From: Siansivirga zeaxanthinifaciens CC-SAMT-1
Lineage (GTDB): Bacteria; Bacteroidota; Bacteroidia; Flavobacteriales; Flavobacteriaceae
Length of the DNA stretch: 64,000 nucleotides
Assembly: GCF_000941055.1 (NCBI RefSeq)
Contig: NZ_CP007202.1
Location: 1-64,000 of the forward strand
Direction: 5' to 3'
The notes under the pieces: generated by a model
Seen by the model: the letters and a program-made list of their open reading frames with translations, nothing else
The model's database searches: none
Told to the model about the DNA's origin: nothing
Shown: piece after piece, positions 1 to 64,000 of the stretch
Layout of the letters: the number at the start of each line of letters is the position of its first letter
Numbering within the stretch: position 1 is the first letter of the stretch
Position numbers and translations under genes: made by a program

Positions 1-1230
1 TTGGCCGCTATTATAATGCTCGGTGACAACACCGTTTTCTGTTGAGTTTGATAATTTTTCTAGCTCTGTGGACAAGTTATTTGCAATAAACTGAACATAT
101 TCTTTCTTTGTTTTGAAGCTGGGTTGTGTCGACTTTTTCTTTTTCGGATTATTCCAATTTTTAAGCTTTTGTTTGTGTTTTGCCTTGGCGAACATCCAGT
201 GAGCCTTCTTAAGATTCTTGACGTCCCAGTGGTCTATAGGTTGATTGAAAGTGTCATTATTCTGAAACATTTTACTCATGTCTTTAACATTCGAAACGTC
301 CCAGTCACCTATTGGCTGGTTGAACTTACTATTTCCAGAAAACATATAACTCATGTCTTCAACGTTCGAAACGTCCCAGTTGCCTATTGGTTGGTTGAAC
401 GCACTGTTTCTAGAAAACATATCGCCCATATCCGTCACACTGGAAACATCCCAATTGTTTATGGGCTTATTAAACTTCTTTGCCCCCCAGAACATACTGC
501 TCATATTCGTCACACTAGAAACATCCCATTGCCCTATGGGCTGATTGAACATTTCAGTTCGCTCAAACATTGAGCTCATATTCGTCACGCTAGAAACATC
601 CCATTGCCCTATGGGCTGATTGAACGCCTTAGCGGAATAAAACATCCCATAAAGATTTGTTGCACTCGAAAGGTCCCAATCACCAATAGGCTGGTTGAAT
701 CGCTCTGAATAACGAAACATATTAGACATATTTACGACATTGGATGTGTCCCAATTTCCAATAGGTTGGTTAAACTCATCTGTAAAAGAAAACATATTTG
801 AAGTATTCTCAACTCTTGAAACGTCCCAATCACCTATAGGCTGATTGAATCGCTCTGAATAACGAAACATATTAGACATATTTACGACATTGGATGTGTC
901 CCAATTTCCAATAGGCTGATTAAACTTGCCGTTTTTTGACCAATCTGACCCAAACATTCCTTCCATATTAGAGACACTTGACACATCCCAATTGCCAATA
1001 GGCTGATTAAATTTTTCAGCTTTATAAAACATCCACGACATATCGGTGACCTTTGATGTATCCCAGCCACCAATAAAGTCGTCGAACTCACGAGCATCTT
1101 CGAATAGATTACTCATATCAGTTATTTCAGACGTATTCCAGTCTGAAATATGGCCATATTCGCCAATAGCAGATTCTTTATCTTCAAGCCAAAGCTTCAC
1201 GGCTTCCCTAATTGTTTCGTTGTTGAGCAT
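1..1230 (-). CDS. BspA-like (DUF285) repeat protein, 3' end outside window
   Basis: The frame is open from an ATG at 1230 to the window edge, giving about 410 residues with no stop. After an N-terminal stretch (MLNNETIREAVKLWLEDKES) come about a dozen repeats of roughly 25 residues with the pattern FNQPIGxWDVSxVTxMxxMF, typical of BspA-family/DUF285 leucine-rich-like repeats. The last part seen is a lysine-rich, non-repeat region. I see no signal peptide at this start, unlike surface-exposed BspA proteins, so the location is unclear; the missing C-terminus could carry a sorting signal. Members of this family are linked to adhesion or to unknown functions. Two repeat blocks are almost identical at DNA level (about 697-773 and 847-923), pointing to recent internal duplication. 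The family call is firm, the function is not. Confidence 0.85.
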   Translation of the reverse strand, partial: MLNNETIREAVKLWLEDKESAIGEYGHISDWNTSEITDMSNLFEDAREFDDFIGGWDTSKVTDMSWMFYKAEKFNQPIGNWDVSSVSNMEGMFGSDWSKNGKFNQPIGNWDTSNVVNMSNMFRYSERFNQPIGDWDVSRVENTSNMFSFTDEFNQPIGNWDTSNVVNMSNMFRYSERFNQPIGDWDLSSATNLYGMFYSAKAFNQPIGQWDVSSVTNMSSMFERTEMFNQPIGQWDVSSVTNMSSMFWGAKKFNKPINNWDVSSVTDMGDMFSRNSAFNQPIGNWDVSNVEDMSYMFSGNSKFNQPIGDWDVSNVKDMSKMFQNNDTFNQPIDHWDVKNLKKAHWMFAKAKHKQKLKNWNNPKKKKSTQPSFKTKKEYVQFIANNLSTELEKLSNSTENGVVTEHYNSGQ

Positions 1231-1377
1231 CACGTTTTTATTTATTATTATCCGAACCTATTCGTATTAAGTTTATAACAAAATCTGAAGTTAAGGATAA
1301 AATTATAGAATTCAAAACATTGCGCTGGGGTCGGAGCAGGACAATATTTGTCTGCTATACCATCAGATGAGTTGGAT

Positions 1378-1460
1378 GGGTGGGCAAGCTCTATAAAAAC
1401 TTTATATAAAATATATAATATAAACAATAACCAAGAAAGTTTCAAAACCCTTGCCCACCC
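1378..1460. repeat. 11-bp inverted repeat in gene-poor stretch
   Basis: GGGTGGGCAAG (1378-1388) is repeated in inverse orientation as CTTGCCCACCC (1450-1460), with about 60 AT-rich bases between. The right arm overlaps the last codons of the truncated gene that ends at 1442. No T-run follows, so a terminator is not supported. It may be a remnant of rearrangement next to the insertion sequence. I see no convincing gene between 1231 and 1441. Confidence 0.4.
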
Positions 1461-1655
1461 AAATAAGCCTCAGCAGCACTATTCGGAACAGTATAATCCC
1501 CTATCTTTTCAAGTCTGATATCCACTTTTAGATATCTGCTACCACTCTTGCCATAAATGTCCTCTCCAGGAGGAGCCAGCTTTCTTAATGCATGTGTTAG
1601 TTCGTTTCCCTTGAAGTAGATTCCATTTTTCCTGAAAATCTCCTCAACTATAGAA
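1442..1655 (-). pseudogene. 3' fragment of an unknown gene, truncated at the IS left end
   Basis: Reading leftward from the IS left end, a frame stays open for about 70 codons and ends at TGA 1442-1444. It contains IFRKNGIYFKGNELTHALRK and, further on, LAPPGEDIYGKSGSRYLKVD, and ends YLGGQGF. The composition is protein-like, and there is no start codon suited to a complete gene, so it looks like the C-terminal end of a gene whose 5' part was lost where the IS sits. I do not recognise the family. The sequence on the other side of the IS does not continue it. Confidence 0.5.
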
Positions 1656-1742
1656 TGTAGCCTTCCCTAAAAATGTAGCCTTCCCTAAAAATAAGACAGT
1701 TTAAAATTCGAAAACATTAACTTTAAACCATTAAACTGTCAG

Positions 1743-2009
1743 ATGAAAAAAAGTAGATTTACCGAGAGCCAGATAATCAAGGCCTTAAAAGAAAACGAGC
1801 ATGGGCGCACCGTAGGTGATATAGCCCGTGAGCTTGGTATCGACAAGAGCACCATTTACTATTGGCGTAAGCGATACGGCGGCATGGAAACAAGCCATTT
1901 AAAGCGACTAAAGGAACTGGAGGAAGAGAACCGCAAGCTCAAGCAGATGTACGCAGATGCCAGCCTGGACAACCAAATGCTCAAGGACCTGCTGTCAAAA
2001 AAGTTCTAA
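1743..2009 (+). CDS. IS3-family transposase OrfA (helix-turn-helix)
   Basis: This 88-residue protein has the HTH_Tnp_1 layout: MKKSRFTESQIIKALKENE at the start, a helix-turn-helix around DIARELGIDKSTIYYWRKRY (residues 24-43), then a leucine-rich coiled coil (LKRLKELEEENRKLKQMY) that in IS3 transposases mediates multimerisation. It would bind the IS ends. Its last codons overlap an A AAA AAG slippery site, so a fraction of ribosomes should shift into the orfB frame and make the fused OrfAB transposase. OrfA alone usually acts as a regulator. Confidence 0.9.
   Translation: MKKSRFTESQIIKALKENEHGRTVGDIARELGIDKSTIYYWRKRYGGMETSHLKRLKELEEENRKLKQMYADASLDNQMLKDLLSKKF
1997..2003 (+). other. Programmed -1 frameshift site A_AAA_AAG
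   Basis: The heptamer A AAA AAG sits in the orfA reading frame (codons tca aaa aag ttc taa), two codons before the orfA stop. After a -1 slip the reading continues KKVLRPSDKKHRAVYLIKEY into orfB without a stop. This matches the classic IS3-family signal X XXY YYZ. The predicted fusion would be about 379 residues. Confidence 0.85.
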
Positions 2010-2041
2010 GGCCTTCCGACAAGAAGCACAGGGCGGTTTAT

Positions 2042-2881
2042 TTGATCAAGGAATATCAGGTTTCCATACAGAGGGCCTGCGGAGTTGTGGATTTAACCCG
2101 TTCGATGTGGTATTACCAAACCAAGCGTGATGACCGTGAGGTTATCGACAAACTCTCTGAACTGGCTACGGAACTTCCAACCAGGGGATTTGATGAGTAT
2201 TATAAACGCATACGTCGTGAAGGCCATAGGTGGAACAGAAAACGTGTATTACGGGTATATCGGCAGATGAAGCTCAAACTGAGACGCAAGCACAAAAAAC
2301 GCATCACGGGCAGGGCCAAACATCCTTTGGAGGCCCCAGAGTCATTGAACATGGTTTGGAGCATGGACTTTATGTCCGACATGCTTTCCGATGGGAGGAA
2401 GGTACGTATACTGAACATTATGGACGACTGTAACCGTGAGGTCCTTGCTGTCGACCCTGGGTTAAACTACCCAGCCAGAAAGCTGGTGGAGAACTTGGAA
2501 CAATTGGAAGAAGAGATTGGCCTGCCACAAACCATCCGTTGTGACAATGGCCCAGAGTTTATATCCAAAACCTTAAATGCTTGGTGTAAACGCAAACGAA
2601 TAGAAATAAGATTTACCCAACCAGGTAAACCCATGCAAAACGGATATATAGAACGATTGAATAGATTTTACAGAGAAGATGTATTGGATGCCTACTGGTT
2701 TAACGATTTGCACCAATTGAGAAAATTGAGCAATCAATGGATGGAAGATTATAACAACAACCATCCGCACCAATCACTGGGGAATAAATCTCCTAGAGAA
2801 TATAAACCAAGATTCGGTGAAGAATTCTTCACCGAATCTGATGATATTAATGAAAATTTGCTGAATTTAGCTGTGTCTTAA
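2042..2881 (+). CDS. IS3-family transposase OrfB (DDE integrase core)
   Basis: This is the catalytic half of the IS transposase, 279 residues from a TTG codon, but the frame is open upstream through the frameshift site, so the natural product is probably the OrfAB fusion. It has an HTH_21-like region (ELPTRGFDEYYKRIRREGHR) and the rve integrase core, with candidate DDE residues in VWSMDFMSD, IRCDNGPEF and the glutamate of ERLNRFYRED. The C-terminal part (NNNHPHQSLGNKSPREY) is typical of the family. No internal stop or frameshift is seen, so the element looks intact and possibly active. Confidence 0.9.
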   Translation: MIKEYQVSIQRACGVVDLTRSMWYYQTKRDDREVIDKLSELATELPTRGFDEYYKRIRREGHRWNRKRVLRVYRQMKLKLRRKHKKRITGRAKHPLEAPESLNMVWSMDFMSDMLSDGRKVRILNIMDDCNREVLAVDPGLNYPARKLVENLEQLEEEIGLPQTIRCDNGPEFISKTLNAWCKRKRIEIRFTQPGKPMQNGYIERLNRFYREDVLDAYWFNDLHQLRKLSNQWMEDYNNNHPHQSLGNKSPREYKPRFGEEFFTESDDINENLLNLAVS

Positions 2882-2897
2882 TTTGGGTAAGGCTACA

Positions 2898-3014
2898 CTT
2901 GAGGGTACTTTCAAAAATGAGAATTTTAAATACAATGGGAAGATATTTTTAAGGATGTATAAAGAGAAAAAAAGTGAAATACTTAAGGAGAATATTTGTA
3001 TCAAAATGTTTTAA
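2898..3014 (+). pseudogene. 3' fragment of an unknown gene, truncated at the IS right end
   Basis: Immediately right of the IS a rightward frame is open for 37 codons to TAA 3012-3014, reading EGTFKNENFKYNGKIFLRMY and ending ENICIKMF. It has no start codon and looks like the tail of a protein, with a faint MORN-like GxFxxxxxxYNGK pattern. The reading direction is opposite to the fragment left of the IS, so the two cannot be halves of one gene. The family is not identified. Confidence 0.4.
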
Positions 3015-3140
3015 TATAATAATTACTTTCTATTTTCATTACCATGTTGTGAATCAACAATAAAATAATATCTCCATATTTGAACTCCCCATACTATCGT
3101 ATACATATCACTTTAAATTAAGACTTTAAGGATGTTTATT

Positions 3141-3899
3141 TTAATATTCGATACCATTTACATAAACGGGAATAACATCAATAATTGGCGCAATCTCAAA
3201 TCCCAAAAAGCCGTTAATATCTTCATAAGTTACTAAGTCGTTGTAAACCTTTAAATATTGATCCGATAATGGTTTAAATGACCAATGCCATTTTTCCTCA
3301 TTGTAACCAGTCCTACCATTTTCTTTTGAAGTGTAAGGTTGGAAAAATCCAAATTTATGAGCATTTTTACTAAGCCAATCATACTCTTTTTTACCTTTTC
3401 CCATAGCGAAATAAGAATTATTCAAATTATTTATATCAATATCAGTACCCCAATGATGTCTTGAAGTACTTGGCATTGAACTATATTTTAAAATAAGTAG
3501 TGCATTTTTAATGCTATCAGGCATATTATTTTGTCTCCATTTTCTTTCCCAAATTCGTTTTTGTTCGGTAAAATTACGGGTACCAGAAACTATTTTAAAA
3601 GAGATACCGTCTTTCTTTGCTGCAGTCGCCATATTTACAAAAGAATCTAATACTACTTTTTGAATGTAGACATTTTTAAAGCTATAGTTTGAAGGTACCT
3701 TTACGAATGCAGTATCTTTTCTATAATTGAATTTACCCAATAATTTAAATCTTTCGATACACTTTACTAAAGGTACCTCTGGTGTAGTGCTTAGATTATT
3801 AACTTTAGTCTTATTCTCAACTATTGCATTATCCTTCTTCTTACAAGAAGAAACTATAACAATTAAAAAAAAGTATATTAAAATCCTAAGTTGCGACAT
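3141..3899 (-). CDS. M15-family D,D-peptidase lipoprotein (VanY/DacB-like)
   Basis: This 252-residue protein starts with a lipoprotein signal (MSQLRILIYFFLIVIVSSCK; lipid-modified Cys at about 19). The mature part has the VanY/M15B layout: SGTRNFTEQKRIW, then SRHHWGTDIDI supplying zinc-ligand His and Asp, and near the C-terminus EEKWHWSF supplying the last zinc His. The family cleaves D-Ala-D-Ala or related peptide bonds in peptidoglycan, so it probably acts in the periplasm, anchored to a membrane. Its ATG directly follows the TAA of the upstream gene (3900), so the two are probably one transcript. That neighbour has a membrane segment and an SH3-like domain, consistent with a shared cell-wall role, which is inference. 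Confidence 0.85.
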   Translation of the reverse strand: MSQLRILIYFFLIVIVSSCKKKDNAIVENKTKVNNLSTTPEVPLVKCIERFKLLGKFNYRKDTAFVKVPSNYSFKNVYIQKVVLDSFVNMATAAKKDGISFKIVSGTRNFTEQKRIWERKWRQNNMPDSIKNALLILKYSSMPSTSRHHWGTDIDINNLNNSYFAMGKGKKEYDWLSKNAHKFGFFQPYTSKENGRTGYNEEKWHWSFKPLSDQYLKVYNDLVTYEDINGFLGFEIAPIIDVIPVYVNGIEY

Positions 3900-5636
3900 T
3901 TAATTTAATTTTACACAAAATTCAGAAAAGATCCAACCATCTATTTCTTTAAGATAATACCAGTTGCTATAACTTATTTCAACATCTATTTTTTTAACTC
4001 GAACCTTATTGATTGTTTTATCCATATTCACTACTTCTGCAGAATAAGTATAATCATCAATACTCTGTACGTTATTTAATTTGAAATTCTTTGGTTTTTC
4101 AACCTTCTCTTCACTTTGAATATCTTTAAGAATCATTTTTTTGTTTAATAAGTATATTGGTTTTTCAGATTTATACTCCTCAGAAACAGTGTAAAATTCG
4201 TTTTCTGAAACTTTACCAATAACACTTCCATTTATAGGTTCTTTACGAATGTTAATATTATTTTTACCATCTTTTATTCTAATATTGAAGACATTAAATG
4301 TATTCTGATTTGAAGTAATATCTTTAACATTCTCCTTATCAACTAACTTATTTTTATCAATGTATTCTTTCTCCCATTCATTTTTAATATCATCTACTGT
4401 CATTTCTTGAGTTACAGAATTCTTGGATGTTAAAATGAAAAATACCGCCGCCGATATTATTAATATACTTGCAATAACAACAGGCAAAACCCATTTTCTT
4501 TTGGTTTTTTTAGAAGCGCTGGCAACTGGTTTTGGTTTTTCTTGAGTGTCTCCATTTATTTCTGCACTAACAACATCTTCATCTCTTGATTCAATAGCAT
4601 CAATTTTAGAATTTGTTTTTATTTTTTTTTCAATATTTCGACTTTCAGTTTTTCCTTTTTGAATCTCAATTTTTTTCTTCTTTTCTTCTTTCTTTTTTTT
4701 ATTGGTTATAAATGAGAGAATTTCATCTTTTCTGAAAGTGGAATCGAACAAAACGTTATAAAACCCGACCAAATTTATAATATCACCATATGACAGCTTT
4801 GATTCGCTTACAACACCCCTCTCGCCTTGAAGCCTATATTCAACAGTCTTTGAATTAATCATTTTGGTAAGCAAAGAAATATCTGTCTCCAAGTAAAGTA
4901 ATTCACTAGTCCCTTCTTGATAGTTAATGTTTTTACCTATGTCCATTGTTTCGTCATCATCAAAAAGAAAGGTTATCTTTCCGTCCTTTAGAGCATTAAC
5001 TTTAAATTCATTCCCACTCAAATTAATTTGCAATAAACGTATTTTTAAAATAAAAATATCTTGCTCTGATTTTTTTCTATAAATTAAACTTAAGTATAAA
5101 CTAAAATTACTTCTCTGTAATCTGGCAGTCAAGTTCTCTAATTCGGTATTGAACGAGCTTATGCCTGCTTGATTATCAGCCAAATCAGTAAGTGTCTTGT
5201 TATCTAAACTTAATGATTTTGATTCGTATTCTTCAACTTTTGTGAACTTATCAGTTCCATATTTATCAACAAATAAAGACTTTATTTCATCTTCTGTAAC
5301 ATTATAATCATCTCCCGACTTCACATCATTGTTATTTTCCCCATTTCCATCGATTAAACTTACTAAATAGTTGTTTATCTTATCTTTTGAGCTTTCAACC
5401 ATATCTTCTCCAACATCAAATAAATCTCCATCTATATCTCCTTTATAATAAAAACGTAATTCATCATATTCTTCTTCAATCAAATTAAACTGTAAAATTG
5501 ATTCATCATCTCCAATAAATTCATGAGTATTTCCCTCTTCATCAACAACATGAAGAAATTTCCACTGAGTATCAGGGTGAATTATTTTGCAAATTTCGAG
5601 GAGTTCTTCTTTACTAAGTTTACTGTATTTATTCAT
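3900..5636 (-). CDS. Unknown membrane protein with C-terminal SH3-like domain; paralogue of the protein at 7179-8357
   Basis: This is a 578-residue protein. Residues 1 to about 310 match the 392-residue protein upstream (both begin MNKYSKL, then EICKIIHPD, EYDELRFY, and FYNxLFDxTFxKDE near residue 292). A Lys/Glu-rich, low-complexity linker follows (about 310-380), then one membrane segment (about 382-402, WVLPVVIASILIISAAVFFI). The C-terminal part has NINIRKEPINGSVIGKVSEN and ends WYYLKEIDGWIFSEFCVK, as in bacterial SH3 (SH3b) domains but with a long insert. The shared N-terminal domain is not one I recognise. With no signal peptide, the N-terminal part should be cytoplasmic and the SH3-like part periplasmic. 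It abuts the M15 peptidase gene without a gap. Confidence 0.75.
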   Translation of the reverse strand: MNKYSKLSKEELLEICKIIHPDTQWKFLHVVDEEGNTHEFIGDDESILQFNLIEEEYDELRFYYKGDIDGDLFDVGEDMVESSKDKINNYLVSLIDGNGENNNDVKSGDDYNVTEDEIKSLFVDKYGTDKFTKVEEYESKSLSLDNKTLTDLADNQAGISSFNTELENLTARLQRSNFSLYLSLIYRKKSEQDIFILKIRLLQINLSGNEFKVNALKDGKITFLFDDDETMDIGKNINYQEGTSELLYLETDISLLTKMINSKTVEYRLQGERGVVSESKLSYGDIINLVGFYNVLFDSTFRKDEILSFITNKKKKEEKKKKIEIQKGKTESRNIEKKIKTNSKIDAIESRDEDVVSAEINGDTQEKPKPVASASKKTKRKWVLPVVIASILIISAAVFFILTSKNSVTQEMTVDDIKNEWEKEYIDKNKLVDKENVKDITSNQNTFNVFNIRIKDGKNNINIRKEPINGSVIGKVSENEFYTVSEEYKSEKPIYLLNKKMILKDIQSEEKVEKPKNFKLNNVQSIDDYTYSAEVVNMDKTINKVRVKKIDVEISYSNWYYLKEIDGWIFSEFCVKLN

Positions 5637-5902
5637 AATTACCTGTATTTTTTAATATTTAATCTTATCGTGGACTATTGAAATATTAAAGCATTTTAGT
5701 TTTTAAATTTGATAAATTATTTGTTTTTCGTTCTATAATTTTAAATGATTAATATTCTATTTTTTTTAAACAAAGCTTAAGTAGTGATATTTTACGTTTA
5801 TGCCCAATTATAGATTGTCTACTCATCTTCCTAATTTAAGAATTTGATGTGTATTTTGCATTTCTAAATTTCTTTAACTTTATCTTAGAATAATGGTTTA
5901 CA

Positions 5903-7198
5903 TTACCTTAATGACTTTGTGTTTTTATTAACTTTATATAGTTGATATGCACTAATTGCGTTAATCATATTTCCGAATGCAACAGTTGAATTTAAGTTTT
6001 CCAATCCATTACTTAAATTAGTGTTCAAGTCATTAAAATTTGAATCTAACGTATGATTCAGAGAGTTAAAACCGTTAGAAATAGATTCTTCAATATTAAT
6101 TAAGCCGTTCACAACCTCGTTAAGATTTTGGTTTATTTGATTTATACCTGCAACAACCTTTTCAAGCTGACTTTCTATGATAGTTAGTTTTTTAACAATA
6201 TCTACTTTCATTGTTTTTAATTCCTCTTTTATATCAGTCAATGTTGTAGTTAGGTCTTTTTCAAACTTATTTTTGAAGATACCTAATTCATCAAATTCTT
6301 CATATAGTTCATAGAAAACCACATAGTTACCTTCCAAAAGTCCCACTAACATATTTAAAGAATAGTAGTAAACAATATTATAGCTATTAACTTGCTCAAT
6401 AATTAATGTAGATAAGCTGTCTATAGTTTTAAATACTTTCACATCTTTATTAAGGGTTTCAACAGTCTTAATTATTTGTTGATGTTTTATATTTAAAAAA
6501 TTATGAATTTTTAAAAAGTCCAAGACATATCTTTTATCCGCCTCCACAATCTTATTTTGATTAGATATAATTAACTGTTTTATTTTACTTGGTCTTTCAA
6601 CTAAATCTTCACTATTCCTTAAAGATGCCTCTTTAAATTTTTCTTGAACATATTCTGCTATATCATTAATATCAATGGTGGTATGAGATTCATTAATTAT
6701 CTTAATTAATTCTTTAAATCGTTTTTCTTCTAGTTCATCAACATGATTATCTGAATTTATTAAGTCTTCAGAAATTTTCATTAATAATTCCTTAACCAGA
6801 TTAACTGTTTTTTTATTGGCGTGATTTGTTAGAAATCCAACAGAATTAAAATTATTTTGAGGGATAATACTTGATCTCGTAATTGATAAAAATTGCGATT
6901 TCTTATCATCACTTAAACTTTTCCATTGACCTATAAATCTTGTATAATTTATGCCATTATCAAATTTAATTTCATTAATCATATCATTAATACATGTTAC
7001 AAATAATGTTTCGTATTCAAAGTTTTTATAGTCGAAATAAAAATGATAAAGAAGAAATCCTAAATCATTTTTTAAAAGTTTTGTAAAAGCTAAAGTTGAA
7101 GAACTAGGCAATTCTTTATCAATTTGGGCAAATAACTCTTTTAAAATCCCACTATATTGATTTATTAAAACAGCTATTTTAGTTGTTGTTGGTATCAA
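5903..7198 (-). CDS. Unknown protein with C-terminal coiled coil
   Basis: I do not recognise this 431-residue protein. The first 270 residues are mostly helical-looking and charged with no catalytic motif seen. Residues 300-410 form a long amphipathic heptad-like stretch (IESQLEKVVAGINQINQNLN, then SNGFNSLNHTLDSNFNDLNT), likely a coiled coil. There is no signal peptide or clear membrane segment. The start is TTG at 7198, which overlaps the end of the upstream gene by 20 bases; no ATG follows until about residue 67, so the overlapping start and translational coupling are favoured. It lies between the two paralogous genes, suggesting one functional unit. A structural or tethering role is a guess. 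Confidence 0.6.
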   Translation of the reverse strand: MIPTTTKIAVLINQYSGILKELFAQIDKELPSSSTLAFTKLLKNDLGFLLYHFYFDYKNFEYETLFVTCINDMINEIKFDNGINYTRFIGQWKSLSDDKKSQFLSITRSSIIPQNNFNSVGFLTNHANKKTVNLVKELLMKISEDLINSDNHVDELEEKRFKELIKIINESHTTIDINDIAEYVQEKFKEASLRNSEDLVERPSKIKQLIISNQNKIVEADKRYVLDFLKIHNFLNIKHQQIIKTVETLNKDVKVFKTIDSLSTLIIEQVNSYNIVYYYSLNMLVGLLEGNYVVFYELYEEFDELGIFKNKFEKDLTTTLTDIKEELKTMKVDIVKKLTIIESQLEKVVAGINQINQNLNEVVNGLINIEESISNGFNSLNHTLDSNFNDLNTNLSNGLENLNSTVAFGNMINAISAYQLYKVNKNTKSLR

Positions 7199-8357
7199 TT
7201 TTCTTCTGTATTAATTTATGTATTGGTTTAATAAAAGAATTAAAACTTATTTTTCTTAAGGTTTCGCTTTTGTTTATTAAACTAGCGAAATAAGGTCCTA
7301 TTTGATAATAAAATTTAACAAAATTAAAACCAGCCTTGCTATTCAGTAAATACCTATCCCTATAAAGTCTGAAATCATTGACAATAGGATGATCTGGATC
7401 GTTCATAGTGGCTGTCACTACAAAACATTGACTAGAACTTTTAGTTTCTTTAGTCTCTTTTTGTTCTTTAGTCTCTTTTTTTGCTTTATCTTTTTTATTT
7501 TTGTTTTCTTTAATTTTCTGAAAGTCAATTCTTTTCTTTTTCTCCTTTTCCAAAAATGAGATAAGTTCATCTTTCATGAATGTATTATCAAATAATGCAT
7601 TATAAAATCCAATTAAGTTAATTTTATCAGTAAATGTTAATTTTGTCTCAGTTAAAATATTATCTGTATTCTCAACTCTTAATTTAATCTTCTTTGAATT
7701 AATAATTTTAATTAATAAATAAATATCTGTTTGCAAATAAAGTTCCCCTATTTTATGCTTTATTACTTTATCAACTTTAATTGTTTCGTTATCCTCAAAA
7801 AGGAAGATTATAGCTTCTGGTGTTGGTTCAACATGACCTATCATTAGAATAAAAATATCTTCGTTAGATTTTTTTTTATAAATCATATGGACGTCAGACA
7901 CATAATTTTCATAGTCTAATATTATTATTCTTGAACAGTATTTTTGTGATTTTGTAAACTCATCTCTTTCTCCACCATGTAAAAAAAATGATTTTATTTC
8001 CTCTTCCTTAGAATTCGAAAGCTCCTCTAACGAGTTCTTATTTTCAGTATCTTGACTTTTATTAATTAAGCTATGAAGATAATTATCTATCTTATCTTCA
8101 GAAAATTTCAATGTCTCTTCTCCAATTTCAAATAGTTTTCCATCAGCATAGTGTTTATAAAATCTTAATTCGTCATATTCACTTCTATGAATGTTAAATT
8201 GCATCATTGAACCGTCATTTCCCAAAAACTCATAGCAGTCATCGGAGCCCTTACCGTCATTATCTAGTACTTGATGAAATTCCCACTCGGCATCAGGATG
8301 AATTATTTTGCAAATTTCAAGAAATTCTAATTTATTAAGTTTACTGTATTTATTCAC
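7179..8357 (-). CDS. Unknown protein with C-terminal CFI-box domain; paralogue of the protein at 3900-5636
   Basis: This is a 392-residue protein. Its first 270 residues are homologous to the N-terminal domain of the 578-residue protein downstream. A highly charged linker (about 270-308, KENKNKKDKAKKETKEQKET) leads to a C-terminal module at 311-392: CFVVTATMNDPDHPIVNDFR, then LYRDRYLLNSKAGFNFVKFY, then YYQIGPYFASLI. This matches the CFI-box-CTERM pattern (C[FY][IV]ATA...LRxFRDxxLxxxxxGxxFxxxYYxxxPxxA), a widespread C-terminal domain of unknown function. The start is GTG at 8357, aligned exactly with the ATG of the paralogue. Near-identical DNA at the 5' ends (8299-8357 and 5575-5636) supports gene duplication. 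Confidence 0.7.
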   Translation of the reverse strand: MNKYSKLNKLEFLEICKIIHPDAEWEFHQVLDNDGKGSDDCYEFLGNDGSMMQFNIHRSEYDELRFYKHYADGKLFEIGEETLKFSEDKIDNYLHSLINKSQDTENKNSLEELSNSKEEEIKSFFLHGGERDEFTKSQKYCSRIIILDYENYVSDVHMIYKKKSNEDIFILMIGHVEPTPEAIIFLFEDNETIKVDKVIKHKIGELYLQTDIYLLIKIINSKKIKLRVENTDNILTETKLTFTDKINLIGFYNALFDNTFMKDELISFLEKEKKKRIDFQKIKENKNKKDKAKKETKEQKETKETKSSSQCFVVTATMNDPDHPIVNDFRLYRDRYLLNSKAGFNFVKFYYQIGPYFASLINKSETLRKISFNSFIKPIHKLIQKKIDTNNN

Positions 8358-8880
8358 TCTCTTTTCAAAAATGTTGCTAATATTAATACTTTTGCTTTAG
8401 TTCCTTTTTTTTCAGTGGGTCCTTGACCCGAGTTGTTACAAATTATTTTTTATTTAATTATCTCCATTTTAAAACTATTTAAAAATCAGTAGTTTTCTTA
8501 TTTTGTGTAATTCAGTTAGTTTAATTTTTAACAACTTTGCGGCAACCCGAAGGTGGCGATTTCGGTGTGATTCATTTTCAACCAAGTAGAACCCTTAATA
8601 GAAGCTTAAAACTTTATATACCAATGAACTGCCACTTTTGATTAGGTGCTGTTATGGGTTGGTTTTATTATTTCAGATTAAGGTTCCTCGACTAACTCTT
8701 ATAAAATATTCAGTATATTTTCCATTTCAAATAGCGTGTTTTGAAATAAAACTTGGACTACTGCTTAAAAAATGAAAGTCGGAGGATTTGAAAGGTTCTT
8801 TTACTTTTCCACTTCGAACTACGTATCTTATTTACTAAACTAAATTACTTTGTTTCATATAGAAATCTTTAAGTTAAACT
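8358..8880. other. 523-bp AT-rich intergenic region
   Basis: I find no convincing gene. Near 8393-8430 is a degenerate third copy of the block found upstream of the two small ORFs (T-run next to AGTGGGTCC). Around 8540-8570 is a GC-richer patch (GCGGCAACCCGAAGGTGGCG). Around 8773-8823 there is an imperfect inverted pattern (GAAAGTCGGAGG with later TTTTCCACTTC). Such patches are seen between genes in flavobacterial accessory regions, but I cannot assign them to an element. The promoter of the 392-residue gene should lie at the left end. Confidence 0.4.
8393..8430 (-). repeat. Degenerate third copy of the small-ORF leader block
   Basis: Read on the minus strand, GGGTCAAGGACCCACTGAAA followed by more As, GGAACTAAAGC shows the same order of parts as the blocks at 9824-9872 and 9558-9602: a GACC/ACC palindrome-like part, CRCT, a run of eight As, GG, then AAAGC. 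It lies about 40 bases upstream of the GTG start at 8357. Similarity is visible but imperfect. Confidence 0.3.
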
Positions 8881-9261
8881 TTATTTACTTTTCTTTGCAC
8901 CTGTACCAAAGTGTAAAGGGCAAAGTTTTCCAGCTGAATATGCTTCAAGCAAAGCCCGTTGGCGAATGTCATCAACTTCTAAATATTTAAATTTATGTAT
9001 GCCTCGCATATTGATTTTATTTGGCTTCAAATATTTTTCATAAAAAACTCCGGTGCATGATATGTGATTATACAACCTTTGATTAAGCCCTTTTTTACCA
9101 CTCGGCGTATTTCCAACATGTAACACTTCATTTTTTTCAGAATAAATTATATAAACCCCATGATTATCAGTTACATTAACCTTTCCTTTTAAAGGAAAAA
9201 TGTGGTAATTACTCGAAATTAATTCTTCAAATAAAGCCTTAATAATTTCTGATTCTTTCAA
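8881..9261 (-). CDS. GIY-YIG-like nuclease domain protein
   Basis: This 126-residue protein consists almost only of a GIY-YIG-type fold: GVYIIYSEKNEVLHVGNT (about residues 34-51) carries the GIY and YIG equivalents as GVY and HVG, followed by an arginine region (LNQRLYNHI) and a glutamate (ALLEAYSAGKLCP) where the family has its metal-binding Glu. Family members are nucleases in repair, mobile elements and restriction. The YIG position is HVG, so activity is uncertain. It stands alone, with the unknown genes downstream on the same strand. It could be a mobile-element or defence nuclease; the context does not decide. Confidence 0.65.
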   Translation of the reverse strand: MKESEIIKALFEELISSNYHIFPLKGKVNVTDNHGVYIIYSEKNEVLHVGNTPSGKKGLNQRLYNHISCTGVFYEKYLKPNKINMRGIHKFKYLEVDDIRQRALLEAYSAGKLCPLHFGTGAKKSK

Positions 9262-9304
9262 ATTTCTGAGAGTTTTTATTGTGTAAATTGTTTTTAACTA
9301 AAAT

Positions 9305-9337
9305 AAAGAAGAGTTCTCCTGGAATAGTGAACTCTTC
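9305..9337 (-). terminator. Rho-independent terminator candidate after the 46-residue ORF
   Basis: On the minus strand GAAGAGTTC, a 12-base loop and GAACTCTTC form a perfect 9-bp stem, followed by CTTTATTTTAG. It lies about 45 bases downstream of the small ORF stop at 9381. The T-run is interrupted, so efficiency is uncertain. Confidence 0.55.
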
Positions 9338-9380
9338 GATTAAATCAAATGTCAAAAATGATGATGTATAAATAACATTA

Positions 9381-9521
9381 TTAACCGTCTATTCTATTAA
9401 CATTCCAACCTGGATGCATTGATAATGCTTGTCTTTTTGCGTCTTGTTGATTTTGAGCATGAACACCAATTTTCATTGCCGTTTGTCCTTGCTTTGTAAG
9501 TGTTACTACAAATTGTTTCAT
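9381..9521 (-). CDS. Small 46-residue protein of unknown function
   Basis: A short frame reads MKQFVVTLTKQGQTAMKIGV then HAQNQQDAKRQALSMHPGWN and ends VNRIDG. The pattern (beta-like start, V.A.N..DAK..A....PGW.V) looks like a compact, folded domain rather than random translation. It is followed by a terminator-like hairpin and preceded by a repeated block (9558-9602) about 45 bases upstream, which supports it being a real gene. It has no signal peptide or cysteines. I do not recognise a family. Confidence 0.5.
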   Translation of the reverse strand: MKQFVVTLTKQGQTAMKIGVHAQNQQDAKRQALSMHPGWNVNRIDG

Positions 9522-9557
9522 TTTATATTAGTTTAAAATAATTGATATACTTGTAGA

Positions 9558-9602
9558 GCTTTTCGGTTTTCCCCGTTTTTTTTAGCGGGTTCTGGTCTCC
9601 AC
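9558..9602 (-). repeat. Leader repeat, copy A (upstream of the 46-residue ORF)
   Basis: On the minus strand it starts GTGGAGACCAGAACCCGCTA, then a run of As, CGGGG, a variable stretch and CGAAAAGC. Copy B at 9824-9872 starts GTGGAGACCAGAGACCAC and has the same order of blocks. The two copies are 266 bases apart in the same orientation and bracket the 58-residue ORF. Each lies just upstream of a small leftward ORF, so a shared regulatory leader or a cassette boundary is possible. Confidence 0.55.
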
Positions 9603-9643
9603 ATTTCTATTTTGATTTGGATTTTTTAACTTTAATTATAATT

Positions 9644-9820
9644 TTATTGATAATAACATCTTCCAAGCTTCGTACAAGTTGTTGGATGAGCACAAGAGGA
9701 AGCGGAAGGTCTTACACATTTAACACCGGGAGGTGGGTTAACCATTTTTATACTCTCATTTTTTTTAAGTTTTTTAACTTTAGTTATCATATTATAAATA
9801 TTAAAATTAGACTTACTCAT
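9644..9820 (-). CDS. Small cysteine-rich peptide (58 residues), possible precursor peptide
   Basis: The frame reads MSKSNFNIYNMITKVKKLKK, then NESIKMVNPPPGVKCVRPSA, then SSCAHPTTCTKLGRCYYQ. The first half is basic and helical-looking; the second half is rich in Pro, Ser and Thr and has four cysteines (35, 43, 49, 55). This leader-plus-core look resembles precursors of ribosomally made peptides, but no modification or export gene is seen nearby. A four-cysteine disulfide or metal-binding peptide is equally possible. An in-frame stop lies upstream of the ATG, so the N-terminus is bounded; an internal ATG at 9745 would give 33 residues. Coding is inferred from composition and context only. Confidence 0.45.
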   Translation of the reverse strand: MSKSNFNIYNMITKVKKLKKNESIKMVNPPPGVKCVRPSASSCAHPTTCTKLGRCYYQ

Positions 9821-9823
9821 AAG

Positions 9824-9872
9824 GCTTTTCAGATTACGCCCCGTTTTTTTTTAAGTGGTCTCTGGTCTCCAC
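9824..9872 (-). repeat. Leader repeat, copy B (upstream of the 58-residue ORF)
   Basis: The minus strand reads GTGGAGACCAGAGACCACTT, then a run of As, CGGGGCG, TAATC and TGAAAAGCC, ending 3 bases before the ATG at 9820. AGTGG and CCACT can form a 5-bp stem. It matches copy A over nearly its whole length. Confidence 0.55.
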
Positions 9873-9906
9873 TTTTTTTATTTTAATTTGCTTTTATCAC
9901 TTCCAA

Positions 9907-10563
9907 CTAAAGTTCCTCAAATACTATATTCATAATGTCTTCTTTTTCTACTCTTGGGCCCACATCACTGTTCCAAGTGGTTTTTATGATGACTTTAGCG
10001 GTATCGCCTACCATTTCGTTATCAAAAAATATGTTTTGCTTGGGCTCATAGGTATATTTGCTGTAAGTACCTAAAAGGGTGTTAGAGTATGGACAGTCCA
10101 AACATTGGTTTGGATTGATGGAGTACCCCACAATGTTTAACGGTGGGTAAATCTCGGCCATATCCTCCAAGGTATAAGAGATATTGCCAATTGGAATGGG
10201 ATTATAAAAATCACCAGAGGTAAAATACCCCAAGTATGAATATACAGGCACCGTAAATTGGATGTTGTCTATCCACACCCAATAATCAGAATCAAAGGCT
10301 ACTTCTATTAAGGGCACACCATTTATCACGTAATGGTCGTTGAGCGCATCCAGCTCTCCTTTAATGGAAAAATAATTGATGCCCATATGATACACGTGCC
10401 AATAGCCGTTATTATCCAAATAGGCATAAGGCTGTGAGTCTTGCATTATCCAATAATTACCATCACAGTTGCCATCCAAACACGGGTAAGGTTTATCTGG
10501 AATTTCTTGTGAACATCCAAAAATTATAAGGATGCAAATAATAGTAAATGGGGCCTTGAACAT
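9907..10563 (-). CDS. Hypothetical lipoprotein
   Basis: This is a 218-residue protein with a lipoprotein signal (MFKAPFTIICILIIFGCSQE; Cys 17). The mature part is rich in Tyr, Asp and Gly and contains CLDGNCDGNYWIM near the start and a later CxxC pair (NQCLDCPYS), which might bind metal or form disulfides. It looks like a secreted beta-rich protein anchored in a membrane. I do not recognise the family. It is transcribed away from the WYL-type regulator at 10662, and its higher GC resembles the element at 10-15 kb more than the AT-rich genes to its left. Confidence 0.65.
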   Translation of the reverse strand: MFKAPFTIICILIIFGCSQEIPDKPYPCLDGNCDGNYWIMQDSQPYAYLDNNGYWHVYHMGINYFSIKGELDALNDHYVINGVPLIEVAFDSDYWVWIDNIQFTVPVYSYLGYFTSGDFYNPIPIGNISYTLEDMAEIYPPLNIVGYSINPNQCLDCPYSNTLLGTYSKYTYEPKQNIFFDNEMVGDTAKVIIKTTWNSDVGPRVEKEDIMNIVFEEL

Positions 10564-10661
10564 ACTTGCTTATATATTGTTTTTAAAATTAAATAAAAAA
10601 ACAACACAAATTCCAAACAATACATAAAAACGACTTATATTGTCGCATTAAATTAAAAAAA

Positions 10662-11570
10662 ATGAAACAAACCGAACGTATAAGGCATTTACAAGTACTA
10701 TTGTCTGGCAATAAACATACCTACGAAACATTGTTAGACTATTTTAAAAAGAAAAAGGTTGCTATTGGACTCAGGCAACTCCAGAGGGATATTAAGGACC
10801 TTGAGCTGTTTCTAGGTAAGGATGAACGGTTAATTAAAAGCAGAGGGATGGGTAATGTGCTTAAACTGGAAATAAAAAAAATAAAAGGCCATAATGAGCA
10901 ATTCAATATAGAAGAATCCATTTTCAAAACACCCACGAACATTGAGGACATAGAAAAACTGCTATCTTTTTTCAGTCGTGCCATAGCAAAAAAGTCGGCC
11001 GTACGAATTGGTAAACTGAAGAATGATGCAACTTCGTTCAATGCCGATTTAAAAGACATTTCATTTACCTTATTACCGTTTAATATCATCCATCACAGAG
11101 AGGATTATTATTTGGGCTGCTACATCCATAAAACCAAGCAATACAGTATTTTCGAAATCAAACAGTTGGCCGAATACAAAATGTCTCGCAAGCTTAAGCA
11201 ATATGATTACGACGAGTTAGTATTGGGTTACAGGAACTTTGCTAAGGGGATTTTTGGTGTAACCAAAAATATTGATGACAACATCTACAGTATTAAATTA
11301 GAGTTTTCATCCGTATTGGGCGCCTATATCGAAAACTTTGTATGGCACCACTCACAAAAAATTAAACATAAGGATAATACCGTAGTTATGACCATGAAAT
11401 GTGGTATCAACAGAGAACTGGTTGGTTGGATTTTCAGTTGGATGTATAATGTTAGGATTATTGAACCTCCTGAACTTAAAGCTTATTACAATAAGACTAT
11501 TAAGGAAATTCAGCAAATCAATAAAAAAGACATGTTGTTGTACAGAAATATTTTTGTTGAAAAACAATGA
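10662..11570 (+). CDS. WYL-domain transcriptional regulator
   Basis: The protein has 302 residues. The N-terminus (MKQTERIRHLQVLLSGNKHT to about residue 70) looks like a winged helix-turn-helix (LRQLQRDIKDLELFLG), and the centre (TLLPFNIIHHREDYYLGCYI, then HKTKQYSIFEIKQLAEY) matches the beta-rich WYL ligand-sensing domain. WYL proteins are regulators common beside phage defence genes and mobile elements. Here it is divergent from a lipoprotein gene and shares a block with mobilization-like and recombinase genes, so regulation of the element is likely. A short CGAC...GTCG inverted repeat just upstream (10631-10645) might be its operator. Confidence 0.7.
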   Translation: MKQTERIRHLQVLLSGNKHTYETLLDYFKKKKVAIGLRQLQRDIKDLELFLGKDERLIKSRGMGNVLKLEIKKIKGHNEQFNIEESIFKTPTNIEDIEKLLSFFSRAIAKKSAVRIGKLKNDATSFNADLKDISFTLLPFNIIHHREDYYLGCYIHKTKQYSIFEIKQLAEYKMSRKLKQYDYDELVLGYRNFAKGIFGVTKNIDDNIYSIKLEFSSVLGAYIENFVWHHSQKIKHKDNTVVMTMKCGINRELVGWIFSWMYNVRIIEPPELKAYYNKTIKEIQQINKKDMLLYRNIFVEKQ

Positions 11571-11626
11571 TATTCTTAAAGATGCATCAAGTTTATTTTA
11601 TTTTACAGTAGTATCCTCTGTATTGG

Positions 11627-12133
11627 TTAACGCCTCAACAACAATCCAGCAGCCACTCCAATTCCTCCTGCCGCCATATTCTTAATCTGTTGGTTTGATT
11701 TATCCTTTTTTAGTACCTGGTTCTTTTGTTTTAAAGTCTCGATGTCCTCTTTTAGTCTCCCTATCTCTTCTGACTGCTCCGAATTAATAGCTTTTTGCTC
11801 TTTTAACTGATAGGTCAAGTCATCTTTTGCCCTTATGGCATCCAATGCTCTTTCCTGTTCCATTTTAACCCTGTAATCGGCATTTTCTAAATGAACCTTG
11901 AGCTTATCGTTCTTCTTGATTTCTAAACGAAGATTCTCTGCTAGTTTCTCCTCCTTTGGTGTTATCCTTCCAATATACTCATATTGGTCCTTAAAGCACA
12001 TTACCAGATTGTACATCAGCTCCGATAACGACACATTGTACTTCTCCGCCATACGTCTGAGCATAATCTTCTCATCTGGTGCTACTTTTAAACTAAGAGT
12101 CAAGTTTCTGAATTTTGTTACTTCCGTTTCCAT
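11627..12133 (-). CDS. Mobilization-accessory-like coiled-coil protein (BfmA/BtgA type)
   Basis: The 168-residue protein begins with a ribbon-helix-helix-like part (LTLSLKVAPDEKIMLRRMAE, then KYNVSLSELMYNLVM), followed by a long coiled coil (about 60-145, rich in Glu, Lys and Leu) and a small hydrophobic glycine-rich end (MAAGGIGVAAGLLLRR). This layout resembles BfmA/BtgA-type mobilization proteins of Bacteroidota elements. Such proteins bind the transfer origin and assist a relaxase; no relaxase is in the window. Its start faces an array of palindromes (12156-12196), which may be its operator or part of a transfer origin. Confidence 0.6.
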   Translation of the reverse strand: METEVTKFRNLTLSLKVAPDEKIMLRRMAEKYNVSLSELMYNLVMCFKDQYEYIGRITPKEEKLAENLRLEIKKNDKLKVHLENADYRVKMEQERALDAIRAKDDLTYQLKEQKAINSEQSEEIGRLKEDIETLKQKNQVLKKDKSNQQIKNMAAGGIGVAAGLLLRR

Positions 12134-12155
12134 GTCTTTTTGTATTAAATTAACG

Positions 12156-12196
12156 AGGTATACCTATGAAATCTACCTCAGGTATACCTGAGGTAG
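12156..12196. promoter_or_regulatory. Palindrome cluster, operator or oriT candidate
   Basis: A perfect 24-bp palindrome (half-site CTACCTCAGGTA, 12173-12196) follows a shorter palindrome AGGTATACCT (12156-12165). The core AGGTATACCT recurs exactly 24 bases later inside the long palindrome, and a related GAGGTAGACCTC overlaps the right end. The site lies 22 bases upstream of the start at 12133 and upstream of the divergent gene at 12317, so it can control both. Ribbon-helix-helix proteins typically bind such repeats. Confidence 0.6.
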
Positions 12197-12316
12197 ACCT
12201 CTACTTCTTTATTTTTAATGCCCATTTCAAGGCATTTTCAATACGAATATAATCATTTTATTTACATTTTATTGTTTTTTTATTGTTTTTTATTACATTT
12301 GTGTAAAGTTTAACTT

Positions 12317-13186
12317 ATGAAAGACGATATTACTTTTAAAAACAACCTTTTAGACCAGCGTTATACCATGCCAAAACATCTTGGCATCAGCTCCCGTATG
12401 GTGACTTATTGGAAGACGAAGCACATTCTTCCTTTTTTTCAGGCACATAAAAACGGACGCATGAATGTTCCTCAAGCGGTTTGGCTTTATTTAATCCAAG
12501 AGCTAAGTGAATTTGGAATTAATACCACCAAACTTGCAGAATTAGCTTATTTGGTATGGCAGGTACCTCGTGAGCAAGGCTACTTTAAGCAAAAACTCGA
12601 GAAAGCCATTTCATATCTGGAAAGACAAAACGATTCTGATACTGATGAGGTTTTAAAAACTTATAAGAGAACTATCAAAAACCGTTTATTGTTAGATACT
12701 CTAAGTCAGGAAATCAATCCTTTTGTTGATGCTATAGTGGATAGTATTTTGATTGACAAAAATCCATTATCCTTTTACTACTTCCCTAAAAGCGGTGAAT
12801 GTTATGTTAGGGATGGCAATGCCCTTATCAGTGAAAAGCTTATTGGTATGATTAAAGATGAAGCTTATCTGTGTATTCCGCTTATGGGGTTTGTTAAGAG
12901 TATTGTGAGCGTGGAATTTGAATATGTTAAAAGGGACCTTGATTATCTGTCCCAGGTGGAAAACCAGATACGGGAGATCATTATGTTCAGATCCCCTAAA
13001 TATATCGAGCTGCTTGTTGATAATAATTCCATCAAACCGCTTATCATTAGGGAGGACCATAAAAAAGCGGAGCAATTGGCAAATTTCTTTATAAATAATA
13101 AGCTGCCAAAAAAAGCAAGACTCCTAATTGAGCCCAGGGCCCAAGGCAACTATAAACTGACCATATTGACAAAAACAAACAAATGA
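12317..13186 (+). CDS. MerR-like DNA-binding protein of the element
   Basis: This is a 289-residue protein. Residues 20-65 (MPKHLGISSRMVTYWKTKHI, then NGRMNVPQAVWLYLIQELSEFGI) look like a MerR-type helix-turn-helix, with the usual wing and helix order. The rest (about 100-289) is unrecognised and mixed alpha/beta. MerR-like proteins in integrative elements often serve as excision or directionality factors or as regulators. Its position, a few hundred bases upstream of the serine recombinase on the same strand, fits a role in recombination, but that is inference. It is divergent from the mobilization-like gene across a palindrome cluster. Confidence 0.55.
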   Translation: MKDDITFKNNLLDQRYTMPKHLGISSRMVTYWKTKHILPFFQAHKNGRMNVPQAVWLYLIQELSEFGINTTKLAELAYLVWQVPREQGYFKQKLEKAISYLERQNDSDTDEVLKTYKRTIKNRLLLDTLSQEINPFVDAIVDSILIDKNPLSFYYFPKSGECYVRDGNALISEKLIGMIKDEAYLCIPLMGFVKSIVSVEFEYVKRDLDYLSQVENQIREIIMFRSPKYIELLVDNNSIKPLIIREDHKKAEQLANFFINNKLPKKARLLIEPRAQGNYKLTILTKTNK

Positions 13187-13191
13187 TAAAT

Positions 13192-13347
13192 ATGAAAGCA
13201 CAAGTATCACTGTATCGGTCCCTGAGATTCCAGCCCGAGATAACATTAGCTCGTTATGGACCAAAGGGATGCTTATACTTTAGAGAAGGATACATTAACC
13301 CACCAGAAAAGAGAAGCTATAAAGAGACAGCTTCAATTGATTTGTGA
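13192..13347 (+). CDS. Small ORF, 51 residues (doubtful)
   Basis: ATG at 13192 starts MKAQVSLYRSLRFQPEITLA and the frame ends ETASIDL. It overlaps, in another frame, the 55-residue ORF at 13256-13423, which looks more protein-like. At most one of the two is likely to be a conserved gene over the overlap. There is no recognisable domain. Confidence 0.25.
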   Translation: MKAQVSLYRSLRFQPEITLARYGPKGCLYFREGYINPPEKRSYKETASIDL

Positions 13348-13423
13348 AAAAGAAGATAATATAGATGAAATTTTAAATGCACTAGAGACCTATTGCCTTA
13401 TAGTATTGAACACCATTAAATAG
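13256..13423 (+). CDS. Small ORF, 55 residues, directly before the recombinase
   Basis: It reads MDQRDAYTLEKDTLTHQKRE then AIKRQLQLICEKEDNIDEIL and ends TYCLIVLNTIK: a charged, helical small protein. It ends seven bases before the recombinase ATG at 13430, so translational coupling is plausible. Small helical proteins just upstream of integrases may be accessory recombination factors, but I cannot assign a family. Confidence 0.45.
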   Translation: MDQRDAYTLEKDTLTHQKREAIKRQLQLICEKEDNIDEILNALETYCLIVLNTIK

Positions 13424-13429
13424 TTGCAC

Positions 13430-15034
13430 ATGAACACACTTGAAAAATTTAAACAATTTGCTCCAAAGCAGCATTTACTGGGTCACAGTAAAAATGCTAT
13501 AATTTATACCCGTGTATCCACAAAGGAGCAAGCGGACACCAATACATCGCTTGAAACCCAGAAAAAGTATTGTGAGCACTATGCCAAGTCCAATGGGTAT
13601 AACATCGTAGGGTATTTTGGTGGGACTTACGAATCTGCCAAGAGCGATGAACGTAAAGAGTTCAAGAGGATGCTCAAGCATGTCAGGCAGAGTGGTTCGG
13701 TAGGCTATATCATTGTGTACTCCTACGACAGGTTCTCCAGAACTGGCAGCAGCGCCGCTCATATATCGCAGGAGCTATTTGAAAGGGGCATACAGGTAAA
13801 GGCGGTCACACAGGAAGTGGATACGACTTCCGCGGCGGGAAAGTTCCAGCAAAACATGTTCTTTATGTTCAGTCAATTCGACAACGAACTGAGAAGGGAT
13901 AAAACCATTACGGCTATGACCGATCTTTTACGTAAAGGGTACTGGTTATGGAGCCCGCCAATAGGCTATGTCAATAAAAAGAAATACCATAAGGCTGTAG
14001 ACTGGGAAATCGTGCCTTCCAAGAAAGGAAAACTGCTTAAAAAAGCGTTCGCATGGAAGACAAAAGGTATATATACCAATGTGGAGATCATTGATAAGCT
14101 CAAAGGTTTGGGAATGGCAATCAACGAGCGTAGGCTCAGTGAGGTATTCAAAAATCCGTTCTACTGCGGTGTACTTATCAGTAAAATGGTTCCTGGTGAA
14201 ATTATTGAAGGTAGACATGAGCCTCTTGTCTCTAAAGAAAATTTTCTGAAAATCAATTCCGTAGAGACTCATCATCCTAAACACCATAAATCGGAAAATG
14301 ACAAGCTTCCGTTAAAGCAATTTATTTATTGTGAACGTTGTAAACTTCCCCTAACAGGTTATCTTGTTAAGAAAAAGGGGCTTTATTATTATAAATGTAG
14401 AACTAAGGGATGTTCGTGTAATAAATCAGCAAAGGCTTTACATAAATCCTTTGAGGATAATTTGAATCTATATCAAGTAGATCCAAAATACAATGCTATT
14501 ATCAAAGAGGTCATGGCTTACTCCTATGATAACATCACAAAGGAGATAAGACAGCAGAGTGTAGCTATTAAGAAAAAGATTACCGAACTAAACGATAAAA
14601 TAGAATCGGTAGAGGAACGCTTTGCGCTTGGTGAGATTGATTCCGATATATACAAAAAATTTAAGGATAAATATGATGGCCAAAGAGTGGAACTACAATC
14701 CAAAATGGAGAATCCAGCTATTAATAGTTCGAACCTTGAGAAGGCTATCGAAAAAGCACTTGAATTATCCGCTTCGCTCCAGTATATATGGGTAAATGGC
14801 GATCTGAAACAAAAACAAAGACTCCAAAATTTAGTGTTTCCTGGTGGTTTGGGTTATGATAAGTCAAATGATAGAGTTCGAACCCCAAAGGTAAACGCTA
14901 TTTTTTCTGCAATACACTCATTATCAGGCAAAATAGAAAGAATAAAAAAAGGAGAACCGATTCCTGTGAATCAATTCTCCGATTTGGTGACCGCGAAGGG
15001 ATTCGAACCCCCAACCCTCAGAGCCGAAATCTGA
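13430..15034 (+). CDS. Large serine recombinase (integrase) at tRNA-Arg
   Basis: The protein has 534 residues from ATG 13430. The N-terminal resolvase domain contains IIYTRVSTKEQ with the catalytic serine (residue 30) and the arginine-rich YSYDRFSRTG. The Recombinase domain follows (GYWLWSPPIGYV), then a zinc-ribbon-like part (FIYCERCKLPLTGYLVKKKG with CxxC, then KCRTKGCSC) and a coiled coil (about 370-430). It would catalyse site-specific integration and excision. The last codons (DLVTAKGFEPPTLRAEI) are encoded by the 3' half of the tRNA-Arg gene on the opposite strand, so the frame crosses the attachment site. Such a GFEPxT tail is common in recombinases adjoining tRNA genes. This marks one end of an integrated element. 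Confidence 0.92.
   Translation: MNTLEKFKQFAPKQHLLGHSKNAIIYTRVSTKEQADTNTSLETQKKYCEHYAKSNGYNIVGYFGGTYESAKSDERKEFKRMLKHVRQSGSVGYIIVYSYDRFSRTGSSAAHISQELFERGIQVKAVTQEVDTTSAAGKFQQNMFFMFSQFDNELRRDKTITAMTDLLRKGYWLWSPPIGYVNKKKYHKAVDWEIVPSKKGKLLKKAFAWKTKGIYTNVEIIDKLKGLGMAINERRLSEVFKNPFYCGVLISKMVPGEIIEGRHEPLVSKENFLKINSVETHHPKHHKSENDKLPLKQFIYCERCKLPLTGYLVKKKGLYYYKCRTKGCSCNKSAKALHKSFEDNLNLYQVDPKYNAIIKEVMAYSYDNITKEIRQQSVAIKKKITELNDKIESVEERFALGEIDSDIYKKFKDKYDGQRVELQSKMENPAINSSNLEKAIEKALELSASLQYIWVNGDLKQKQRLQNLVFPGGLGYDKSNDRVRTPKVNAIFSAIHSLSGKIERIKKGEPIPVNQFSDLVTAKGFEPPTLRAEI
14944..14980 (-). terminator. Rho-independent terminator of tRNA-Arg, inside the recombinase frame
   Basis: On the minus strand GGAGAATTGATTC, a 4-base loop and GAATCGGTTCTCC form a stem interrupted by one two-base mismatch, followed by seven Ts. 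It lies 5 bases past the tRNA CCA end. It is also coding sequence (GEPIPVNQFSD) for the recombinase on the plus strand. Confidence 0.8.
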
Positions 15035-15061
15035 TATTCTATCCAATTGAACTACGCAGCC
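14985..15061 (-). tRNA. tRNA-Arg(UCG), with encoded CCA; integration site
   Basis: The minus strand from 15061 gives acceptor GGCTGCG, a D-arm, the anticodon arm TCAGA-TTTCGGC-TCTGA with anticodon TCG, the T-loop TTCGAAT, acceptor 3' strand CGCGGTC, discriminator A and CCA. The acceptor stem pairs with two G-T wobbles (2-71 and 4-69), and the T-stem also appears to use two. The recombinase frame and its terminator enter from the 3' side, so the 3' half is probably the attachment core. It lies about 30 bases after the yqeY-like gene and may be cotranscribed with it. Confidence 0.92.
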
Positions 15062-15092
15062 AAATTTCCGCGCAAGCAGAAATTATATTAAT

Positions 15093-15542
15093 TTAAGATA
15101 ATTTAGCCTTTACGATATTAGAAATGGTTTTACCATCTGCTTTTCCAGCAACTTGTTGGGTTACAACGCCCATAACTTTACCCATATCTTTCATGCCTTC
15201 TGCGCCGGTTTGAGCAATAACCGTTTCTACAATCTTTTCTACCTCTTCATCAGATAAAGCTTCAGGTAAAAACTGACTAATAACCTCAGCTTCTGCTAAT
15301 TCTGGAGCAGCTAAATCTTCACGACCTTGCTCTATATATATTGCCGCACTATCTTTTCGTTGTTTTACTAACTTTTGAAGCATTTTAAGCTCTTGTTCTT
15401 CACTTAATTCGCCTTGTGCACCTCCTTCTGTTTGTGCTAATAAAATAGCTGATTTTACGGCTCTTAAAGCTGTTAAAGCGGTGGTGTCTTTTGCTTTCAT
15501 CGCATCTTTTAAAGCAGACATGATATTTTGTTGTAAACTCAT
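15093..15542 (-). CDS. GatB/YqeY domain protein
   Basis: This 149-residue protein matches the free-standing YqeY family along its full length: MSLQQNIMSALKDAMKAKDT, then LTALRAVKSAILLAQTE, QKLVKQRKDSAAIYIEQGRE and the C-terminal VMGVVTQQVAGKADGKTISN. The fold is the same as the tRNA-binding tail of GatB amidotransferase, and the stand-alone protein may act in tRNA metabolism; its function is not settled. It comes after the dcw operon terminator, and tRNA-Arg lies just downstream on the same strand. The family call is firm. Confidence 0.92.
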   Translation of the reverse strand: MSLQQNIMSALKDAMKAKDTTALTALRAVKSAILLAQTEGGAQGELSEEQELKMLQKLVKQRKDSAAIYIEQGREDLAAPELAEAEVISQFLPEALSDEEVEKIVETVIAQTGAEGMKDMGKVMGVVTQQVAGKADGKTISNIVKAKLS

Positions 15543-15643
15543 AATGGTATTTTTATTAGAGGTGCGAAGATATAAAAAAGTAAGCAGTCTTCAATCTATA
15601 GTTTTAAGTTAAAATATATTAGATTCCTAGTTTTGCAGAAATT

Positions 15644-15678
15644 AAAAACCCGAAAAGCTGAGGGAAACTTTTCGGGTT
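15644..15678 (-). terminator. Rho-independent terminator after ftsZ
   Basis: On the minus strand AACCCGAAAAG, a 10-base loop and CTTTTCGGGTT form a perfect 11-bp stem followed by TTTAATTTC. It lies 27 bases past the ftsZ stop and closes the division and cell-wall operon. Confidence 0.85.
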
Positions 15679-15704
15679 CATAACTAAGTTAGGTAAGTAT
15701 ATTT

Positions 15705-17690
15705 TTAATCGACGTTATCGTGTAAAAACGAATTATTACTTCTTAATTTAATATCATCGTTATCATCTAAACCAATACTGGTTCTAGACATATTTGTTTC
15801 AGAAGAATGTCTTGCTTCATCTAAATGCACCCCCTGACGCTTGTAAGCTGGTACTTTTTCGATATCGTCAATTTTTGCATTATTGAATTTATAGTTGAAG
15901 TCTTTCATTTTACGTCTGCGTTCTTCAGCACGTTCTTTAAGCATTAAAGAAATTGGTGAATTCATAGGATCAATCTCTTCAATAACCTCTTCTTTGGCTT
16001 CTTCTTTTATAACTTTCTTTTCAAAAACTATATCTTCTTCAATTTCAAATCCAAATTCTTTTAACTCTTGTTTCTTTTGTTTTGTGGCTGTATTATCATC
16101 TTCAGCTTCAAAATAATCTTCTAGAGCGTATCTAATATCTCCAGATTCGTTTGTTTCGGTAACAGGAATTAATTCAACATAATCATTCACAGAAATATTT
16201 TTGATATCCTCATCTAAATGATGATACGTCTTTTCTTCCGCTTTCTTTTCAACTTCTGGTTCTTTAACTTCTTCTTTTTTAGAAGTAGGCAAAGGCATAT
16301 CAAACGTTAATGTGATTTGTTGCTCTTCTTCAACCTCAACCTTTTCAATTTTAGACATGGTTGTTACTGGCTTAATTACAAAATCGTCCTGCTCCTGAAA
16401 ATTATATTTAACCTCTTCGTAAGACACATTTATATTTTTAATGGCCTGTGTGGTTGGAATTAAATTTGAAGCATTTGTTTCCTGTTGGGCTTCTTCTTCT
16501 TTATTGTTTTTTTTCTGAAAAACCGAAGGTGCTTCTTCTTCTACATCAAAATCTAAAGTATGACGTACAACTTTTTCTTTTTCTTCTTTTAATTCTATTA
16601 CTGGTGCAATAATTACAGGCTCTTTTTCTTTGTTTGAAGCTTCTATAGCATCACTAAGCGTATGAACTACTTTTTTAGTTTCGGTATTAGAAATTTCATC
16701 TTGTTGTTCGATATTAAAACCAGTTGCAATAATTGTTACTGCGATTGATTCTTCCAGACTTTCATCTTCACCAACACCCATAATAATGTTTGCTCCATGT
16801 CCGGCTTCACTTTGAATATGATCATTAATTTCTCCAATCTCATCAATCGTAATTTCATGAGAACCAGACACAATTAATAACAATACATTTTTAGCTCCTG
16901 TAATTTTATTATCATTTAACAAAGGAGAATCTAATGCTTTTGTAATGGCTTCTTTGGCTCTATTTTGACCCGATGCTAAGGCAGACCCCATAATAGCTGT
17001 ACCGCTATTACTTAATACTGTTTTGGCATCACGTAAATCGATGTTTTGTGTATAATGGTGTGTAATTACTTCGGCTATACCACGAGCAGCTGTAGATAGC
17101 ACTTCATCGGCTTTAGAGAATCCTGCTTTAAAGCCAAGATTTCCATAAACTTCACGAAGTTTGTTATTATTAATTACAATTAAAGAATCTACCACATCTC
17201 TTAGGTTTTCTATACCTCGTTGTGCTTGTTCAATTCGCATTTTACCTTCAAACTGAAAAGGCATTGTTACAATACCAACCGTTAAAATGTCTAAATCTTT
17301 AGCCATTTTAGCAATAATAGGTGCCGCTCCAGTTCCGGTACCACCACCCATTCCTGCAGTAATAAAAACCATTTTTGTGTTAGAATCTAACATGGTTGAA
17401 ATGTCTTCGAAACTTTCAACCGCAGATTGCTCTCCTACTTCTGGATTTGCCCCAGCCCCTAAGCCTTCTGTTAGGTTTAATCCTAACTGAATTTTATTAG
17501 GCACTCCACTATTTTGAAGGGCTTGTGCATCTGTATTACAGATATAAAAATCGACTCCTTTTATACCTTGTTGGAACATGTGGTTTATAGCATTGCTACC
17601 ACCACCGCCAACACCAATAACTTTAATAACATTTGATTGGTTTTTTGGTAAATCAAATGCGATACTTGCGAATTCTTTTTTGCTGCTCAT
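15705..17690 (-). CDS. ftsZ: Cell division protein FtsZ, long-tailed
   Basis: This is the tubulin-like GTPase that forms the cytoplasmic Z-ring at mid-cell. Residues 10-340 contain the GTP-binding core, with VIGVGGGGSNAINHM, the signature GGGTGTG at 115-121 and the T7 region NxxD-like NDKITGAK. The protein is 661 residues against about 380 in most bacteria. Residues 350-610 form an acidic, low-complexity linker, as in flavobacterial FtsZ. A C-terminal conserved peptide-like motif, VPAYKRQGVHL, is at about 613-623, followed by another 38 residues. In most bacteria that motif, which binds FtsA, is at the very end. It is the last gene of the dcw operon. Confidence 0.97.
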   Translation of the reverse strand: MSSKKEFASIAFDLPKNQSNVIKVIGVGGGGSNAINHMFQQGIKGVDFYICNTDAQALQNSGVPNKIQLGLNLTEGLGAGANPEVGEQSAVESFEDISTMLDSNTKMVFITAGMGGGTGTGAAPIIAKMAKDLDILTVGIVTMPFQFEGKMRIEQAQRGIENLRDVVDSLIVINNNKLREVYGNLGFKAGFSKADEVLSTAARGIAEVITHHYTQNIDLRDAKTVLSNSGTAIMGSALASGQNRAKEAITKALDSPLLNDNKITGAKNVLLLIVSGSHEITIDEIGEINDHIQSEAGHGANIIMGVGEDESLEESIAVTIIATGFNIEQQDEISNTETKKVVHTLSDAIEASNKEKEPVIIAPVIELKEEKEKVVRHTLDFDVEEEAPSVFQKKNNKEEEAQQETNASNLIPTTQAIKNINVSYEEVKYNFQEQDDFVIKPVTTMSKIEKVEVEEEQQITLTFDMPLPTSKKEEVKEPEVEKKAEEKTYHHLDEDIKNISVNDYVELIPVTETNESGDIRYALEDYFEAEDDNTATKQKKQELKEFGFEIEEDIVFEKKVIKEEAKEEVIEEIDPMNSPISLMLKERAEERRRKMKDFNYKFNNAKIDDIEKVPAYKRQGVHLDEARHSSETNMSRTSIGLDDNDDIKLRSNNSFLHDNVD

Positions 17691-17744
17691 AAATTCTGTT
17701 TTACTGGTATTACTAATTTTTTATTTTAATTCAATGGTTTTTAT

Positions 17745-19070
17745 CTACTCTGCGTTATCTAAAAAATCTTTGACACGCTCTGTTAATTTGTCTAAAAACG
17801 TACGACGAGGTTCGGGCGCTTTATGTATAATTTCTGGTTCTTCTTTAATTTCAGTATCATCAACCGGTGTTTCAGGCTCTACCGTTTGTTGTTGTTCTAC
17901 CTTTTTGCGTTCGTTACGTTTTAATCCGTCTAAAACTAAACCAACGGCTGTTGCATAAAGCGGGCTCGTAATATCATCGTCACTATCGCCTGCCAAATGC
18001 TCGTTTGGATAACCTATTCTGGTATCCATGCCTGTTATGTATTCAACTAATTGTTTTAGGTGCTTTAACTGACTACCGCCACCTGTTAAAACAATACCGC
18101 CAATTAATTTTTTCTTTTGCTCTTCGTGACCGTAATTTTTAATTTCTACATATACCTGCTCGATAATTTCTACAACACGAGCATGTATAATTTTAGAAAG
18201 GTTTTTAAGCGTTATTTCTTTAGGTTCTCTACCTCGTAAGCCTGGTATTGAAACAATTTCGTTGTCTTTATTTTCTCCTGGCCATGCCGAACCAAACTTA
18301 ATTTTTAATAATTCTGCTTGTTTTTCAATTATAGAACAACCTTCTTTAATATCTTCGGTTATAACATTACCACCAAAAGGAATTACGGCGGTATGACGGA
18401 TGATGCCATCTCTAAAAATGGCCAAATCTGTGGTACCACCTCCTATATCAATTAATGCAACACCGGCTTCTTTTTCTTCCTGACTTAAAACGGCATTGGC
18501 CGATGCTAAAGGCTCTAGAGTGATGCCTTCTAAATTTAAACCCGAACTTTGTACGCATCTACCAATATTTCTAATAGAAGATACTTGCCCAACAACCACA
18601 TGAAAATTAGCCTCTAATCGACCGCCATACATTCCAATGGGTTCTTTAATTTCGGCTTGTCCATCTACTTTATATTCTTGTGGCAGTACATGTATAATTT
18701 CCTCTCCAGGAAGCATTACTAATTTATGTACCTGATTTATTAAGCGATCGATGTCGTCTTCGTCTATTACCGTATCGGAGTTTGACCTTGTAATGTAATC
18801 ACTGTGTTGTAAGCTTCTTATGTGTTGTCCTGCAATACCAACAGTAACATCTTCAATTTTAATGTCGGATGCAGCTTCAGCTTCTTGAATGGCTTGTTGA
18901 ATCGATTGAATGGTTTGTGTAATGTTATTTACCACCCCACGGTGCACCCCTAAACTTTTAGATTTACCAATACCTAAAATTTCAACTTTGCCGTATTCGT
19001 TTTTACGACCAATCATTGCCACAATTTTTGTGGTTCCTATGTCTAATCCTACTGCTAAATTATGCTCCAT
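17745..19070 (-). CDS. ftsA: Cell division protein FtsA
   Basis: This actin-like protein anchors FtsZ to the membrane. Its 441 residues start EHNLAVGLDIGTTKIVAMIG (phosphate 1 motif) and contain ALIDIGGGTTDLAIF (phosphate 2) and GIVLTGGGSQLKHLKQLVEY (adenosine motif). The 1C domain follows the first motif. The C-terminal end LDKLTERVKDFLDNAE is an amphipathic helix of the membrane-targeting type. A charged linker (about 385-425) with many Glu and Pro residues precedes it. It lies between ftsQ (4-base gap) and ftsZ (54-base gap) in the operon. Confidence 0.96.
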   Translation of the reverse strand: MEHNLAVGLDIGTTKIVAMIGRKNEYGKVEILGIGKSKSLGVHRGVVNNITQTIQSIQQAIQEAEAASDIKIEDVTVGIAGQHIRSLQHSDYITRSNSDTVIDEDDIDRLINQVHKLVMLPGEEIIHVLPQEYKVDGQAEIKEPIGMYGGRLEANFHVVVGQVSSIRNIGRCVQSSGLNLEGITLEPLASANAVLSQEEKEAGVALIDIGGGTTDLAIFRDGIIRHTAVIPFGGNVITEDIKEGCSIIEKQAELLKIKFGSAWPGENKDNEIVSIPGLRGREPKEITLKNLSKIIHARVVEIIEQVYVEIKNYGHEEQKKKLIGGIVLTGGGSQLKHLKQLVEYITGMDTRIGYPNEHLAGDSDDDITSPLYATAVGLVLDGLKRNERKKVEQQQTVEPETPVDDTEIKEEPEIIHKAPEPRRTFLDKLTERVKDFLDNAE

Positions 19071-19073
19071 TGC

Positions 19074-19793
19074 TTATATTTTGGTACACACTACTTGGTT
19101 GTCAAACTGTAAATTAACTTTACTGTAATTATCCAGCGTTTTGTCTTTTAATTTTTTTTGATAAAACGCTTTTAGGTTATTTATTTTTTTGTCTAAAAAT
19201 TCTACATCTCCTAATTGCACTAAAAAATGACATTGTCTTAATTTTAAATAAATAACATGATCCATACCCTGATAAATCTCTATTACATGTTTTTTTAAAA
19301 ACGCATCATTTTTAATTTTTTTTGCAACTATGTAGATACTTTTTAAATTATTTTTTTCAACATAACCAGTAACTAAAGGCACTCTTGCAGAATAATTGGT
19401 AGATAACGGCATATAAAAACCATCTTCATCAATGTAATATGATGCATTTGTACTTACTCTCGCAATAGGCTTTTTTTGTTCAACTTCGGCATTAAGTGTT
19501 CCATTTACAGACAAATACACTTCTGCTGATTTTATCATGGGGTTAGAATTTAGGGCGTTTTCTAACTCATTCAAATCTAAAGTTTCTTTAGCAACATTTT
19601 CAACACCTCCAAAACTTTGTATTAACAATTTACTAACATTCTCGCTAGTTATAAACAGATTATTATCCCCAAGAAAATTAACATTGGGCTTGGATACTTT
19701 TCGAGCACTATTTTTCTTAGATGCAAAAGCATATAAGAACACCACAAGTGCCAATAAAAAAAACATCTTTATATACGACCAGTTAATTCGCAA
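19074..19793 (-). CDS. ftsQ: Cell division protein FtsQ
   Basis: FtsQ is a bitopic divisome protein linking the cytoplasmic and periplasmic division complexes. The 239-residue frame starts with TTG at 19793, overlapping the murC stop by 11 bases, and gives a short N-terminus, one membrane segment (about 8-25, IKMFFLLALVVFLYAFA) and a periplasmic part with the POTRA-type region (LNSNPMIKSAEVYLSVNGTL). An ATG nine codons further in is the alternative start. The sequence is divergent, as usual for Bacteroidota FtsQ; its position between murC and ftsA supports the name. Confidence 0.85.
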   Translation of the reverse strand: MRINWSYIKMFFLLALVVFLYAFASKKNSARKVSKPNVNFLGDNNLFITSENVSKLLIQSFGGVENVAKETLDLNELENALNSNPMIKSAEVYLSVNGTLNAEVEQKKPIARVSTNASYYIDEDGFYMPLSTNYSARVPLVTGYVEKNNLKSIYIVAKKIKNDAFLKKHVIEIYQGMDHVIYLKLRQCHFLVQLGDVEFLDKKINNLKAFYQKKLKDKTLDNYSKVNLQFDNQVVCTKI

Positions 19794-21135
19794 CGCTAAA
19801 TTCTTTTTTAATATGTTTAACTTCTTCTCCTATATCTCCTGCCCCAATAGTTAAAACTATTCGAGCATCACTTTCGCGTATTTTTTGTATCAAATCGGTT
19901 TTTAAAACCAACTGTTTATTGGCGTTTTCTATTTTATCTAACAGCCATTGCGAGGTAACACCTTCTATTGGTAACTCTCTCGCTGGATAAATATCTAAAA
20001 GTAAAACGGCATCAAACTGCGATAAGCTTTTAGCAAAATCATCTACAAAATCTCGAGTTCTACTGAATAAATGCGGCTGAAAAATAGCCAACACTTTCTT
20101 GCCAGGATACATTTCCCGAACCGCCTGATGCACGGCATTAATTTCTTCTGGATGATGTGCATAATCATCGATAAACACAAAATCTTCCGTTTTAATCTGA
20201 TAAGTAAAACGGCGCTTAACACCTTTGTAAGATGCTAAAGCTTTGGCGAGCTGCTGGTAAGGGCAACCATATTCTACAGCCATCGCCAAGGCTATTAAAG
20301 CATTCGACAAATTATGTCTGCCAGGTAGGTTAAATTGTAACTTTTCTAAAACTGTTGAAGGTGTTTTTACATCAAAAATGTAAGCACCATTTTCTATTTT
20401 TATATTTTGAACAGAATAATCTGAATCGTCTTCAATGCCAAAAGTAATTCCAGAAAGCGGCAAACCGTTTTTCACGAAAAGCTTACCTTCGGGCTTTACT
20501 TTCTTCGAAAAATCTTCGAAAGATTGAATTAAAGCGGAAGCATCGCCGTAAATATCCAAATGATCGGCATCCATAGAGGTGATACATGCGAGGTTTGGCG
20601 ACAAGGTTAGAAATGATCTGTCAAACTCATCGGCTTCGACCACAGAAACTTCTGTGCCGTTTAAAATTAAATTGGAATTATAATTTTCACTTATACCTCC
20701 TAAAAATGCGGTTACAGGCATATTGCAAGCATTAAGTAAATGCCCTAAAATACTCGTCGTTGTGGTTTTACCATGGGTACCAGCTACTGCTAAACAAAAT
20801 GTGTTTTCTGTAATAAAACCTAAAACTTTAGAACGCTTTAAAACATTAAAATTATTATCAATAAAATAATTTAATTCCGAATGATGTTTAGGAATTGCCG
20901 GCGTATAAACTACCAAGGTGGTTTCTTTATTTAAAAAGGCTTCTTCAATATTATTAATTGAATCTTCAAAATGAACTTTAACACCCAACGCCTCTAAGCC
21001 TTCTGTAATATCGGTTGGTGTTTTATCGTAACCCGCCACAGTTTTACCTTTAGCTACAAAATATCGTGCTAAAGCGCTCATGCCTATACCGCCAATACCT
21101 ACAAAATAAACGCTATGTATTTTATTAATATCCAT
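19783..21135 (-). CDS. murC: UDP-N-acetylmuramate--L-alanine ligase MurC
   Basis: MurC adds L-alanine to UDP-MurNAc in the cytoplasm, using ATP, the first amino acid step of peptidoglycan precursor synthesis. The 450 residues show the family order: a Rossmann-like N-terminal domain (HSVYFVGIGGIGMSALARYF), the ATP loop AGTHGKTTTT at about 118-126, VVEADEFDRSFL and the C-terminal DDYAHHPEEI motif. The start ATG shares a base with the murG stop (TAATG), and the end overlaps ftsQ by 11 bases, both pointing to coupled translation. Confidence 0.97.
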   Translation of the reverse strand: MDINKIHSVYFVGIGGIGMSALARYFVAKGKTVAGYDKTPTDITEGLEALGVKVHFEDSINNIEEAFLNKETTLVVYTPAIPKHHSELNYFIDNNFNVLKRSKVLGFITENTFCLAVAGTHGKTTTTSILGHLLNACNMPVTAFLGGISENYNSNLILNGTEVSVVEADEFDRSFLTLSPNLACITSMDADHLDIYGDASALIQSFEDFSKKVKPEGKLFVKNGLPLSGITFGIEDDSDYSVQNIKIENGAYIFDVKTPSTVLEKLQFNLPGRHNLSNALIALAMAVEYGCPYQQLAKALASYKGVKRRFTYQIKTEDFVFIDDYAHHPEEINAVHQAVREMYPGKKVLAIFQPHLFSRTRDFVDDFAKSLSQFDAVLLLDIYPARELPIEGVTSQWLLDKIENANKQLVLKTDLIQKIRESDARIVLTIGAGDIGEEVKHIKKEFSVAN

Positions 21136-22241
21136 TAATTTGATTTAAGAAGTTTTTCAACCTCATCTACTATATCATTTGTTGCATTTACCAGTGCCAA
21201 TTTTTTAATATTAGCACCTAATTCTTTTTGTTTATCGGGTGATGCTATTAATTTTGAAAACACATTTTCAAAATCGACATCTAATTCATTTTCATTAATA
21301 ATTAAAGCTGCATTTTTATCTACAACTGCCATGGCATTTTTGGTTTGATGATCCTCGGCTACATTTGGCGATGGTATAAAAATCACGGGCTTTCCAACAA
21401 TACATAATTCTGAAACCGAACTGGCTCCGGCGCGCGATATAACAATATCGGCAGCCGCATAAGCTAAGTCCATATTATTTAAAAACTCATGAACCTGTAC
21501 GTTATTGGTGTTATTATAAATTTTATATTGTTGATAATACAACTTACCACACTGCCAAATAACCTGAACATTTTGAGTATCTAAAAAGTCTAATTCCTTT
21601 TCTATAAGCTCATTTACCCGACGTGCACCCAAGCTACCACCTAAAACGAGAAGGGTATATTTTCCATGTTTTAAATTGAAAAAGTTTTTAGCCTCCACCG
21701 TTTTATTATCCACTTCAAGCAAACCTTTTCTAACTGGATTTCCTGTTTTTATTATTTTATCTTTCGGAAAAAAGCGCTCTAAACCATCGTAAGCCACACA
21801 AATTTTCTGAACCTTTTTCGATAATAATTTGTTAGTAATTCCTGGATACGAATTTTGTTCCTGGATTAAACTAGGCACCTTACCTAAAGCTGCGGCATAC
21901 AACAACGGGCCACTTGCATAACCACCGGTACCAATAACAACATCTGGGTTAAAGGATTTTACAATGTTTCTAGCAGTCCACAAACTGCTTAATAACTTAA
22001 AAGGAAACATAAGGTTTTTAGCTGTTAACTTACGTTGTAAACCAGCGATCCAAAGGCCTTTAATGGCATATCCTGCTTGTGGCACTTTTTCCATTTCCAT
22101 TCTATCGTTAGCTCCAACAAATAAAAATTCGGCATCTGGAAAACGCGATTTCAACTCGTTCGCTATGGCAATTGCCGGATAAATATGTCCGCCAGTGCCA
22201 CCGCCAGAAAGTATTATTTTATATGTTTTATTGTTTTTCAT
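21135..22241 (-). CDS. murG: UDP-GlcNAc transferase MurG
   Basis: MurG transfers GlcNAc from UDP-GlcNAc to lipid I at the inner face of the membrane, giving lipid II. Its 368 residues contain the N-terminal glycine loop [18 protein letters not shown], the G-loop [15 protein letters not shown] and the donor-site region [20 protein letters not shown]. Length and motif order are normal for the GT28 family. It follows ftsW with a 16-base gap and touches murC in a TAATG overlap. Confidence 0.97.
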
Positions 22242-22257
22242 TAACTTTTTAAGCTTT

Positions 22258-23460
22258 CTATATGGTTTCAGACAGAATTTCTAACGGATTCTCCTCAGCT
22301 AATTCTATGTCTTCTTGTTCTTTAATTTCTTCTCGTTTAGCACTCACGCTTAAAATAATTCCAATCGCTAAACAGGTCATCCAAATGGAAGTTCCACCAC
22401 TACTTATAAGCGGCAGTGTTTGCCCTGTTACCGGAAATAATTCTACTGCTACGGCCATATTTATTAATGCCTGAAATATAATTGGCAGCCCTACACCCAG
22501 AGCCAATAGCTTACCAAAGAGCGTATCTGCTTTTTGAGAAACCAATACAATTCTAAACAGCAGCCACATGTACATTCCCATAATTATAACACCACCAATT
22601 AAACCGTATTCCTCAATGATGATGGCAAAAATGAAATCGGATGACGACTGTGGTAAAAAATTCTTTTGAATACTTTTTCCAGGACCTAAACCTCCCAAAC
22701 CACCAGAAGCAATAGCTATTTTTGCTTTTTCTATTTGATAATCGGCTTCAGTAACTTCGGGATTTGAAAAATTCTCAATTCTACTCATCCAAGTATCAAC
22801 TCGGTTAGGCATAGCGTCTGGAAATGCTTTAGCTATCAACACAAACATAGCAAATGCTAAAACCCCAGAACCTATAATTACAGCCAAGTAACGAATAGGA
22901 TAGCCTCCTAAAAACACCAGCATAATAACCATTAAAAACATAATGGCCGATGTGGATAAATTCGCCGGTAATATTAATATGAGCACTAAAAATACGGGCA
23001 TCCAAAGTGGTAAAATCGAACTTTTAAAAGTGATAACTTTATCTTCTACTTTAGACATATAACGTGCGACATACACCATTAAAACAACCGATGCTAAGGT
23101 TGATGTTTGAAAAGACATACCCACAATTGGTATCTGAATCCATCTACTAGCATTCGCACCATCAATGGTAGTACCCTGTAACATGGTAATTGCCAACAAG
23201 ACCAAGGTTACAGGAATCATTATTAACGACAACCCTTTAAAATATCTGTAAGGAATTTTATGAACTCCATACATAATAGCAAATCCAAGAAAAAGGTGCA
23301 CAAAATGTTTTATAAAAAATCCAAACGTATTTCCGTTATCGCCTTTATATGCCAAATTACTTGCTGCACTGTAAACAGGTAAAAACGAAAGAATAGCCAT
23401 AAGCGCAACTATTGCCCAAATTAACCTATCGCCCTTTATGTTATTATACAGTGTTTGCAT
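22258..23460 (-). CDS. ftsW: Lipid II polymerase FtsW (SEDS family)
   Basis: FtsW is the septal glycosyltransferase of the SEDS family, working with FtsI. The 400-residue protein has about ten predicted membrane segments. It contains [20 protein letters not shown] and, further on, the conserved [20 protein letters not shown], including the PxxxxDFIF region, and the near-C-terminal [13 protein letters not shown]. The cytoplasmic tail is Glu-rich ([18 protein letters not shown]). RodA is a close relative; the dcw position argues for FtsW. A loop between membrane segments holds the catalytic aspartate in other family members. Confidence 0.95.
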
Positions 23461-23478
23461 TTTGTTTTTATCTAATTT

Positions 23479-24816
23479 TTAAAGGTTTCTTACTGCTTCT
23501 TTAAATTGACGTCCGCGATCTTCGTAGTTCTCAAACAAATCAAAACTTGCGCAAGCAGGAGACAACAAAACATTATCGCCAGCTTCGGCTATTTTATAAG
23601 CAATTTTTACTGCTTCGCTCATAAATTGTGTTTCAACAATAATATCAACCATACCACCAAAAGCATTTAAAAGCTTTTCGTTATCGACACCTAAACAAAT
23701 AATGGCTTTTACTTTTTCGTTTGCAAACGGGAATAACTCTTCGTAATTATTGCCTTTATCGACACCACCAACAATCCAAACCGTTGGAGCGCCCATACTT
23801 TCTAACGCATAATAAGTAGCATTTACATTTGTAGCTTTCGAGTCGTTTATATACTGCACTTTATTAATTTTAAGCACATGCTCTAAACGATGTTCTACCG
23901 CTTGAAAATTCTCAAGACTTTCTCTAATTGTTTGTTTTCTAATTTTAAGTAAATGCGCCACAGTAGAAGCTGCCATAGCATTTTTAACATTGTGTTTTCC
24001 TTCTAATGCGAGATCGTTTGTTGGCATAATTATTTTATTGTTATCTATTGTTATTATTATATTTTCATTTTCTAAATACGCACCATTTTCAACTTTTTTA
24101 TTTAATGAAAACGGCAATAATGTTGATTTCACGGGGTGTGATTTTAACCAGCTTACCAAAACTTCATCATCGGCATCATATATTAAATAATCGTCCTTTG
24201 TTTGATTTTCGGCAATTCTAAATTTCGAAGCGATATAGTTTTCAAATTTGTAATCGTATCGATCTAAATGATCGGGCGATATATTTAAAATCACTGCGAT
24301 ATGCGGTTTAAAATCATAAATATCATCTAACTGAAAACTGCTAATTTCTAAAACATAATTTTCGTAATCATGTTCTAAAATTTGCTTCGCGAAACTGTCG
24401 CCAATATTCCCAGACAAGCCCACATGTAACGCTTGTTTTAAAATATGATGCGTTAATGTTGCTGTGGTTGTTTTACCATTGCTTCCTGTAATTCCCACAA
24501 TGGTAGCTTCTGTAAACTGAGAAGCAAATTCAATTTCTGAAACCACAGGAATTCCCATAGTACGAATTTGTTTTACCAAAGGCGCCTTATCTGGAATGCC
24601 TGGACTTTTCATGATGATATCTGCATTTAAGATTTTAGCCTCAGTATGCGTTTCATCTTCCCATTCAATCTTATTATGTATAAGAACTTCTTTATATTTA
24701 TCTTTAATTTTTCCCTTATCGGAAACAAAAACCTGAAACCCTACTTCCTTTCCTAAAAGCGCTGTACCAACACCACTTTCTCCACCTCCTAATATGACTA
24801 ATCGCTGCTTTGTCAT
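23479..24816 (-). CDS. murD: UDP-MurNAc-L-Ala--D-glutamate ligase MurD
   Basis: MurD adds D-glutamate to UDP-MurNAc-L-Ala in the cytoplasm. The 445-residue protein has the N-terminal GGGESGVGTALLGKEVG motif, the ATP loop GITGSNGKTTTATLT (about 108-122), NISPDHLDRYDY in the central domain and YINDSKATNVNATYYALESM at the start of the C-terminal domain. All Mur-ligase landmarks are present and the length is normal. The gap to ftsW is 18 bases and to mraY 12 bases. Confidence 0.97.
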   Translation of the reverse strand: MTKQRLVILGGGESGVGTALLGKEVGFQVFVSDKGKIKDKYKEVLIHNKIEWEDETHTEAKILNADIIMKSPGIPDKAPLVKQIRTMGIPVVSEIEFASQFTEATIVGITGSNGKTTTATLTHHILKQALHVGLSGNIGDSFAKQILEHDYENYVLEISSFQLDDIYDFKPHIAVILNISPDHLDRYDYKFENYIASKFRIAENQTKDDYLIYDADDEVLVSWLKSHPVKSTLLPFSLNKKVENGAYLENENIIITIDNNKIIMPTNDLALEGKHNVKNAMAASTVAHLLKIRKQTIRESLENFQAVEHRLEHVLKINKVQYINDSKATNVNATYYALESMGAPTVWIVGGVDKGNNYEELFPFANEKVKAIICLGVDNEKLLNAFGGMVDIIVETQFMSEAVKIAYKIAEAGDNVLLSPACASFDLFENYEDRGRQFKEAVRNL

Positions 24817-24828
24817 GTTATTTTTTCC

Positions 24829-26070
24829 CTATCGGATTTTCAAGGTTACTATAGAAACTATCGCTAACAAGATGCCTATAATCCAGAAGCGTGTCACTAT
24901 TTTACTTTCGTGATATCCCGATTTTTGATAATGATGATGCAATGGTGACATCTTAAAAATGCGTCGCCCTTCACCGTATTTTTTCTTGGTATATTTAAAC
25001 CAACTTACTTGTAATACTACCGATAAATTTTCGGCTAAAAAGATGCCACACAACACTGGAATTAACCATTCTTTCCTTACTGCAATAGCGATTACAGCTA
25101 TTATTCCACCAATAGTTAAACTTCCTGTATCGCCCATAAATACTTGTGCCGGATAGGTATTGTACCAAAGAAATCCAACCAACGCCCCAACAAAAGCAGC
25201 GATATATATGGTTATCTCCTCGACTCTGGGTATATACATGATATTTAAGTATTCTGAAAACACGATATTACCAGAAATCCAGGCAAAAATCCCTAAGGTT
25301 AAAACGATAATGGCTGATGTTCCTGCCGCCAAACCATCGATACCATCGGTTAAATTAGCACCATTAGAAACTGCGGTAATTATGAATATGCTTACTATAA
25401 TAAATACTATCCAAGCATATTTTTGAAAGTCAGGATTAATCCATGTAATTAAATCGGCATAATCAAATTCGTTTCCTTTAACAAACGGAATGGTTGTTTT
25501 TGTTGATTTCGCTTCTTCTTTAAACATTTTGGTTGGAGACACATTGGCATTTTCGGCAAGTAATTCCTGCTGCACCTCAATAGGTAACTTTTCTTTGATA
25601 GTTACATTTTGATTAAAATACAGGGTTGCTCCAACGATAATTCCCAAACCTACTTGCCCGAGTACTTTAAAACGTCCTTTTAATCCCTCTTTATCTTTTT
25701 TGAATTTTTTTATATAATCATCTATAAAGCCAATAATCCCCATCCAAATGGTTGTTATTACAAGAAGAATGATATAGACATTATCTAATTTAGCTAGTAA
25801 AAACACAGGAATTAAGGTTGCCAGAATGATAATAATTCCACCCATAGTTGGAGTACCTGCTTTTTCACTCTGTCCTGCAAGACCTAAATCTCGAATAGTT
25901 TCACCTACTTGTTGTTTTTGTAAAAAACGAATAATTCGTTTTCCGTAAATAGTAGAAATTAACAACGACAAAATCATGGCCAGTGCAGCTCTAAAGGTTA
26001 AAAACCCAAAAAGAGAAGCTCCAGGAAATTGGAATTGTTTTTCTAAATATTCAAATAGGTAATACAGCAT
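24829..26070 (-). CDS. mraY: Phospho-MurNAc-pentapeptide transferase MraY
   Basis: MraY moves phospho-MurNAc-pentapeptide to undecaprenyl phosphate, making lipid I at the membrane. The 413-residue protein has about ten membrane segments and the signatures [22 protein letters not shown] (aspartates of the active site), [12 protein letters not shown] and [19 protein letters not shown]. It is about 50 residues longer than E. coli MraY because of an extra loop (about 165-205, [20 protein letters not shown]), which is a common feature of Bacteroidota MraY. Transcribed between murE and murD. Confidence 0.97.
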
Positions 26071-26090
26071 CTTTTAGTTGTTGAAATTTG

Positions 26091-27554
26091 TTACTTTTCT
26101 AATTGTTTTAAATAATCACTTACAATTTTAAAATCATCAAAATCAAAGCGTTTTCCTCTAATTTCCTGATAGGTTTCATGCCCCTTACCAGCAATTAAAA
26201 TAATATCGTTTGGTTGCGACATCTGACAGGCTGTTTTAATAGCTTGGGCTCTATCGACAATAGTTAATGTTTTTTTGAAATTTTGAGGCTCTACACCTTT
26301 TTCAACTTCACTTAAAATAACCTCGGGTTCTTCACTTCGTGGATTATCACTTGTAAAAATTACTTTGGTGCTTAAAGCAGAAGCTATGTGACCCATTTTA
26401 GGGCGTTTTGTTTTATCGCGGTCGCCACCACAGCCTACTACTGTAATTAAGGATTCGTTTTTGGTGCGAATACTATTTATGGTTTCTAACACATTTTTAA
26501 GTGCATCAGGTGTATGTGCATAATCAACAATAGCAGTGATTTTCTTGTTAGAGATTAAATACTGAAAACGCCCGCTTACACTTTCTAAATCGCTAATTAA
26601 TCGTAAAACCTCTTCTTTTTCTAAGCCTAATAATTCTGCTGTAGCATAAATGGCTAAAACATTATAAGCATTGAAATTGCCAATTAATCTGGTCCAAACT
26701 TCAGCTTCATTAATCTTCAACAACAAACCGCCAAATTGATTTTCAAGAATTTGCGCATTATAATCGGCATAGGTTTTTAATGCGTAGGTTAGTTTTTTAG
26801 CTTTAGAATTCTGAAGCATAACCAAACCATTTTTATCATCGGCATTTACAAGTGCAAAAGCCTTATCAGATAAATTATCGAAAAACGACTTTTTAACATC
26901 TCGATATTCGGCAAAGGTTTTGTGGTAATCTAAGTGGTCATGCGATAAATTTGTAAACACGCCGCCTTCAAACTTTAAACCTGTGGTTCTGTGCTGATGA
27001 ATGCCATGCGAACTCACCTCCATAAAACAGAACTCAACACCCGCATGATTCATTTCATTTAAATAGCGGTTGATGGTTAAGGAATCTGGTGTGGTATGAG
27101 TCGCTTTATACTCTTTATCATCAACCATGATTTTTACAGTAGATAACAACCCTACTTTAAATCCAGCTTTTTTAAATAATTGATACAACAAACTAGTAAC
27201 AGTTGTTTTACCATTGGTTCCTGTAACACCTACTAACTTTAAATTTTCAGAAGGATTTTCATAAAAATTAGAAGCCATGTAAGCTAAAGCTTTATTAGAA
27301 TTATCTACCACAACATAGGTAATACCATCGTGTAAAACTTCAGGTAATTTTTCACATATAACAGCAACAGCGCCTTGTTTAATAGCCACATCAATATACG
27401 AATGCCCATCAGACAACGTGCCTTTAATAGCTACAAAAGCATGACCATTAGCTACGTTTCGAGAGTCGAAATCGATCGCAGAGATTTCTACATTCGTATT
27501 TCCCGTAACCTCGACAATAGCCACCTTGTACAATATGTCTTTTAATAAACTCAT
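26091..27554 (-). CDS. murE: UDP-MurNAc-tripeptide synthetase MurE (meso-DAP type)
   Basis: MurE adds the third residue of the peptidoglycan stem peptide. The 487 residues contain the ATP loop VTGTNGKTTVTSLLYQ at about 110-125, TNLSHDHLDYHKTF in the central domain, and in the C-terminal domain TSDNPRSEEP. The DNPR motif indicates that meso-diaminopimelate is the added residue. Its ATG overlaps the ftsI stop as ATGA, so translation is probably coupled. Confidence 0.97.
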   Translation of the reverse strand: MSLLKDILYKVAIVEVTGNTNVEISAIDFDSRNVANGHAFVAIKGTLSDGHSYIDVAIKQGAVAVICEKLPEVLHDGITYVVVDNSNKALAYMASNFYENPSENLKLVGVTGTNGKTTVTSLLYQLFKKAGFKVGLLSTVKIMVDDKEYKATHTTPDSLTINRYLNEMNHAGVEFCFMEVSSHGIHQHRTTGLKFEGGVFTNLSHDHLDYHKTFAEYRDVKKSFFDNLSDKAFALVNADDKNGLVMLQNSKAKKLTYALKTYADYNAQILENQFGGLLLKINEAEVWTRLIGNFNAYNVLAIYATAELLGLEKEEVLRLISDLESVSGRFQYLISNKKITAIVDYAHTPDALKNVLETINSIRTKNESLITVVGCGGDRDKTKRPKMGHIASALSTKVIFTSDNPRSEEPEVILSEVEKGVEPQNFKKTLTIVDRAQAIKTACQMSQPNDIILIAGKGHETYQEIRGKRFDFDDFKIVSDYLKQLEK

Positions 27555-29566
27555 GAAGCTGTTAAAACAATTACTTGGTTATTTTGCAATTTTATATTTT
27601 GTTCGATGGATTGCTTTTTTACAACCCCGTTTCCTTCTAATTTTACTTTAATTTTAACCTGCATATTCTCTAGTAAAGCCAGAGCATCCATTGCTGGTAA
27701 GCCCACTACATTAGGCATAATGGTTTTATAGGTTTGCGCTGCTTTGTAAAAGCCTTCAAATTCTTTTTGAACAGATGCTTGTTTTACCTCTAAGCTTTCA
27801 ACTTCATCAACTATTGGGGTGTCTGTAAATATTTTTTGAGCAATTTTTTTAAACACAGGACCAGATACATCTGCACCGTAATAACCTACACTTTTATCTG
27901 GCTCATGAATTACCACAATACAGGAATACTTAGGGTTTTCGGCCGGAAAATAGCCAGCAAACGACGATATATAATTTAATTTTTCTTTGTTGCTATAATC
28001 TTTCTGGCAGGTTCCTGTTTTTCCAGCCATTGAAAAATTTTCTGAATACAAACGATGCCCTGTTCCAAATTTCTGTTCTACAACATTTTTAAGTAGTTGC
28101 TTAACTTTTACAACCGTTTCTTTAGAACAAATGCGCTCGTCTATAACCTCTTTTTCGAAAGGCTCAATAACGGCATCAAACTCTTTAACCTCCTTTAAAA
28201 AACGAGGTCTTACCATTTGTCCGTCGTTAGCAATAGCATTGTAAAAAGTTAATGTTTGTAAGGGTGTAAAAGACACACCATAGCCATAGGCCATCCATTG
28301 CAAAGCAATGCCACTCCAACGTCCATTTTTAATTCTTGGATCTGGAATAATTGGTTTGGGTTCGCCTATAATTGGCAAGCCTAAATCTTTATGCAGATTA
28401 AAATCGTAAAGTCTGTCGATAAATTTACTTGGGTTTTTACCATAAGCTTTATCGATAGCTTTTACAATTCCGGTATTTGATGACACCTCAAAAGCTTTGG
28501 CTAAAGTTATTTTACCATAGCCACCATGATGTGAATCTCTAACCGATTTTCCGTAGAATTTAACAACCCCATTTTCGGTATCTACAATATCAGTTGTATC
28601 GATTACCTTGTCTTCAAGACCAGCTGTAAGCGCCATTAATTTAAAAGTAGATCCCGATTCGTGAGATTCGCCTACAGCATAATTTAAACGTTCGTAATAG
28701 TAACCGTCACTATTTCTTCCTAAATTAGAAATGGCACGAATTTCACCCGTTTTGGTTTCCATCACCACCACACAACCATGATCGGCTTTATACTTTTCTA
28801 ACTGCTCCAGAAGTGCGTGATGTGCAATATCTTGAATATTAACATCTATGGTTGTATATACATCGTAACCATCTTTAGGTTCAATTTCATTGGCATCACT
28901 TAAAGGTTTCCATTGCCCTTTACCAATAAGTTGTTTTTTACGTTGCCCATCGGTTCCCCGTAAATATTTAATTCCAAAAGCACCATCAATACCCGCTCTG
29001 GTTACATTTCCTTTTTCGTCGATACGCTCATAACCAATAGAACGCTGTGCAATGCCTCCCATAGGATGCTCTCGTTTGGTTGTCTGTTCTACAATTAAAC
29101 CACCTTTATAGGCTCCTAATTCTAGTAAAGGGAAATTTCTAAAACGGATATATTGCGAATAGCCAATATTTCTAGCGAGCAAATAATATCTGTTTTTATT
29201 TGCTCTGGCCTTTCTTAATTCTTTTTGATAATAGCTTGAAGACCCATTTTTAAATTTAGCAAGCGAATCGCAAAGCGGAATTAAATATTTTTCGAAGTTT
29301 TTTGTTGAAGGCGCAAAAGCATCAATTCTAATATCGTACTTAGGAACAGAAGTAGCTAACAAATTACCATGTACAGAATACACATTACCACGATTAGCAG
29401 GAATAACTACGTTTTTAACAACGCGCTCGCTAGCCATGGCTTTATATTTTTCGCCTTGCAAAAACTGAATACTAAACAACTTGAAAACTACAGCAAGACC
29501 GAAGATGAACATACATCCTGCTATAAAATACAATCGGTTTAATATGTTTTTCTCACTTACTGCCAA
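27551..29566 (-). CDS. ftsI: Septal transpeptidase FtsI/PBP3 with PASTA domain
   Basis: This class B penicillin-binding protein cross-links septal peptidoglycan in the periplasm. The 671-residue protein has one N-terminal membrane segment (about 11-33), a PBP dimer domain and the transpeptidase motifs SxxK (SGSTFK, Ser306), SSN (VSSNTGIVKA) and KTGT (MAGKTGTCQ). A C-terminal PASTA domain (about 604-671, starting TIMPNVVGLPAMDALALLEN) is present, as in other Bacteroidota division PBPs and unlike E. coli FtsI. It follows ftsL by 9 bases and overlaps murE. Confidence 0.96.
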   Translation of the reverse strand: MAVSEKNILNRLYFIAGCMFIFGLAVVFKLFSIQFLQGEKYKAMASERVVKNVVIPANRGNVYSVHGNLLATSVPKYDIRIDAFAPSTKNFEKYLIPLCDSLAKFKNGSSSYYQKELRKARANKNRYYLLARNIGYSQYIRFRNFPLLELGAYKGGLIVEQTTKREHPMGGIAQRSIGYERIDEKGNVTRAGIDGAFGIKYLRGTDGQRKKQLIGKGQWKPLSDANEIEPKDGYDVYTTIDVNIQDIAHHALLEQLEKYKADHGCVVVMETKTGEIRAISNLGRNSDGYYYERLNYAVGESHESGSTFKLMALTAGLEDKVIDTTDIVDTENGVVKFYGKSVRDSHHGGYGKITLAKAFEVSSNTGIVKAIDKAYGKNPSKFIDRLYDFNLHKDLGLPIIGEPKPIIPDPRIKNGRWSGIALQWMAYGYGVSFTPLQTLTFYNAIANDGQMVRPRFLKEVKEFDAVIEPFEKEVIDERICSKETVVKVKQLLKNVVEQKFGTGHRLYSENFSMAGKTGTCQKDYSNKEKLNYISSFAGYFPAENPKYSCIVVIHEPDKSVGYYGADVSGPVFKKIAQKIFTDTPIVDEVESLEVKQASVQKEFEGFYKAAQTYKTIMPNVVGLPAMDALALLENMQVKIKVKLEGNGVVKKQSIEQNIKLQNNQVIVLTAS

Positions 29567-29575
29567 AACCTAATT

Positions 29576-29893
29576 TCAATTTTGAGATTTAACTTTTATC
29601 TTTTTTGGTGGAATTGCAGAAGGCGCAATGCCTTTTTCTTCCATAATTTTTACAACACCCGATTCCATTTTCAGTTTCATCAATCTGGAGCGACCATCTA
29701 TAAAAGCCGAACGCATTTCACTTACTTCATTTTTTAATCGAGCAATTTGATATACTTTTTTATCGGCGCTGTGCGAACTTGCAATCATAATTAGCGCCAA
29801 AACCGAAATAAAAATGATAAACCTCCAATTCTTAAACGAATCGTCGCTTACCAAAAAAGCCCCTCTTAATATTTTATAGATTCCTTTTTTCAT
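29576..29893 (-). CDS. ftsL: FtsL-like division protein
   Basis: The 105-residue protein has a short cytoplasmic N-terminus, one membrane segment (about 24-42, WRFIIFISVLALIMIASSHS) and a periplasmic part with heptad-like residues (KVYQIARLKNEVSEMRSAFI, then DGRSRLMKLKMESGVVKIME). This bitopic coiled-coil layout and its position between rsmH and ftsI fit FtsL, which bridges FtsQ and FtsI. The sequence is poorly conserved, so the name rests mainly on position and topology. Its ATG directly follows the rsmH stop. Confidence 0.85.
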   Translation of the reverse strand: MKKGIYKILRGAFLVSDDSFKNWRFIIFISVLALIMIASSHSADKKVYQIARLKNEVSEMRSAFIDGRSRLMKLKMESGVVKIMEEKGIAPSAIPPKKIKVKSQN

Positions 29894-30790
29894 TTACAGT
29901 TTTTCTGCAATGCGCAACTTGGCACTTCTTGCTCGACTATTACTATTAATTTCTTCTTTACTAGGCACAATTAAACCACCTACTTTCTTAAAAGGCACCT
30001 CGAAATTTCCATACATATCTCTAACGGGTTCACCTTCAAACAAACCATTTCTAATAAATCGTTTCACCAACCTATCTTCTAAAGAATGGTACGATATCAT
30101 ACTTAATCGTCCACCTGGCTTTAATACTTCTTGAGACTGAAGCAACAATTCCTTTAATGCTTCTATTTCCTGATTCACCTCTATACGGATTGCCTGATAT
30201 ATTTGAGCCAACACTTTATTTTCGTGGCGAGGTGGTAAAAACTTTTTCAAAACCGCCTTTAGTTGTTCGCTTGTAACTATAGGTGCTGCTGTTCTACTTT
30301 CAACTATTAAACGTGCCATTGCTGGTGCTGCTCTAAGCTCGCCATACTGCAACAACACATCTTTTATTTGCTCTTCTGAATATTCATTCACTACCTGATA
30401 AGCAGATAAGGTGTTGTTTTGATTCATTCGCATATCTAAATCTGCCTCAAAACGTGTTGAAAACCCGCGCTCTGCCACATCAAATTGATGCGATGACACG
30501 CCGAAATCTGCTAAAATACCATCAACCTGTTTAACACCATGAAATCTCAAAAAGCGTTTTATATACCTGAAATTTTCATTAATTAGCGTAAATCTAGAAT
30601 CATCTAAAGCATTCTCTAAAGCATCTAAATCTTGATCGAATGAAAACAATTTACCTTTATCACCAAGTCGTTTTAAAACCTCTCTACTATGACCACCACC
30701 ACCAAAAGTTACATCCACATAAACACCATCTGGGTTAATATTTAACCCATCTACCGTTTCTTTTAATAATACCGGATTATGATATTCCAT
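29894..30790 (-). CDS. rsmH: 16S rRNA (cytosine1402-N4)-methyltransferase RsmH
   Basis: RsmH (MraW) methylates N4 of C1402 in 16S rRNA with S-adenosylmethionine. The protein is 298 residues from the ATG at 30790 (MEYHNPVLLKETVDGL). I prefer this start to the upstream MMMI start at 30802 because the family begins with HxPVLL just after the initiator. It has the SAM-binding YVDVTFGGGGHSREVLKRL, LADFGVSSHQFD and ISYHSLEDRLVKRF. It overlaps the mraZ end by 14 bases. Confidence 0.96.
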   Translation of the reverse strand: MEYHNPVLLKETVDGLNINPDGVYVDVTFGGGGHSREVLKRLGDKGKLFSFDQDLDALENALDDSRFTLINENFRYIKRFLRFHGVKQVDGILADFGVSSHQFDVAERGFSTRFEADLDMRMNQNNTLSAYQVVNEYSEEQIKDVLLQYGELRAAPAMARLIVESRTAAPIVTSEQLKAVLKKFLPPRHENKVLAQIYQAIRIEVNQEIEALKELLLQSQEVLKPGGRLSMISYHSLEDRLVKRFIRNGLFEGEPVRDMYGNFEVPFKKVGGLIVPSKEEINSNSRARSAKLRIAEKL

Positions 30791-31247
30791 GATCATCATC
30801 ATCTTGTCCCATAACTTCCTCTGCTAAATCAGCAAAATCTAAAGCAGCATCGTCTATAGCTTGTTCGTACAATTCTTTATCCCATATTTCAATAATATTT
30901 ATAGCCGAAGCCACAACAATATCTTTTGAAATATTAGCAAAAACCGTTAAATCTTTAGGAATCAATAAGCGCCCATTCACATCGACCTCAACAATTTTCA
31001 CACCTGCGGTAAAACGACGAATGAAATCGTTGTTCTTTTTATTGAATCGGTTTAGCTTATTCATTTTCTGCATAAGCACCTGCCACTGACTCATTGGATA
31101 CAACTCCAGACATTTTTGAAAAACAGAACGACGCAACACGAAGCCCTCCTCCAAAATGGGAGCCAACTGTTTTTTTAACGGCGCAGGCATCATTAATCTG
31201 CCTTTAACGTCAACCTTACAATCGTATGTTCCTGTTAATAAGTCCAA
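30777..31247 (-). CDS. mraZ: Transcriptional regulator MraZ
   Basis: MraZ is a DNA-binding repressor of its own dcw operon. The 156-residue protein has the expected two AbrB-like SpoVT domains: GTYDCKVDVKGRLMMPAPLK (about 5-24) and AGVKIVEVDVNGRLLIPKDL (about 81-100). The motif spacing and length are normal. It is the first gene of the operon. A regularly spaced array of boxes resembling known MraZ sites lies about 50 bases upstream, so self-regulation is likely. The C-terminal tail ends with an acidic stretch (MGQDDDDHGIS) overlapping rsmH. Confidence 0.96.
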   Translation of the reverse strand: MDLLTGTYDCKVDVKGRLMMPAPLKKQLAPILEEGFVLRRSVFQKCLELYPMSQWQVLMQKMNKLNRFNKKNNDFIRRFTAGVKIVEVDVNGRLLIPKDLTVFANISKDIVVASAINIIEIWDKELYEQAIDDAALDFADLAEEVMGQDDDDHGIS

Positions 31248-31279
31248 TGCGTTTTCCTAAACTTTTATCGTTTGATTTT

Positions 31280-31365
31280 CAAATATATTGAAAAATTTAC
31301 CACTTTATACCACTTTCTACCACTTTGTTAATAATTTTTCGATAAAACCTACCACTTAACCCACC
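31280..31365 (-). promoter_or_regulatory. mraZ promoter with MraZ-box array
   Basis: On the minus strand three copies of AAAGTGG-N3 follow one another with an exact 10-base period (GTGG cores at 31320-31323, 31310-31313 and 31300-31303), and two further GTGG cores lie upstream near 31352 and 31361. A TATATTTG -7 box is at 31280-31287, so the boxes cover the region where the -33 element should be. Known MraZ proteins bind short direct repeats of this type with roughly 10-base spacing. Repression by steric block is the likely mode. Confidence 0.75.
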
Positions 31366-31541
31366 AAACCTTTACAAAGAGCCCATACATTCTCGTATTC
31401 AACCCTTTAGACATAATCATTTAATAACACCTGAATTGTTAATATCTTTAAAAAGAAGAATTAATTTTGCCGATTAATTAAAATCGCTATAATTATGAAT
31501 GAAATAACTATATTTGTTTTTAAAGTAACGACAACTGATTA

Positions 31542-32306
31542 ATGACGCATCGTTTAAAAAAAGAGAAAAACTACAGCTATATTGAGGCTGGTGAAGGCAC
31601 TCCAATAATTGTACTACATGGCTTAATGGGAGGATTAAGCAATTTTGATTCTGTTACCAAGTACTTTAGCGCTAAGGGCTATAAAGTGGTCATACCAGAA
31701 CTCCCTATTTACACCATGTCCCTGCTTAAAACTAATGTAAAAAGCTTTGCAAAATACTTACACGATTTTATAGCTTTTAAAGGCTATGATGAAGTTATTT
31801 TATTGGGTAATTCACTTGGCGGACACATAGGTTTATATCATACAAAACTATATCCAGAAAAGGTTAAAGCCTTAGTAATTACGGGAAGCTCGGGACTTTA
31901 TGAAAGCGCCATGGGCGGTGGTTACACAAAAAGAAGTGACTACGAGGTTATAAAAAAGAAAGCTCAGGATGTGTTTTACGATCCTGCCGTTGCTACTAAA
32001 GAAATTGTTGATGAAGTTTACGAAACTGTAAACGACAGAAATAAATTAATAAAAACTTTGGCTATCGCGAAAAGTGCTATAAGGCATAATATGGCTAAAG
32101 ATTTACCTGTGATGAATGTTCCAACATGCATTATCTGGGGAAAAAACGATACGGTTACACCACCTGAAGTGGCCATAGAATTTAACGATCTTTTACCTGA
32201 CTCTGAATTGTTCTGGATTGATAAATGCGGCCATGCTGCCATGATGGAACACCCTGAAGAATTTAATGAAATTTTAGACAAGTGGTTAGAAACAAGAAAC
32301 TTATAG
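31542..32306 (+). CDS. Alpha/beta hydrolase
   Basis: The 254-residue protein has the alpha/beta-hydrolase layout: VLHGLMGGLSNF (oxyanion hole), the nucleophile elbow LLGNSLGGHIGLYHTKLYPE (Ser of GNSLGG), the acid in IIWGKNDTVTPPEVAIEF and the base in DKCGHAAMMEHPEEF. The catalytic triad thus looks complete. There is no signal peptide, so it should be cytoplasmic. The substrate is unknown. It is divergent from mraZ, and the GTPase gene yihA follows with a 52-base gap. A TATATTTG box lies about 30 bases upstream and may be its promoter. Confidence 0.85.
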   Translation: MTHRLKKEKNYSYIEAGEGTPIIVLHGLMGGLSNFDSVTKYFSAKGYKVVIPELPIYTMSLLKTNVKSFAKYLHDFIAFKGYDEVILLGNSLGGHIGLYHTKLYPEKVKALVITGSSGLYESAMGGGYTKRSDYEVIKKKAQDVFYDPAVATKEIVDEVYETVNDRNKLIKTLAIAKSAIRHNMAKDLPVMNVPTCIIWGKNDTVTPPEVAIEFNDLLPDSELFWIDKCGHAAMMEHPEEFNEILDKWLETRNL

Positions 32307-32358
32307 TCTAAAACAACTATTTAAAAAGCACGTAGTGCCCAAATAAATTTACAATCTA

Positions 32359-32970
32359 ATGCATATTAAATCTGCCGAATTTATTATGAGTAACTCCGAT
32401 GTTGCTAAATGCCCTAAAAGCATGTTACCTGAATATGCTTTTATTGGACGAAGTAATGTTGGGAAATCGTCGCTTATTAACATGTTAACCCATCGAAAAA
32501 GTTTAGCAAAAACCTCGGGAAGGCCAGGAAAAACTCAATTAATTAATCATTTTTTAATTAATAAAAACTGGCATTTAGTCGATTTACCGGGCTATGGTTA
32601 TGCACGCGTTTCTAAAGATGCTAAGAAGGTTTTTCAAAAATTTATTACGCAATATTTTGCATTACGCGAACAGCTTGTAACCGCTTTTGTGCTAGTAGAT
32701 ATTAGACATTCACCACAGCCAATAGACTTAGAATTTATGCAGTGGTTAGGAGAAAATGGTGTGCCTTTTTCAATTATTTTCACAAAAGCCGATAAACTAA
32801 AGCCAAAAGCTATTGAAAAACACGTTGAAGATTACAAAGCCATTGTTTTAGAAACTTGGGAAGAAATGCCTAATTATTTTATTACCTCATCTAGTAACGA
32901 AACTGGAAAAGATGACGTACTAAACTACATAGACAATCTTAACAATAACATGGAATTAAGTTATTTCTAA
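32359..32970 (+). CDS. yihA: Ribosome biogenesis GTP-binding protein YihA/YsxC (EngB)
   Basis: EngB is a GTPase needed for assembly of the large ribosomal subunit. Its 203 residues include the P-loop GRSNVGKSSLINML (G1), the G2/G3 region LVDLPGYGYARVSK, TKADKLKPK (G4) and ITSSSNETGKDDV (G5). Length and motif spacing are normal. It ends 5 bases before the end of the convergent ABC permease gene, with no clear hairpin between. Confidence 0.95.
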   Translation: MHIKSAEFIMSNSDVAKCPKSMLPEYAFIGRSNVGKSSLINMLTHRKSLAKTSGRPGKTQLINHFLINKNWHLVDLPGYGYARVSKDAKKVFQKFITQYFALREQLVTAFVLVDIRHSPQPIDLEFMQWLGENGVPFSIIFTKADKLKPKAIEKHVEDYKAIVLETWEEMPNYFITSSSNETGKDDVLNYIDNLNNNMELSYF

Positions 32971-32975
32971 AAACT

Positions 32976-34070
32976 CTAATTTTTCACATCGAGCGCATCG
33001 CGAAGCGCATTACCTATAAGCATAAAAGCCATCACCAAGCTCATGATGCAAAATCCGGGAATGAGAGCTAAATAAGGTTTTCCCAAGATAATGTAATTAT
33101 AATGATCTTTAATCATAGCGCCCCAGCTTGCCATGGGAGGTTGCGCACCTATACCCAAAAAGCTCAAACCACTTTCTATTAAAATAGCCGCAGCAAAATT
33201 AGCTGCAGAAATTACTATAACCGGCGCCATAATATTGGGTAAAATATGCTTTGTTATAATTCTAAAATTATTAAAACCTAAAGCCCTTGCCGCCGTTACG
33301 TATTGCATTTCTTTAACACTAATTATTTGTCCGCGTACCACTCTAGCCACCTCTACCCACATGGTTAAGCCAACCGCTATAAACACCTGCCAAAACCCCT
33401 TTCCTAATGCCAATGTTATAGCAATTACAAGTAATAATGTTGGTATAGACCAGGTAACATTAATAATCCACATAATAACAGCATCAATCTTACCACCAAA
33501 ATAGCCTGCAATGCTGCCCATAAAAATTCCTATTATTAAGGAAATAAAAACAGCAACAAACCCGATAAAAAAGGAAATTCTAGCACCAACCAAAACACGA
33601 CTTAACAAATCGCGACCATATTTATCGGTACCAAATAAAAATGTTTTTTCGGCAATAAATGGTTCAGGGTTGTTATTTTGAAATACCTCTAAAGACAAAC
33701 TTTTTTCTGTTCCCTCTAACCCATCAGAAGCGTACTCTTTGTAGGTTAATTGGTTTGCCGTTATTCTATATTCTGAAATTGGAATTTCTGTATCTGTATT
33801 TTGCTTGCCAAAGAACAAATTTTCAAACCCACTTTGTTTAGATTTTATATGAGAAGGTATGGTTAACATTTTAACCGAAAAACCCGGTTTTTTAGAATGT
33901 ATAGCCAAATGCATTTGATTGGCATATTGCGAATTATCGGGTGCAAAAGCGTAAGCAAAAACCGAAACAACACCAACTAACACAATAAAATAGAAACTAA
34001 AAACGCCCCAAAAGTTCTTTTTAAACTTTTGGAGCGCTAATTGTTTTAATGAGTTTGATTTATGACTCAT
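32976..34070 (-). CDS. ABC transporter permease, oligopeptide/dipeptide type (DppC/OppC)
   Basis: The 364-residue inner-membrane protein has a short N-terminal cytoplasmic part, one membrane segment, a periplasmic domain of about 90 residues (containing FLFGTDKYGRDLLSRVLVGA at its end) and five more segments. The EAA loop is VTAARALGFNNFRIITKHIL, as in BPD_transp_1 permeases of peptide importers. A partner permease, ATPase or binding protein is not in the window, so substrate and direction cannot be confirmed. It follows prc with an 8-base gap. Confidence 0.88.
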   Translation of the reverse strand: MSHKSNSLKQLALQKFKKNFWGVFSFYFIVLVGVVSVFAYAFAPDNSQYANQMHLAIHSKKPGFSVKMLTIPSHIKSKQSGFENLFFGKQNTDTEIPISEYRITANQLTYKEYASDGLEGTEKSLSLEVFQNNNPEPFIAEKTFLFGTDKYGRDLLSRVLVGARISFFIGFVAVFISLIIGIFMGSIAGYFGGKIDAVIMWIINVTWSIPTLLLVIAITLALGKGFWQVFIAVGLTMWVEVARVVRGQIISVKEMQYVTAARALGFNNFRIITKHILPNIMAPVIVISAANFAAAILIESGLSFLGIGAQPPMASWGAMIKDHYNYIILGKPYLALIPGFCIMSLVMAFMLIGNALRDALDVKN

Positions 34071-34078
34071 ACAACTTT

Positions 34079-36229
34079 TTAATTTTTAACTGCAGCTGCT
34101 ACTTTTTTAATAGGACTTGAGGTTTTCAAATCTTCCAATACATTAAGCGCTTCTTCAATATAAATATCTTTACTTAAACTTTCATGCCAACGTTCTCTCT
34201 TTTCTTTTAAGTCTGTCGTATCCTTTTGAAAAAGCGACTTCTCATAAGATGTTGAGTCGAAAGTTAAATTAGTTGTATAGTTTGTTAAAGCATCAAATCG
34301 TTTAGCTTCTTCTTCGTTTAAATCTAAATTCTCTTTATACTTTTTAAAACTTAAAGGCACCAAGGTTTCATCAATTTTAGATTTTACCCATTTAGCATTT
34401 TCTTCAATGAGTTTTAACTGCGGGTTATTACTCATTCTCATTTTACTTTTCTTAATAGCATTTTCAAAATCGAAAACACCACTCCAAGTTTTATATTCGG
34501 CCGGATCTATTTCATCCCATGGCAATGGATTATCTTTATCTTTTTCACCTACATCAATAAAACTGAAACGCCCAGGTAAATTAACATCACTTTTAACGCC
34601 TTCCAACTGCACAGAACCACCATTAATTCTGTAATATTTTTGGGTTGTAACTGCTAATGCACCTAAATCGCCACTGGTATTATTACGCAACATATTATTT
34701 AAATTAATAACATTTTGAACCGTACCTTTTCCATAGGTTTGCTTACCACCAATAATAATAGCTCGCTTATAATCTTGCATTGCAGCCGACATAATTTCTG
34801 AAGCTGATGCCGATATTTCGTTCACTAAAATTACCAAAGGACCATCCCAAGAAATCGATTTATCTCGATCTTTCAAAACTTCTTTTGGTTGCCCTGTTGA
34901 ACGCACTTGTACCACAGGACCATCTTCAATAAACAAGCCTGCCATATCTACAACCGCCGGTAACGAACCACCGCCATTGTTACGTAAATCAAGCACTAAA
35001 CCTTCTATACCTTCTTTTTTAAGACGCTCGATTTCTGCTTTTACATCTTTAGCCGCATTGATGTTTTTATAATCTTTAAAATCCACATAAAATGATGGCA
35101 AATCGATAACACCAAAGGTCATTCCGTCTTTTTTAACAACGGCAGATTTCGCATAAGTTTCTGCCAATTCTATGATATCGCGGGTTATGGTAATATCTTT
35201 AATCGTGCCGTCTACTTTCTTAACCGTTAAAGTTACTTTTGTTCCTTTAGGGCCTTTAATATATTTTATGGCATCATTAATACGCATGCCCACGATGTTT
35301 ACAGGCAAATCTTCATCTTCTTGTTTTACTTTTAAAATTAAGTCTTCAACCTCCAACTCTTTACCGCGCCATGCTGGTCCGCCAGAAATTAATTCAATAA
35401 CTTTAATGTAATCCATTCGTTTTTGCAAACGCGCTCCAATACCTTCTAGTTTACCAGACATTCTTTCATCGAAATCCTCCTTGCTTTTAGGTGCTAGATA
35501 ATAGGTATGCGGATCGAATTCTTCAACAATAGTATTCACATATATTGCAAACCAATCTTCACGTGTTTGATCGTCGACAAAATCTTCAAAATAGATGTTT
35601 AATGATTTTAAAGTAGATTCACGGGCTTCTTTTTCAATTTCCGAATCTTTTTTCATCACGTAAGCAGGGTCTTTTGCTTTTGCTTTTCTTTCCTGTTCTA
35701 ACAAATCATCGTAATTTGATAAGGTTGAAAATTTAAGCTGCTTTCTCCAACGCTCGCGCATTTCTGCTTTGTTTTTTACGTAATCGGTATGCTCGTAATT
35801 GGTTTCGAACATTTCATCTTTAGAATAGTCGAAAGGTTTAGAAAGCACGTCTTTGTAAATTTCTTTAGCTTCTTCAATTCTTTTAAGCATACGATCGTTT
35901 ACCACATTGAAAAAATTAATTTGAGTAGCTTTAATTTCATCGTCTATAAGATATTTATATTGTTCGAACTCGGCATAATCCGATTTGTAAAAATAACGCT
36001 TAACAGGATCTACAATATCCAAATAATCTTTAAACAGTTCTTCAGAAAACTTATCATCAAAGTCTATAGGATCAAAATGCCCTTGCTCTAAAACAAATGT
36101 AATTACCTGAATAAGTAACTTATCTTTATCTGGATTTTCAAATTTTTTGGTAGTAAAACTGCATGAAGCAAATGCCAGTAACACCAATAACAATAGAACT
36201 TTGTAATTCCTTTTCATAATTTTTTTCAT
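34079..36229 (-). CDS. prc: Carboxy-terminal processing protease (Prc/Tsp, S41)
   Basis: This protease degrades proteins from their C-terminus in the periplasm and processes envelope proteins. The 716-residue protein has a lipoprotein-like signal (LLLLVLLAFASCSFTT), an N-terminal Tsp domain (about 40-235), a PDZ domain (about 245-335), the S41 core with the catalytic Ser of NEISASASEIMSAAMQDYK and Lys of GKQTYGKGTVQNV, and a C-terminal DUF3340-like tail. The domain order matches Prc rather than the shorter CtpA. It is transcribed with the downstream permease. No promoter was clearly recognised upstream. Confidence 0.93.
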   Translation of the reverse strand: MKKIMKRNYKVLLLLVLLAFASCSFTTKKFENPDKDKLLIQVITFVLEQGHFDPIDFDDKFSEELFKDYLDIVDPVKRYFYKSDYAEFEQYKYLIDDEIKATQINFFNVVNDRMLKRIEEAKEIYKDVLSKPFDYSKDEMFETNYEHTDYVKNKAEMRERWRKQLKFSTLSNYDDLLEQERKAKAKDPAYVMKKDSEIEKEARESTLKSLNIYFEDFVDDQTREDWFAIYVNTIVEEFDPHTYYLAPKSKEDFDERMSGKLEGIGARLQKRMDYIKVIELISGGPAWRGKELEVEDLILKVKQEDEDLPVNIVGMRINDAIKYIKGPKGTKVTLTVKKVDGTIKDITITRDIIELAETYAKSAVVKKDGMTFGVIDLPSFYVDFKDYKNINAAKDVKAEIERLKKEGIEGLVLDLRNNGGGSLPAVVDMAGLFIEDGPVVQVRSTGQPKEVLKDRDKSISWDGPLVILVNEISASASEIMSAAMQDYKRAIIIGGKQTYGKGTVQNVINLNNMLRNNTSGDLGALAVTTQKYYRINGGSVQLEGVKSDVNLPGRFSFIDVGEKDKDNPLPWDEIDPAEYKTWSGVFDFENAIKKSKMRMSNNPQLKLIEENAKWVKSKIDETLVPLSFKKYKENLDLNEEEAKRFDALTNYTTNLTFDSTSYEKSLFQKDTTDLKEKRERWHESLSKDIYIEEALNVLEDLKTSSPIKKVAAAVKN

Positions 36230-36322
36230 TCATTTTTAATTCTGTGACCCACAAGTAGCCCGCCATTATTTTACTAAAATAAAGAAAAAACCATGCCAAT
36301 AAACGTGTTTGCTACTAATTTT

Positions 36323-36350
36323 TTGTTAAACTGATTAAATACTATGTTTC
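36323..36350 (+). promoter_or_regulatory. Possible surE promoter
   Basis: TTG (36323-36325) and TATGTTTC (36343-36350) are spaced 17 bases apart, close to the Bacteroidota TTG-N19-TAnnTTTG pattern but with one mismatch and shorter spacing. The surE ATG is 43 bases downstream. Confidence 0.35.
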
Positions 36351-36393
36351 GATAGGAAATTATGTATTTTAGCGAGATAATTTATATTAAAAA

Positions 36394-37170
36394 ATGAGCA
36401 AAAAACCACTTATATTGGTTACAAACGATGATGGCATTAATGCGCCGGGCATTAGAACATTAATTCACGTTATGAATACCATTGGCGAGGTTGTTGTAGT
36501 AGCTCCAAACAGTCCGCAAAGCGGCATGGGTCATGCTATAACTTTAGACTCTACTTTATATGTTGAAAAAATAATTATTGATGAAGGCCCTCAAACCGAA
36601 TACAGCTGCTCTGGTACGCCTGCCGATTGTGTAAAATTAGCTATTAGAGAAAAGCTAACACGTAAACCAGATCTTTGTGTTTCTGGCATTAACCACGGTT
36701 CGAATTCATCTATAAACGTTATTTACTCGGGCACCATGAGTGCTGCGATTGAAGCGGGTATCGAAGGAATTCCTGCCATTGGATTTTCGTTATTAGATTA
36801 TGCCTGGAGTGCTAATTTTGAACACACAAAAGCATTTTTAAAAACCATTGCAGAAAATGTTTTGAAAAACGGATTACCTCAAGGCATCGTGTTAAATGTA
36901 AACATTCCTAATCTTGCAAAAAATGAGATTAAAGGCATTAAAATTTGCAGGCAAGCACGTGCAAATTGGGTAGAAGAATTCGATAAAAGAAAAACACCTC
37001 AAGGTAAAGATTATTATTGGTTAACGGGAAAGTTTGTAAATTTAGACGGTGGAGAAGATACCGATGAGTGGGCTTTGGAACATGGCTATGTTTCGGTTGT
37101 ACCAACTCAATTTGATTTAACAGCACACCACTACCTTAAAAACTTAAACGACTGGAATTTAAATGATTAA
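36394..37170 (+). CDS. surE: 5'/3'-nucleotidase SurE
   Basis: SurE removes phosphate from nucleoside monophosphates with a divalent metal. The 258-residue protein begins MSKKPLILVTNDDGINAPGI, with the metal-binding Asp pair, followed by VVVAPNSPQSGMGHAIT, SGTPADCVKLAI and SGINHGSNSSINVIYSGTMS. All are signature regions of the family. It starts a rightward run; the next gene overlaps it by 8 bases. Confidence 0.96.
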   Translation: MSKKPLILVTNDDGINAPGIRTLIHVMNTIGEVVVVAPNSPQSGMGHAITLDSTLYVEKIIIDEGPQTEYSCSGTPADCVKLAIREKLTRKPDLCVSGINHGSNSSINVIYSGTMSAAIEAGIEGIPAIGFSLLDYAWSANFEHTKAFLKTIAENVLKNGLPQGIVLNVNIPNLAKNEIKGIKICRQARANWVEEFDKRKTPQGKDYYWLTGKFVNLDGGEDTDEWALEHGYVSVVPTQFDLTAHHYLKNLNDWNLND

Positions 37171-37447
37171 AAAAGACATATTTATTGGCGCTTTTGTGGG
37201 TTTATTAGCTAATACCATTGGGCTTATTTTAGTAGCTACGCTTTTAGGAAAAGGAGACGATTTTGTTACCGTTATTCAGGCGGCAGCAAAAGAAGGTTTT
37301 TTGGGCAAACTCATAAGTTTAGGAGCTGTTTTAAACCTAATAGCCTTCTTCATTTTTATAAAAAAAAGAAAAGACTACAGAGCTCGTGGTGTACTATTAA
37401 TAACTATTTTTATTGCTGTTTTTACATTTGTTTTTAAACTCTTCTAA
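37163..37447 (+). CDS. Small membrane protein
   Basis: This is a 94-residue protein with three likely membrane segments: IFIGAFVGLLANTIGLILVA, about 45-65 and about 72-93, separated by KKRKDYRARG. It has no known catalytic motif. It overlaps surE by 8 bases and its stop directly precedes the lpxB ATG, so it is surely translated as part of this operon. The position between surE and lpxB is probably conserved in related genomes; the function is unknown. Confidence 0.75.
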   Translation: MIKKDIFIGAFVGLLANTIGLILVATLLGKGDDFVTVIQAAAKEGFLGKLISLGAVLNLIAFFIFIKKRKDYRARGVLLITIFIAVFTFVFKLF

Positions 37448-38560
37448 ATGAAGTATTACATTATTGCAGGAGAAGCATCAGGCGATTTACATGGCTCAAA
37501 CCTAATGAAAGCATTACAAAAAGAAGATGTTAATGCCGATTTTAGATTTTGGGGAGGCGATCTCATGCAAGCCGTTGGTGGCCATTTAGTAAAACATTAC
37601 AAAGAGCGTGCTTTTATGGGGTTTATTGAAGTAATCATGAACCTGAATGCCATTTTTAAAGATATTAAATTCTGCAAAAACGATATTGCGAATTACCAAC
37701 CAGATGTCATTATATTTATTGATAATTCCGGGTTTAATTTACGCATAGCGAAATGGGCTAAACAAGCCGGTTTTAAAACCAATTACTATATATCACCACA
37801 AGTTTGGGCATCTAGAGCTAGCCGGGTGAAAGATATTAAGCGAGACATCGATGCTATGTATGTTATACTTCCATTTGTAGAATCGTTTTACAAAAAATAC
37901 GATTACAAGGTAACGTTCGTGGGGCATCCATTAATTGATGCCATTGCCAATAGGGAACAAATAAGTGAATTTCAATTTAGAAAACAACATTTATTAAGTG
38001 ACATACCCATTATTGCATTACTACCCGGAAGTCGGAAACAAGAAATAAAAAATATGCTCTCGGTGATGCTTAGTCTGGTAGATGATTTCCCAAATTACGA
38101 GTTTGTTATTGCTGGAGCACCCAGTCAAGAGTATAGCTTTTACGAAACTTTTATAAAATCTAACAACGTAAAATTTATTTCGAATAAAACGTATGATTTA
38201 TTAAGCATGTCTACCGCTGCATTGGTTACTTCTGGCACTGCTACATTAGAAACTGCATTGTTTAAAGTACCTCAAGTCGTTTGTTACAAAGGGAGTCCCA
38301 TTTCGTATTTTATCGCAAAAAAAATAATTACCTTAAAATTTATTTCACTAGTAAATTTAGTTATGGATAAAGAAGTGGTTACAGAACTCATTCAAAATAA
38401 CTTCAACAAACAACAACTAAAAAAAGAACTAACTCGCATTTTAAACGAAGACGAGCGCAAAAAAATGTTTCTAAATTATTATGAATTAGAAAAAGCTTTG
38501 GGAGGTAAAGGTGCGAGTGAAAAAACAGCTCAATTAATTTTTAAATCATTATCGAATTAA
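37448..38560 (+). CDS. lpxB: Lipid-A-disaccharide synthase LpxB
   Basis: LpxB joins UDP-2,3-diacylglucosamine and lipid X to make the lipid A disaccharide at the inner membrane. Its 370 residues contain MKYYIIAGEASGDLHGSNLM at the N-terminus, YYISPQVWASRASRVKDIKR, LPGSRKQEIKNML and LVTSGTATLETALFKVPQVV. These are the GT19 family landmarks in the right order. The gene directly abuts its upstream neighbour and is followed after 6 bases by the NlpC/P60 gene. Confidence 0.96.
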   Translation: MKYYIIAGEASGDLHGSNLMKALQKEDVNADFRFWGGDLMQAVGGHLVKHYKERAFMGFIEVIMNLNAIFKDIKFCKNDIANYQPDVIIFIDNSGFNLRIAKWAKQAGFKTNYYISPQVWASRASRVKDIKRDIDAMYVILPFVESFYKKYDYKVTFVGHPLIDAIANREQISEFQFRKQHLLSDIPIIALLPGSRKQEIKNMLSVMLSLVDDFPNYEFVIAGAPSQEYSFYETFIKSNNVKFISNKTYDLLSMSTAALVTSGTATLETALFKVPQVVCYKGSPISYFIAKKIITLKFISLVNLVMDKEVVTELIQNNFNKQQLKKELTRILNEDERKKMFLNYYELEKALGGKGASEKTAQLIFKSLSN

Positions 38561-38566
38561 TTTCTT

Positions 38567-39157
38567 ATGAAAAAACTATTGCTATTAATTATTATTTTAA
38601 TTGCTGTAACTTCTTGCAAGTCTTCAAAGAAAACTCAAAACAAGAAACAAACGCCTATGGTTGTTATCTCTGATGAGCCTTCGACGCTAAGAACTTCATC
38701 AACAAATAACACTAGAAAAAAAGTCATCAAAACAAAAGATAAAGATCCTGAAAACGAAACTATAGAAACTCCAAGAACTAAAGCCGAAGCCATAACAGAT
38801 TATGCAAAACAGTTTGAAGGCGTAAAATACAAATGGGCAGGAACCACAAAAGAAGGTATGGATTGCTCTGGATTAGTTTACGAATCGTTTAGAGCTTTCG
38901 ATATTATTTTACCAAGAATTTCAAGAGATATTGCCAAATTGGGTGAGGAAGTGACTTTGAAACAAGTTAGCGAAGGTGATTTGTTGTTTTTTAGAACAAG
39001 TAATCGAAGAAATTCTATAAACCACGTTGGACTTGTTGTTTCGACCGACGATAGTATTAAATTTATACATGCTACAAACAGCGCCGGAGTAATTATCTCT
39101 AATTTATCTGAAGCATACTGGGATAAAGCCTTTGTTGAGGCGCGTCGTATTTTATAA
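38567..39157 (+). CDS. NlpC/P60-family lipoprotein peptidase
   Basis: The 196-residue protein starts with a lipoprotein signal (MKKLLLLIIILIAVTSCK; Cys 17). After a basic linker comes the NlpC/P60 domain (about 75-196) with the catalytic Cys in GMDCSGLVYESF, the His in SINHVGLVVS and a third polar residue in FIHATNSAGV. Such enzymes cut bonds between D-Glu and diaminopimelate in peptidoglycan. It should act in the periplasm, anchored in a membrane. It lies between lpxB and comEC on the same strand. Confidence 0.9.
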   Translation: MKKLLLLIIILIAVTSCKSSKKTQNKKQTPMVVISDEPSTLRTSSTNNTRKKVIKTKDKDPENETIETPRTKAEAITDYAKQFEGVKYKWAGTTKEGMDCSGLVYESFRAFDIILPRISRDIAKLGEEVTLKQVSEGDLLFFRTSNRRNSINHVGLVVSTDDSIKFIHATNSAGVIISNLSEAYWDKAFVEARRIL

Positions 39158-39180
39158 GATTTTTCGTATATTCGGCGAGT

Positions 39181-41217
39181 ATGAAGGTACTCAATTTTAC
39201 TATAATAAAACTCTTAGTTTTTTTTATTATTGGCATTATTATTTGCCATTATTCAAACATGTCTCCAACTCAAAGTATTGTTGTTAGCTGTGTATTAACA
39301 TGCGCTTTGCTCATTATTCTAATTGCTTCAAAAAACAAGTTTAACCAAAGTATTTGGTTTGGATGCGTAGCCTATGTAACAGCAATAAGTATTGGGGTGT
39401 TAACAACAAACCTTCACAACCAAATACATTTTAAAAATCATTATTCTAAAATTATTTTAAATGAAAACGACCAAGTACTTGTTGCTTTCAAAATTAAAGA
39501 AATACTTAAACCTGGAAAGTATCATAATAAATATGTTGCTCAAATTATTAAAATAAACAAGCAAGAAGCTCAGGGTAAAGTGCTTCTTAACATTGTAAAA
39601 GACAGCACTAAAAACAATATAGATGTAGATAATATATACATTACTAAAACGGATTTAAAAACGATAAACACGCCATTAAACCCAAGTGAATTTAATTACA
39701 AAGATTACTTAATGATACAATACATTTACCATCAAATCTATTTATCTAAACAGGAACTCTTTGAAGCCTCTACAAAAACCACCACTATTTACGGTTGGGC
39801 TAACCAGTTAAGAAATCATATTAATAAAAAACTGCAAAAGTTCAAATTTAATCCAGATGTTACGGCGATTGTGAACGCTTTAATATTAGGACAACGACAG
39901 GATATTAGCGCAGCGGTTTACAGTGATTACAACAATGCAGGGGCTATTCATATATTAGCGGTTTCCGGACTTCATGTTGGTATAATATTGCTAATACTTA
40001 ACTATCTGTTAAAACCATTGGAGTACTTAACTAATGGTAGGTTTGTAAAACCGTTTCTATTAATTTGTTTTTTATGGTGTTTTGCAATTATAACGGGTTT
40101 ATCGGCATCGGTAACTCGAGCTGTAACCATGTTTAGTATTTTAACCATTGCTTTACACCTAAAAAGACCAACCAACACTTATAACACAATTGCCCTAAGC
40201 GCCTTTGTTTTATTGCTATTCAAACCCTTGTTTTTGTTCGATGTTGGGTTTCAATTAAGTTATGTCGCCGTTTTAGGCATTTTAATTATCGACCCCATAC
40301 TTTACAAGTTATGGCAAACCAAATATGGAGTTTTAGATAAATTATGGCATACTTTAACCATTACCATTTCGGCGCAATTAGGAATTTTACCCATAAGTTT
40401 ATTTTATTTTCATCAGTTTCCTGGCTTATTTTTTATAACTAATCTTGTAATAATACCCTTTTTAGGTTTCATTTTAGGTTTTGGAATTCTCATTATTATT
40501 CTTGCTTCACTAAACCTGCTACCCGCTTTTGTTGCACAATTGTTTGAAACGATTATTAATGTGATGAATGCTTTTATATCATGGATTTCGCAGCAAACTG
40601 TATTTATAATTAAAGACATTCCGTTTAATATCTGGTTCTTAATAGCATCATATTTATTTATAACATCTGCATTTAGAATATGTTTAAGAAGAAGCGGAAC
40701 TAACATCATGCTCGTACTTGTAAGTATTGTAAGTTTTCAAATAGCTATTATTTTCACGAAACTAGAACAACCTAACTATCAATTTATTGTTTTTCATAAA
40801 AACAGACAGACGCTGCTAGCAAACATAAAAAACAACACCCTTTTTGTGGCCTCAGATCTAGATAGCATAAAGATTTCTGAAAATAAAACAATTAAAAATT
40901 TTGCTACAGACCATTTTATTAAAAACATTTCTGTAGACCCTTTAAAAAAAATTCACCTACTAAAAAAAACTAAGCTTTTATTAGTAGATAGTTTGGGAAT
41001 TTATAATGTAAAATCGTTTAAACCCGATTATATTTTATTAAGACAATCACCAAAAATAAACCTCAACCGATTAATAGATTCTATTAACCCGAAAGTAATT
41101 ATTGCAGATGGCAGCAATTACAAATCTTATTTAGATTATTGGGAAACTGTTTGTAAAAAAAGAAAACTCCCATTTCACCAAACTGGTAAAATGGGAGCTT
41201 ATATTATTAATTATTAA
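39181..41217 (+). CDS. comEC: ComEC/Rec2-family DNA uptake channel protein
   Basis: ComEC forms the inner-membrane channel for single-stranded DNA during natural transformation. The 678-residue protein has an N-terminal DUF4131-like domain (about 25-190), the Competence domain (about 225-490, with IHILAVSGLHVGIILLILNY and TGLSASVTRAVTMFSI) and many membrane segments. The C-terminal 170 residues are soluble but lack the HxHxDH motif of the metallo-beta-lactamase domain present in Bacillus ComEC, so that domain is reduced. It is last in the surE-lpxB run. Its 3' end holds the terminator of the convergent neighbour. Confidence 0.88.
   Translation: MKVLNFTIIKLLVFFIIGIIICHYSNMSPTQSIVVSCVLTCALLIILIASKNKFNQSIWFGCVAYVTAISIGVLTTNLHNQIHFKNHYSKIILNENDQVLVAFKIKEILKPGKYHNKYVAQIIKINKQEAQGKVLLNIVKDSTKNNIDVDNIYITKTDLKTINTPLNPSEFNYKDYLMIQYIYHQIYLSKQELFEASTKTTTIYGWANQLRNHINKKLQKFKFNPDVTAIVNALILGQRQDISAAVYSDYNNAGAIHILAVSGLHVGIILLILNYLLKPLEYLTNGRFVKPFLLICFLWCFAIITGLSASVTRAVTMFSILTIALHLKRPTNTYNTIALSAFVLLLFKPLFLFDVGFQLSYVAVLGILIIDPILYKLWQTKYGVLDKLWHTLTITISAQLGILPISLFYFHQFPGLFFITNLVIIPFLGFILGFGILIIILASLNLLPAFVAQLFETIINVMNAFISWISQQTVFIIKDIPFNIWFLIASYLFITSAFRICLRRSGTNIMLVLVSIVSFQIAIIFTKLEQPNYQFIVFHKNRQTLLANIKNNTLFVASDLDSIKISENKTIKNFATDHFIKNISVDPLKKIHLLKKTKLLLVDSLGIYNVKSFKPDYILLRQSPKINLNRLIDSINPKVIIADGSNYKSYLDYWETVCKKRKLPFHQTGKMGAYIINY
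41159..41197 (-). terminator. Terminator of the thioredoxin-like gene, within the comEC 3' end
   Basis: On the minus strand CTCCCATTTTACC, a 5-base loop and GGTGAAATGGGAG form a 13-bp stem with one mismatch, followed by TTTTCTTTTTTT. It lies about 25 bases past the stop of the leftward gene at 41221 and is also coding sequence (LPFHQTGKMGAYI) for comEC. Confidence 0.75.
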
Positions 41218-41220
41218 ATT

Positions 41221-41769
41221 CTAACCTTTAAATTCAGATTTAAAACTTGCATAATAGGCATTAAATTGTTCCTGAGTTTCAATAGCTTTATGTTCGTCGT
41301 TTTTAAACATTTTTAAATACAACTCTATTTGAGGCGGTGTTTGATACCCTCGTATTGGCGTAATTACTTCTCCCTTTTCATCAAAAAACACAACGGTTGG
41401 ATACGCACTAATTTTAAGATATCGAGCAAAATCGTGTACCGAATTTCTTCTGTTTGCTAATTCCGGATTGTAATTGGCATTCGCGTAGGTATTATTTTTA
41501 TAAGTTACAACGTCGTTTCCTTCGCCATTAAACTTAACAGCATAATAATGCTCATTCACATATTTAGCAACATCTGCATTGTGAAAGGTGTTTTTATCCA
41601 GCATTTTACAGGGTCCGCACCAATTTGTATAAACATCCATCATAATTTTCTTGGGTGTTTTCTTTTGAAGTTCTAAAGCTTCATTTAAGGTTACCCAATG
41701 AATTTCTTGAGCATGAATACTTAACGAAATTAAGAAATTCAATACCAATGTGTAAATAATTTTTTTCAT
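41221..41769 (-). CDS. Thioredoxin-fold protein, exported
   Basis: The 182-residue protein has a signal peptide (MKKIIYTLVLNFLISLSIHA) and a thioredoxin-like domain with the redox motif VYTNWCGPCKMLDKNTF (CGPC) and the cis-Pro region ISAYPTVVFFDEKGEVITPI. It resembles the DUF255/thioredoxin_7 group found in the periplasm of Bacteroidota, which reduce or isomerise disulfides. The partner is unknown. It is convergent with comEC and downstream of a terminated POT transporter gene, so it is probably transcribed alone. Confidence 0.85.
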   Translation of the reverse strand: MKKIIYTLVLNFLISLSIHAQEIHWVTLNEALELQKKTPKKIMMDVYTNWCGPCKMLDKNTFHNADVAKYVNEHYYAVKFNGEGNDVVTYKNNTYANANYNPELANRRNSVHDFARYLKISAYPTVVFFDEKGEVITPIRGYQTPPQIELYLKMFKNDEHKAIETQEQFNAYYASFKSEFKG

Positions 41770-41802
41770 AGTTATTATGTTGTAAAAACAGTTTCTAACT
41801 TA

Positions 41803-41833
41803 CAAAAAATGCTCCAAACTAGGAGCATTTTAT
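41803..41833 (-). terminator. Terminator after the POT transporter gene at 41856
   Basis: On the minus strand AAATGCTCC, a 7-base loop and GGAGCATTT form a perfect stem, followed by further Ts (TTTGTAAG). It lies about 25 bases past the stop at 41856. Confidence 0.75.
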
Positions 41834-41855
41834 ATATTTTTTAAACTTTTATTCG

Positions 41856-43631
41856 TTAACGCACACCATGCATTAATTTCTTTAAGGCAGGATTTAATGC
41901 AAAAACCACTAAACCAGCTACAATAGGAACAATGGTGAATATTAAGAAGAAAGTAGATAAACTGTAGGCTTTTGTAATGTTTTCGATTTGCCCCCCCAAA
42001 ACAGCCGCTAACTTATTCCCGATGGCGATGGCTAAATACCACATACCAAACATTAAAGCAATCATTCTTGCCGGAACCAATTTACTAACATAAGAAAGTC
42101 CGACTGGAGACAAGCATAATTCACCCAAAGTATGAAACAAATACGCTAAAATTAACCAAACCATACTTACTTTAACACCTTCTTGAACACCATACGCACC
42201 AAAAGCCAACAACCCAAAACCTATAGCCATAATTATTAAACCTAAAGCGTATTTGGCTGCTGCCGAAGGGTTGTATTTACTTTCAAACCATTTTGAAAAG
42301 AATGATGCAAATACAATTATAAAGAAGGAATTAAGAATACTAAACCATGATACGGTTATCTCTGAAACATCGGCACTAAATTCGCGTTTAAGCATCCAAA
42401 ATACGATGCCCCACATAAATAAGAAACAAACTGCCAAAACAATATTTGAATAGGGAATTTTTTTGAATGTCTTTTTCCATAAATCAATTAAAACATAAGT
42501 TATAATTACCAAGGGAACCACCGTTAATAAAGCATTAATTACATTAAAAACAAATGCTGAATTACCTAATAAAACCCTATCGACATTATCTCTTGCAAAT
42601 AAAACTAACGATGAAGCACCTTGCTCAAAAGACAGCCAAAAGAACACTGTAAAAAATGCAAATATTATAAAGGCAAACATGCGATCTCTTACCACTTTTG
42701 TATAGCGTAAAATTCTTCCAATAACCAAAAATAAAAATAAGGCTAATGCAAACAAAACAGCAACATATTGCCCTTCAAACTGCCCCATTTGTAATGCGGA
42801 AAAAATATCAATTCCAGCAATTTTAGACATGGGGTCATTAATGGCGTATCCCAAACCTACAACAGCACAAACAATAATTAAAATCTTATCTAAAAGGGTG
42901 AATGGGTTCTCTTTTTCTACTTCTGGATCTTCAGTGATTTCGGCTATAGAATTATCACCATCCTGAATGTCTTCAACATGATGCACTTTGGTTGGTTTCA
43001 ATCCGATTTTACCAAATAAATTTCCAGAAAACGAAAATTGTAATGTTCCCAAAAGCATAAAAATATCAGCTAGTCCAAAGCCGTAAGACCATCCAATTTT
43101 TTCAGCTAAATATCCACAAAGCATCATGCCAAAAAACGCACCCGCATTAACTCCCATGTAAAAAATGGTATAAGCCCCATCTTTCTTTTCTGGGTTCTTT
43201 TTATACATTTCTGAAATTATAGAGGTAATATTCGGTTTAAAAAATCCGGTACCTACAACTAATAAACCTAAACCAAAGTACAATGTAAATTCGGTCTCTA
43301 GAGCCATACATGCATGTCCTGCCGCCATGATAATAGACCCGATAATAACGGCTAAACGATAGCCCGTAAATTTATCGGCAATAACACCACCAATAATAGG
43401 TGTTATGTAAAGTAACATGGCATAGGTACCAAACAAGGCACCTGCATTTTCGGCAGACCAGCCCCAGCCAGGGTTATCTCCAATGAGCGAAAAAGTTAAA
43501 AAATTCACCAAAAGCACACGCATACCATAAAATGAGAAACGCTCCCACATTTCGGTAAAAAAAAGCACAAATAATCCCGCAGGATGCCCTAAAACTTTGT
43601 CTTTGAAAAGATTTTCAATATCAGTTGTCAT
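41856..43631 (-). CDS. POT-family peptide transporter (PTR2), longer paralogue
   Basis: This proton-coupled peptide importer of the inner membrane has 591 residues and about 14 membrane segments. Family signs are FFTEMWERFSFYGMRVLLVN near the N-terminus (the E..ERFxYYG motif), GAYTIFYMGVNAGAFFGMML and HTLGELCLSPVGLSYVSKLV. A hydrophilic insert (about 220-245, VHHVEDIQDGDNSIAEITED) separates parts of the protein and is absent from the shorter neighbour. It follows the other POT gene by 15 bases on the same strand, so both probably share a transcript. Substrate di- or tripeptides are presumed. Confidence 0.93.
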   Translation of the reverse strand: MTTDIENLFKDKVLGHPAGLFVLFFTEMWERFSFYGMRVLLVNFLTFSLIGDNPGWGWSAENAGALFGTYAMLLYITPIIGGVIADKFTGYRLAVIIGSIIMAAGHACMALETEFTLYFGLGLLVVGTGFFKPNITSIISEMYKKNPEKKDGAYTIFYMGVNAGAFFGMMLCGYLAEKIGWSYGFGLADIFMLLGTLQFSFSGNLFGKIGLKPTKVHHVEDIQDGDNSIAEITEDPEVEKENPFTLLDKILIIVCAVVGLGYAINDPMSKIAGIDIFSALQMGQFEGQYVAVLFALALFLFLVIGRILRYTKVVRDRMFAFIIFAFFTVFFWLSFEQGASSLVLFARDNVDRVLLGNSAFVFNVINALLTVVPLVIITYVLIDLWKKTFKKIPYSNIVLAVCFLFMWGIVFWMLKREFSADVSEITVSWFSILNSFFIIVFASFFSKWFESKYNPSAAAKYALGLIIMAIGFGLLAFGAYGVQEGVKVSMVWLILAYLFHTLGELCLSPVGLSYVSKLVPARMIALMFGMWYLAIAIGNKLAAVLGGQIENITKAYSLSTFFLIFTIVPIVAGLVVFALNPALKKLMHGVR

Positions 43632-43646
43632 ATAATTTAATGTTGG

Positions 43647-45200
43647 TTAGTTTTCTGCTAATTCGAAACCTTCAGTTTCGTGTATTTCTGTCTCGTTATC
43701 TTCTGCGCCGTGGGTTAATCTTTTTAATGGTTTTAAAATAATTATAAATAACAAACCTATAATAACAGTAAAAATCACTAAACCAGAGAAAATGGTTAAC
43801 TCACCAAATTCTGAAGCCGATTCTCCTATAATACCCGCAACTTTATTTCCCAATCCACTTGATGCAAAATAAACACCCATCATTAATGAAGCATATCTAA
43901 CGGGAGCTAACTTAGTAATAAACGATAAAGCAACAGGTGAGAGACATAATTCTCCAATGGTATGAAAAAAATAAGCTAAAACTAACCAAATCATACTTGA
44001 TGAACCAGAATTATTAAACTCCATTACAGCAAAAACCATGAAAAGGAAACCTAGGCCCATAATTATAATACCAATGGCCATTTTAAATAGTGAAGAAGCC
44101 TCTTTGCCCTTTAACTTTCGCTTGGCCCATAAACTAGCCACAATGGTAGCAAACAAAATAATAAACCCAGCATTTAGACTTTGAAACATCACTGTTGGAA
44201 TTTCAAATAAACCAAAAAAGTTTCTGTCGGTTTTTGAGTCTGTATATAAATTCATGAGCCCTCCTGCTTGTTCAAAAGCACCCCAAAAAATAATTACCAT
44301 TATAAAAGACACTAACAAAACAAGAAAACGGTCCTTAAAAATTTGACTTTCTAACTCCTTATAAATCATCATTAGCAGAGATGTAATTACCGTTAAAAAC
44401 ACAAATAATAAACCATAACCCCACTCCATAACATACCATCCATAAAAAGATGCAATTAGCAATACTAAAGAAATTAGCAATTGTTTTGGTGAGGTTGATA
44501 ATTTTGAAAACAATTGACTGTAAGATACTTCGTTTGAGTCTTTCTCGACTACTTCAAAATTACCTACATTTATTAAATATTTCTGACCACCAATGTAATT
44601 AATTAACCCTAAAAGCATAACAACACCCGCTAGACCAAATCCGGCATGCCAACCCCACTTGGCAACAACACCTCCCACAATCATGGTTGCTAAAAAAGAG
44701 CCTAAATTAATTCCTATATAAAAAATACTAAATCCTTTATCTCTTCTAATATCGCCTTCTTTATACAAACCACCTACCATTGTAGAGATATTTGGTTTTA
44801 ACAGGCCAACTCCCAAAATAACAAATCCTAAACCAGCATAAAATGCCCAGATATCTGTTAAAACTAAAATACCATGACCAATACATAAAATTATAGCGCC
44901 CCATAAAACAGCTTTTTTCTGACCAATTAATTTGTCGGCAATCATACCTCCAGGAATAGACATAACATACACCAACATAGTGTACCAACCATACAGCGCT
45001 AAAGCTTCTTTGCTAGACCAACCTAAACCCGCTCCACGAGCATCGTCACCCAAAGCAGAAGTTGTCATGTATAAAACCAAAAGTGCTCGCATACCATAAT
45101 ATGAAAATCGCTCCCACATTTCAGTTAAAAACAAAATATATAATCCTATTGGCTGTCCGAATAATTCTCTCTGATGTGGTTTTAAGGTCAGGTTACTCAT
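43647..45200 (-). CDS. POT-family peptide transporter (PTR2), shorter paralogue
   Basis: This 517-residue transporter is a paralogue of the downstream one: FLTEMWERFSYYGMRALLVL at the N-terminus, GFSIFYIGINLGSFLATMIV in the middle and HTIGELCLSPVALSFITKLA near the end. About 14 membrane segments are predicted. The C-terminus is acidic (GAEDNETEIHETEGFELAEN). It sits between a DPP-IV-type peptidase gene (22-base gap) and the longer transporter, which suggests co-expression of peptide cleavage and uptake. Confidence 0.93.
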   Translation of the reverse strand: MSNLTLKPHQRELFGQPIGLYILFLTEMWERFSYYGMRALLVLYMTTSALGDDARGAGLGWSSKEALALYGWYTMLVYVMSIPGGMIADKLIGQKKAVLWGAIILCIGHGILVLTDIWAFYAGLGFVILGVGLLKPNISTMVGGLYKEGDIRRDKGFSIFYIGINLGSFLATMIVGGVVAKWGWHAGFGLAGVVMLLGLINYIGGQKYLINVGNFEVVEKDSNEVSYSQLFSKLSTSPKQLLISLVLLIASFYGWYVMEWGYGLLFVFLTVITSLLMMIYKELESQIFKDRFLVLLVSFIMVIIFWGAFEQAGGLMNLYTDSKTDRNFFGLFEIPTVMFQSLNAGFIILFATIVASLWAKRKLKGKEASSLFKMAIGIIIMGLGFLFMVFAVMEFNNSGSSSMIWLVLAYFFHTIGELCLSPVALSFITKLAPVRYASLMMGVYFASSGLGNKVAGIIGESASEFGELTIFSGLVIFTVIIGLLFIIILKPLKRLTHGAEDNETEIHETEGFELAEN

Positions 45201-45222
45201 AAATTTTATTTTGGTTGATTTG

Positions 45223-47412
45223 TTAGTTTGTTTTATCTCCTAATTTCTCGTTTATGAAATTAGTCATTTTTTTATAAAGATGAAGTCTTGTGTTTCCTCC
45301 ATAAATTCCATGATTTTTATCCGGGTAAATAGCCCAATCGAATTGCTTATTGGCTTGTACCAAAGCCTCTACCAATCGCATAGTATTTTGCACATGCACA
45401 TTATCGTCTCCCGAACCGTGAATTAAAAGAAAATCGCCATTTAGTTTATCAGCATGATTAATTGGTGAATTATCATCATAACCACTTGCATTATCCTGAG
45501 GCATACCCATAAAACGTTCGGTGTAAACAGAGTCGTAAAAACGCCAGCTGCTAACCGGTGCTACAGCAATGGCCATTTTAAATACATCGGCACCTTTAAA
45601 CAAGCAATTACTACTCATAAAGCCACCAAAACTCCACCCCCATATACCTATTCTTGAAGCATCTACAAAAGGTAAATTGCCAAGCTGTTTGGCTGCTTCA
45701 ATCTGGTCTTCAACTTCGTATTTACCCAATTCGTTTTGGGTTACTTTTTTAAATACCGCTCCTTTAAAACCTGTACCTCTGCCATCTACACAAACCACAA
45801 TACAACCTTGTTGAGCTAAATACTGATACCAATAATCGTTAGCACTGTTCCATTGATTGGCTACTTCTTGCGAACCCGGACCAGAATATTGACACATAAA
45901 AAGAGGATATTGTTTTGATGCATCAAAATCGATTGGTTTTATCATCCACATATTTAAATCGTTGCCGTTAACCTGGATTGTACTGAATTCTTTTTTGGAA
46001 AATTTATATTCTGAAAGTTTTAAAACAAGAGCTTCGTTATTAACAATATTCTTAATAACTGCACCAGAAACCGCATTGTTTAAGGTGTATTGCGGTGGTG
46101 TTGAAGCATTAGAAAACGTATTTATAAAATATGAAAAATCGGCACTAAAAGCAGCATCATTTGTGCCTTCGGCACTTGATAATCGTTTTTTATTACGTCC
46201 GTTTAATTTAATTGCATACACATCTCTGTTAATAGAGCCATTTTCAACCGACTGGTAAAATATTCTATCGGTTTTTTCATCGTAGCCATAATAATTTGTT
46301 ACTTCCCAATTTCCAAAAGTTACCTGGTTTATAAGTTTCCCCGTATCGGAGTAATGATAAATATGATTGTAACCATCTTTTTCGCTGGTCCAGATAAAAC
46401 TATTATCCTTTAAAAAAGTTAAATTATCGGTTACATTTACATAGGCTTTATCGGTTTCAGTAAGCACTAAATTTGCTTTATTCGTTTTAGCATTTACAAA
46501 CCATAAATCCAATACATTTTGCTTTCTATTTAGATATTGAGCACTTAAAACATTGGAATTATTAGTCCATTTAATTCTAGGAATATAAAAATCATTATAT
46601 AATTTTTCAACGGCAACTTTAGTTGTTTTATTTGTATCTAGATTATATATGTGAAGTGATACTTTCGAGTTTGGCTCACCCGCTTTCGGGTATTTAAAAA
46701 CCTCCTGTGTTTGGTAAAGATCCTGCCCATAAATATCCATTGAAAATTCTGGAACAAGCGTTTCATCAAAACGAATAAAAGCTATTTTATCACTATTTGA
46801 ATTCCATTCAAAAGCGCGAACAAAGGCAAATTCTTCTTCGTAAACCCAGTCGGTTAAACCGTTAATTATTTTATTTTTTTCGCCATCGAAAGTAATTTGT
46901 GTGGTTTTACCAGAATTTAAATCTTTAACATACAAATTGTTTTTATAAGCATACCCTACTTTAGCTCCATCTGGTGAGAATGTAGGTTGTTGAATTTTTT
47001 CTTCAAAAACAGGGGTAATTGATTTTGTTTTTAAATCGTAAACAAAATAATTTCCCAACACCGAACGGCGATAAACCGATGTTTCATTTGTTGCCAAAAT
47101 CACTTTTGTTTCGTCGTTGCTAAAGGTATAATCTGTAAAATACCTAAGCGCTTCAATGTCTTTAGAATCGACTAAGGTTTTCTCCTTTTTTAAGGTTTTA
47201 TAATCGTAAACATCTATAGATGTGGATCGTGTGTCTCTATTAAAATTTAATACAGCATATTGCTTACCGTTTGCCATGGAATGTAAAACATCCATACTTT
47301 CGGTTCTAAAACTTCCATTCCAAATGTCTTCTAGAGTAATTTGTTTTGTTTGTGCTGATAAAAATGCTACGAAAAATACGCAGAGATAAAAAGAGAATTT
47401 TAGGTGTTTCAT
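45223..47412 (-). CDS. Dipeptidyl peptidase IV-type protease (S9B)
   Basis: The 729-residue exported enzyme has a signal peptide (MKHLKFSFYLCVFFVAFLSA), a beta-propeller domain (about 30-460, DPPIV_N) and an alpha/beta-hydrolase domain. Catalytic residues are Ser594 in GIWGWSFGGFMSS, Asp at about 669 in HGSGDDNVHVQ and His701 in DKNHGIYGG; the spacing matches DPP IV. A Glu pair for substrate N-terminus binding is visible in DWVYEEEFAF. It removes X-Pro or X-Ala dipeptides, which the two POT transporters downstream could take up. Location is periplasmic or outer membrane. Confidence 0.94.
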   Translation of the reverse strand: MKHLKFSFYLCVFFVAFLSAQTKQITLEDIWNGSFRTESMDVLHSMANGKQYAVLNFNRDTRSTSIDVYDYKTLKKEKTLVDSKDIEALRYFTDYTFSNDETKVILATNETSVYRRSVLGNYFVYDLKTKSITPVFEEKIQQPTFSPDGAKVGYAYKNNLYVKDLNSGKTTQITFDGEKNKIINGLTDWVYEEEFAFVRAFEWNSNSDKIAFIRFDETLVPEFSMDIYGQDLYQTQEVFKYPKAGEPNSKVSLHIYNLDTNKTTKVAVEKLYNDFYIPRIKWTNNSNVLSAQYLNRKQNVLDLWFVNAKTNKANLVLTETDKAYVNVTDNLTFLKDNSFIWTSEKDGYNHIYHYSDTGKLINQVTFGNWEVTNYYGYDEKTDRIFYQSVENGSINRDVYAIKLNGRNKKRLSSAEGTNDAAFSADFSYFINTFSNASTPPQYTLNNAVSGAVIKNIVNNEALVLKLSEYKFSKKEFSTIQVNGNDLNMWMIKPIDFDASKQYPLFMCQYSGPGSQEVANQWNSANDYWYQYLAQQGCIVVCVDGRGTGFKGAVFKKVTQNELGKYEVEDQIEAAKQLGNLPFVDASRIGIWGWSFGGFMSSNCLFKGADVFKMAIAVAPVSSWRFYDSVYTERFMGMPQDNASGYDDNSPINHADKLNGDFLLIHGSGDDNVHVQNTMRLVEALVQANKQFDWAIYPDKNHGIYGGNTRLHLYKKMTNFINEKLGDKTN

Positions 47413-47535
47413 TAAAAAAAATATTTTTTTCGTAAAGAGTGCCCAAGTTTACTAAAAATTAAACAAAAAACCTTTTAAATTAACACTTTAATAACGTCTA
47501 TAAAAAATTAGCTTTTTTTATTATTGACACTTAGA

Positions 47536-47549
47536 ATAGTATCTTTGCT
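47536..47549 (+). promoter_or_regulatory. Possible -7 box of the mevalonate gene pair
   Basis: TATCTTTG fits the Bacteroidota -7 pattern TAnnTTTG and lies about 20 bases upstream of the ATG at 47567. A TTG is present upstream (in TTATTGACAC), but the spacing is shorter than usual. Confidence 0.4.
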
Positions 47550-47566
47550 TTGTAAACAACTATTTT

Positions 47567-48889
47567 ATGAGTAAATCTATTGCTGGCTTTTCCAAACTAT
47601 CAAAATCTAAAAAGATTGATTGGATTGTTGAAACTTATTTTTCAAATACCGAAGATGCCAAATCTGTTTTAAAACAATACTGGAATTCTAACGAAAAATT
47701 ACAACAGTTACACGACGAGTTTATTGAAAACACCATAACCAACTACTACTTGCCGCTTGGTGTAGCGCCCAACTTTTTAATAAACAACAAGATTTACACC
47801 ATACCAATGGCTATCGAGGAAAGCTCTGTGGTCGCCGCAGCCAGCAAGGCCGCCAAATTCTGGATGGATCGTGGCGGATTTAAAACCACCGTTATTTCTA
47901 CCACTAAAATTGGTCAGGTACATTTTATGTATCATGGTAACCCAGAAACCTTAAAAAACTATTTTAATTATATAAAACCGCAATTAATTAGCGATGCTAA
48001 ACCCATAACTAAAAATATGGAAAAGCGTGGCGGTGGTATTTTAGATATTGAATTGCGCGATAAAACCAATGCTATTGAAGGGTATTACCAACTACATGCA
48101 TCGTTTGAAACCCTCGATGCTATGGGCGCCAATTTTATAAACTCTTGTTTAGAGCAGTTTGCAAAAACATTTAAAAATGAAGCTTTAACTTTTGATGCTT
48201 TTACAGATGAAGACAAGAACATTCAAATAATAATGAGTATTCTTTCTAACTATGTTCCAGAATGTTTAGTTAGAGCTGAAGTAAGTTGTAAGGTTGAAGA
48301 CCTAAGTGATGATGCTTCTATTCCTTCAGAAGAATTTGCTAATAAATTTGTTCAGGCTGTTAAAATTGCAGAAATAGAACCTTATCGGGCCGTTACGCAT
48401 AACAAGGGAATTATGAATGGTATTGATGCTGTAGTTTTAGCAACAGGAAACGATTTTAGAGCTATTGAAGCCTGTGTACACGCCTATGCATCAAAAAACG
48501 GTAGTTATAGCAGCTTGTCGCATGCAAAAATTGAAAACGGCATATTTACGTTTTGGATGGAAATTCCGTTGGCTTTAGGTACTGTTGGTGGTTTAACTGG
48601 TTTACACCCCTTAGTAAAATTATCTTTAGAGCTTTTACACCACCCAAGCGCAAAAGAACTTATGGAAATTGTTGCTGTTGCCGGACTTGCTCAAAATTTT
48701 GCAGCTTTACGCTCGCTAACAACAACTGGCATACAACAAGGACACATGAAAATGCACCTGATGAATATTTTAAATCAGTTTGAAGCAACTACCACCGAAA
48801 AAGAAACGCTTATCGAGTATTTTAAAAACCATATTGTTTCGCATAGCGCTGTGGTTGATGCTATTAAGAACTTAAGAAGTAAAAATTAA
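47567..48889 (+). CDS. Hydroxymethylglutaryl-CoA reductase, class II type
   Basis: HMG-CoA reductase makes mevalonate for isoprenoid synthesis in the cytoplasm. The 440-residue protein has the class II landmarks: AIEESSVVAAASKAAKFWMD (active-site Glu), RAVTHNKGIMNGIDAVVLAT (Lys and the cofactor region), TGNDFRAIEACVHAYA (Asp) and the C-terminal His region QQGHMKMHLMNIL. Class II enzymes are often labelled degradative, but with a mevalonate-type GHMP kinase directly downstream a biosynthetic role is more likely. Gap to the next gene is 2 bases. Confidence 0.93.
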   Translation: MSKSIAGFSKLSKSKKIDWIVETYFSNTEDAKSVLKQYWNSNEKLQQLHDEFIENTITNYYLPLGVAPNFLINNKIYTIPMAIEESSVVAAASKAAKFWMDRGGFKTTVISTTKIGQVHFMYHGNPETLKNYFNYIKPQLISDAKPITKNMEKRGGGILDIELRDKTNAIEGYYQLHASFETLDAMGANFINSCLEQFAKTFKNEALTFDAFTDEDKNIQIIMSILSNYVPECLVRAEVSCKVEDLSDDASIPSEEFANKFVQAVKIAEIEPYRAVTHNKGIMNGIDAVVLATGNDFRAIEACVHAYASKNGSYSSLSHAKIENGIFTFWMEIPLALGTVGGLTGLHPLVKLSLELLHHPSAKELMEIVAVAGLAQNFAALRSLTTTGIQQGHMKMHLMNILNQFEATTTEKETLIEYFKNHIVSHSAVVDAIKNLRSKN

Positions 48890-48891
48890 AC

Positions 48892-49800
48892 GTGAAAACA
48901 TTTTATAGTAACGGAAAACTTTTAATTACCGGAGAATACGTAGTGCTCGATGGCGCTCTTTCGTTAGCACTACCAACTACATACGGACAGTCGTTAATAG
49001 TAGAACCGATTGATACGCCCAAAATTAAGTGGACAAGTATTGATGATAAAGGTGCCATTTGGTTTGAAGATACTTTTTTAATTGAAAATATATTTACAAC
49101 AACCATATCTCGAAACGAGATAGCAGACAGAATTATACAAATTTTAAAAGCTGTTAAAACTTTAAATCCTGATTTTTTTAATCAAGAAAAAGGATTTAAA
49201 ATCACGACCAAATTAACATTTCCGCGAGATTGGGGTTTAGGAACCTCGTCTACGTTAATAAACAACATAGCACAATGGACGCAAGTAAACGCGTTCGAGT
49301 TATTAGAAAAAACCTTTGGTGGTAGTGGTTACGATATTGCTTGTGCTCAAAATAACCAACCCATTAGTTATTTGTTACTCGATAAAAAACCCGTGGTAGA
49401 TGTTGTAAATTTTAACCCAACATTTAAAGCGCATTTATATTTTGTTTATCTAAACAAAAAACAAAACAGTCGCGATGGCATTGCGCAGTACCGACAAAAT
49501 ATACCGCATGAACTTATTATAAACGAAATTTGTAAAATTTCAATTAAAATAATGCACTCGAAGTCACTTTCGGAATTTGAAAATTTAATAACCTTACATG
49601 AAACTTTTATTTCTGATATTATAAAACAGAAACCAATTAAGGAACAATTATTCAGTGATTTTGAAGGTCATATTAAAAGTTTGGGTGCCTGGGGTGGCGA
49701 TTTTATTTTAGTTACTTCCAAAGATAATCCGGCTTCGTATTTTAAAGACAAGGGCTTTGATGTGATTATTCCCTATTCTGACATGATTTTGAAAAACTAA
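48892..49800 (+). CDS. GHMP-family kinase with GYDIA motif (mevalonate pathway)
   Basis: The 302-residue protein belongs to the GHMP kinase superfamily: FYSNGKLLITGEYVVLDGAL at the N-terminus, the ATP-binding glycine loop FPRDWGLGTSSTLINNIAQW (about 106-125) and the motif GGSGYDIACAQNNQPISYLL, which gives the GYDIA subfamily its name in Bacteroidota. It starts with GTG at 48892, two bases after the HMG-CoA reductase stop, so the two form an operon. It probably phosphorylates mevalonate or a derivative; the exact substrate cannot be read from sequence. Confidence 0.88.
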   Translation: MKTFYSNGKLLITGEYVVLDGALSLALPTTYGQSLIVEPIDTPKIKWTSIDDKGAIWFEDTFLIENIFTTTISRNEIADRIIQILKAVKTLNPDFFNQEKGFKITTKLTFPRDWGLGTSSTLINNIAQWTQVNAFELLEKTFGGSGYDIACAQNNQPISYLLLDKKPVVDVVNFNPTFKAHLYFVYLNKKQNSRDGIAQYRQNIPHELIINEICKISIKIMHSKSLSEFENLITLHETFISDIIKQKPIKEQLFSDFEGHIKSLGAWGGDFILVTSKDNPASYFKDKGFDVIIPYSDMILKN

Positions 49801-49804
49801 AAAA

Positions 49805-49834
49805 GCGGCTTCTATAATAAGAAGCCGCATTTTT
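49805..49834 (+). terminator. Terminator after the mevalonate gene pair
   Basis: GCGGCTTCT, a 6-base loop and AGAAGCCGC form a perfect 9-bp stem followed by ATTTTT, 5 bases past the kinase stop. Confidence 0.88.
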
Positions 49835-50025
49835 AGTTTTGTTAAGGATTGCAGTGGAAAGCCTACAACGAGGATACGAGCACGGACTTGCAACGTAAAA
49901 CCAGATAAAAAAATATGACTATGATATCAACTACTATAACTGCGTAAGTTTGCTAATATTCCTTTTATTAAAACACCAGTTTTAAGTATAAAACTTTTAG
50001 ATAAAAATAAAAGAACCAACCTTTA

Positions 50026-50066
50026 AAAAAAAAATCGTCTAAAAAATAATTTTCTAGACGATTTCT
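50026..50066 (-). terminator. Terminator after the PpiD-like gene
   Basis: On the minus strand AAATCGTCTA, a 13-base loop and TAGACGATTT form a 10-bp stem followed by TTTTTTT. It lies about 27 bases past the stop at 50093. Between 49840 and 50025 I see no gene. Confidence 0.8.
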
Positions 50067-50092
50067 TTATGTATGATTTGAAATATTTTTTT

Positions 50093-52222
50093 TTACTGAA
50101 CTTGAATTTTAACACGGTTATCTTCAATTTCAGCCGCTTCTTTTAAAGCATTGAATAACTTTGAAGAAACTACATTTATTTTCTGTTGTTCTACTCTATT
50201 CGCAGCTGCTTGGTAGTTTTCTAATTTTACAGCTGGTGTAGCTTTAGTAACTTGTATCATATAAACTCCATTAGAACCTTCAATTAATTTTGAAGTTTGT
50301 CCTTCTTTTAAACCAAAAGCAGCACCTACAACTAAAGGCTCTCTTCCTGCACCTGCTAAAGTTGGCGTTTTCATATTAAGAGCAAAAGCCGTTTTTACAG
50401 TAGTATTTTCAGCTTTAGCTAAAGCGTCTAATGTTTTTGCAGAGACACGCTTTTTAATCATCTCGGCTTTCTTTTGGCTACGAATAATTGGCGATACACT
50501 TGCAGAAGCATCTTCAACAGACATTAATCCTGCTTCGTGTTTTGCTACCAATTGTGCAATAACATAACCATTTGGAATATTAAAACGTTTAACATCTCCT
50601 ACTTTAGTATCTTCTTCAAAAGTCCATCGAACAATAGGTCTTTGGTTACCAACACCTGGAATGTTTTCATCTAAAACTTTAATGCCATTAACTGGACGTG
50701 CTGTAAAAGAACTTTCTTTTGCTAACTCATCAAAATCTTTCTTTTCTAGAGCAAGTTCAAAATTTGAAGCATCTCTAAATATTTTATCAATTGTAGCTTC
50801 AGATGGCTCAATTTTTCTTGCAATAGTTGCAATTTGGATTGCTTTTTTCTTTTCTTTTAAACCTTCAATTTCAATAATATGGAAACCAAAAACTGTTTTT
50901 ACAACACCTAAATCCCCAACTTTACCTTCAAATTCAAAATCATTAAATTCTGGCACCATAGAATTGTATGGGTGCCAATCGTAACGACCTTCGTTATTAA
51001 CGCTTCCTTGATCTGAAGAGAATTCTTTAACTAACTCTGGGAATTTAGAACGATCTGATTTTATTACAGCCAATAAACTGTCGGCAGTAGCTTTTGCTTG
51101 GTCTTCTGTTTGAACAACTTCTGGAGAAGCACTTCTTGAACCTAAAAACGGAATTAAAATGTGTCTTACCTTAGCTGAATCTGGAATTTGTTTTACAGCA
51201 ACTACTTTCGATATTTTAAAAGCTCCGTTATCTTTATAAGGACCGTAAACATCGCCTTCATTTAAAGTAAAAAGGCTATCTGCAACTGCGACTGGCAAAC
51301 TCGATTTAAATAAGAAACGATTATCAAATTTAATATCTGAATGCGTGTTTACGAAATCTTCGTTATCGGTAGTATTTTTAAACCCTAAAACCGTTTCGTT
51401 GGCTTTTGTAGTTTGATTGTATTCTTCTTTGTCTTTTAAAAGATTGTTTAAATCTGCTTTTATAGCATTTTCATCTTCTATTGAAGCAACCTCGTTAAAT
51501 TGAACATATTTAATATCTCTTGAAGCTTCAACTTTATATTTCTTTTCGTTTTTGCTTATGTAGCTAGAAATATCAGATTTTGAAACTTTTACTAAACTAT
51601 CTGGGATAGATGTATAAGGGATTTGTACATATTTTACATCTACTTTATTTCCTTCAAGTTTGTGTTCTAACTCACCTTCAGCTAACGTACCTGTTAATCC
51701 AGCTTTTACTAAATTAAAGTAGCTTTGTTGTAAGCCATTTGCAGCTAAAGATTTTTCGTAGTTTACCCATCCTTGGTAACCTTCTGGAGTAGTTTCTTTT
51801 AAATTAGCGATATACTCATTTAATTTGTTTTCATCAAACAAGCCAGCTTCGTTTAAAAATTCTGGACTGTTAGACAGAGCTGTTTTTAACAAGTCTCTCA
51901 TTTGATCTTTTTCGACAGTAATTCCTAATTTATCAAATTGAGTTTCCATAATTGCTTGTCGCACTTCTTGCTCCCAAACACGATTCATTACCTGAGTATT
52001 CGTTGCATTTGGTCCTGCCTGACGTTGAGCAGCCTCTACTTTTTGTAAAAAGTCTGCTCTGGTAATATCTTTACCATTAATAGTTGCAACAATTTGTTGA
52101 TCTTGTTCGGTAAAAGCACTACCTTTTTTAAATAAATCTGCTAAAACAAAAGCAAATAATGCCAATGCAATAATTATAATTAAAAATAATGAGCGTTGTC
52201 TAATCTTATTTAATACTGCCAT
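50093..52222 (-). CDS. ppiD: Peptidyl-prolyl isomerase/chaperone, PpiD-like
   Basis: The 709-residue protein has a cytoplasmic start (MAVLNKIRQRSLF), one membrane segment (about 13-30, LFLIIIIALALFAFVLADLF), a SurA-N-like helical part (about 45-180) and a parvulin domain (about 345-455, starting AKVRHILIPFLGSRSASPEV and including FGFHIIEIEGLKEKK). A second, weaker parvulin-like part follows. This layout fits PpiD, an inner-membrane-anchored periplasmic chaperone for exported proteins. It is followed by a strong terminator and lies apart from the CorC-type gene upstream (140-base gap). Confidence 0.9.
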   Translation of the reverse strand: MAVLNKIRQRSLFLIIIIALALFAFVLADLFKKGSAFTEQDQQIVATINGKDITRADFLQKVEAAQRQAGPNATNTQVMNRVWEQEVRQAIMETQFDKLGITVEKDQMRDLLKTALSNSPEFLNEAGLFDENKLNEYIANLKETTPEGYQGWVNYEKSLAANGLQQSYFNLVKAGLTGTLAEGELEHKLEGNKVDVKYVQIPYTSIPDSLVKVSKSDISSYISKNEKKYKVEASRDIKYVQFNEVASIEDENAIKADLNNLLKDKEEYNQTTKANETVLGFKNTTDNEDFVNTHSDIKFDNRFLFKSSLPVAVADSLFTLNEGDVYGPYKDNGAFKISKVVAVKQIPDSAKVRHILIPFLGSRSASPEVVQTEDQAKATADSLLAVIKSDRSKFPELVKEFSSDQGSVNNEGRYDWHPYNSMVPEFNDFEFEGKVGDLGVVKTVFGFHIIEIEGLKEKKKAIQIATIARKIEPSEATIDKIFRDASNFELALEKKDFDELAKESSFTARPVNGIKVLDENIPGVGNQRPIVRWTFEEDTKVGDVKRFNIPNGYVIAQLVAKHEAGLMSVEDASASVSPIIRSQKKAEMIKKRVSAKTLDALAKAENTTVKTAFALNMKTPTLAGAGREPLVVGAAFGLKEGQTSKLIEGSNGVYMIQVTKATPAVKLENYQAAANRVEQQKINVVSSKLFNALKEAAEIEDNRVKIQVQ

Positions 52223-52362
52223 TTTGTTGATAAATTTTTAAAAACCCTAATCGGGACTTGCTTGTTAAGTTATTTACCTGTTGAATTTTGGTAAATTAAT
52301 GTGCGCGAAAATACTATTTTCTATTTAATAATAAAAGGAGTTAGTTATTTAATTATGTGAAG

Positions 52363-53652
52363 CTAATCTTCTTCCAAAATTTTTAGTTCGACCATGTCTA
52401 TTTTTGTATTGGTTGCTTCTAAAATAGTAAACTGAAAAAGGTCGATTCTCACTATTTCATTGGGTTGCGGTATTTCTTCTACATGATTAACAATGAGGCC
52501 ACCAAGGGTCTCGTAATTTTCGCTTTCGGGGAGATTTAATTTGTAAGTTTCATTTAGATAATCGACTTCTAATCGAGCAGAAAATTTATAGGTATCTGTT
52601 TCTAAGCGTTCTTCAATTAAATCGATGGTATCGTGTTCGTCTTCTATCTCGCCAAATAATTCTTCTACAATATCTTCAACCGTCATAACACCCGAAGTAC
52701 CTCCATACTCATCTAAAACAACAGCAATACTTTTTCGCTTTTTTATAAGAACATTTAATACGTCCTTTATTAAAACCGTTTCTGGAACAAATTCCACTGG
52801 CAACATCATGGCCTTAATATTTTTTGGTTTTTTAAACAACTCGAAAGAGTGAACGTAACCAAGAATATCGTCGATGGTTTCTTTATACACCAATATTTTT
52901 GTAAAACCTGTTTCGGTAAATAAGGCGCTAAGTGTTTTAATGGATTCGTTAATTTCAACTGCGGTAATTTCGGTTCTAGGAACCATAACTTCTCTAGCCT
53001 TTACTTCTGAAAATTCTAAAGCATTTTGAAAAATTTGAATTTCAGAATCTACCTCATCATGTTCTTCCACCGATTCCATTTGCTCACTAATGTAATTACC
53101 AAGTTCTACTTTAGTAAAAGCTAATTGTATTTGATCGCCTTCGGTTTTAAAAAATTGTTTTAATACAAAATCTGATATCCAAATCACAAAATCTGAGACA
53201 AAACCAAATAACACATAAAATAAATACGCCGGAATTGCCAGCGCTTTTAAAAGTGTGTTCGAATAAATTTGAAAGAATACCTTTGGTAAAAATTCGGCAG
53301 TAATTAAGATAAGCAGGGTTGAAATAATGGTTTGAGTAAGCAAACTAAAATCTGTAAACATTAAATCTAAAATCCCATAAGAAGTTGGCACCATGGTTTT
53401 AAACCATGCTACCAACAAATCGCCCATAAAAAATCCATAAATAACCAATGCAATATTATTACCAATAAGCATGGCTGCAATAAACTTTGAAGGTTTTGCT
53501 GTTAGTTTTGTTAGAACTCTGGACAAAACCCCTTCTTGCTTTTTCTCTATTTCTATGTGTATTTTATTTGAAGATATATAGGCAATTTCCATGCCCGAGA
53601 AAAATGCAGAAAGTATTAATGAAGCTATAATTATAATAACATAAACACTCAT
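52363..53652 (-). CDS. CNNM/CorC-type transporter-associated protein (HlyC/CorC)
   Basis: The 429-residue protein has a DUF21/CNNM membrane domain with about four segments (1-170), two CBS domains (about 205-325, including AREVMVPRTEITAVEINESI and KRKSIAVVLDEYGGTSGVMT) and a CorC/HlyC C-terminal domain (about 340-425, ETLGGLIVNHVEEIPQPNEI). Family members act in Mg or Co homeostasis; related proteins in this phylum include the gliding-associated GldE, but nothing here shows that role. It follows the small membrane protein gene by three bases. Confidence 0.9.
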   Translation of the reverse strand: MSVYVIIIIASLILSAFFSGMEIAYISSNKIHIEIEKKQEGVLSRVLTKLTAKPSKFIAAMLIGNNIALVIYGFFMGDLLVAWFKTMVPTSYGILDLMFTDFSLLTQTIISTLLILITAEFLPKVFFQIYSNTLLKALAIPAYLFYVLFGFVSDFVIWISDFVLKQFFKTEGDQIQLAFTKVELGNYISEQMESVEEHDEVDSEIQIFQNALEFSEVKAREVMVPRTEITAVEINESIKTLSALFTETGFTKILVYKETIDDILGYVHSFELFKKPKNIKAMMLPVEFVPETVLIKDVLNVLIKKRKSIAVVLDEYGGTSGVMTVEDIVEELFGEIEDEHDTIDLIEERLETDTYKFSARLEVDYLNETYKLNLPESENYETLGGLIVNHVEEIPQPNEIVRIDLFQFTILEATNTKIDMVELKILEED

Positions 53653-53655
53653 TAA

Positions 53656-53847
53656 TTAAGACTTATGGTTGTTGTCGTATTTTTTGCTAAATTTTCTTCT
53701 GAAAAAATACATAAAAATAGCTAAAGCGGCTAATCCTAATGATAAATAGGCACCATCAATACCATCTTTTAATTTAATAATACCATCGTAAATAAAAAGT
53801 ACGGCAAAAACTAAATAGGCGTATTGAAAAATTTTAGAATATCTCAT
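53656..53847 (-). CDS. Small two-segment membrane protein
   Basis: The 63-residue protein reads MRYSKIFQYAYLVFAVLFIY, then a short loop (DGIIKLKDGIDGAYLS) and a second membrane segment (LGLAALAIFMYFF), ending in a basic tail (RRKFSKKYDNNHKS). The clean topology, positive-inside tail and 3-base gap to the next gene make it a real gene. Function unknown. It lies 65 bases after lptC on the same strand. Confidence 0.75.
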   Translation of the reverse strand: MRYSKIFQYAYLVFAVLFIYDGIIKLKDGIDGAYLSLGLAALAIFMYFFRRKFSKKYDNNHKS

Positions 53848-53912
53848 TTAATAATTTATTTTGAAATAGATAGGTAAAGATACTTAAAAGTATAGAAGAA
53901 TGATTAATTTAT

Positions 53913-54467
53913 TTAATCTTGAACACTAATTATACCATTTACTTCAAGAACTTCAGCATTGGTAAAATCTTTGTTAGAATCGAATCCTATGCCGTTAATA
54001 ATATCTTTTTCAGACTTAAAACTAACGGGGTTATTAGTAAAAATCCATTGTTTTTTTTGATCGTAAAACAATTGCTCTGTTTTAAGCACTCTATTATCGC
54101 CTGTTGTAATAACCACATTGCCCTGAAGGTCAACTAGATTGGTTTGATCGTAAATAATAGCATAATCTGAAACAACCGTGCTTTTAGTATTTTTCTCATC
54201 GTAAAGATGCAGAATGATACCTTCTGGGTATTCGTAATAGGGAAAATCTCTGTTGGTAAAATTAAGCATCTTGTCACTTAACAAATTAGCTGTAACCCTA
54301 CCTGAATCGGTATATTTTAAATTTATTTTTTCTGCAATTCCTATGGGTTCATTATCTGAAATACCAATTTTTTGTACTTCTTTCATGTTGCCATTGCACG
54401 AAAAAAACATAGTCATCGAAATACCGATGACTATGTTATATATACTATGTAAACTATTTAATCTCAT
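53913..54467 (-). CDS. lptC: LPS export ABC transporter periplasmic protein LptC
   Basis: LptC carries lipopolysaccharide from the LptB2FG complex to LptA. I take the ATG at 54467 as start (184 residues) because it shares a base with the stop of the upstream TPR gene (TAATG) and gives a clean lipoprotein signal (SIYNIVIGISMTMFFSC); a longer frame from 54506 would overlap that gene. The mature part has the beta-rich LptC pattern: LYDEKNTKSTVVSDYAIIYD, then LQGNVVITTGDNRVLKTEQL, then FYDQKKQWIFTNNPVSFKS. A lipoprotein form of LptC is usual in Bacteroidota. Confidence 0.88.
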   Translation of the reverse strand: MRLNSLHSIYNIVIGISMTMFFSCNGNMKEVQKIGISDNEPIGIAEKINLKYTDSGRVTANLLSDKMLNFTNRDFPYYEYPEGIILHLYDEKNTKSTVVSDYAIIYDQTNLVDLQGNVVITTGDNRVLKTEQLFYDQKKQWIFTNNPVSFKSEKDIINGIGFDSNKDFTNAEVLEVNGIISVQD

Positions 54468-55843
54468 TAAAGATTTGGTACAGTTACCGAAGCTCCAATC
54501 CAACATCCAATTTTAATTACTTGACCAGAACATCCACAGCTAAACACATCTGCTTTAGCAGGAGCTTTTGCCTTGTAACTTGCTACAGATTGAGCCGATG
54601 AGCTGCTTAAAGTTGGATCTACGCGTCCTGCTTTTGCTGCCTCTTCTGCTGCTAACCAGTATACTGCTCTTTTGTTAAAAGTGGTATCTCCACAGCTATT
54701 AGCACTTGCTGCATACATAGCTGCAATAGATAAATAAGGTCTTCCGTTTGATGGGTTTAATCTTAAAGATTCTCTAAAGAATGTTCTCGCTTGAGGATAA
54801 TTACCTTTAGCCTTAAGTTTTAAACCAATTCTGTTATTTAACTTAGCTTTCTTGAAGTTATCTGTTTCTAATTCGATTGCTTGTTTGTAAAAAGCAATAG
54901 CCTCGTTAGTTTTACCTTCTTTATCTTTAAGAATACCTAAATAAAAAGCAGAGTTTGCAGATGGACTAAGTGCATGGTATGCATTTACTAGCTCGAAAAA
55001 TAATGGATCGTCTGTACATTCTTTTTCAGACATTTTCCCAGCGGCTCTTTGCAACCAAATCGCATTGGTTTTGTTGTCTTCAAATCCTTTTCTATATAAA
55101 GGAATTAAGTTTTCGCAATTGGCACGTTCACCTAATTTTTGATCTACACCACCAGAAATCTGATCGTAAGCACCAAGCATTTGCTCGTAAAATGTTTTAT
55201 ATCTTGGTTCTTTCCCTGATAACGGAGTTCCAGCTTCTTCTTTTTCAATTAATATGTTTAATTTCTCTGAATAGTTTTTAACTTCATCCTCAACTTTTTC
55301 TACAATATCATCGTATTTGTTGAATAAATCTTCAGCTGGCTTTTTTCCTGCATCATATAAATCTACCATTAAAGAAAAATAAGTGTATAAACTTTTAGGA
55401 TCTGTAAACGTGTCTTTATCTAATTTGTAAGCAGCATCAAAACATTCGTACAATTCTTCGTTTGATTTACCTAAAAGATCCCTGTTGTCGTACATTAATT
55501 GACAGGATTTAGCTGCATATTGCCCTTTTGGTGTCTTGCTAGCAAAGTACTGTCCTCTTTGTTCCCAAAGTTTAATTAAATCATTTAAAAACTTTGCTTT
55601 TTCAGCACCAGTCGCTTTTTCAATTTTATCTTCTAAAATTTTCTCGCCATCAACATAGATAGCTAATGTATAATCTGGACAGTTATTTCTAACATAATTC
55701 CAAGGCTCGTATGCAGCATCAAAATTTTTAGCCTTGAAGTATTCATGGAAAATAGACGTTTTGTTAGGACATTCTTCTGTTTGAGCAAAACCAACATTAA
55801 GACCTAAAAAAAGTGCTAATAATAAAGTAATTTTCGTTTTCAT
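54467..55843 (-). CDS. Exported TPR-repeat protein
   Basis: The 458-residue protein has a signal peptide (MKTKITLLLALFLGLNVGFA) and helical repeats; tetratricopeptide-like units are clearest at about 295-390 (GILKDKEGKTNEAIAFYKQA and IGLKLKAKGNYPQARTFFRE). Near the end are two cysteines in DVFSCGCSGQVIKIGCW. It is probably periplasmic and would mediate protein contacts. It follows the outer-membrane protein gene by 18 bases and is translationally coupled to lptC, so a role in the envelope is likely but unproven. Confidence 0.85.
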   Translation of the reverse strand: MKTKITLLLALFLGLNVGFAQTEECPNKTSIFHEYFKAKNFDAAYEPWNYVRNNCPDYTLAIYVDGEKILEDKIEKATGAEKAKFLNDLIKLWEQRGQYFASKTPKGQYAAKSCQLMYDNRDLLGKSNEELYECFDAAYKLDKDTFTDPKSLYTYFSLMVDLYDAGKKPAEDLFNKYDDIVEKVEDEVKNYSEKLNILIEKEEAGTPLSGKEPRYKTFYEQMLGAYDQISGGVDQKLGERANCENLIPLYRKGFEDNKTNAIWLQRAAGKMSEKECTDDPLFFELVNAYHALSPSANSAFYLGILKDKEGKTNEAIAFYKQAIELETDNFKKAKLNNRIGLKLKAKGNYPQARTFFRESLRLNPSNGRPYLSIAAMYAASANSCGDTTFNKRAVYWLAAEEAAKAGRVDPTLSSSSAQSVASYKAKAPAKADVFSCGCSGQVIKIGCWIGASVTVPNL

Positions 55844-55861
55844 TTTAATAATATTACGCTG

Positions 55862-57166
55862 TTAATCATATTTTCGTTTCTGGAACCATCTATCATTCAA
55901 AGATAAACTTAATTGGAAATTAATAAAATTCTCTTGTATTAAATTGCTATTAACTGTTCCTCTTTTTCCTATTTCTAATCCTAGGTTAGCATTCGAAAAG
56001 AAACTCCCAACCGGTATACCTAATCCAAAAGACATGCCAAACTCGTTTATTGACTCGTCTTTTATATTTAAACCAGTTTTTTCATAATGTAAACCGGCTC
56101 TGTAAACCAATCTTTTAAAGAAACTTGTAAAAGAATTGTACTCTGGAATATAAAAACCTCCTAAAGATAAACTTGTAGCATTTTCATATTTTGTGGTACT
56201 ACTTGAATACAACGGATTTGAAAAATTACTGGTTTTTTGAAATTCTGTTTCTATACCCGCAAACCATTTTCTTGGCTCTCCAATACCAGCACCAAAGGCT
56301 AATTTAGAAGGCAATGTTAAATCGGTTCTTTTTAAACCCAAGCTTTCTAAATCGGTATCAATTTTATTCAACTCAAACTCTCTTCCTGTATTTGAGAAGG
56401 AAATAGTTGAGAATGAGCGCTGATTATTTGAGGTTAAATTACTCTCTGGAGTGTATGTTAACCCTGTTACTAACTCCAATTTTTCATTAAGCATTCTTTT
56501 GTAAGACAAGCCTAAATTAAGTGTTAAACCACTTAAATCCGATCTATTATTTTCTCTTGATTGGTATTGCGCTAAATTATTATCTGAATCGTAAATAAAG
56601 GATAATGTACTGTTTTGAATATTTCCAAAATTATAATCAAAATTTACACCAACACTTAAGTCTTTAGTAATTTGATACCCTAAACCAGCAAACACTTTAT
56701 TTAATCCACCTTGACCTCTAAACCTGTTATCTACATCACCATTTGAATTAATAGATTCTAGTTTATATCCAACCGATGTGTAAGGCAATAATCCAAAACC
56801 AAAACCAAACTTACCAATTGGCACAGACATCGCTAAATAGTCGAAAGTACTCGACGATGTATTATCGCTTCCATTGTTGCTTTTTAAATTAACACTAGAA
56901 TAACTACCACCAACAGTATATTTAACTGGCCTACTTTCGTTATTAAGGAAATCTAAATTTTTACCCGCATAAGAAGCTGGGTTTCTAAGATTCATATGAA
57001 TACTATCTGTGTAAATACTTAAGCCACCCATACTTCTATTTTCTACAGTTCCTTTAAATTTAAGGCTTCCGATACCGTAAAAAGAGTAAGGAGAGGCTAT
57101 ACCCTCTTGCCCGTAACTTTTAATTGCAAAAACTGCAATAAAAATTAATACAAGTTTTTTAATCAT
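55862..57166 (-). CDS. Outer-membrane beta-barrel protein
   Basis: The 434-residue protein has a signal peptide (MIKKLVLIFIAVFAIKSYGQ), then alternating beta-rich sequence with GIASPYSFYGIGSLKFKGTV, GKFGFGFGLLPYTSVGYKLE and GAGIGEPRKWFAGIETEFQK, ending in a long amphipathic strand (FQLSLSLNDRWFQKRKYD). The pattern resembles the OMPP1/FadL/PorV-like barrels of Bacteroidota, but I cannot choose the subgroup. Its ATG overlaps the coaX stop as ATGA. The function may be transport of hydrophobic compounds. Confidence 0.85.
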   Translation of the reverse strand: MIKKLVLIFIAVFAIKSYGQEGIASPYSFYGIGSLKFKGTVENRSMGGLSIYTDSIHMNLRNPASYAGKNLDFLNNESRPVKYTVGGSYSSVNLKSNNGSDNTSSSTFDYLAMSVPIGKFGFGFGLLPYTSVGYKLESINSNGDVDNRFRGQGGLNKVFAGLGYQITKDLSVGVNFDYNFGNIQNSTLSFIYDSDNNLAQYQSRENNRSDLSGLTLNLGLSYKRMLNEKLELVTGLTYTPESNLTSNNQRSFSTISFSNTGREFELNKIDTDLESLGLKRTDLTLPSKLAFGAGIGEPRKWFAGIETEFQKTSNFSNPLYSSSTTKYENATSLSLGGFYIPEYNSFTSFFKRLVYRAGLHYEKTGLNIKDESINEFGMSFGLGIPVGSFFSNANLGLEIGKRGTVNSNLIQENFINFQLSLSLNDRWFQKRKYD

Positions 57167-57894
57167 TCGTTTGAATTATATTTTAAAATAAAGTTCAATC
57201 CCTTTAAAAGGAAATTGGAGTTCGCAAATATGCTACTTTTTAATTGTTTAGACAAGAAATTACTATCTCCTCCTGTTAAAATAACTGTTAAATCTGAAAA
57301 TTCTTCCTTATAGGCTTTAATTACGCCATCAATTTCATTTAACACACCGTAAACAACGCCCGAATTTATGGCGTTTTTAGTCGAATTACCAATAAAGTGA
57401 TCTGGCATTTCTGTTTCTAATAACGGTAAATTGGCTGTTAAATTATGTAATGCTTTGTAACGCATTCGAATTCCAGGCGATATAGCACCGCCTAAGTATT
57501 CGTTATTTGAGTTTACAAAATCGAAAGTTATACAAGTTCCAGCATCGATTACCAGTACATTTTTTGATGGAAATTCGCTAACGGCTGCACAAACAAGCGC
57601 CAATCTATCGACTCCTAAGGTTTTAGGTGTACTGTATAAGTTTCTAAACGGAAGCTTAACCGTAGGGTCTAATACTAATAAGTTAAAATTATTCTTGATT
57701 TTTAAAAAATCTTCATCGCTTAACTTAGCTACCGATGATATGATGGCACGCTTTATTTTTGGATATTCCGCTTTAATACTCGAAATTCTATTTTCTAGCT
57801 GAAGAACTTCAACTAACTCTCTATGCAGTAAGTCATTGTTTTTAAAAACGGCCAATTTAATAACCGTATTACCAACATCAATAATTAAATTCAT
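57163..57894 (-). CDS. coaX: Type III pantothenate kinase CoaX
   Basis: CoaX phosphorylates pantothenate in the first step of coenzyme A synthesis, in the cytoplasm. The 243-residue protein has the ASKHA-fold motifs MNLIIDVGNTVIKLAVFKNN (phosphate 1), LGVDRLALVCAAVSEFP, VLVIDAGTCITFDFV (phosphate 2) and LTGGDSNFLSKQL. Length is normal for type III enzymes. It is first in the leftward run with the OMP, TPR and lptC genes, and the tRNA-Phe gene lies upstream in the opposite direction. Confidence 0.95.
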   Translation of the reverse strand: MNLIIDVGNTVIKLAVFKNNDLLHRELVEVLQLENRISSIKAEYPKIKRAIISSVAKLSDEDFLKIKNNFNLLVLDPTVKLPFRNLYSTPKTLGVDRLALVCAAVSEFPSKNVLVIDAGTCITFDFVNSNNEYLGGAISPGIRMRYKALHNLTANLPLLETEMPDHFIGNSTKNAINSGVVYGVLNEIDGVIKAYKEEFSDLTVILTGGDSNFLSKQLKSSIFANSNFLLKGLNFILKYNSNE

Positions 57895-58027
57895 AGTTTA
57901 AAAGCAGTAAAATTACAAAATGAAAAATTATTATAAGGCAGGTTATATGTATTATATTGATTATAAAACAGATATATTTTAACCACACGAAAATCTAAAA
58001 AATATTTATTTTTTTCAGCATTTTGTC

Positions 58028-58057
58028 TTGCGAATACCAAAAAAGGATTTATATTTG
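58028..58057 (+). promoter_or_regulatory. Consensus Bacteroidota promoter of tRNA-Phe
   Basis: TTG (58028-58030), exactly 19 bases, then TATATTTG (58050-58057) match the primary sigma factor pattern TTG-N19-TAnnTTTG without a mismatch. The tRNA begins 16 bases after the -7 box. Confidence 0.8.
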
Positions 58058-58072
58058 CAACCGCTTTACAGA

Positions 58073-58145
58073 GGTACCTTAGCTCAGTTGGTAGAGCAAA
58101 GGACTGAAAATCCTTGTGTCCCTGGTTCGATTCCTGGAGGTACCA
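58073..58145 (+). tRNA. tRNA-Phe(GAA)
   Basis: The 73-base gene has acceptor GGTACCT pairing fully with AGGTACC, D-arm AGCTCAGTTGGTAGAGC, anticodon arm GGACT-GAAAATCC with anticodon GAA, and T-arm with GGTTCGATTCC. The CCA end is not encoded, in contrast to tRNA-Arg in this window. A promoter and a terminator flank it, so it is a single transcript. Confidence 0.96.
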
Positions 58146-58150
58146 CTTAA

Positions 58151-58187
58151 AAATCCCGTAACATTTGTTTTCGGGATTTTTTTTTTG
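58151..58187 (+). terminator. Terminator after tRNA-Phe
   Basis: AATCCCG, a 13-base loop and CGGGATT form a 7-bp stem followed by seven or more Ts, six bases after the tRNA end. Confidence 0.85.
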
Positions 58188-58210
58188 GTTGTATTCAAAC
58201 ATTAAATGTT

Positions 58211-58603
58211 TTATTGATTCATTGTCATGTCATGATCGTATTTACAACAGGCAGGTAAATTACTATAAGCTTCCTGGCTTCCTGCTAGGTTTTGAGTATC
58301 GTATCCAGAAGCTGCAATAGCGTTATGAATAGCTTCTGTTGTTGTTTTACTTTTATCAAAAGAAACATTAATTTTCTTTTTATCAACATCCCAAACGGCA
58401 CTGGTTACACCTTCAACATCGTTTGCTGCCATCTCAATAGTTTTTTTACACATTTCACAGTTGCCACGAACTCCAAAACTAGCTTCCTGTATTGTCATGT
58501 TACTTGATGTTTCTGTTGTTTCGCTTGCTTGTTTTTGTTCATTTTTGCAGCCTAAAAGACTTATTGTTGCTACTACTGCTAAACTTAAAATTACTTTTTT
58601 CAT
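58211..58603 (-). CDS. HMA-domain lipoprotein (metal chaperone-like)
   Basis: The 130-residue protein has a lipoprotein signal (MKKVILSLAVVATISLLGCK; Cys 19) and a heavy-metal-associated domain (about 38-110) with FGVRGNCEMCKKTIEMAAND carrying the CxxC metal site (Cys 49 and 52). A second cysteine and histidine group (LPACCKYDHDMTMNQ) at the end may also bind metal. It should act in the periplasm, probably delivering or buffering copper. It is the last gene of the efflux operon; the adaptor ends 20 bases upstream. Confidence 0.88.
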   Translation of the reverse strand: MKKVILSLAVVATISLLGCKNEQKQASETTETSSNMTIQEASFGVRGNCEMCKKTIEMAANDVEGVTSAVWDVDKKKINVSFDKSKTTTEAIHNAIAASGYDTQNLAGSQEAYSNLPACCKYDHDMTMNQ

Positions 58604-58623
58604 GATTATAATATTTATACTTG

Positions 58624-60378
58624 TTATTCTATTATTTGTTTAACTTCTCCACATGTAATCATTGCATCTCCAAAATATGGATTTAAAATGGCTTCATCTT
58701 TACTCAACCAATAAGCGCCATTATTATCATTAGCCATAGGGCAAAATTCTACAAATACCTTTTCTTTAACCCCAAATACAGTAACTGCATTTTTTAATAC
58801 CAGAGAAAGTTTTTTAAAATGATTTCTTTGCATTTTAATGTCTAATGATTTTGAAATGAAACTTGAAGTCGTTTTTATTTCATCCGCGAAAGCGAGCCAT
58901 TGCTTCTTTACGTTTGCATCGTTTAATAACTTCCCATCTACCCCATTAAATGCTTCCAACAATTGGGTTGCAAATAGCTTTGCCTTTTCTGAATCATCAC
59001 TAACTAAAGCATTTTTTATGCTGATGTAGTTATTATATACTTTTCTTAGTTGCTTTTGAAAATCCTCGGACACAGGCATTCTTTTTAATGGATTAGCTTC
59101 TGAAACCAATACATCCTGATTATTCGATTTATTTTCTTCAGATTGCTTTTCAGCTGAAGCATTCATCATCGATTTTTTACCTTGTAATTGGGCAGCAGCA
59201 TCCACAGTAAATGTGCCATTGGTTACTATTTCTTCACCTGGCTTTAAACCAGAAACAACTTCGTATTGTTCACCTATTTTAGTTCCCAATGTAACGGTTC
59301 GCATTTCAAAAACGGGTGTGTTAGAATCTAATTTAACGTATACCAACGAGCGCGTACCTGTCCACATAACCGATGTCTCAGGTATGGTTAAAACAGGATT
59401 TTCTGTATTAACGTTTCCTTCAATTTTACCTTGAACAAACATACCTGGTTTAAAACTATTTTTTGAATTATTTAAAACCACTCTTAGTTTCACCGTTCTG
59501 GTATTTGTATTTAAAACAGGGTCTATAAAATCTACTGTTCCTTTAAATTCCTGATTAGGATTTGCGCTTGTAAAGAGTGAAACTTCCTGTCCTTTTTTAA
59601 ACAAATTAATTTGACTCTCGTACACATCAAAATTTGCCCAAACCGTCTTTAAATTGGCAACTTTCAATAAGGGTTCACCTTGTTTTATGTAGTCGCCTTG
59701 CATCACTAATTTTTCGGTAACTGTGCCAGAAACTGTAGCATAAACAGGAACATTTTCTAAAATTTTTCCCGAAGCTTCAATTTGATTTATTTGGCTTTCA
59801 GATAATTTCCATAACTTTAATTTATTCCTAACGGCGCGATATAAATTGGGTTGAGAAGCTTTTAAAGATGCCGATGTCATTAATTCCTGTTGAGCGGCAT
59901 ACAATTCTGGCGAATATATGGTTGCTAACAATTGACCTTTATTTATACTTTCGCCTGTGGCATTAACATACAAGCGCTCAATTCTTCCTGAAAAATAACT
60001 TACTTGTACCGTGTTGGTTTCTTCATTTTCGGCAATTTTCCCACTTAAATTTACTGTGCTGTTATTTATCGTTCCTTCGCCAACAATAGAGGTTTGAATA
60101 TTAGCCAATGCCATAGCGTTTTCTGTAAGTCGAAATTGGTCTGCCAACAAACCATCGCTATTACTTTGCACAGGAATTAAATCCATGCCACAAATGGGGC
60201 AATCGCCAGCTTCGGTTTTCATGATTTGAGGATGCATAGAACAGGTCCACATGTCGTTCGTGGCCGATACCTTATCATGATTATGATTTGTATCTTTTTC
60301 CGAAGAATTCCCAAATAAAAACCAGCCTAAAATTAACCCTAGGGCTAATATTGACAGATATATTACATACTTTTTCAT
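58624..60378 (-). CDS. RND efflux adaptor with heavy-metal-binding domain (CusB-like)
   Basis: The 584-residue protein has an N-terminal membrane anchor (KYVIYLSILALGLILGWFLF), a His-rich stretch and a heavy-metal-binding domain (about 43-69, WTCSMHPQIMKTEAGDCPIC then GMDLIP). The HlyD/CusB core follows with barrel and lipoyl parts (INKGQLLATIYSPELYAAQQ and YATVSGTVTEKLVMQGDYIK). The C-terminal 150 residues resemble DUF3347, common in Bacteroidota copper proteins. It links an inner-membrane pump to a TolC-like channel. No RND pump gene is visible in the window. The gap to the ATPase gene is 4 bases. Confidence 0.9.
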   Translation of the reverse strand: MKKYVIYLSILALGLILGWFLFGNSSEKDTNHNHDKVSATNDMWTCSMHPQIMKTEAGDCPICGMDLIPVQSNSDGLLADQFRLTENAMALANIQTSIVGEGTINNSTVNLSGKIAENEETNTVQVSYFSGRIERLYVNATGESINKGQLLATIYSPELYAAQQELMTSASLKASQPNLYRAVRNKLKLWKLSESQINQIEASGKILENVPVYATVSGTVTEKLVMQGDYIKQGEPLLKVANLKTVWANFDVYESQINLFKKGQEVSLFTSANPNQEFKGTVDFIDPVLNTNTRTVKLRVVLNNSKNSFKPGMFVQGKIEGNVNTENPVLTIPETSVMWTGTRSLVYVKLDSNTPVFEMRTVTLGTKIGEQYEVVSGLKPGEEIVTNGTFTVDAAAQLQGKKSMMNASAEKQSEENKSNNQDVLVSEANPLKRMPVSEDFQKQLRKVYNNYISIKNALVSDDSEKAKLFATQLLEAFNGVDGKLLNDANVKKQWLAFADEIKTTSSFISKSLDIKMQRNHFKKLSLVLKNAVTVFGVKEKVFVEFCPMANDNNGAYWLSKDEAILNPYFGDAMITCGEVKQIIE

Positions 60379-60382
60379 ATAA

Positions 60383-62884
60383 CTAAATTTTTATATTTCT
60401 TAATCGTAACGCATTTGTTATTACAGAAACCGAGCTAAAACTCATCGCCAAAGCTGCTATCATGGGCGAAAGTAAAATTCCGAAAAAAGGAAACAATACA
60501 CCAGCTGCAATTGGCACACCAATAGTGTTGTAAATAAGCGCAAAAAACAAGTTTTGTTTAATATTTCTCATAACGGCTTCACTTAAATGTCTGGCTTTTA
60601 CAATGCCTTGCAGATCGCCTTTTACTAAAGTAATCATGGCGCTTTCAATGGCGACATCGGTTCCGGTACCCATAGCTATACCAACATCACTTTTTGCCAA
60701 AGCAGGCGCATCATTAATACCATCGCCTGCCATAGCAACTATTTTTCCTGCTTTTTGAAGTTTTTCAACTTCTTGCATTTTATGCTCTGGCAACATACTG
60801 GCATTAAAATCTTTTAACTGAAGTGTTTTAGCAACTGCCTGCGCTGTTTCATAATTATCGCCCGTAAGCATAACGACATCGATGCCTTTTTCCTGAAGCG
60901 CCTTTATAGCCTCGGCACTTGTTTTTTTTATTTTATCACCTATAATTACAAACCCCGAAACTTGGTTGTCAATGGATAAATAAGACACCGTTTTTCCTTC
61001 TTTTTGATGCGCTTTTGCTGCTGCTTCAATTTCAGGAAAAAGGTTGGCGTTGGCATGTGAAATCATTTTAGGGTTTCCTAAACTGATTTTCTTATTATTA
61101 ACGATGCCTTCAACACCTTTTCCAGTTACGGCATTAAATTTTTCAACATTTAAAACATCAACATTTTGCGATTTACCATAATTTACAGTTGCCGAGGCCA
61201 GTGGATGCTCACTGTTACTGTTTAAAGCGACGATGTATTTTAAAATATCTGTGTCGGAGTAATCATCACTAAAAGACACCACCTTTTCAACGGTTGGTTT
61301 TCCCTCGGTTAAAGTTCCTGTTTTATCTATAATTAAAGTATGAACCCGATTCATTTTTTCGAGTGCTTCGGCATTTTTAATTAGCACGCCATGACTGGCG
61401 CCTTTACCAACACCAACCATTACAGACATGGGTGTTGCTAGTCCTAATGCACAAGGACACGCTATAATTAAAACCGCTATGGCATTTACCAAAGCATAAA
61501 CATAAGCAGGATTTGGCCCCCAAACAGACCAAACAATAAAAGTTATTACAGATATAAGAACAACCACAGGCACAAAATACCCCGAAATTTTATCTGCTAA
61601 ATTTTGAATGGGAGCACGACTTCTGCTCGCATCATTTACCATGTGTATAATTTGAGACAAAAGGGTATCGCCGCCAACCCTTTCGGCTTTCATTAAAAAA
61701 GATTGATTGCCGTTTATGGTTCCGCTACTTATTTTATCGCCTTCGGCTTTGTCTACTGGCAAAGGTTCGCCTGTAATCATAGATTCATCTATGCTCGCCT
61801 CGCCTTCTGTTATAACACCATCAACTGGAATTTTACCTCCTGGTTTTACTTTTAATATATCGTTTAATTCTATCGCATCTATTTTGACTTCAACCTCTTG
61901 CCCATCTTCAATTTTTATAGCCTTATTGGGTGCTAATTTTAATAGTTCTTTAACCGCCGAATTGGTTTTACTATGCGCTCGAGCTTCTAATAATTGTCCT
62001 AACAAAACGAGTGTTAATATTACCGTTGCTGCTTCGAAATAAACATGAACCGCACCCGATGCTGTTTTAAATTGCTCTGGAAAAAAATCTGGAAAAAACA
62101 TACCAAAAACACTAAACAACCAAGCTACACCGGCTCCAATACCAATTAGCGTAAACATGTTTAAATTCCATGTTTTTATACTCTTATATGCTCTAACAAA
62201 AAACATCCAAGCGGTATAAAACACCACTGGAATAGACATTGAAAACTGCACCCAATTCCAATGTTTTTGCTCCATAATATCGTAAAGCGGATTATTAGGA
62301 ATCATTTCGCTCATAGCTATTAAAAACACAGGCAATGTAAAGACTACAGACCACCAAAATTTATTTAATAGCGTTTTATAGGTTTTCTCTTCTGCCGTTA
62401 AATCTGGTTCTTTTGGCACTAAATCCATCCCACAAATAGGACACGCTCCAGCTTCATCTTTTTCAACTTCGGGATGCATTGGGCAGGTCCATACTTGAGA
62501 ATTTGTGGACGATAAATTTTGTTCTTCAACTAAATCCATTCCGCAAACCGGACAATCGCCGGGTTTGTTGTATGTTTTTTCACCTTCGCAATGCATCGGA
62601 CAATAAAACACACCCGTTCCTTGCCCTTTAGGTTTTTTATCAGATTTTTTTTCTGATGCATGCTTATGGTCTCCCGAGTTATGAATACTGTAACTACCGC
62701 CGTCATTTTTTAATGCTTCTTGAAAGGTTTCAATAGGAATATGCTGTTCCATTTCAATGGTTGCCTCTGCTTTTTCTAAATTTACCGACGCGTTAGAAAC
62801 ACCTTTTAATTTTGACAATGTAGACTCTACATGGCTTCTACAACCATTACAAGACATGCCGTGTATGTGATATGTATGTTTCAT
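60383..62884 (-). CDS. copA: Copper-exporting P1B-type ATPase
   Basis: The 833-residue pump starts with an HMA domain (GMSCNGCRSHVE, Cys 12 and 15), then two heavy-metal-binding domains (FYCPMHCEGEKTYNKPGDCP at about 93-112, and WTCPMHPEVEKDEAGACPIC at about 132-151). The P-type core has CPC in IIACPCALGLATP (476-478), the phosphorylation site DKTGTLTEG (Asp 520), TGE in MITGEPLPVD and GDGINDAPAL. It should export Cu(I) from the cytoplasm. The ATG overlaps the stop of the TolC-like gene (TAATG). Silver is an alternative or additional substrate. Confidence 0.94.
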   Translation of the reverse strand: MKHTYHIHGMSCNGCRSHVESTLSKLKGVSNASVNLEKAEATIEMEQHIPIETFQEALKNDGGSYSIHNSGDHKHASEKKSDKKPKGQGTGVFYCPMHCEGEKTYNKPGDCPVCGMDLVEEQNLSSTNSQVWTCPMHPEVEKDEAGACPICGMDLVPKEPDLTAEEKTYKTLLNKFWWSVVFTLPVFLIAMSEMIPNNPLYDIMEQKHWNWVQFSMSIPVVFYTAWMFFVRAYKSIKTWNLNMFTLIGIGAGVAWLFSVFGMFFPDFFPEQFKTASGAVHVYFEAATVILTLVLLGQLLEARAHSKTNSAVKELLKLAPNKAIKIEDGQEVEVKIDAIELNDILKVKPGGKIPVDGVITEGEASIDESMITGEPLPVDKAEGDKISSGTINGNQSFLMKAERVGGDTLLSQIIHMVNDASRSRAPIQNLADKISGYFVPVVVLISVITFIVWSVWGPNPAYVYALVNAIAVLIIACPCALGLATPMSVMVGVGKGASHGVLIKNAEALEKMNRVHTLIIDKTGTLTEGKPTVEKVVSFSDDYSDTDILKYIVALNSNSEHPLASATVNYGKSQNVDVLNVEKFNAVTGKGVEGIVNNKKISLGNPKMISHANANLFPEIEAAAKAHQKEGKTVSYLSIDNQVSGFVIIGDKIKKTSAEAIKALQEKGIDVVMLTGDNYETAQAVAKTLQLKDFNASMLPEHKMQEVEKLQKAGKIVAMAGDGINDAPALAKSDVGIAMGTGTDVAIESAMITLVKGDLQGIVKARHLSEAVMRNIKQNLFFALIYNTIGVPIAAGVLFPFFGILLSPMIAALAMSFSSVSVITNALRLRNIKI

Positions 62885-64000
62885 TAGTATGCTGTTAAAT
62901 AATTAATAATTGTTGTTTGTAAATAATAGCTTTGGATGGCTTCTATTTGATTCATTTGAAACTTTAATTGCAACTCCTGAATATCTAAAACATCATTAAA
63001 ATCAATGGTTCCCGTTTCGTAGCTTTTAATTAAAATAGATTCGGCGTCCTTGGCTTGTTTTAAATTTTTAGTTTGCGTTTCGTAGCTTATTCTAGCAGAA
63101 TTTCTATCGTTAACTGCCTTGTCCAAAAGTATTTGCAAGCTATTTAAACGGGCTTGCTTTTGTACTGAAATTTCTTGTTGTTGCAACGCGTTTTGTTTGG
63201 TTTGCGATTTATATTTTTTATTAAAAATTGGAATAGAAACCGAAACCATTGGCATGATAATATCTTTACCATTATCGCTAAAGTCCATATTGGGTCGCTT
63301 GTTAACATTAATATAATCTAAACCAAAACCAATCATGGGGCTACTTTCTTTTTGATTTAATAATTCCGATTGTTCAACAGAAGCGTAAAGCTTATCAAAC
63401 TTCAATAATTCGGGATGGAATTCTAGGCGGTCTTCGTTTAATTCTATAGCTTCATTAGGCAGAAATAACGTATCAATAACTTTTATTTTATTCGATTTCT
63501 CCCGATTTAAAAGCTTGTTAAAATTGGTTTGTTCAGATAAAAACTGCTGCTGTAAAACTTTTAGTAATTGTTCCATTTCATTTTGGCGCATTTGCAATCG
63601 CAATACATCAACTGCTGAAGCTTTTCCAACTTCAACCGAAGTTAACGCTAAAGTTTCATAGGTTTTTAGGAGTTTAATATTATCCTTTAAAATGGCTTGT
63701 TTTGCTTTGTTTCCATATAAATTGTAATACGATTGGGAAACAGAAGCAATTAACTTTCGTTTGGCAATAACAATGTCTTCGTATTTTGAATCGGCCAATG
63801 AACTAACATAATTTTCTCTGGCAGTAATATTGCCAAACCAAGGTAACATTTGTTTTGCAGACACTTTAAATCGCTGGGCACCGGTTCTTGTTTCTGGTTC
63901 ACTAACAAAATAGCCTACTCCTAATTCTGTGTTAGGTATGTTATTGACTTCATTTACTTTTTCTGATGCAATTTTATACTGTAATTCAAATTTTTGAATT
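62884..64000 (-). CDS. TolC-family outer-membrane efflux protein, 5' end outside window
   Basis: The frame is open to the window edge, giving about 371 residues without a true start; a GTG inside the frame at 63864 is not the likely start because protein-like sequence continues upstream (YKIASEKVNEVNNIPNTELG, then VGYFVSEPETRTGAQRFKVS). The visible part has the two-fold helical pattern of TolC/CusC proteins: LIASVSQSYYNLYGNKAKQA, VEVGKASAVDVLRLQMRQNE and SYETGTIDFNDVLDIQELQL. It forms the outer-membrane exit channel with the adaptor. It is coupled to copA by a TAATG overlap. Confidence 0.9.
   Translation of the reverse strand, partial: IQKFELQYKIASEKVNEVNNIPNTELGVGYFVSEPETRTGAQRFKVSAKQMLPWFGNITARENYVSSLADSKYEDIVIAKRKLIASVSQSYYNLYGNKAKQAILKDNIKLLKTYETLALTSVEVGKASAVDVLRLQMRQNEMEQLLKVLQQQFLSEQTNFNKLLNREKSNKIKVIDTLFLPNEAIELNEDRLEFHPELLKFDKLYASVEQSELLNQKESSPMIGFGLDYINVNKRPNMDFSDNGKDIIMPMVSVSIPIFNKKYKSQTKQNALQQQEISVQKQARLNSLQILLDKAVNDRNSARISYETQTKNLKQAKDAESILIKSYETGTIDFNDVLDIQELQLKFQMNQIEAIQSYYLQTTIINYLTAY

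Follow-up and report, generated by a model that had tools for sequence, protein, structure and literature searches.

Four leftward genes lie near the start of the genome of Siansivirga zeaxanthinifaciens CC-SAMT-1, and the question that they raise is whether they work together or merely lie side by side. An earlier note, made from the letters alone, took them to be a coordinated, envelope-directed unit in which two proteins share an N-terminal domain. The window analysed here is the whole stretch of 64,000 nucleotides (bases 1-64000 of a genome of 3.30 Mb in a single contig, which gene content and relatives place in the Bacteroidota), and its genus is represented among the comparison genomes by this genome alone. 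The genes are given in their order of reading:

P0001, 7179..8357, minus strand: 392 aa, GTG start; orphan N-domain (~1-276), Lys-rich linker, CFI-box C-terminus
P0003, 5903..7198, minus strand: 431 aa, TTG start; coiled-coil protein, member of a Flavobacteriales family by its C-terminal ~200 residues
Gap between P0003 and P0002, 5637..5902, no strand: 266 bases, non-coding
P0002, 3900..5636, minus strand: 578 aa; orphan N-domain (~1-317), TM helix (~383-403), SH3b-like tail (motif only)
P0004, 3141..3899, minus strand: 252 aa; predicted lipoprotein, VanY/M15B carboxypeptidase

Gene layout and genomic setting

The layout that had been described for these four leftward genes (3141-8357) is exact in coordinates and strands, as are the zero spacing between P0002 and P0004 (3899/3900) and the 20-base overlap of P0001 with P0003 (7179-7198), the latter provided that the TTG start of P0003 is correct. 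The non-coding gap of 266 bases, absent from that description, separates P0001/P0003 from P0002/P0004, so that the layout becomes one of two tight pairs with an N-domain gene first in each, and it disfavours the reading of the locus as a single transcript. The Bacteroidota promoter pattern was matched 4 times in the window (5.9 matches expected), a sigma-70 promoter scan gave background level only, and no transcription terminators were found in the scan.

Three features define the surroundings of the module:

Two-gene transposase, 1743-2881: IS3-type insertion sequence, apparently intact
Large serine recombinase, 13424..15034, plus strand: reads into tRNA-Arg; probable integration module of the region
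tRNA-Arg, 14985-15061, minus strand: beside the same gene in relatives

The G+C content of the module genes is 0.25-0.30, compared with 0.34-0.35 downstream of tRNA-Arg, and the module region is likely an integrated element; no left-end direct repeat of at least 13 bases was found within 20 kb. Near the contig start (215-1088) there are also 75-nt tandem repeats, with 8 copies in the main family, which possibly encode 25-residue repeats of a surface protein. The recombinase at tRNA-Arg, the nearby insertion sequence and the low G+C all favour ordinary accessory cargo, that is, unrelated genes gathered in a mobile-element region where one N-domain gene was duplicated locally and where the genes have no joint function. 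This is a serious possibility, against which stand the two tight pairs, each with an N-domain paralogue first and joined by zero spacing in one case and by a 20-base overlap in the other.

The duplicated N-terminal domain

P0001 and P0002 are similar from residue 1 (BLASTP 2e-68, 131/314 identical, 42%), and their shared N-terminal region (276 and 317 residues, respectively) shows 49% identity in a MAFFT alignment. A similarity so far above chance bears out the proposed common domain of ~270-310 residues, and it equally supports a duplication with differing C-terminal modules, a CFI-box in P0001 and a TM helix plus SH3b-like tail in P0002. The paralogues had also been said to share 5' DNA; this holds for 106 nt (81% identity) that stop at the start codon, but these are coding only, and no obvious DNA similarity was seen 5' of the start codons.

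The domain had not been recognised by the earlier reader, and family libraries do not recognise it either: no convincing match was found in Pfam, NCBIfam, PHROGs, PADLOC or the PDB sequences. Profile scans that covered 397 genomes at family, 395 at phylum and 395 at class level (overlapping sets, ~1,190 Bacteroidota genome scans) returned the window's own copies only, plus weak matches in five genomes. Two of these (G014 and G368) reach 16 bits in open frames of 966-969 aa. The other three, named from sequence as a DnaB-like helicase (G203), a B12-binding-like protein (G282) and a large secreted-like protein (G1252), were inspected and judged to be due to chance. Pattern scans of genome and viral contigs, which rely on exact short peptides and are blind to distant relatives, gave nothing; P0002 matched neither plasmids nor phages, and only the CFI-box of P0001 was matched in plasmids among the 20 matches listed. 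The absence of the N-domain elsewhere in the genomes scanned is a further point in favour of accessory cargo.

An AlphaFold model of P0002 alone reached a pLDDT of 32, too low for use, and a model of the N-domain built from the two sequences reached 67, with two subdomains: a first part (~1-100) predicted as helix-strands-helix and a second (~122-257) predicted as beta-rich with helices. A Foldseek search with a predicted model returned no PDB match at E ≤ 0.001, and one unnamed viral model at 8e-5 with a low TM-score. Residues 122-257 of the P0001 model resembled IalB from Bartonella (3dtd; Z 7.0, rmsd 4.1, 125 aligned), as well as a chain of the flagellar LPHT-ring entry 8z5n (Z 6.7), which we take to be MotY; because both Z values lie in the background range, reached also by models without a clear match, the likeness to IalB and the N-terminal part of MotY is a lead only.

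The partners in the two pairs

P0004 was proposed to be an M15 peptidase lipoprotein, and its sequence agrees: it matches Pfam VanY (PF02557) with 110.5 bits (6.8e-32; gathering score 25), aligns to solved D-Ala-D-Ala carboxypeptidases (5e-13), has the SxHxxGxxxD and ExxWH motifs intact (SRHHWGTDID and EEKWHW) and carries a lipoprotein-type signal. It is, judged by its sequence, a predicted VanY/M15B carboxypeptidase. A search of 99 relatives found orthologues with 47-59% identity in 13, mostly in other contexts and with varying neighbours, which fits accessory cargo; three of these loci have a common gene order that includes genes which, by their sequence, are lepB-like and wbqC-like. In one relative (G040, L082:6717-8451), the gene immediately upstream of the VanY orthologue overlaps it and codes for a lipoprotein with an SH3_3 domain (5.3e-10), indicating that SH3 and VanY are partnered in at least one case where the N-domain is missing; this recurrence speaks against the cargo reading. 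In another (G792), an SH3_3 protein is encoded near the VanY gene on the opposite strand, with further SH3b-like lipoproteins nearby. A second M15-like lipoprotein gene lies there beside an SH3b-like lipoprotein gene (L083:8397-9808), near the VanY orthologue.

The namesakes of the VanY family trim D-Ala-D-Ala precursors, and P0004 could thus be the sole working part of the locus, serving envelope maintenance or stem-peptide trimming that alters the tolerance of cell-wall-active compounds. We consider this very improbable, since VanY-like lipoproteins of the P0004 subfamily are widespread in relatives in housekeeping-like contexts, P0004 falls far below the cut-offs of the named vanY resistance models and the N-domain pair would be left unexplained.

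P0002 has one strong membrane segment (~383-403), preceded on its N-terminal side by a basic flank, KKTKRK, which under the positive-inside rule places the N-domain inside; we infer a topology with a cytoplasmic N-domain and a periplasmic tail. The tail contains SH3b-like motifs (NINIRKEP..SVIGKV and SNWYYLKEIDGWIF), and a long insertion separates INIRKEP..SVIGKV from WYYLKEIDGWIF. No SH3 family in Pfam matched the tail at E up to 10, and an ad hoc SH3 profile matched it weakly (4/2000 shuffles scored as high with the insertion removed, 48/2000 with it). Of the C-terminus originally described, the membrane segment therefore stands, but the SH3-like part is SH3b-like by motif only.

The other paralogue ends in a CFI-box, as proposed (NF041770, 60 bits against a curated cut-off of 40; 63.6 bits in the genome scan). 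A second CFI-box copy is found in the host genome at C1:1732748, encoded by a gene that abuts one for a signal-peptide/TM coiled-coil protein, and the two coiled-coil partners of CFI-box genes in this genome are not similar. The four-gene run around this copy (L049:3458-10425; C1:1727457-1734424, minus strand) also encodes a kinase-AAA+ fusion and an Hsp70-like protein, and resembles an accessory operon of the chaperone or conflict type. None of 30 relatives has a CFI-box; on an E. coli plasmid, the gene of a CFI-box protein stands behind three dynamin-family genes. These contexts (coiled-coil neighbours and dynamin-family genes) suggest a possible membrane-associated role. Among the papers searched, none uses the term 'CFI-box'.

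The C-terminal part (~200 residues) of P0003 aligns with a protein from another genome (G043; 31% identity, E 1.6e-16), and its family was found at 8 loci in other genome contigs, titled Flavobacteriales, Flavobacteriaceae, Crocinitomix, Aequorivita or Bacteroidetes MAGs. At all 8 loci the gene stands alone, being convergent with glmS in 5 of them, and no N-domain, VanY or CFI-box neighbours were found in the stretches read. An EF-hand-like loop (e.g. DKDGNGEVDVVE) precedes the coiled-coil module in the relatives with a readable upstream part, and relatives with this loop are repeatedly glmS-convergent (L013:8809-9984, L017:2224-3231, L018:7509-8615, L021:8065-9639 and L025:311-1297). P0003 shows no membrane segment by hydropathy and had no match in plasmids, nor did P0005, a relative of P0003, in phages. 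The N-terminus of P0003 was also considered as TerB-like, but this idea was dropped, as Pfam did not support it.

The solitary state of the P0003 relatives, an outcome of the kind that the earlier note had named, for the shared domain, as contrary to its proposal, tells against one coordinated unit and in favour of accessory cargo, and so does the fact that most VanY orthologues have other neighbours. The four-gene set was not found together in unrelated genomes where this was testable (for the coiled-coil and VanY partners). As for envelope direction, the overlapping SH3 lipoprotein and VanY genes of G040 lend some support for P0002 and P0004, but not for P0001 and P0003, in which neither a signal peptide nor a clear membrane helix was found and for which it would be conjecture.

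An anti-phage or abortive-infection module, with N-domain proteins that sense infection and membrane and peptidoglycan parts that either damage the envelope or prevent phages from entering, would suit the accessory setting by the recombinase, the sensor-like modular proteins with swapped C-termini and the host's second CFI-box gene in a kinase-AAA/Hsp70 operon. It is nonetheless unlikely, as none of the four proteins matched PADLOC at E up to 1, neither a nuclease nor any other toxin domain was found in the module and the module does not recur in other genomes.

Interpretation and comparison with known systems

We tentatively favour a peptidoglycan-trimming pair and a duplicated orphan domain that was re-used with a CFI-box/coiled-coil partner, all in an accessory region; plain accessory cargo follows closely. 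Under the favoured explanation, two neighbouring gene pairs, whose first genes are related by duplication, would lie in an accessory region. P0002 would sit in the inner membrane, with its N-domain in the cytoplasm and its SH3b-like tail in the periplasm, where the tail might bind peptidoglycan and present it to P0004, the lipoprotein carboxypeptidase that would take the terminal D-Ala off stem peptides. The duplicated N-domain could be a cytoplasmic docking or sensing module, and P0001, combining it with a CFI-box tail, would be made together with P0003, whose coiled coil may form a scaffold at the membrane. Any interaction between the pairs is likewise conjectural. An undescribed envelope system with two arms, in which the duplicated cytoplasmic domain links a peptidoglycan-trimming arm (TM/SH3b-like protein and VanY) to a CFI-box/coiled-coil scaffold arm, seems improbable.

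Should the pairs cooperate, the locus would exemplify how one inside-facing module, duplicated in place, is put to use again to bring in different envelope partners. The CFI-box, which is present at C-termini across several phyla, would then gain a testable partner. The firm gains are smaller, namely a solitary Flavobacteriales coiled-coil family and, in one relative, the pairing of an SH3 gene with VanY.

Among known proteins, P0004 resembles the VanY/M15B D,D-carboxypeptidases (PF02557) in its catalytic domain, motifs and lipoprotein-type signal; it differs in that its gene lies directly behind an N-domain/TM/SH3b-like gene, whereas most orthologues have other neighbours. The G040 pair is alike in that the gene directly upstream of VanY overlaps it and encodes an envelope protein that ends in an SH3 domain, but the partner there is a lipoprotein, not TM-anchored, lacks the N-domain and has a strong SH3 match where P0002 has a motif only. 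P0003 aligns over its C-terminal ~200 residues with the Flavobacteriales coiled-coil family (e.g. L013:8809-9984), although the N-termini differ, P0003 lacks the EF-hand-like loop that most relatives carry and those relatives stand alone. P0001, finally, shares with the CFI-box-CTERM proteins (NF041770) a C-terminal domain that scores over the curated cut-off, and its gene overlaps a coiled-coil gene much as the host's second copy abuts one; in contrast to the proteins at 1.73 Mb and in the E. coli dynamin operon, it is fused to an orphan N-domain.
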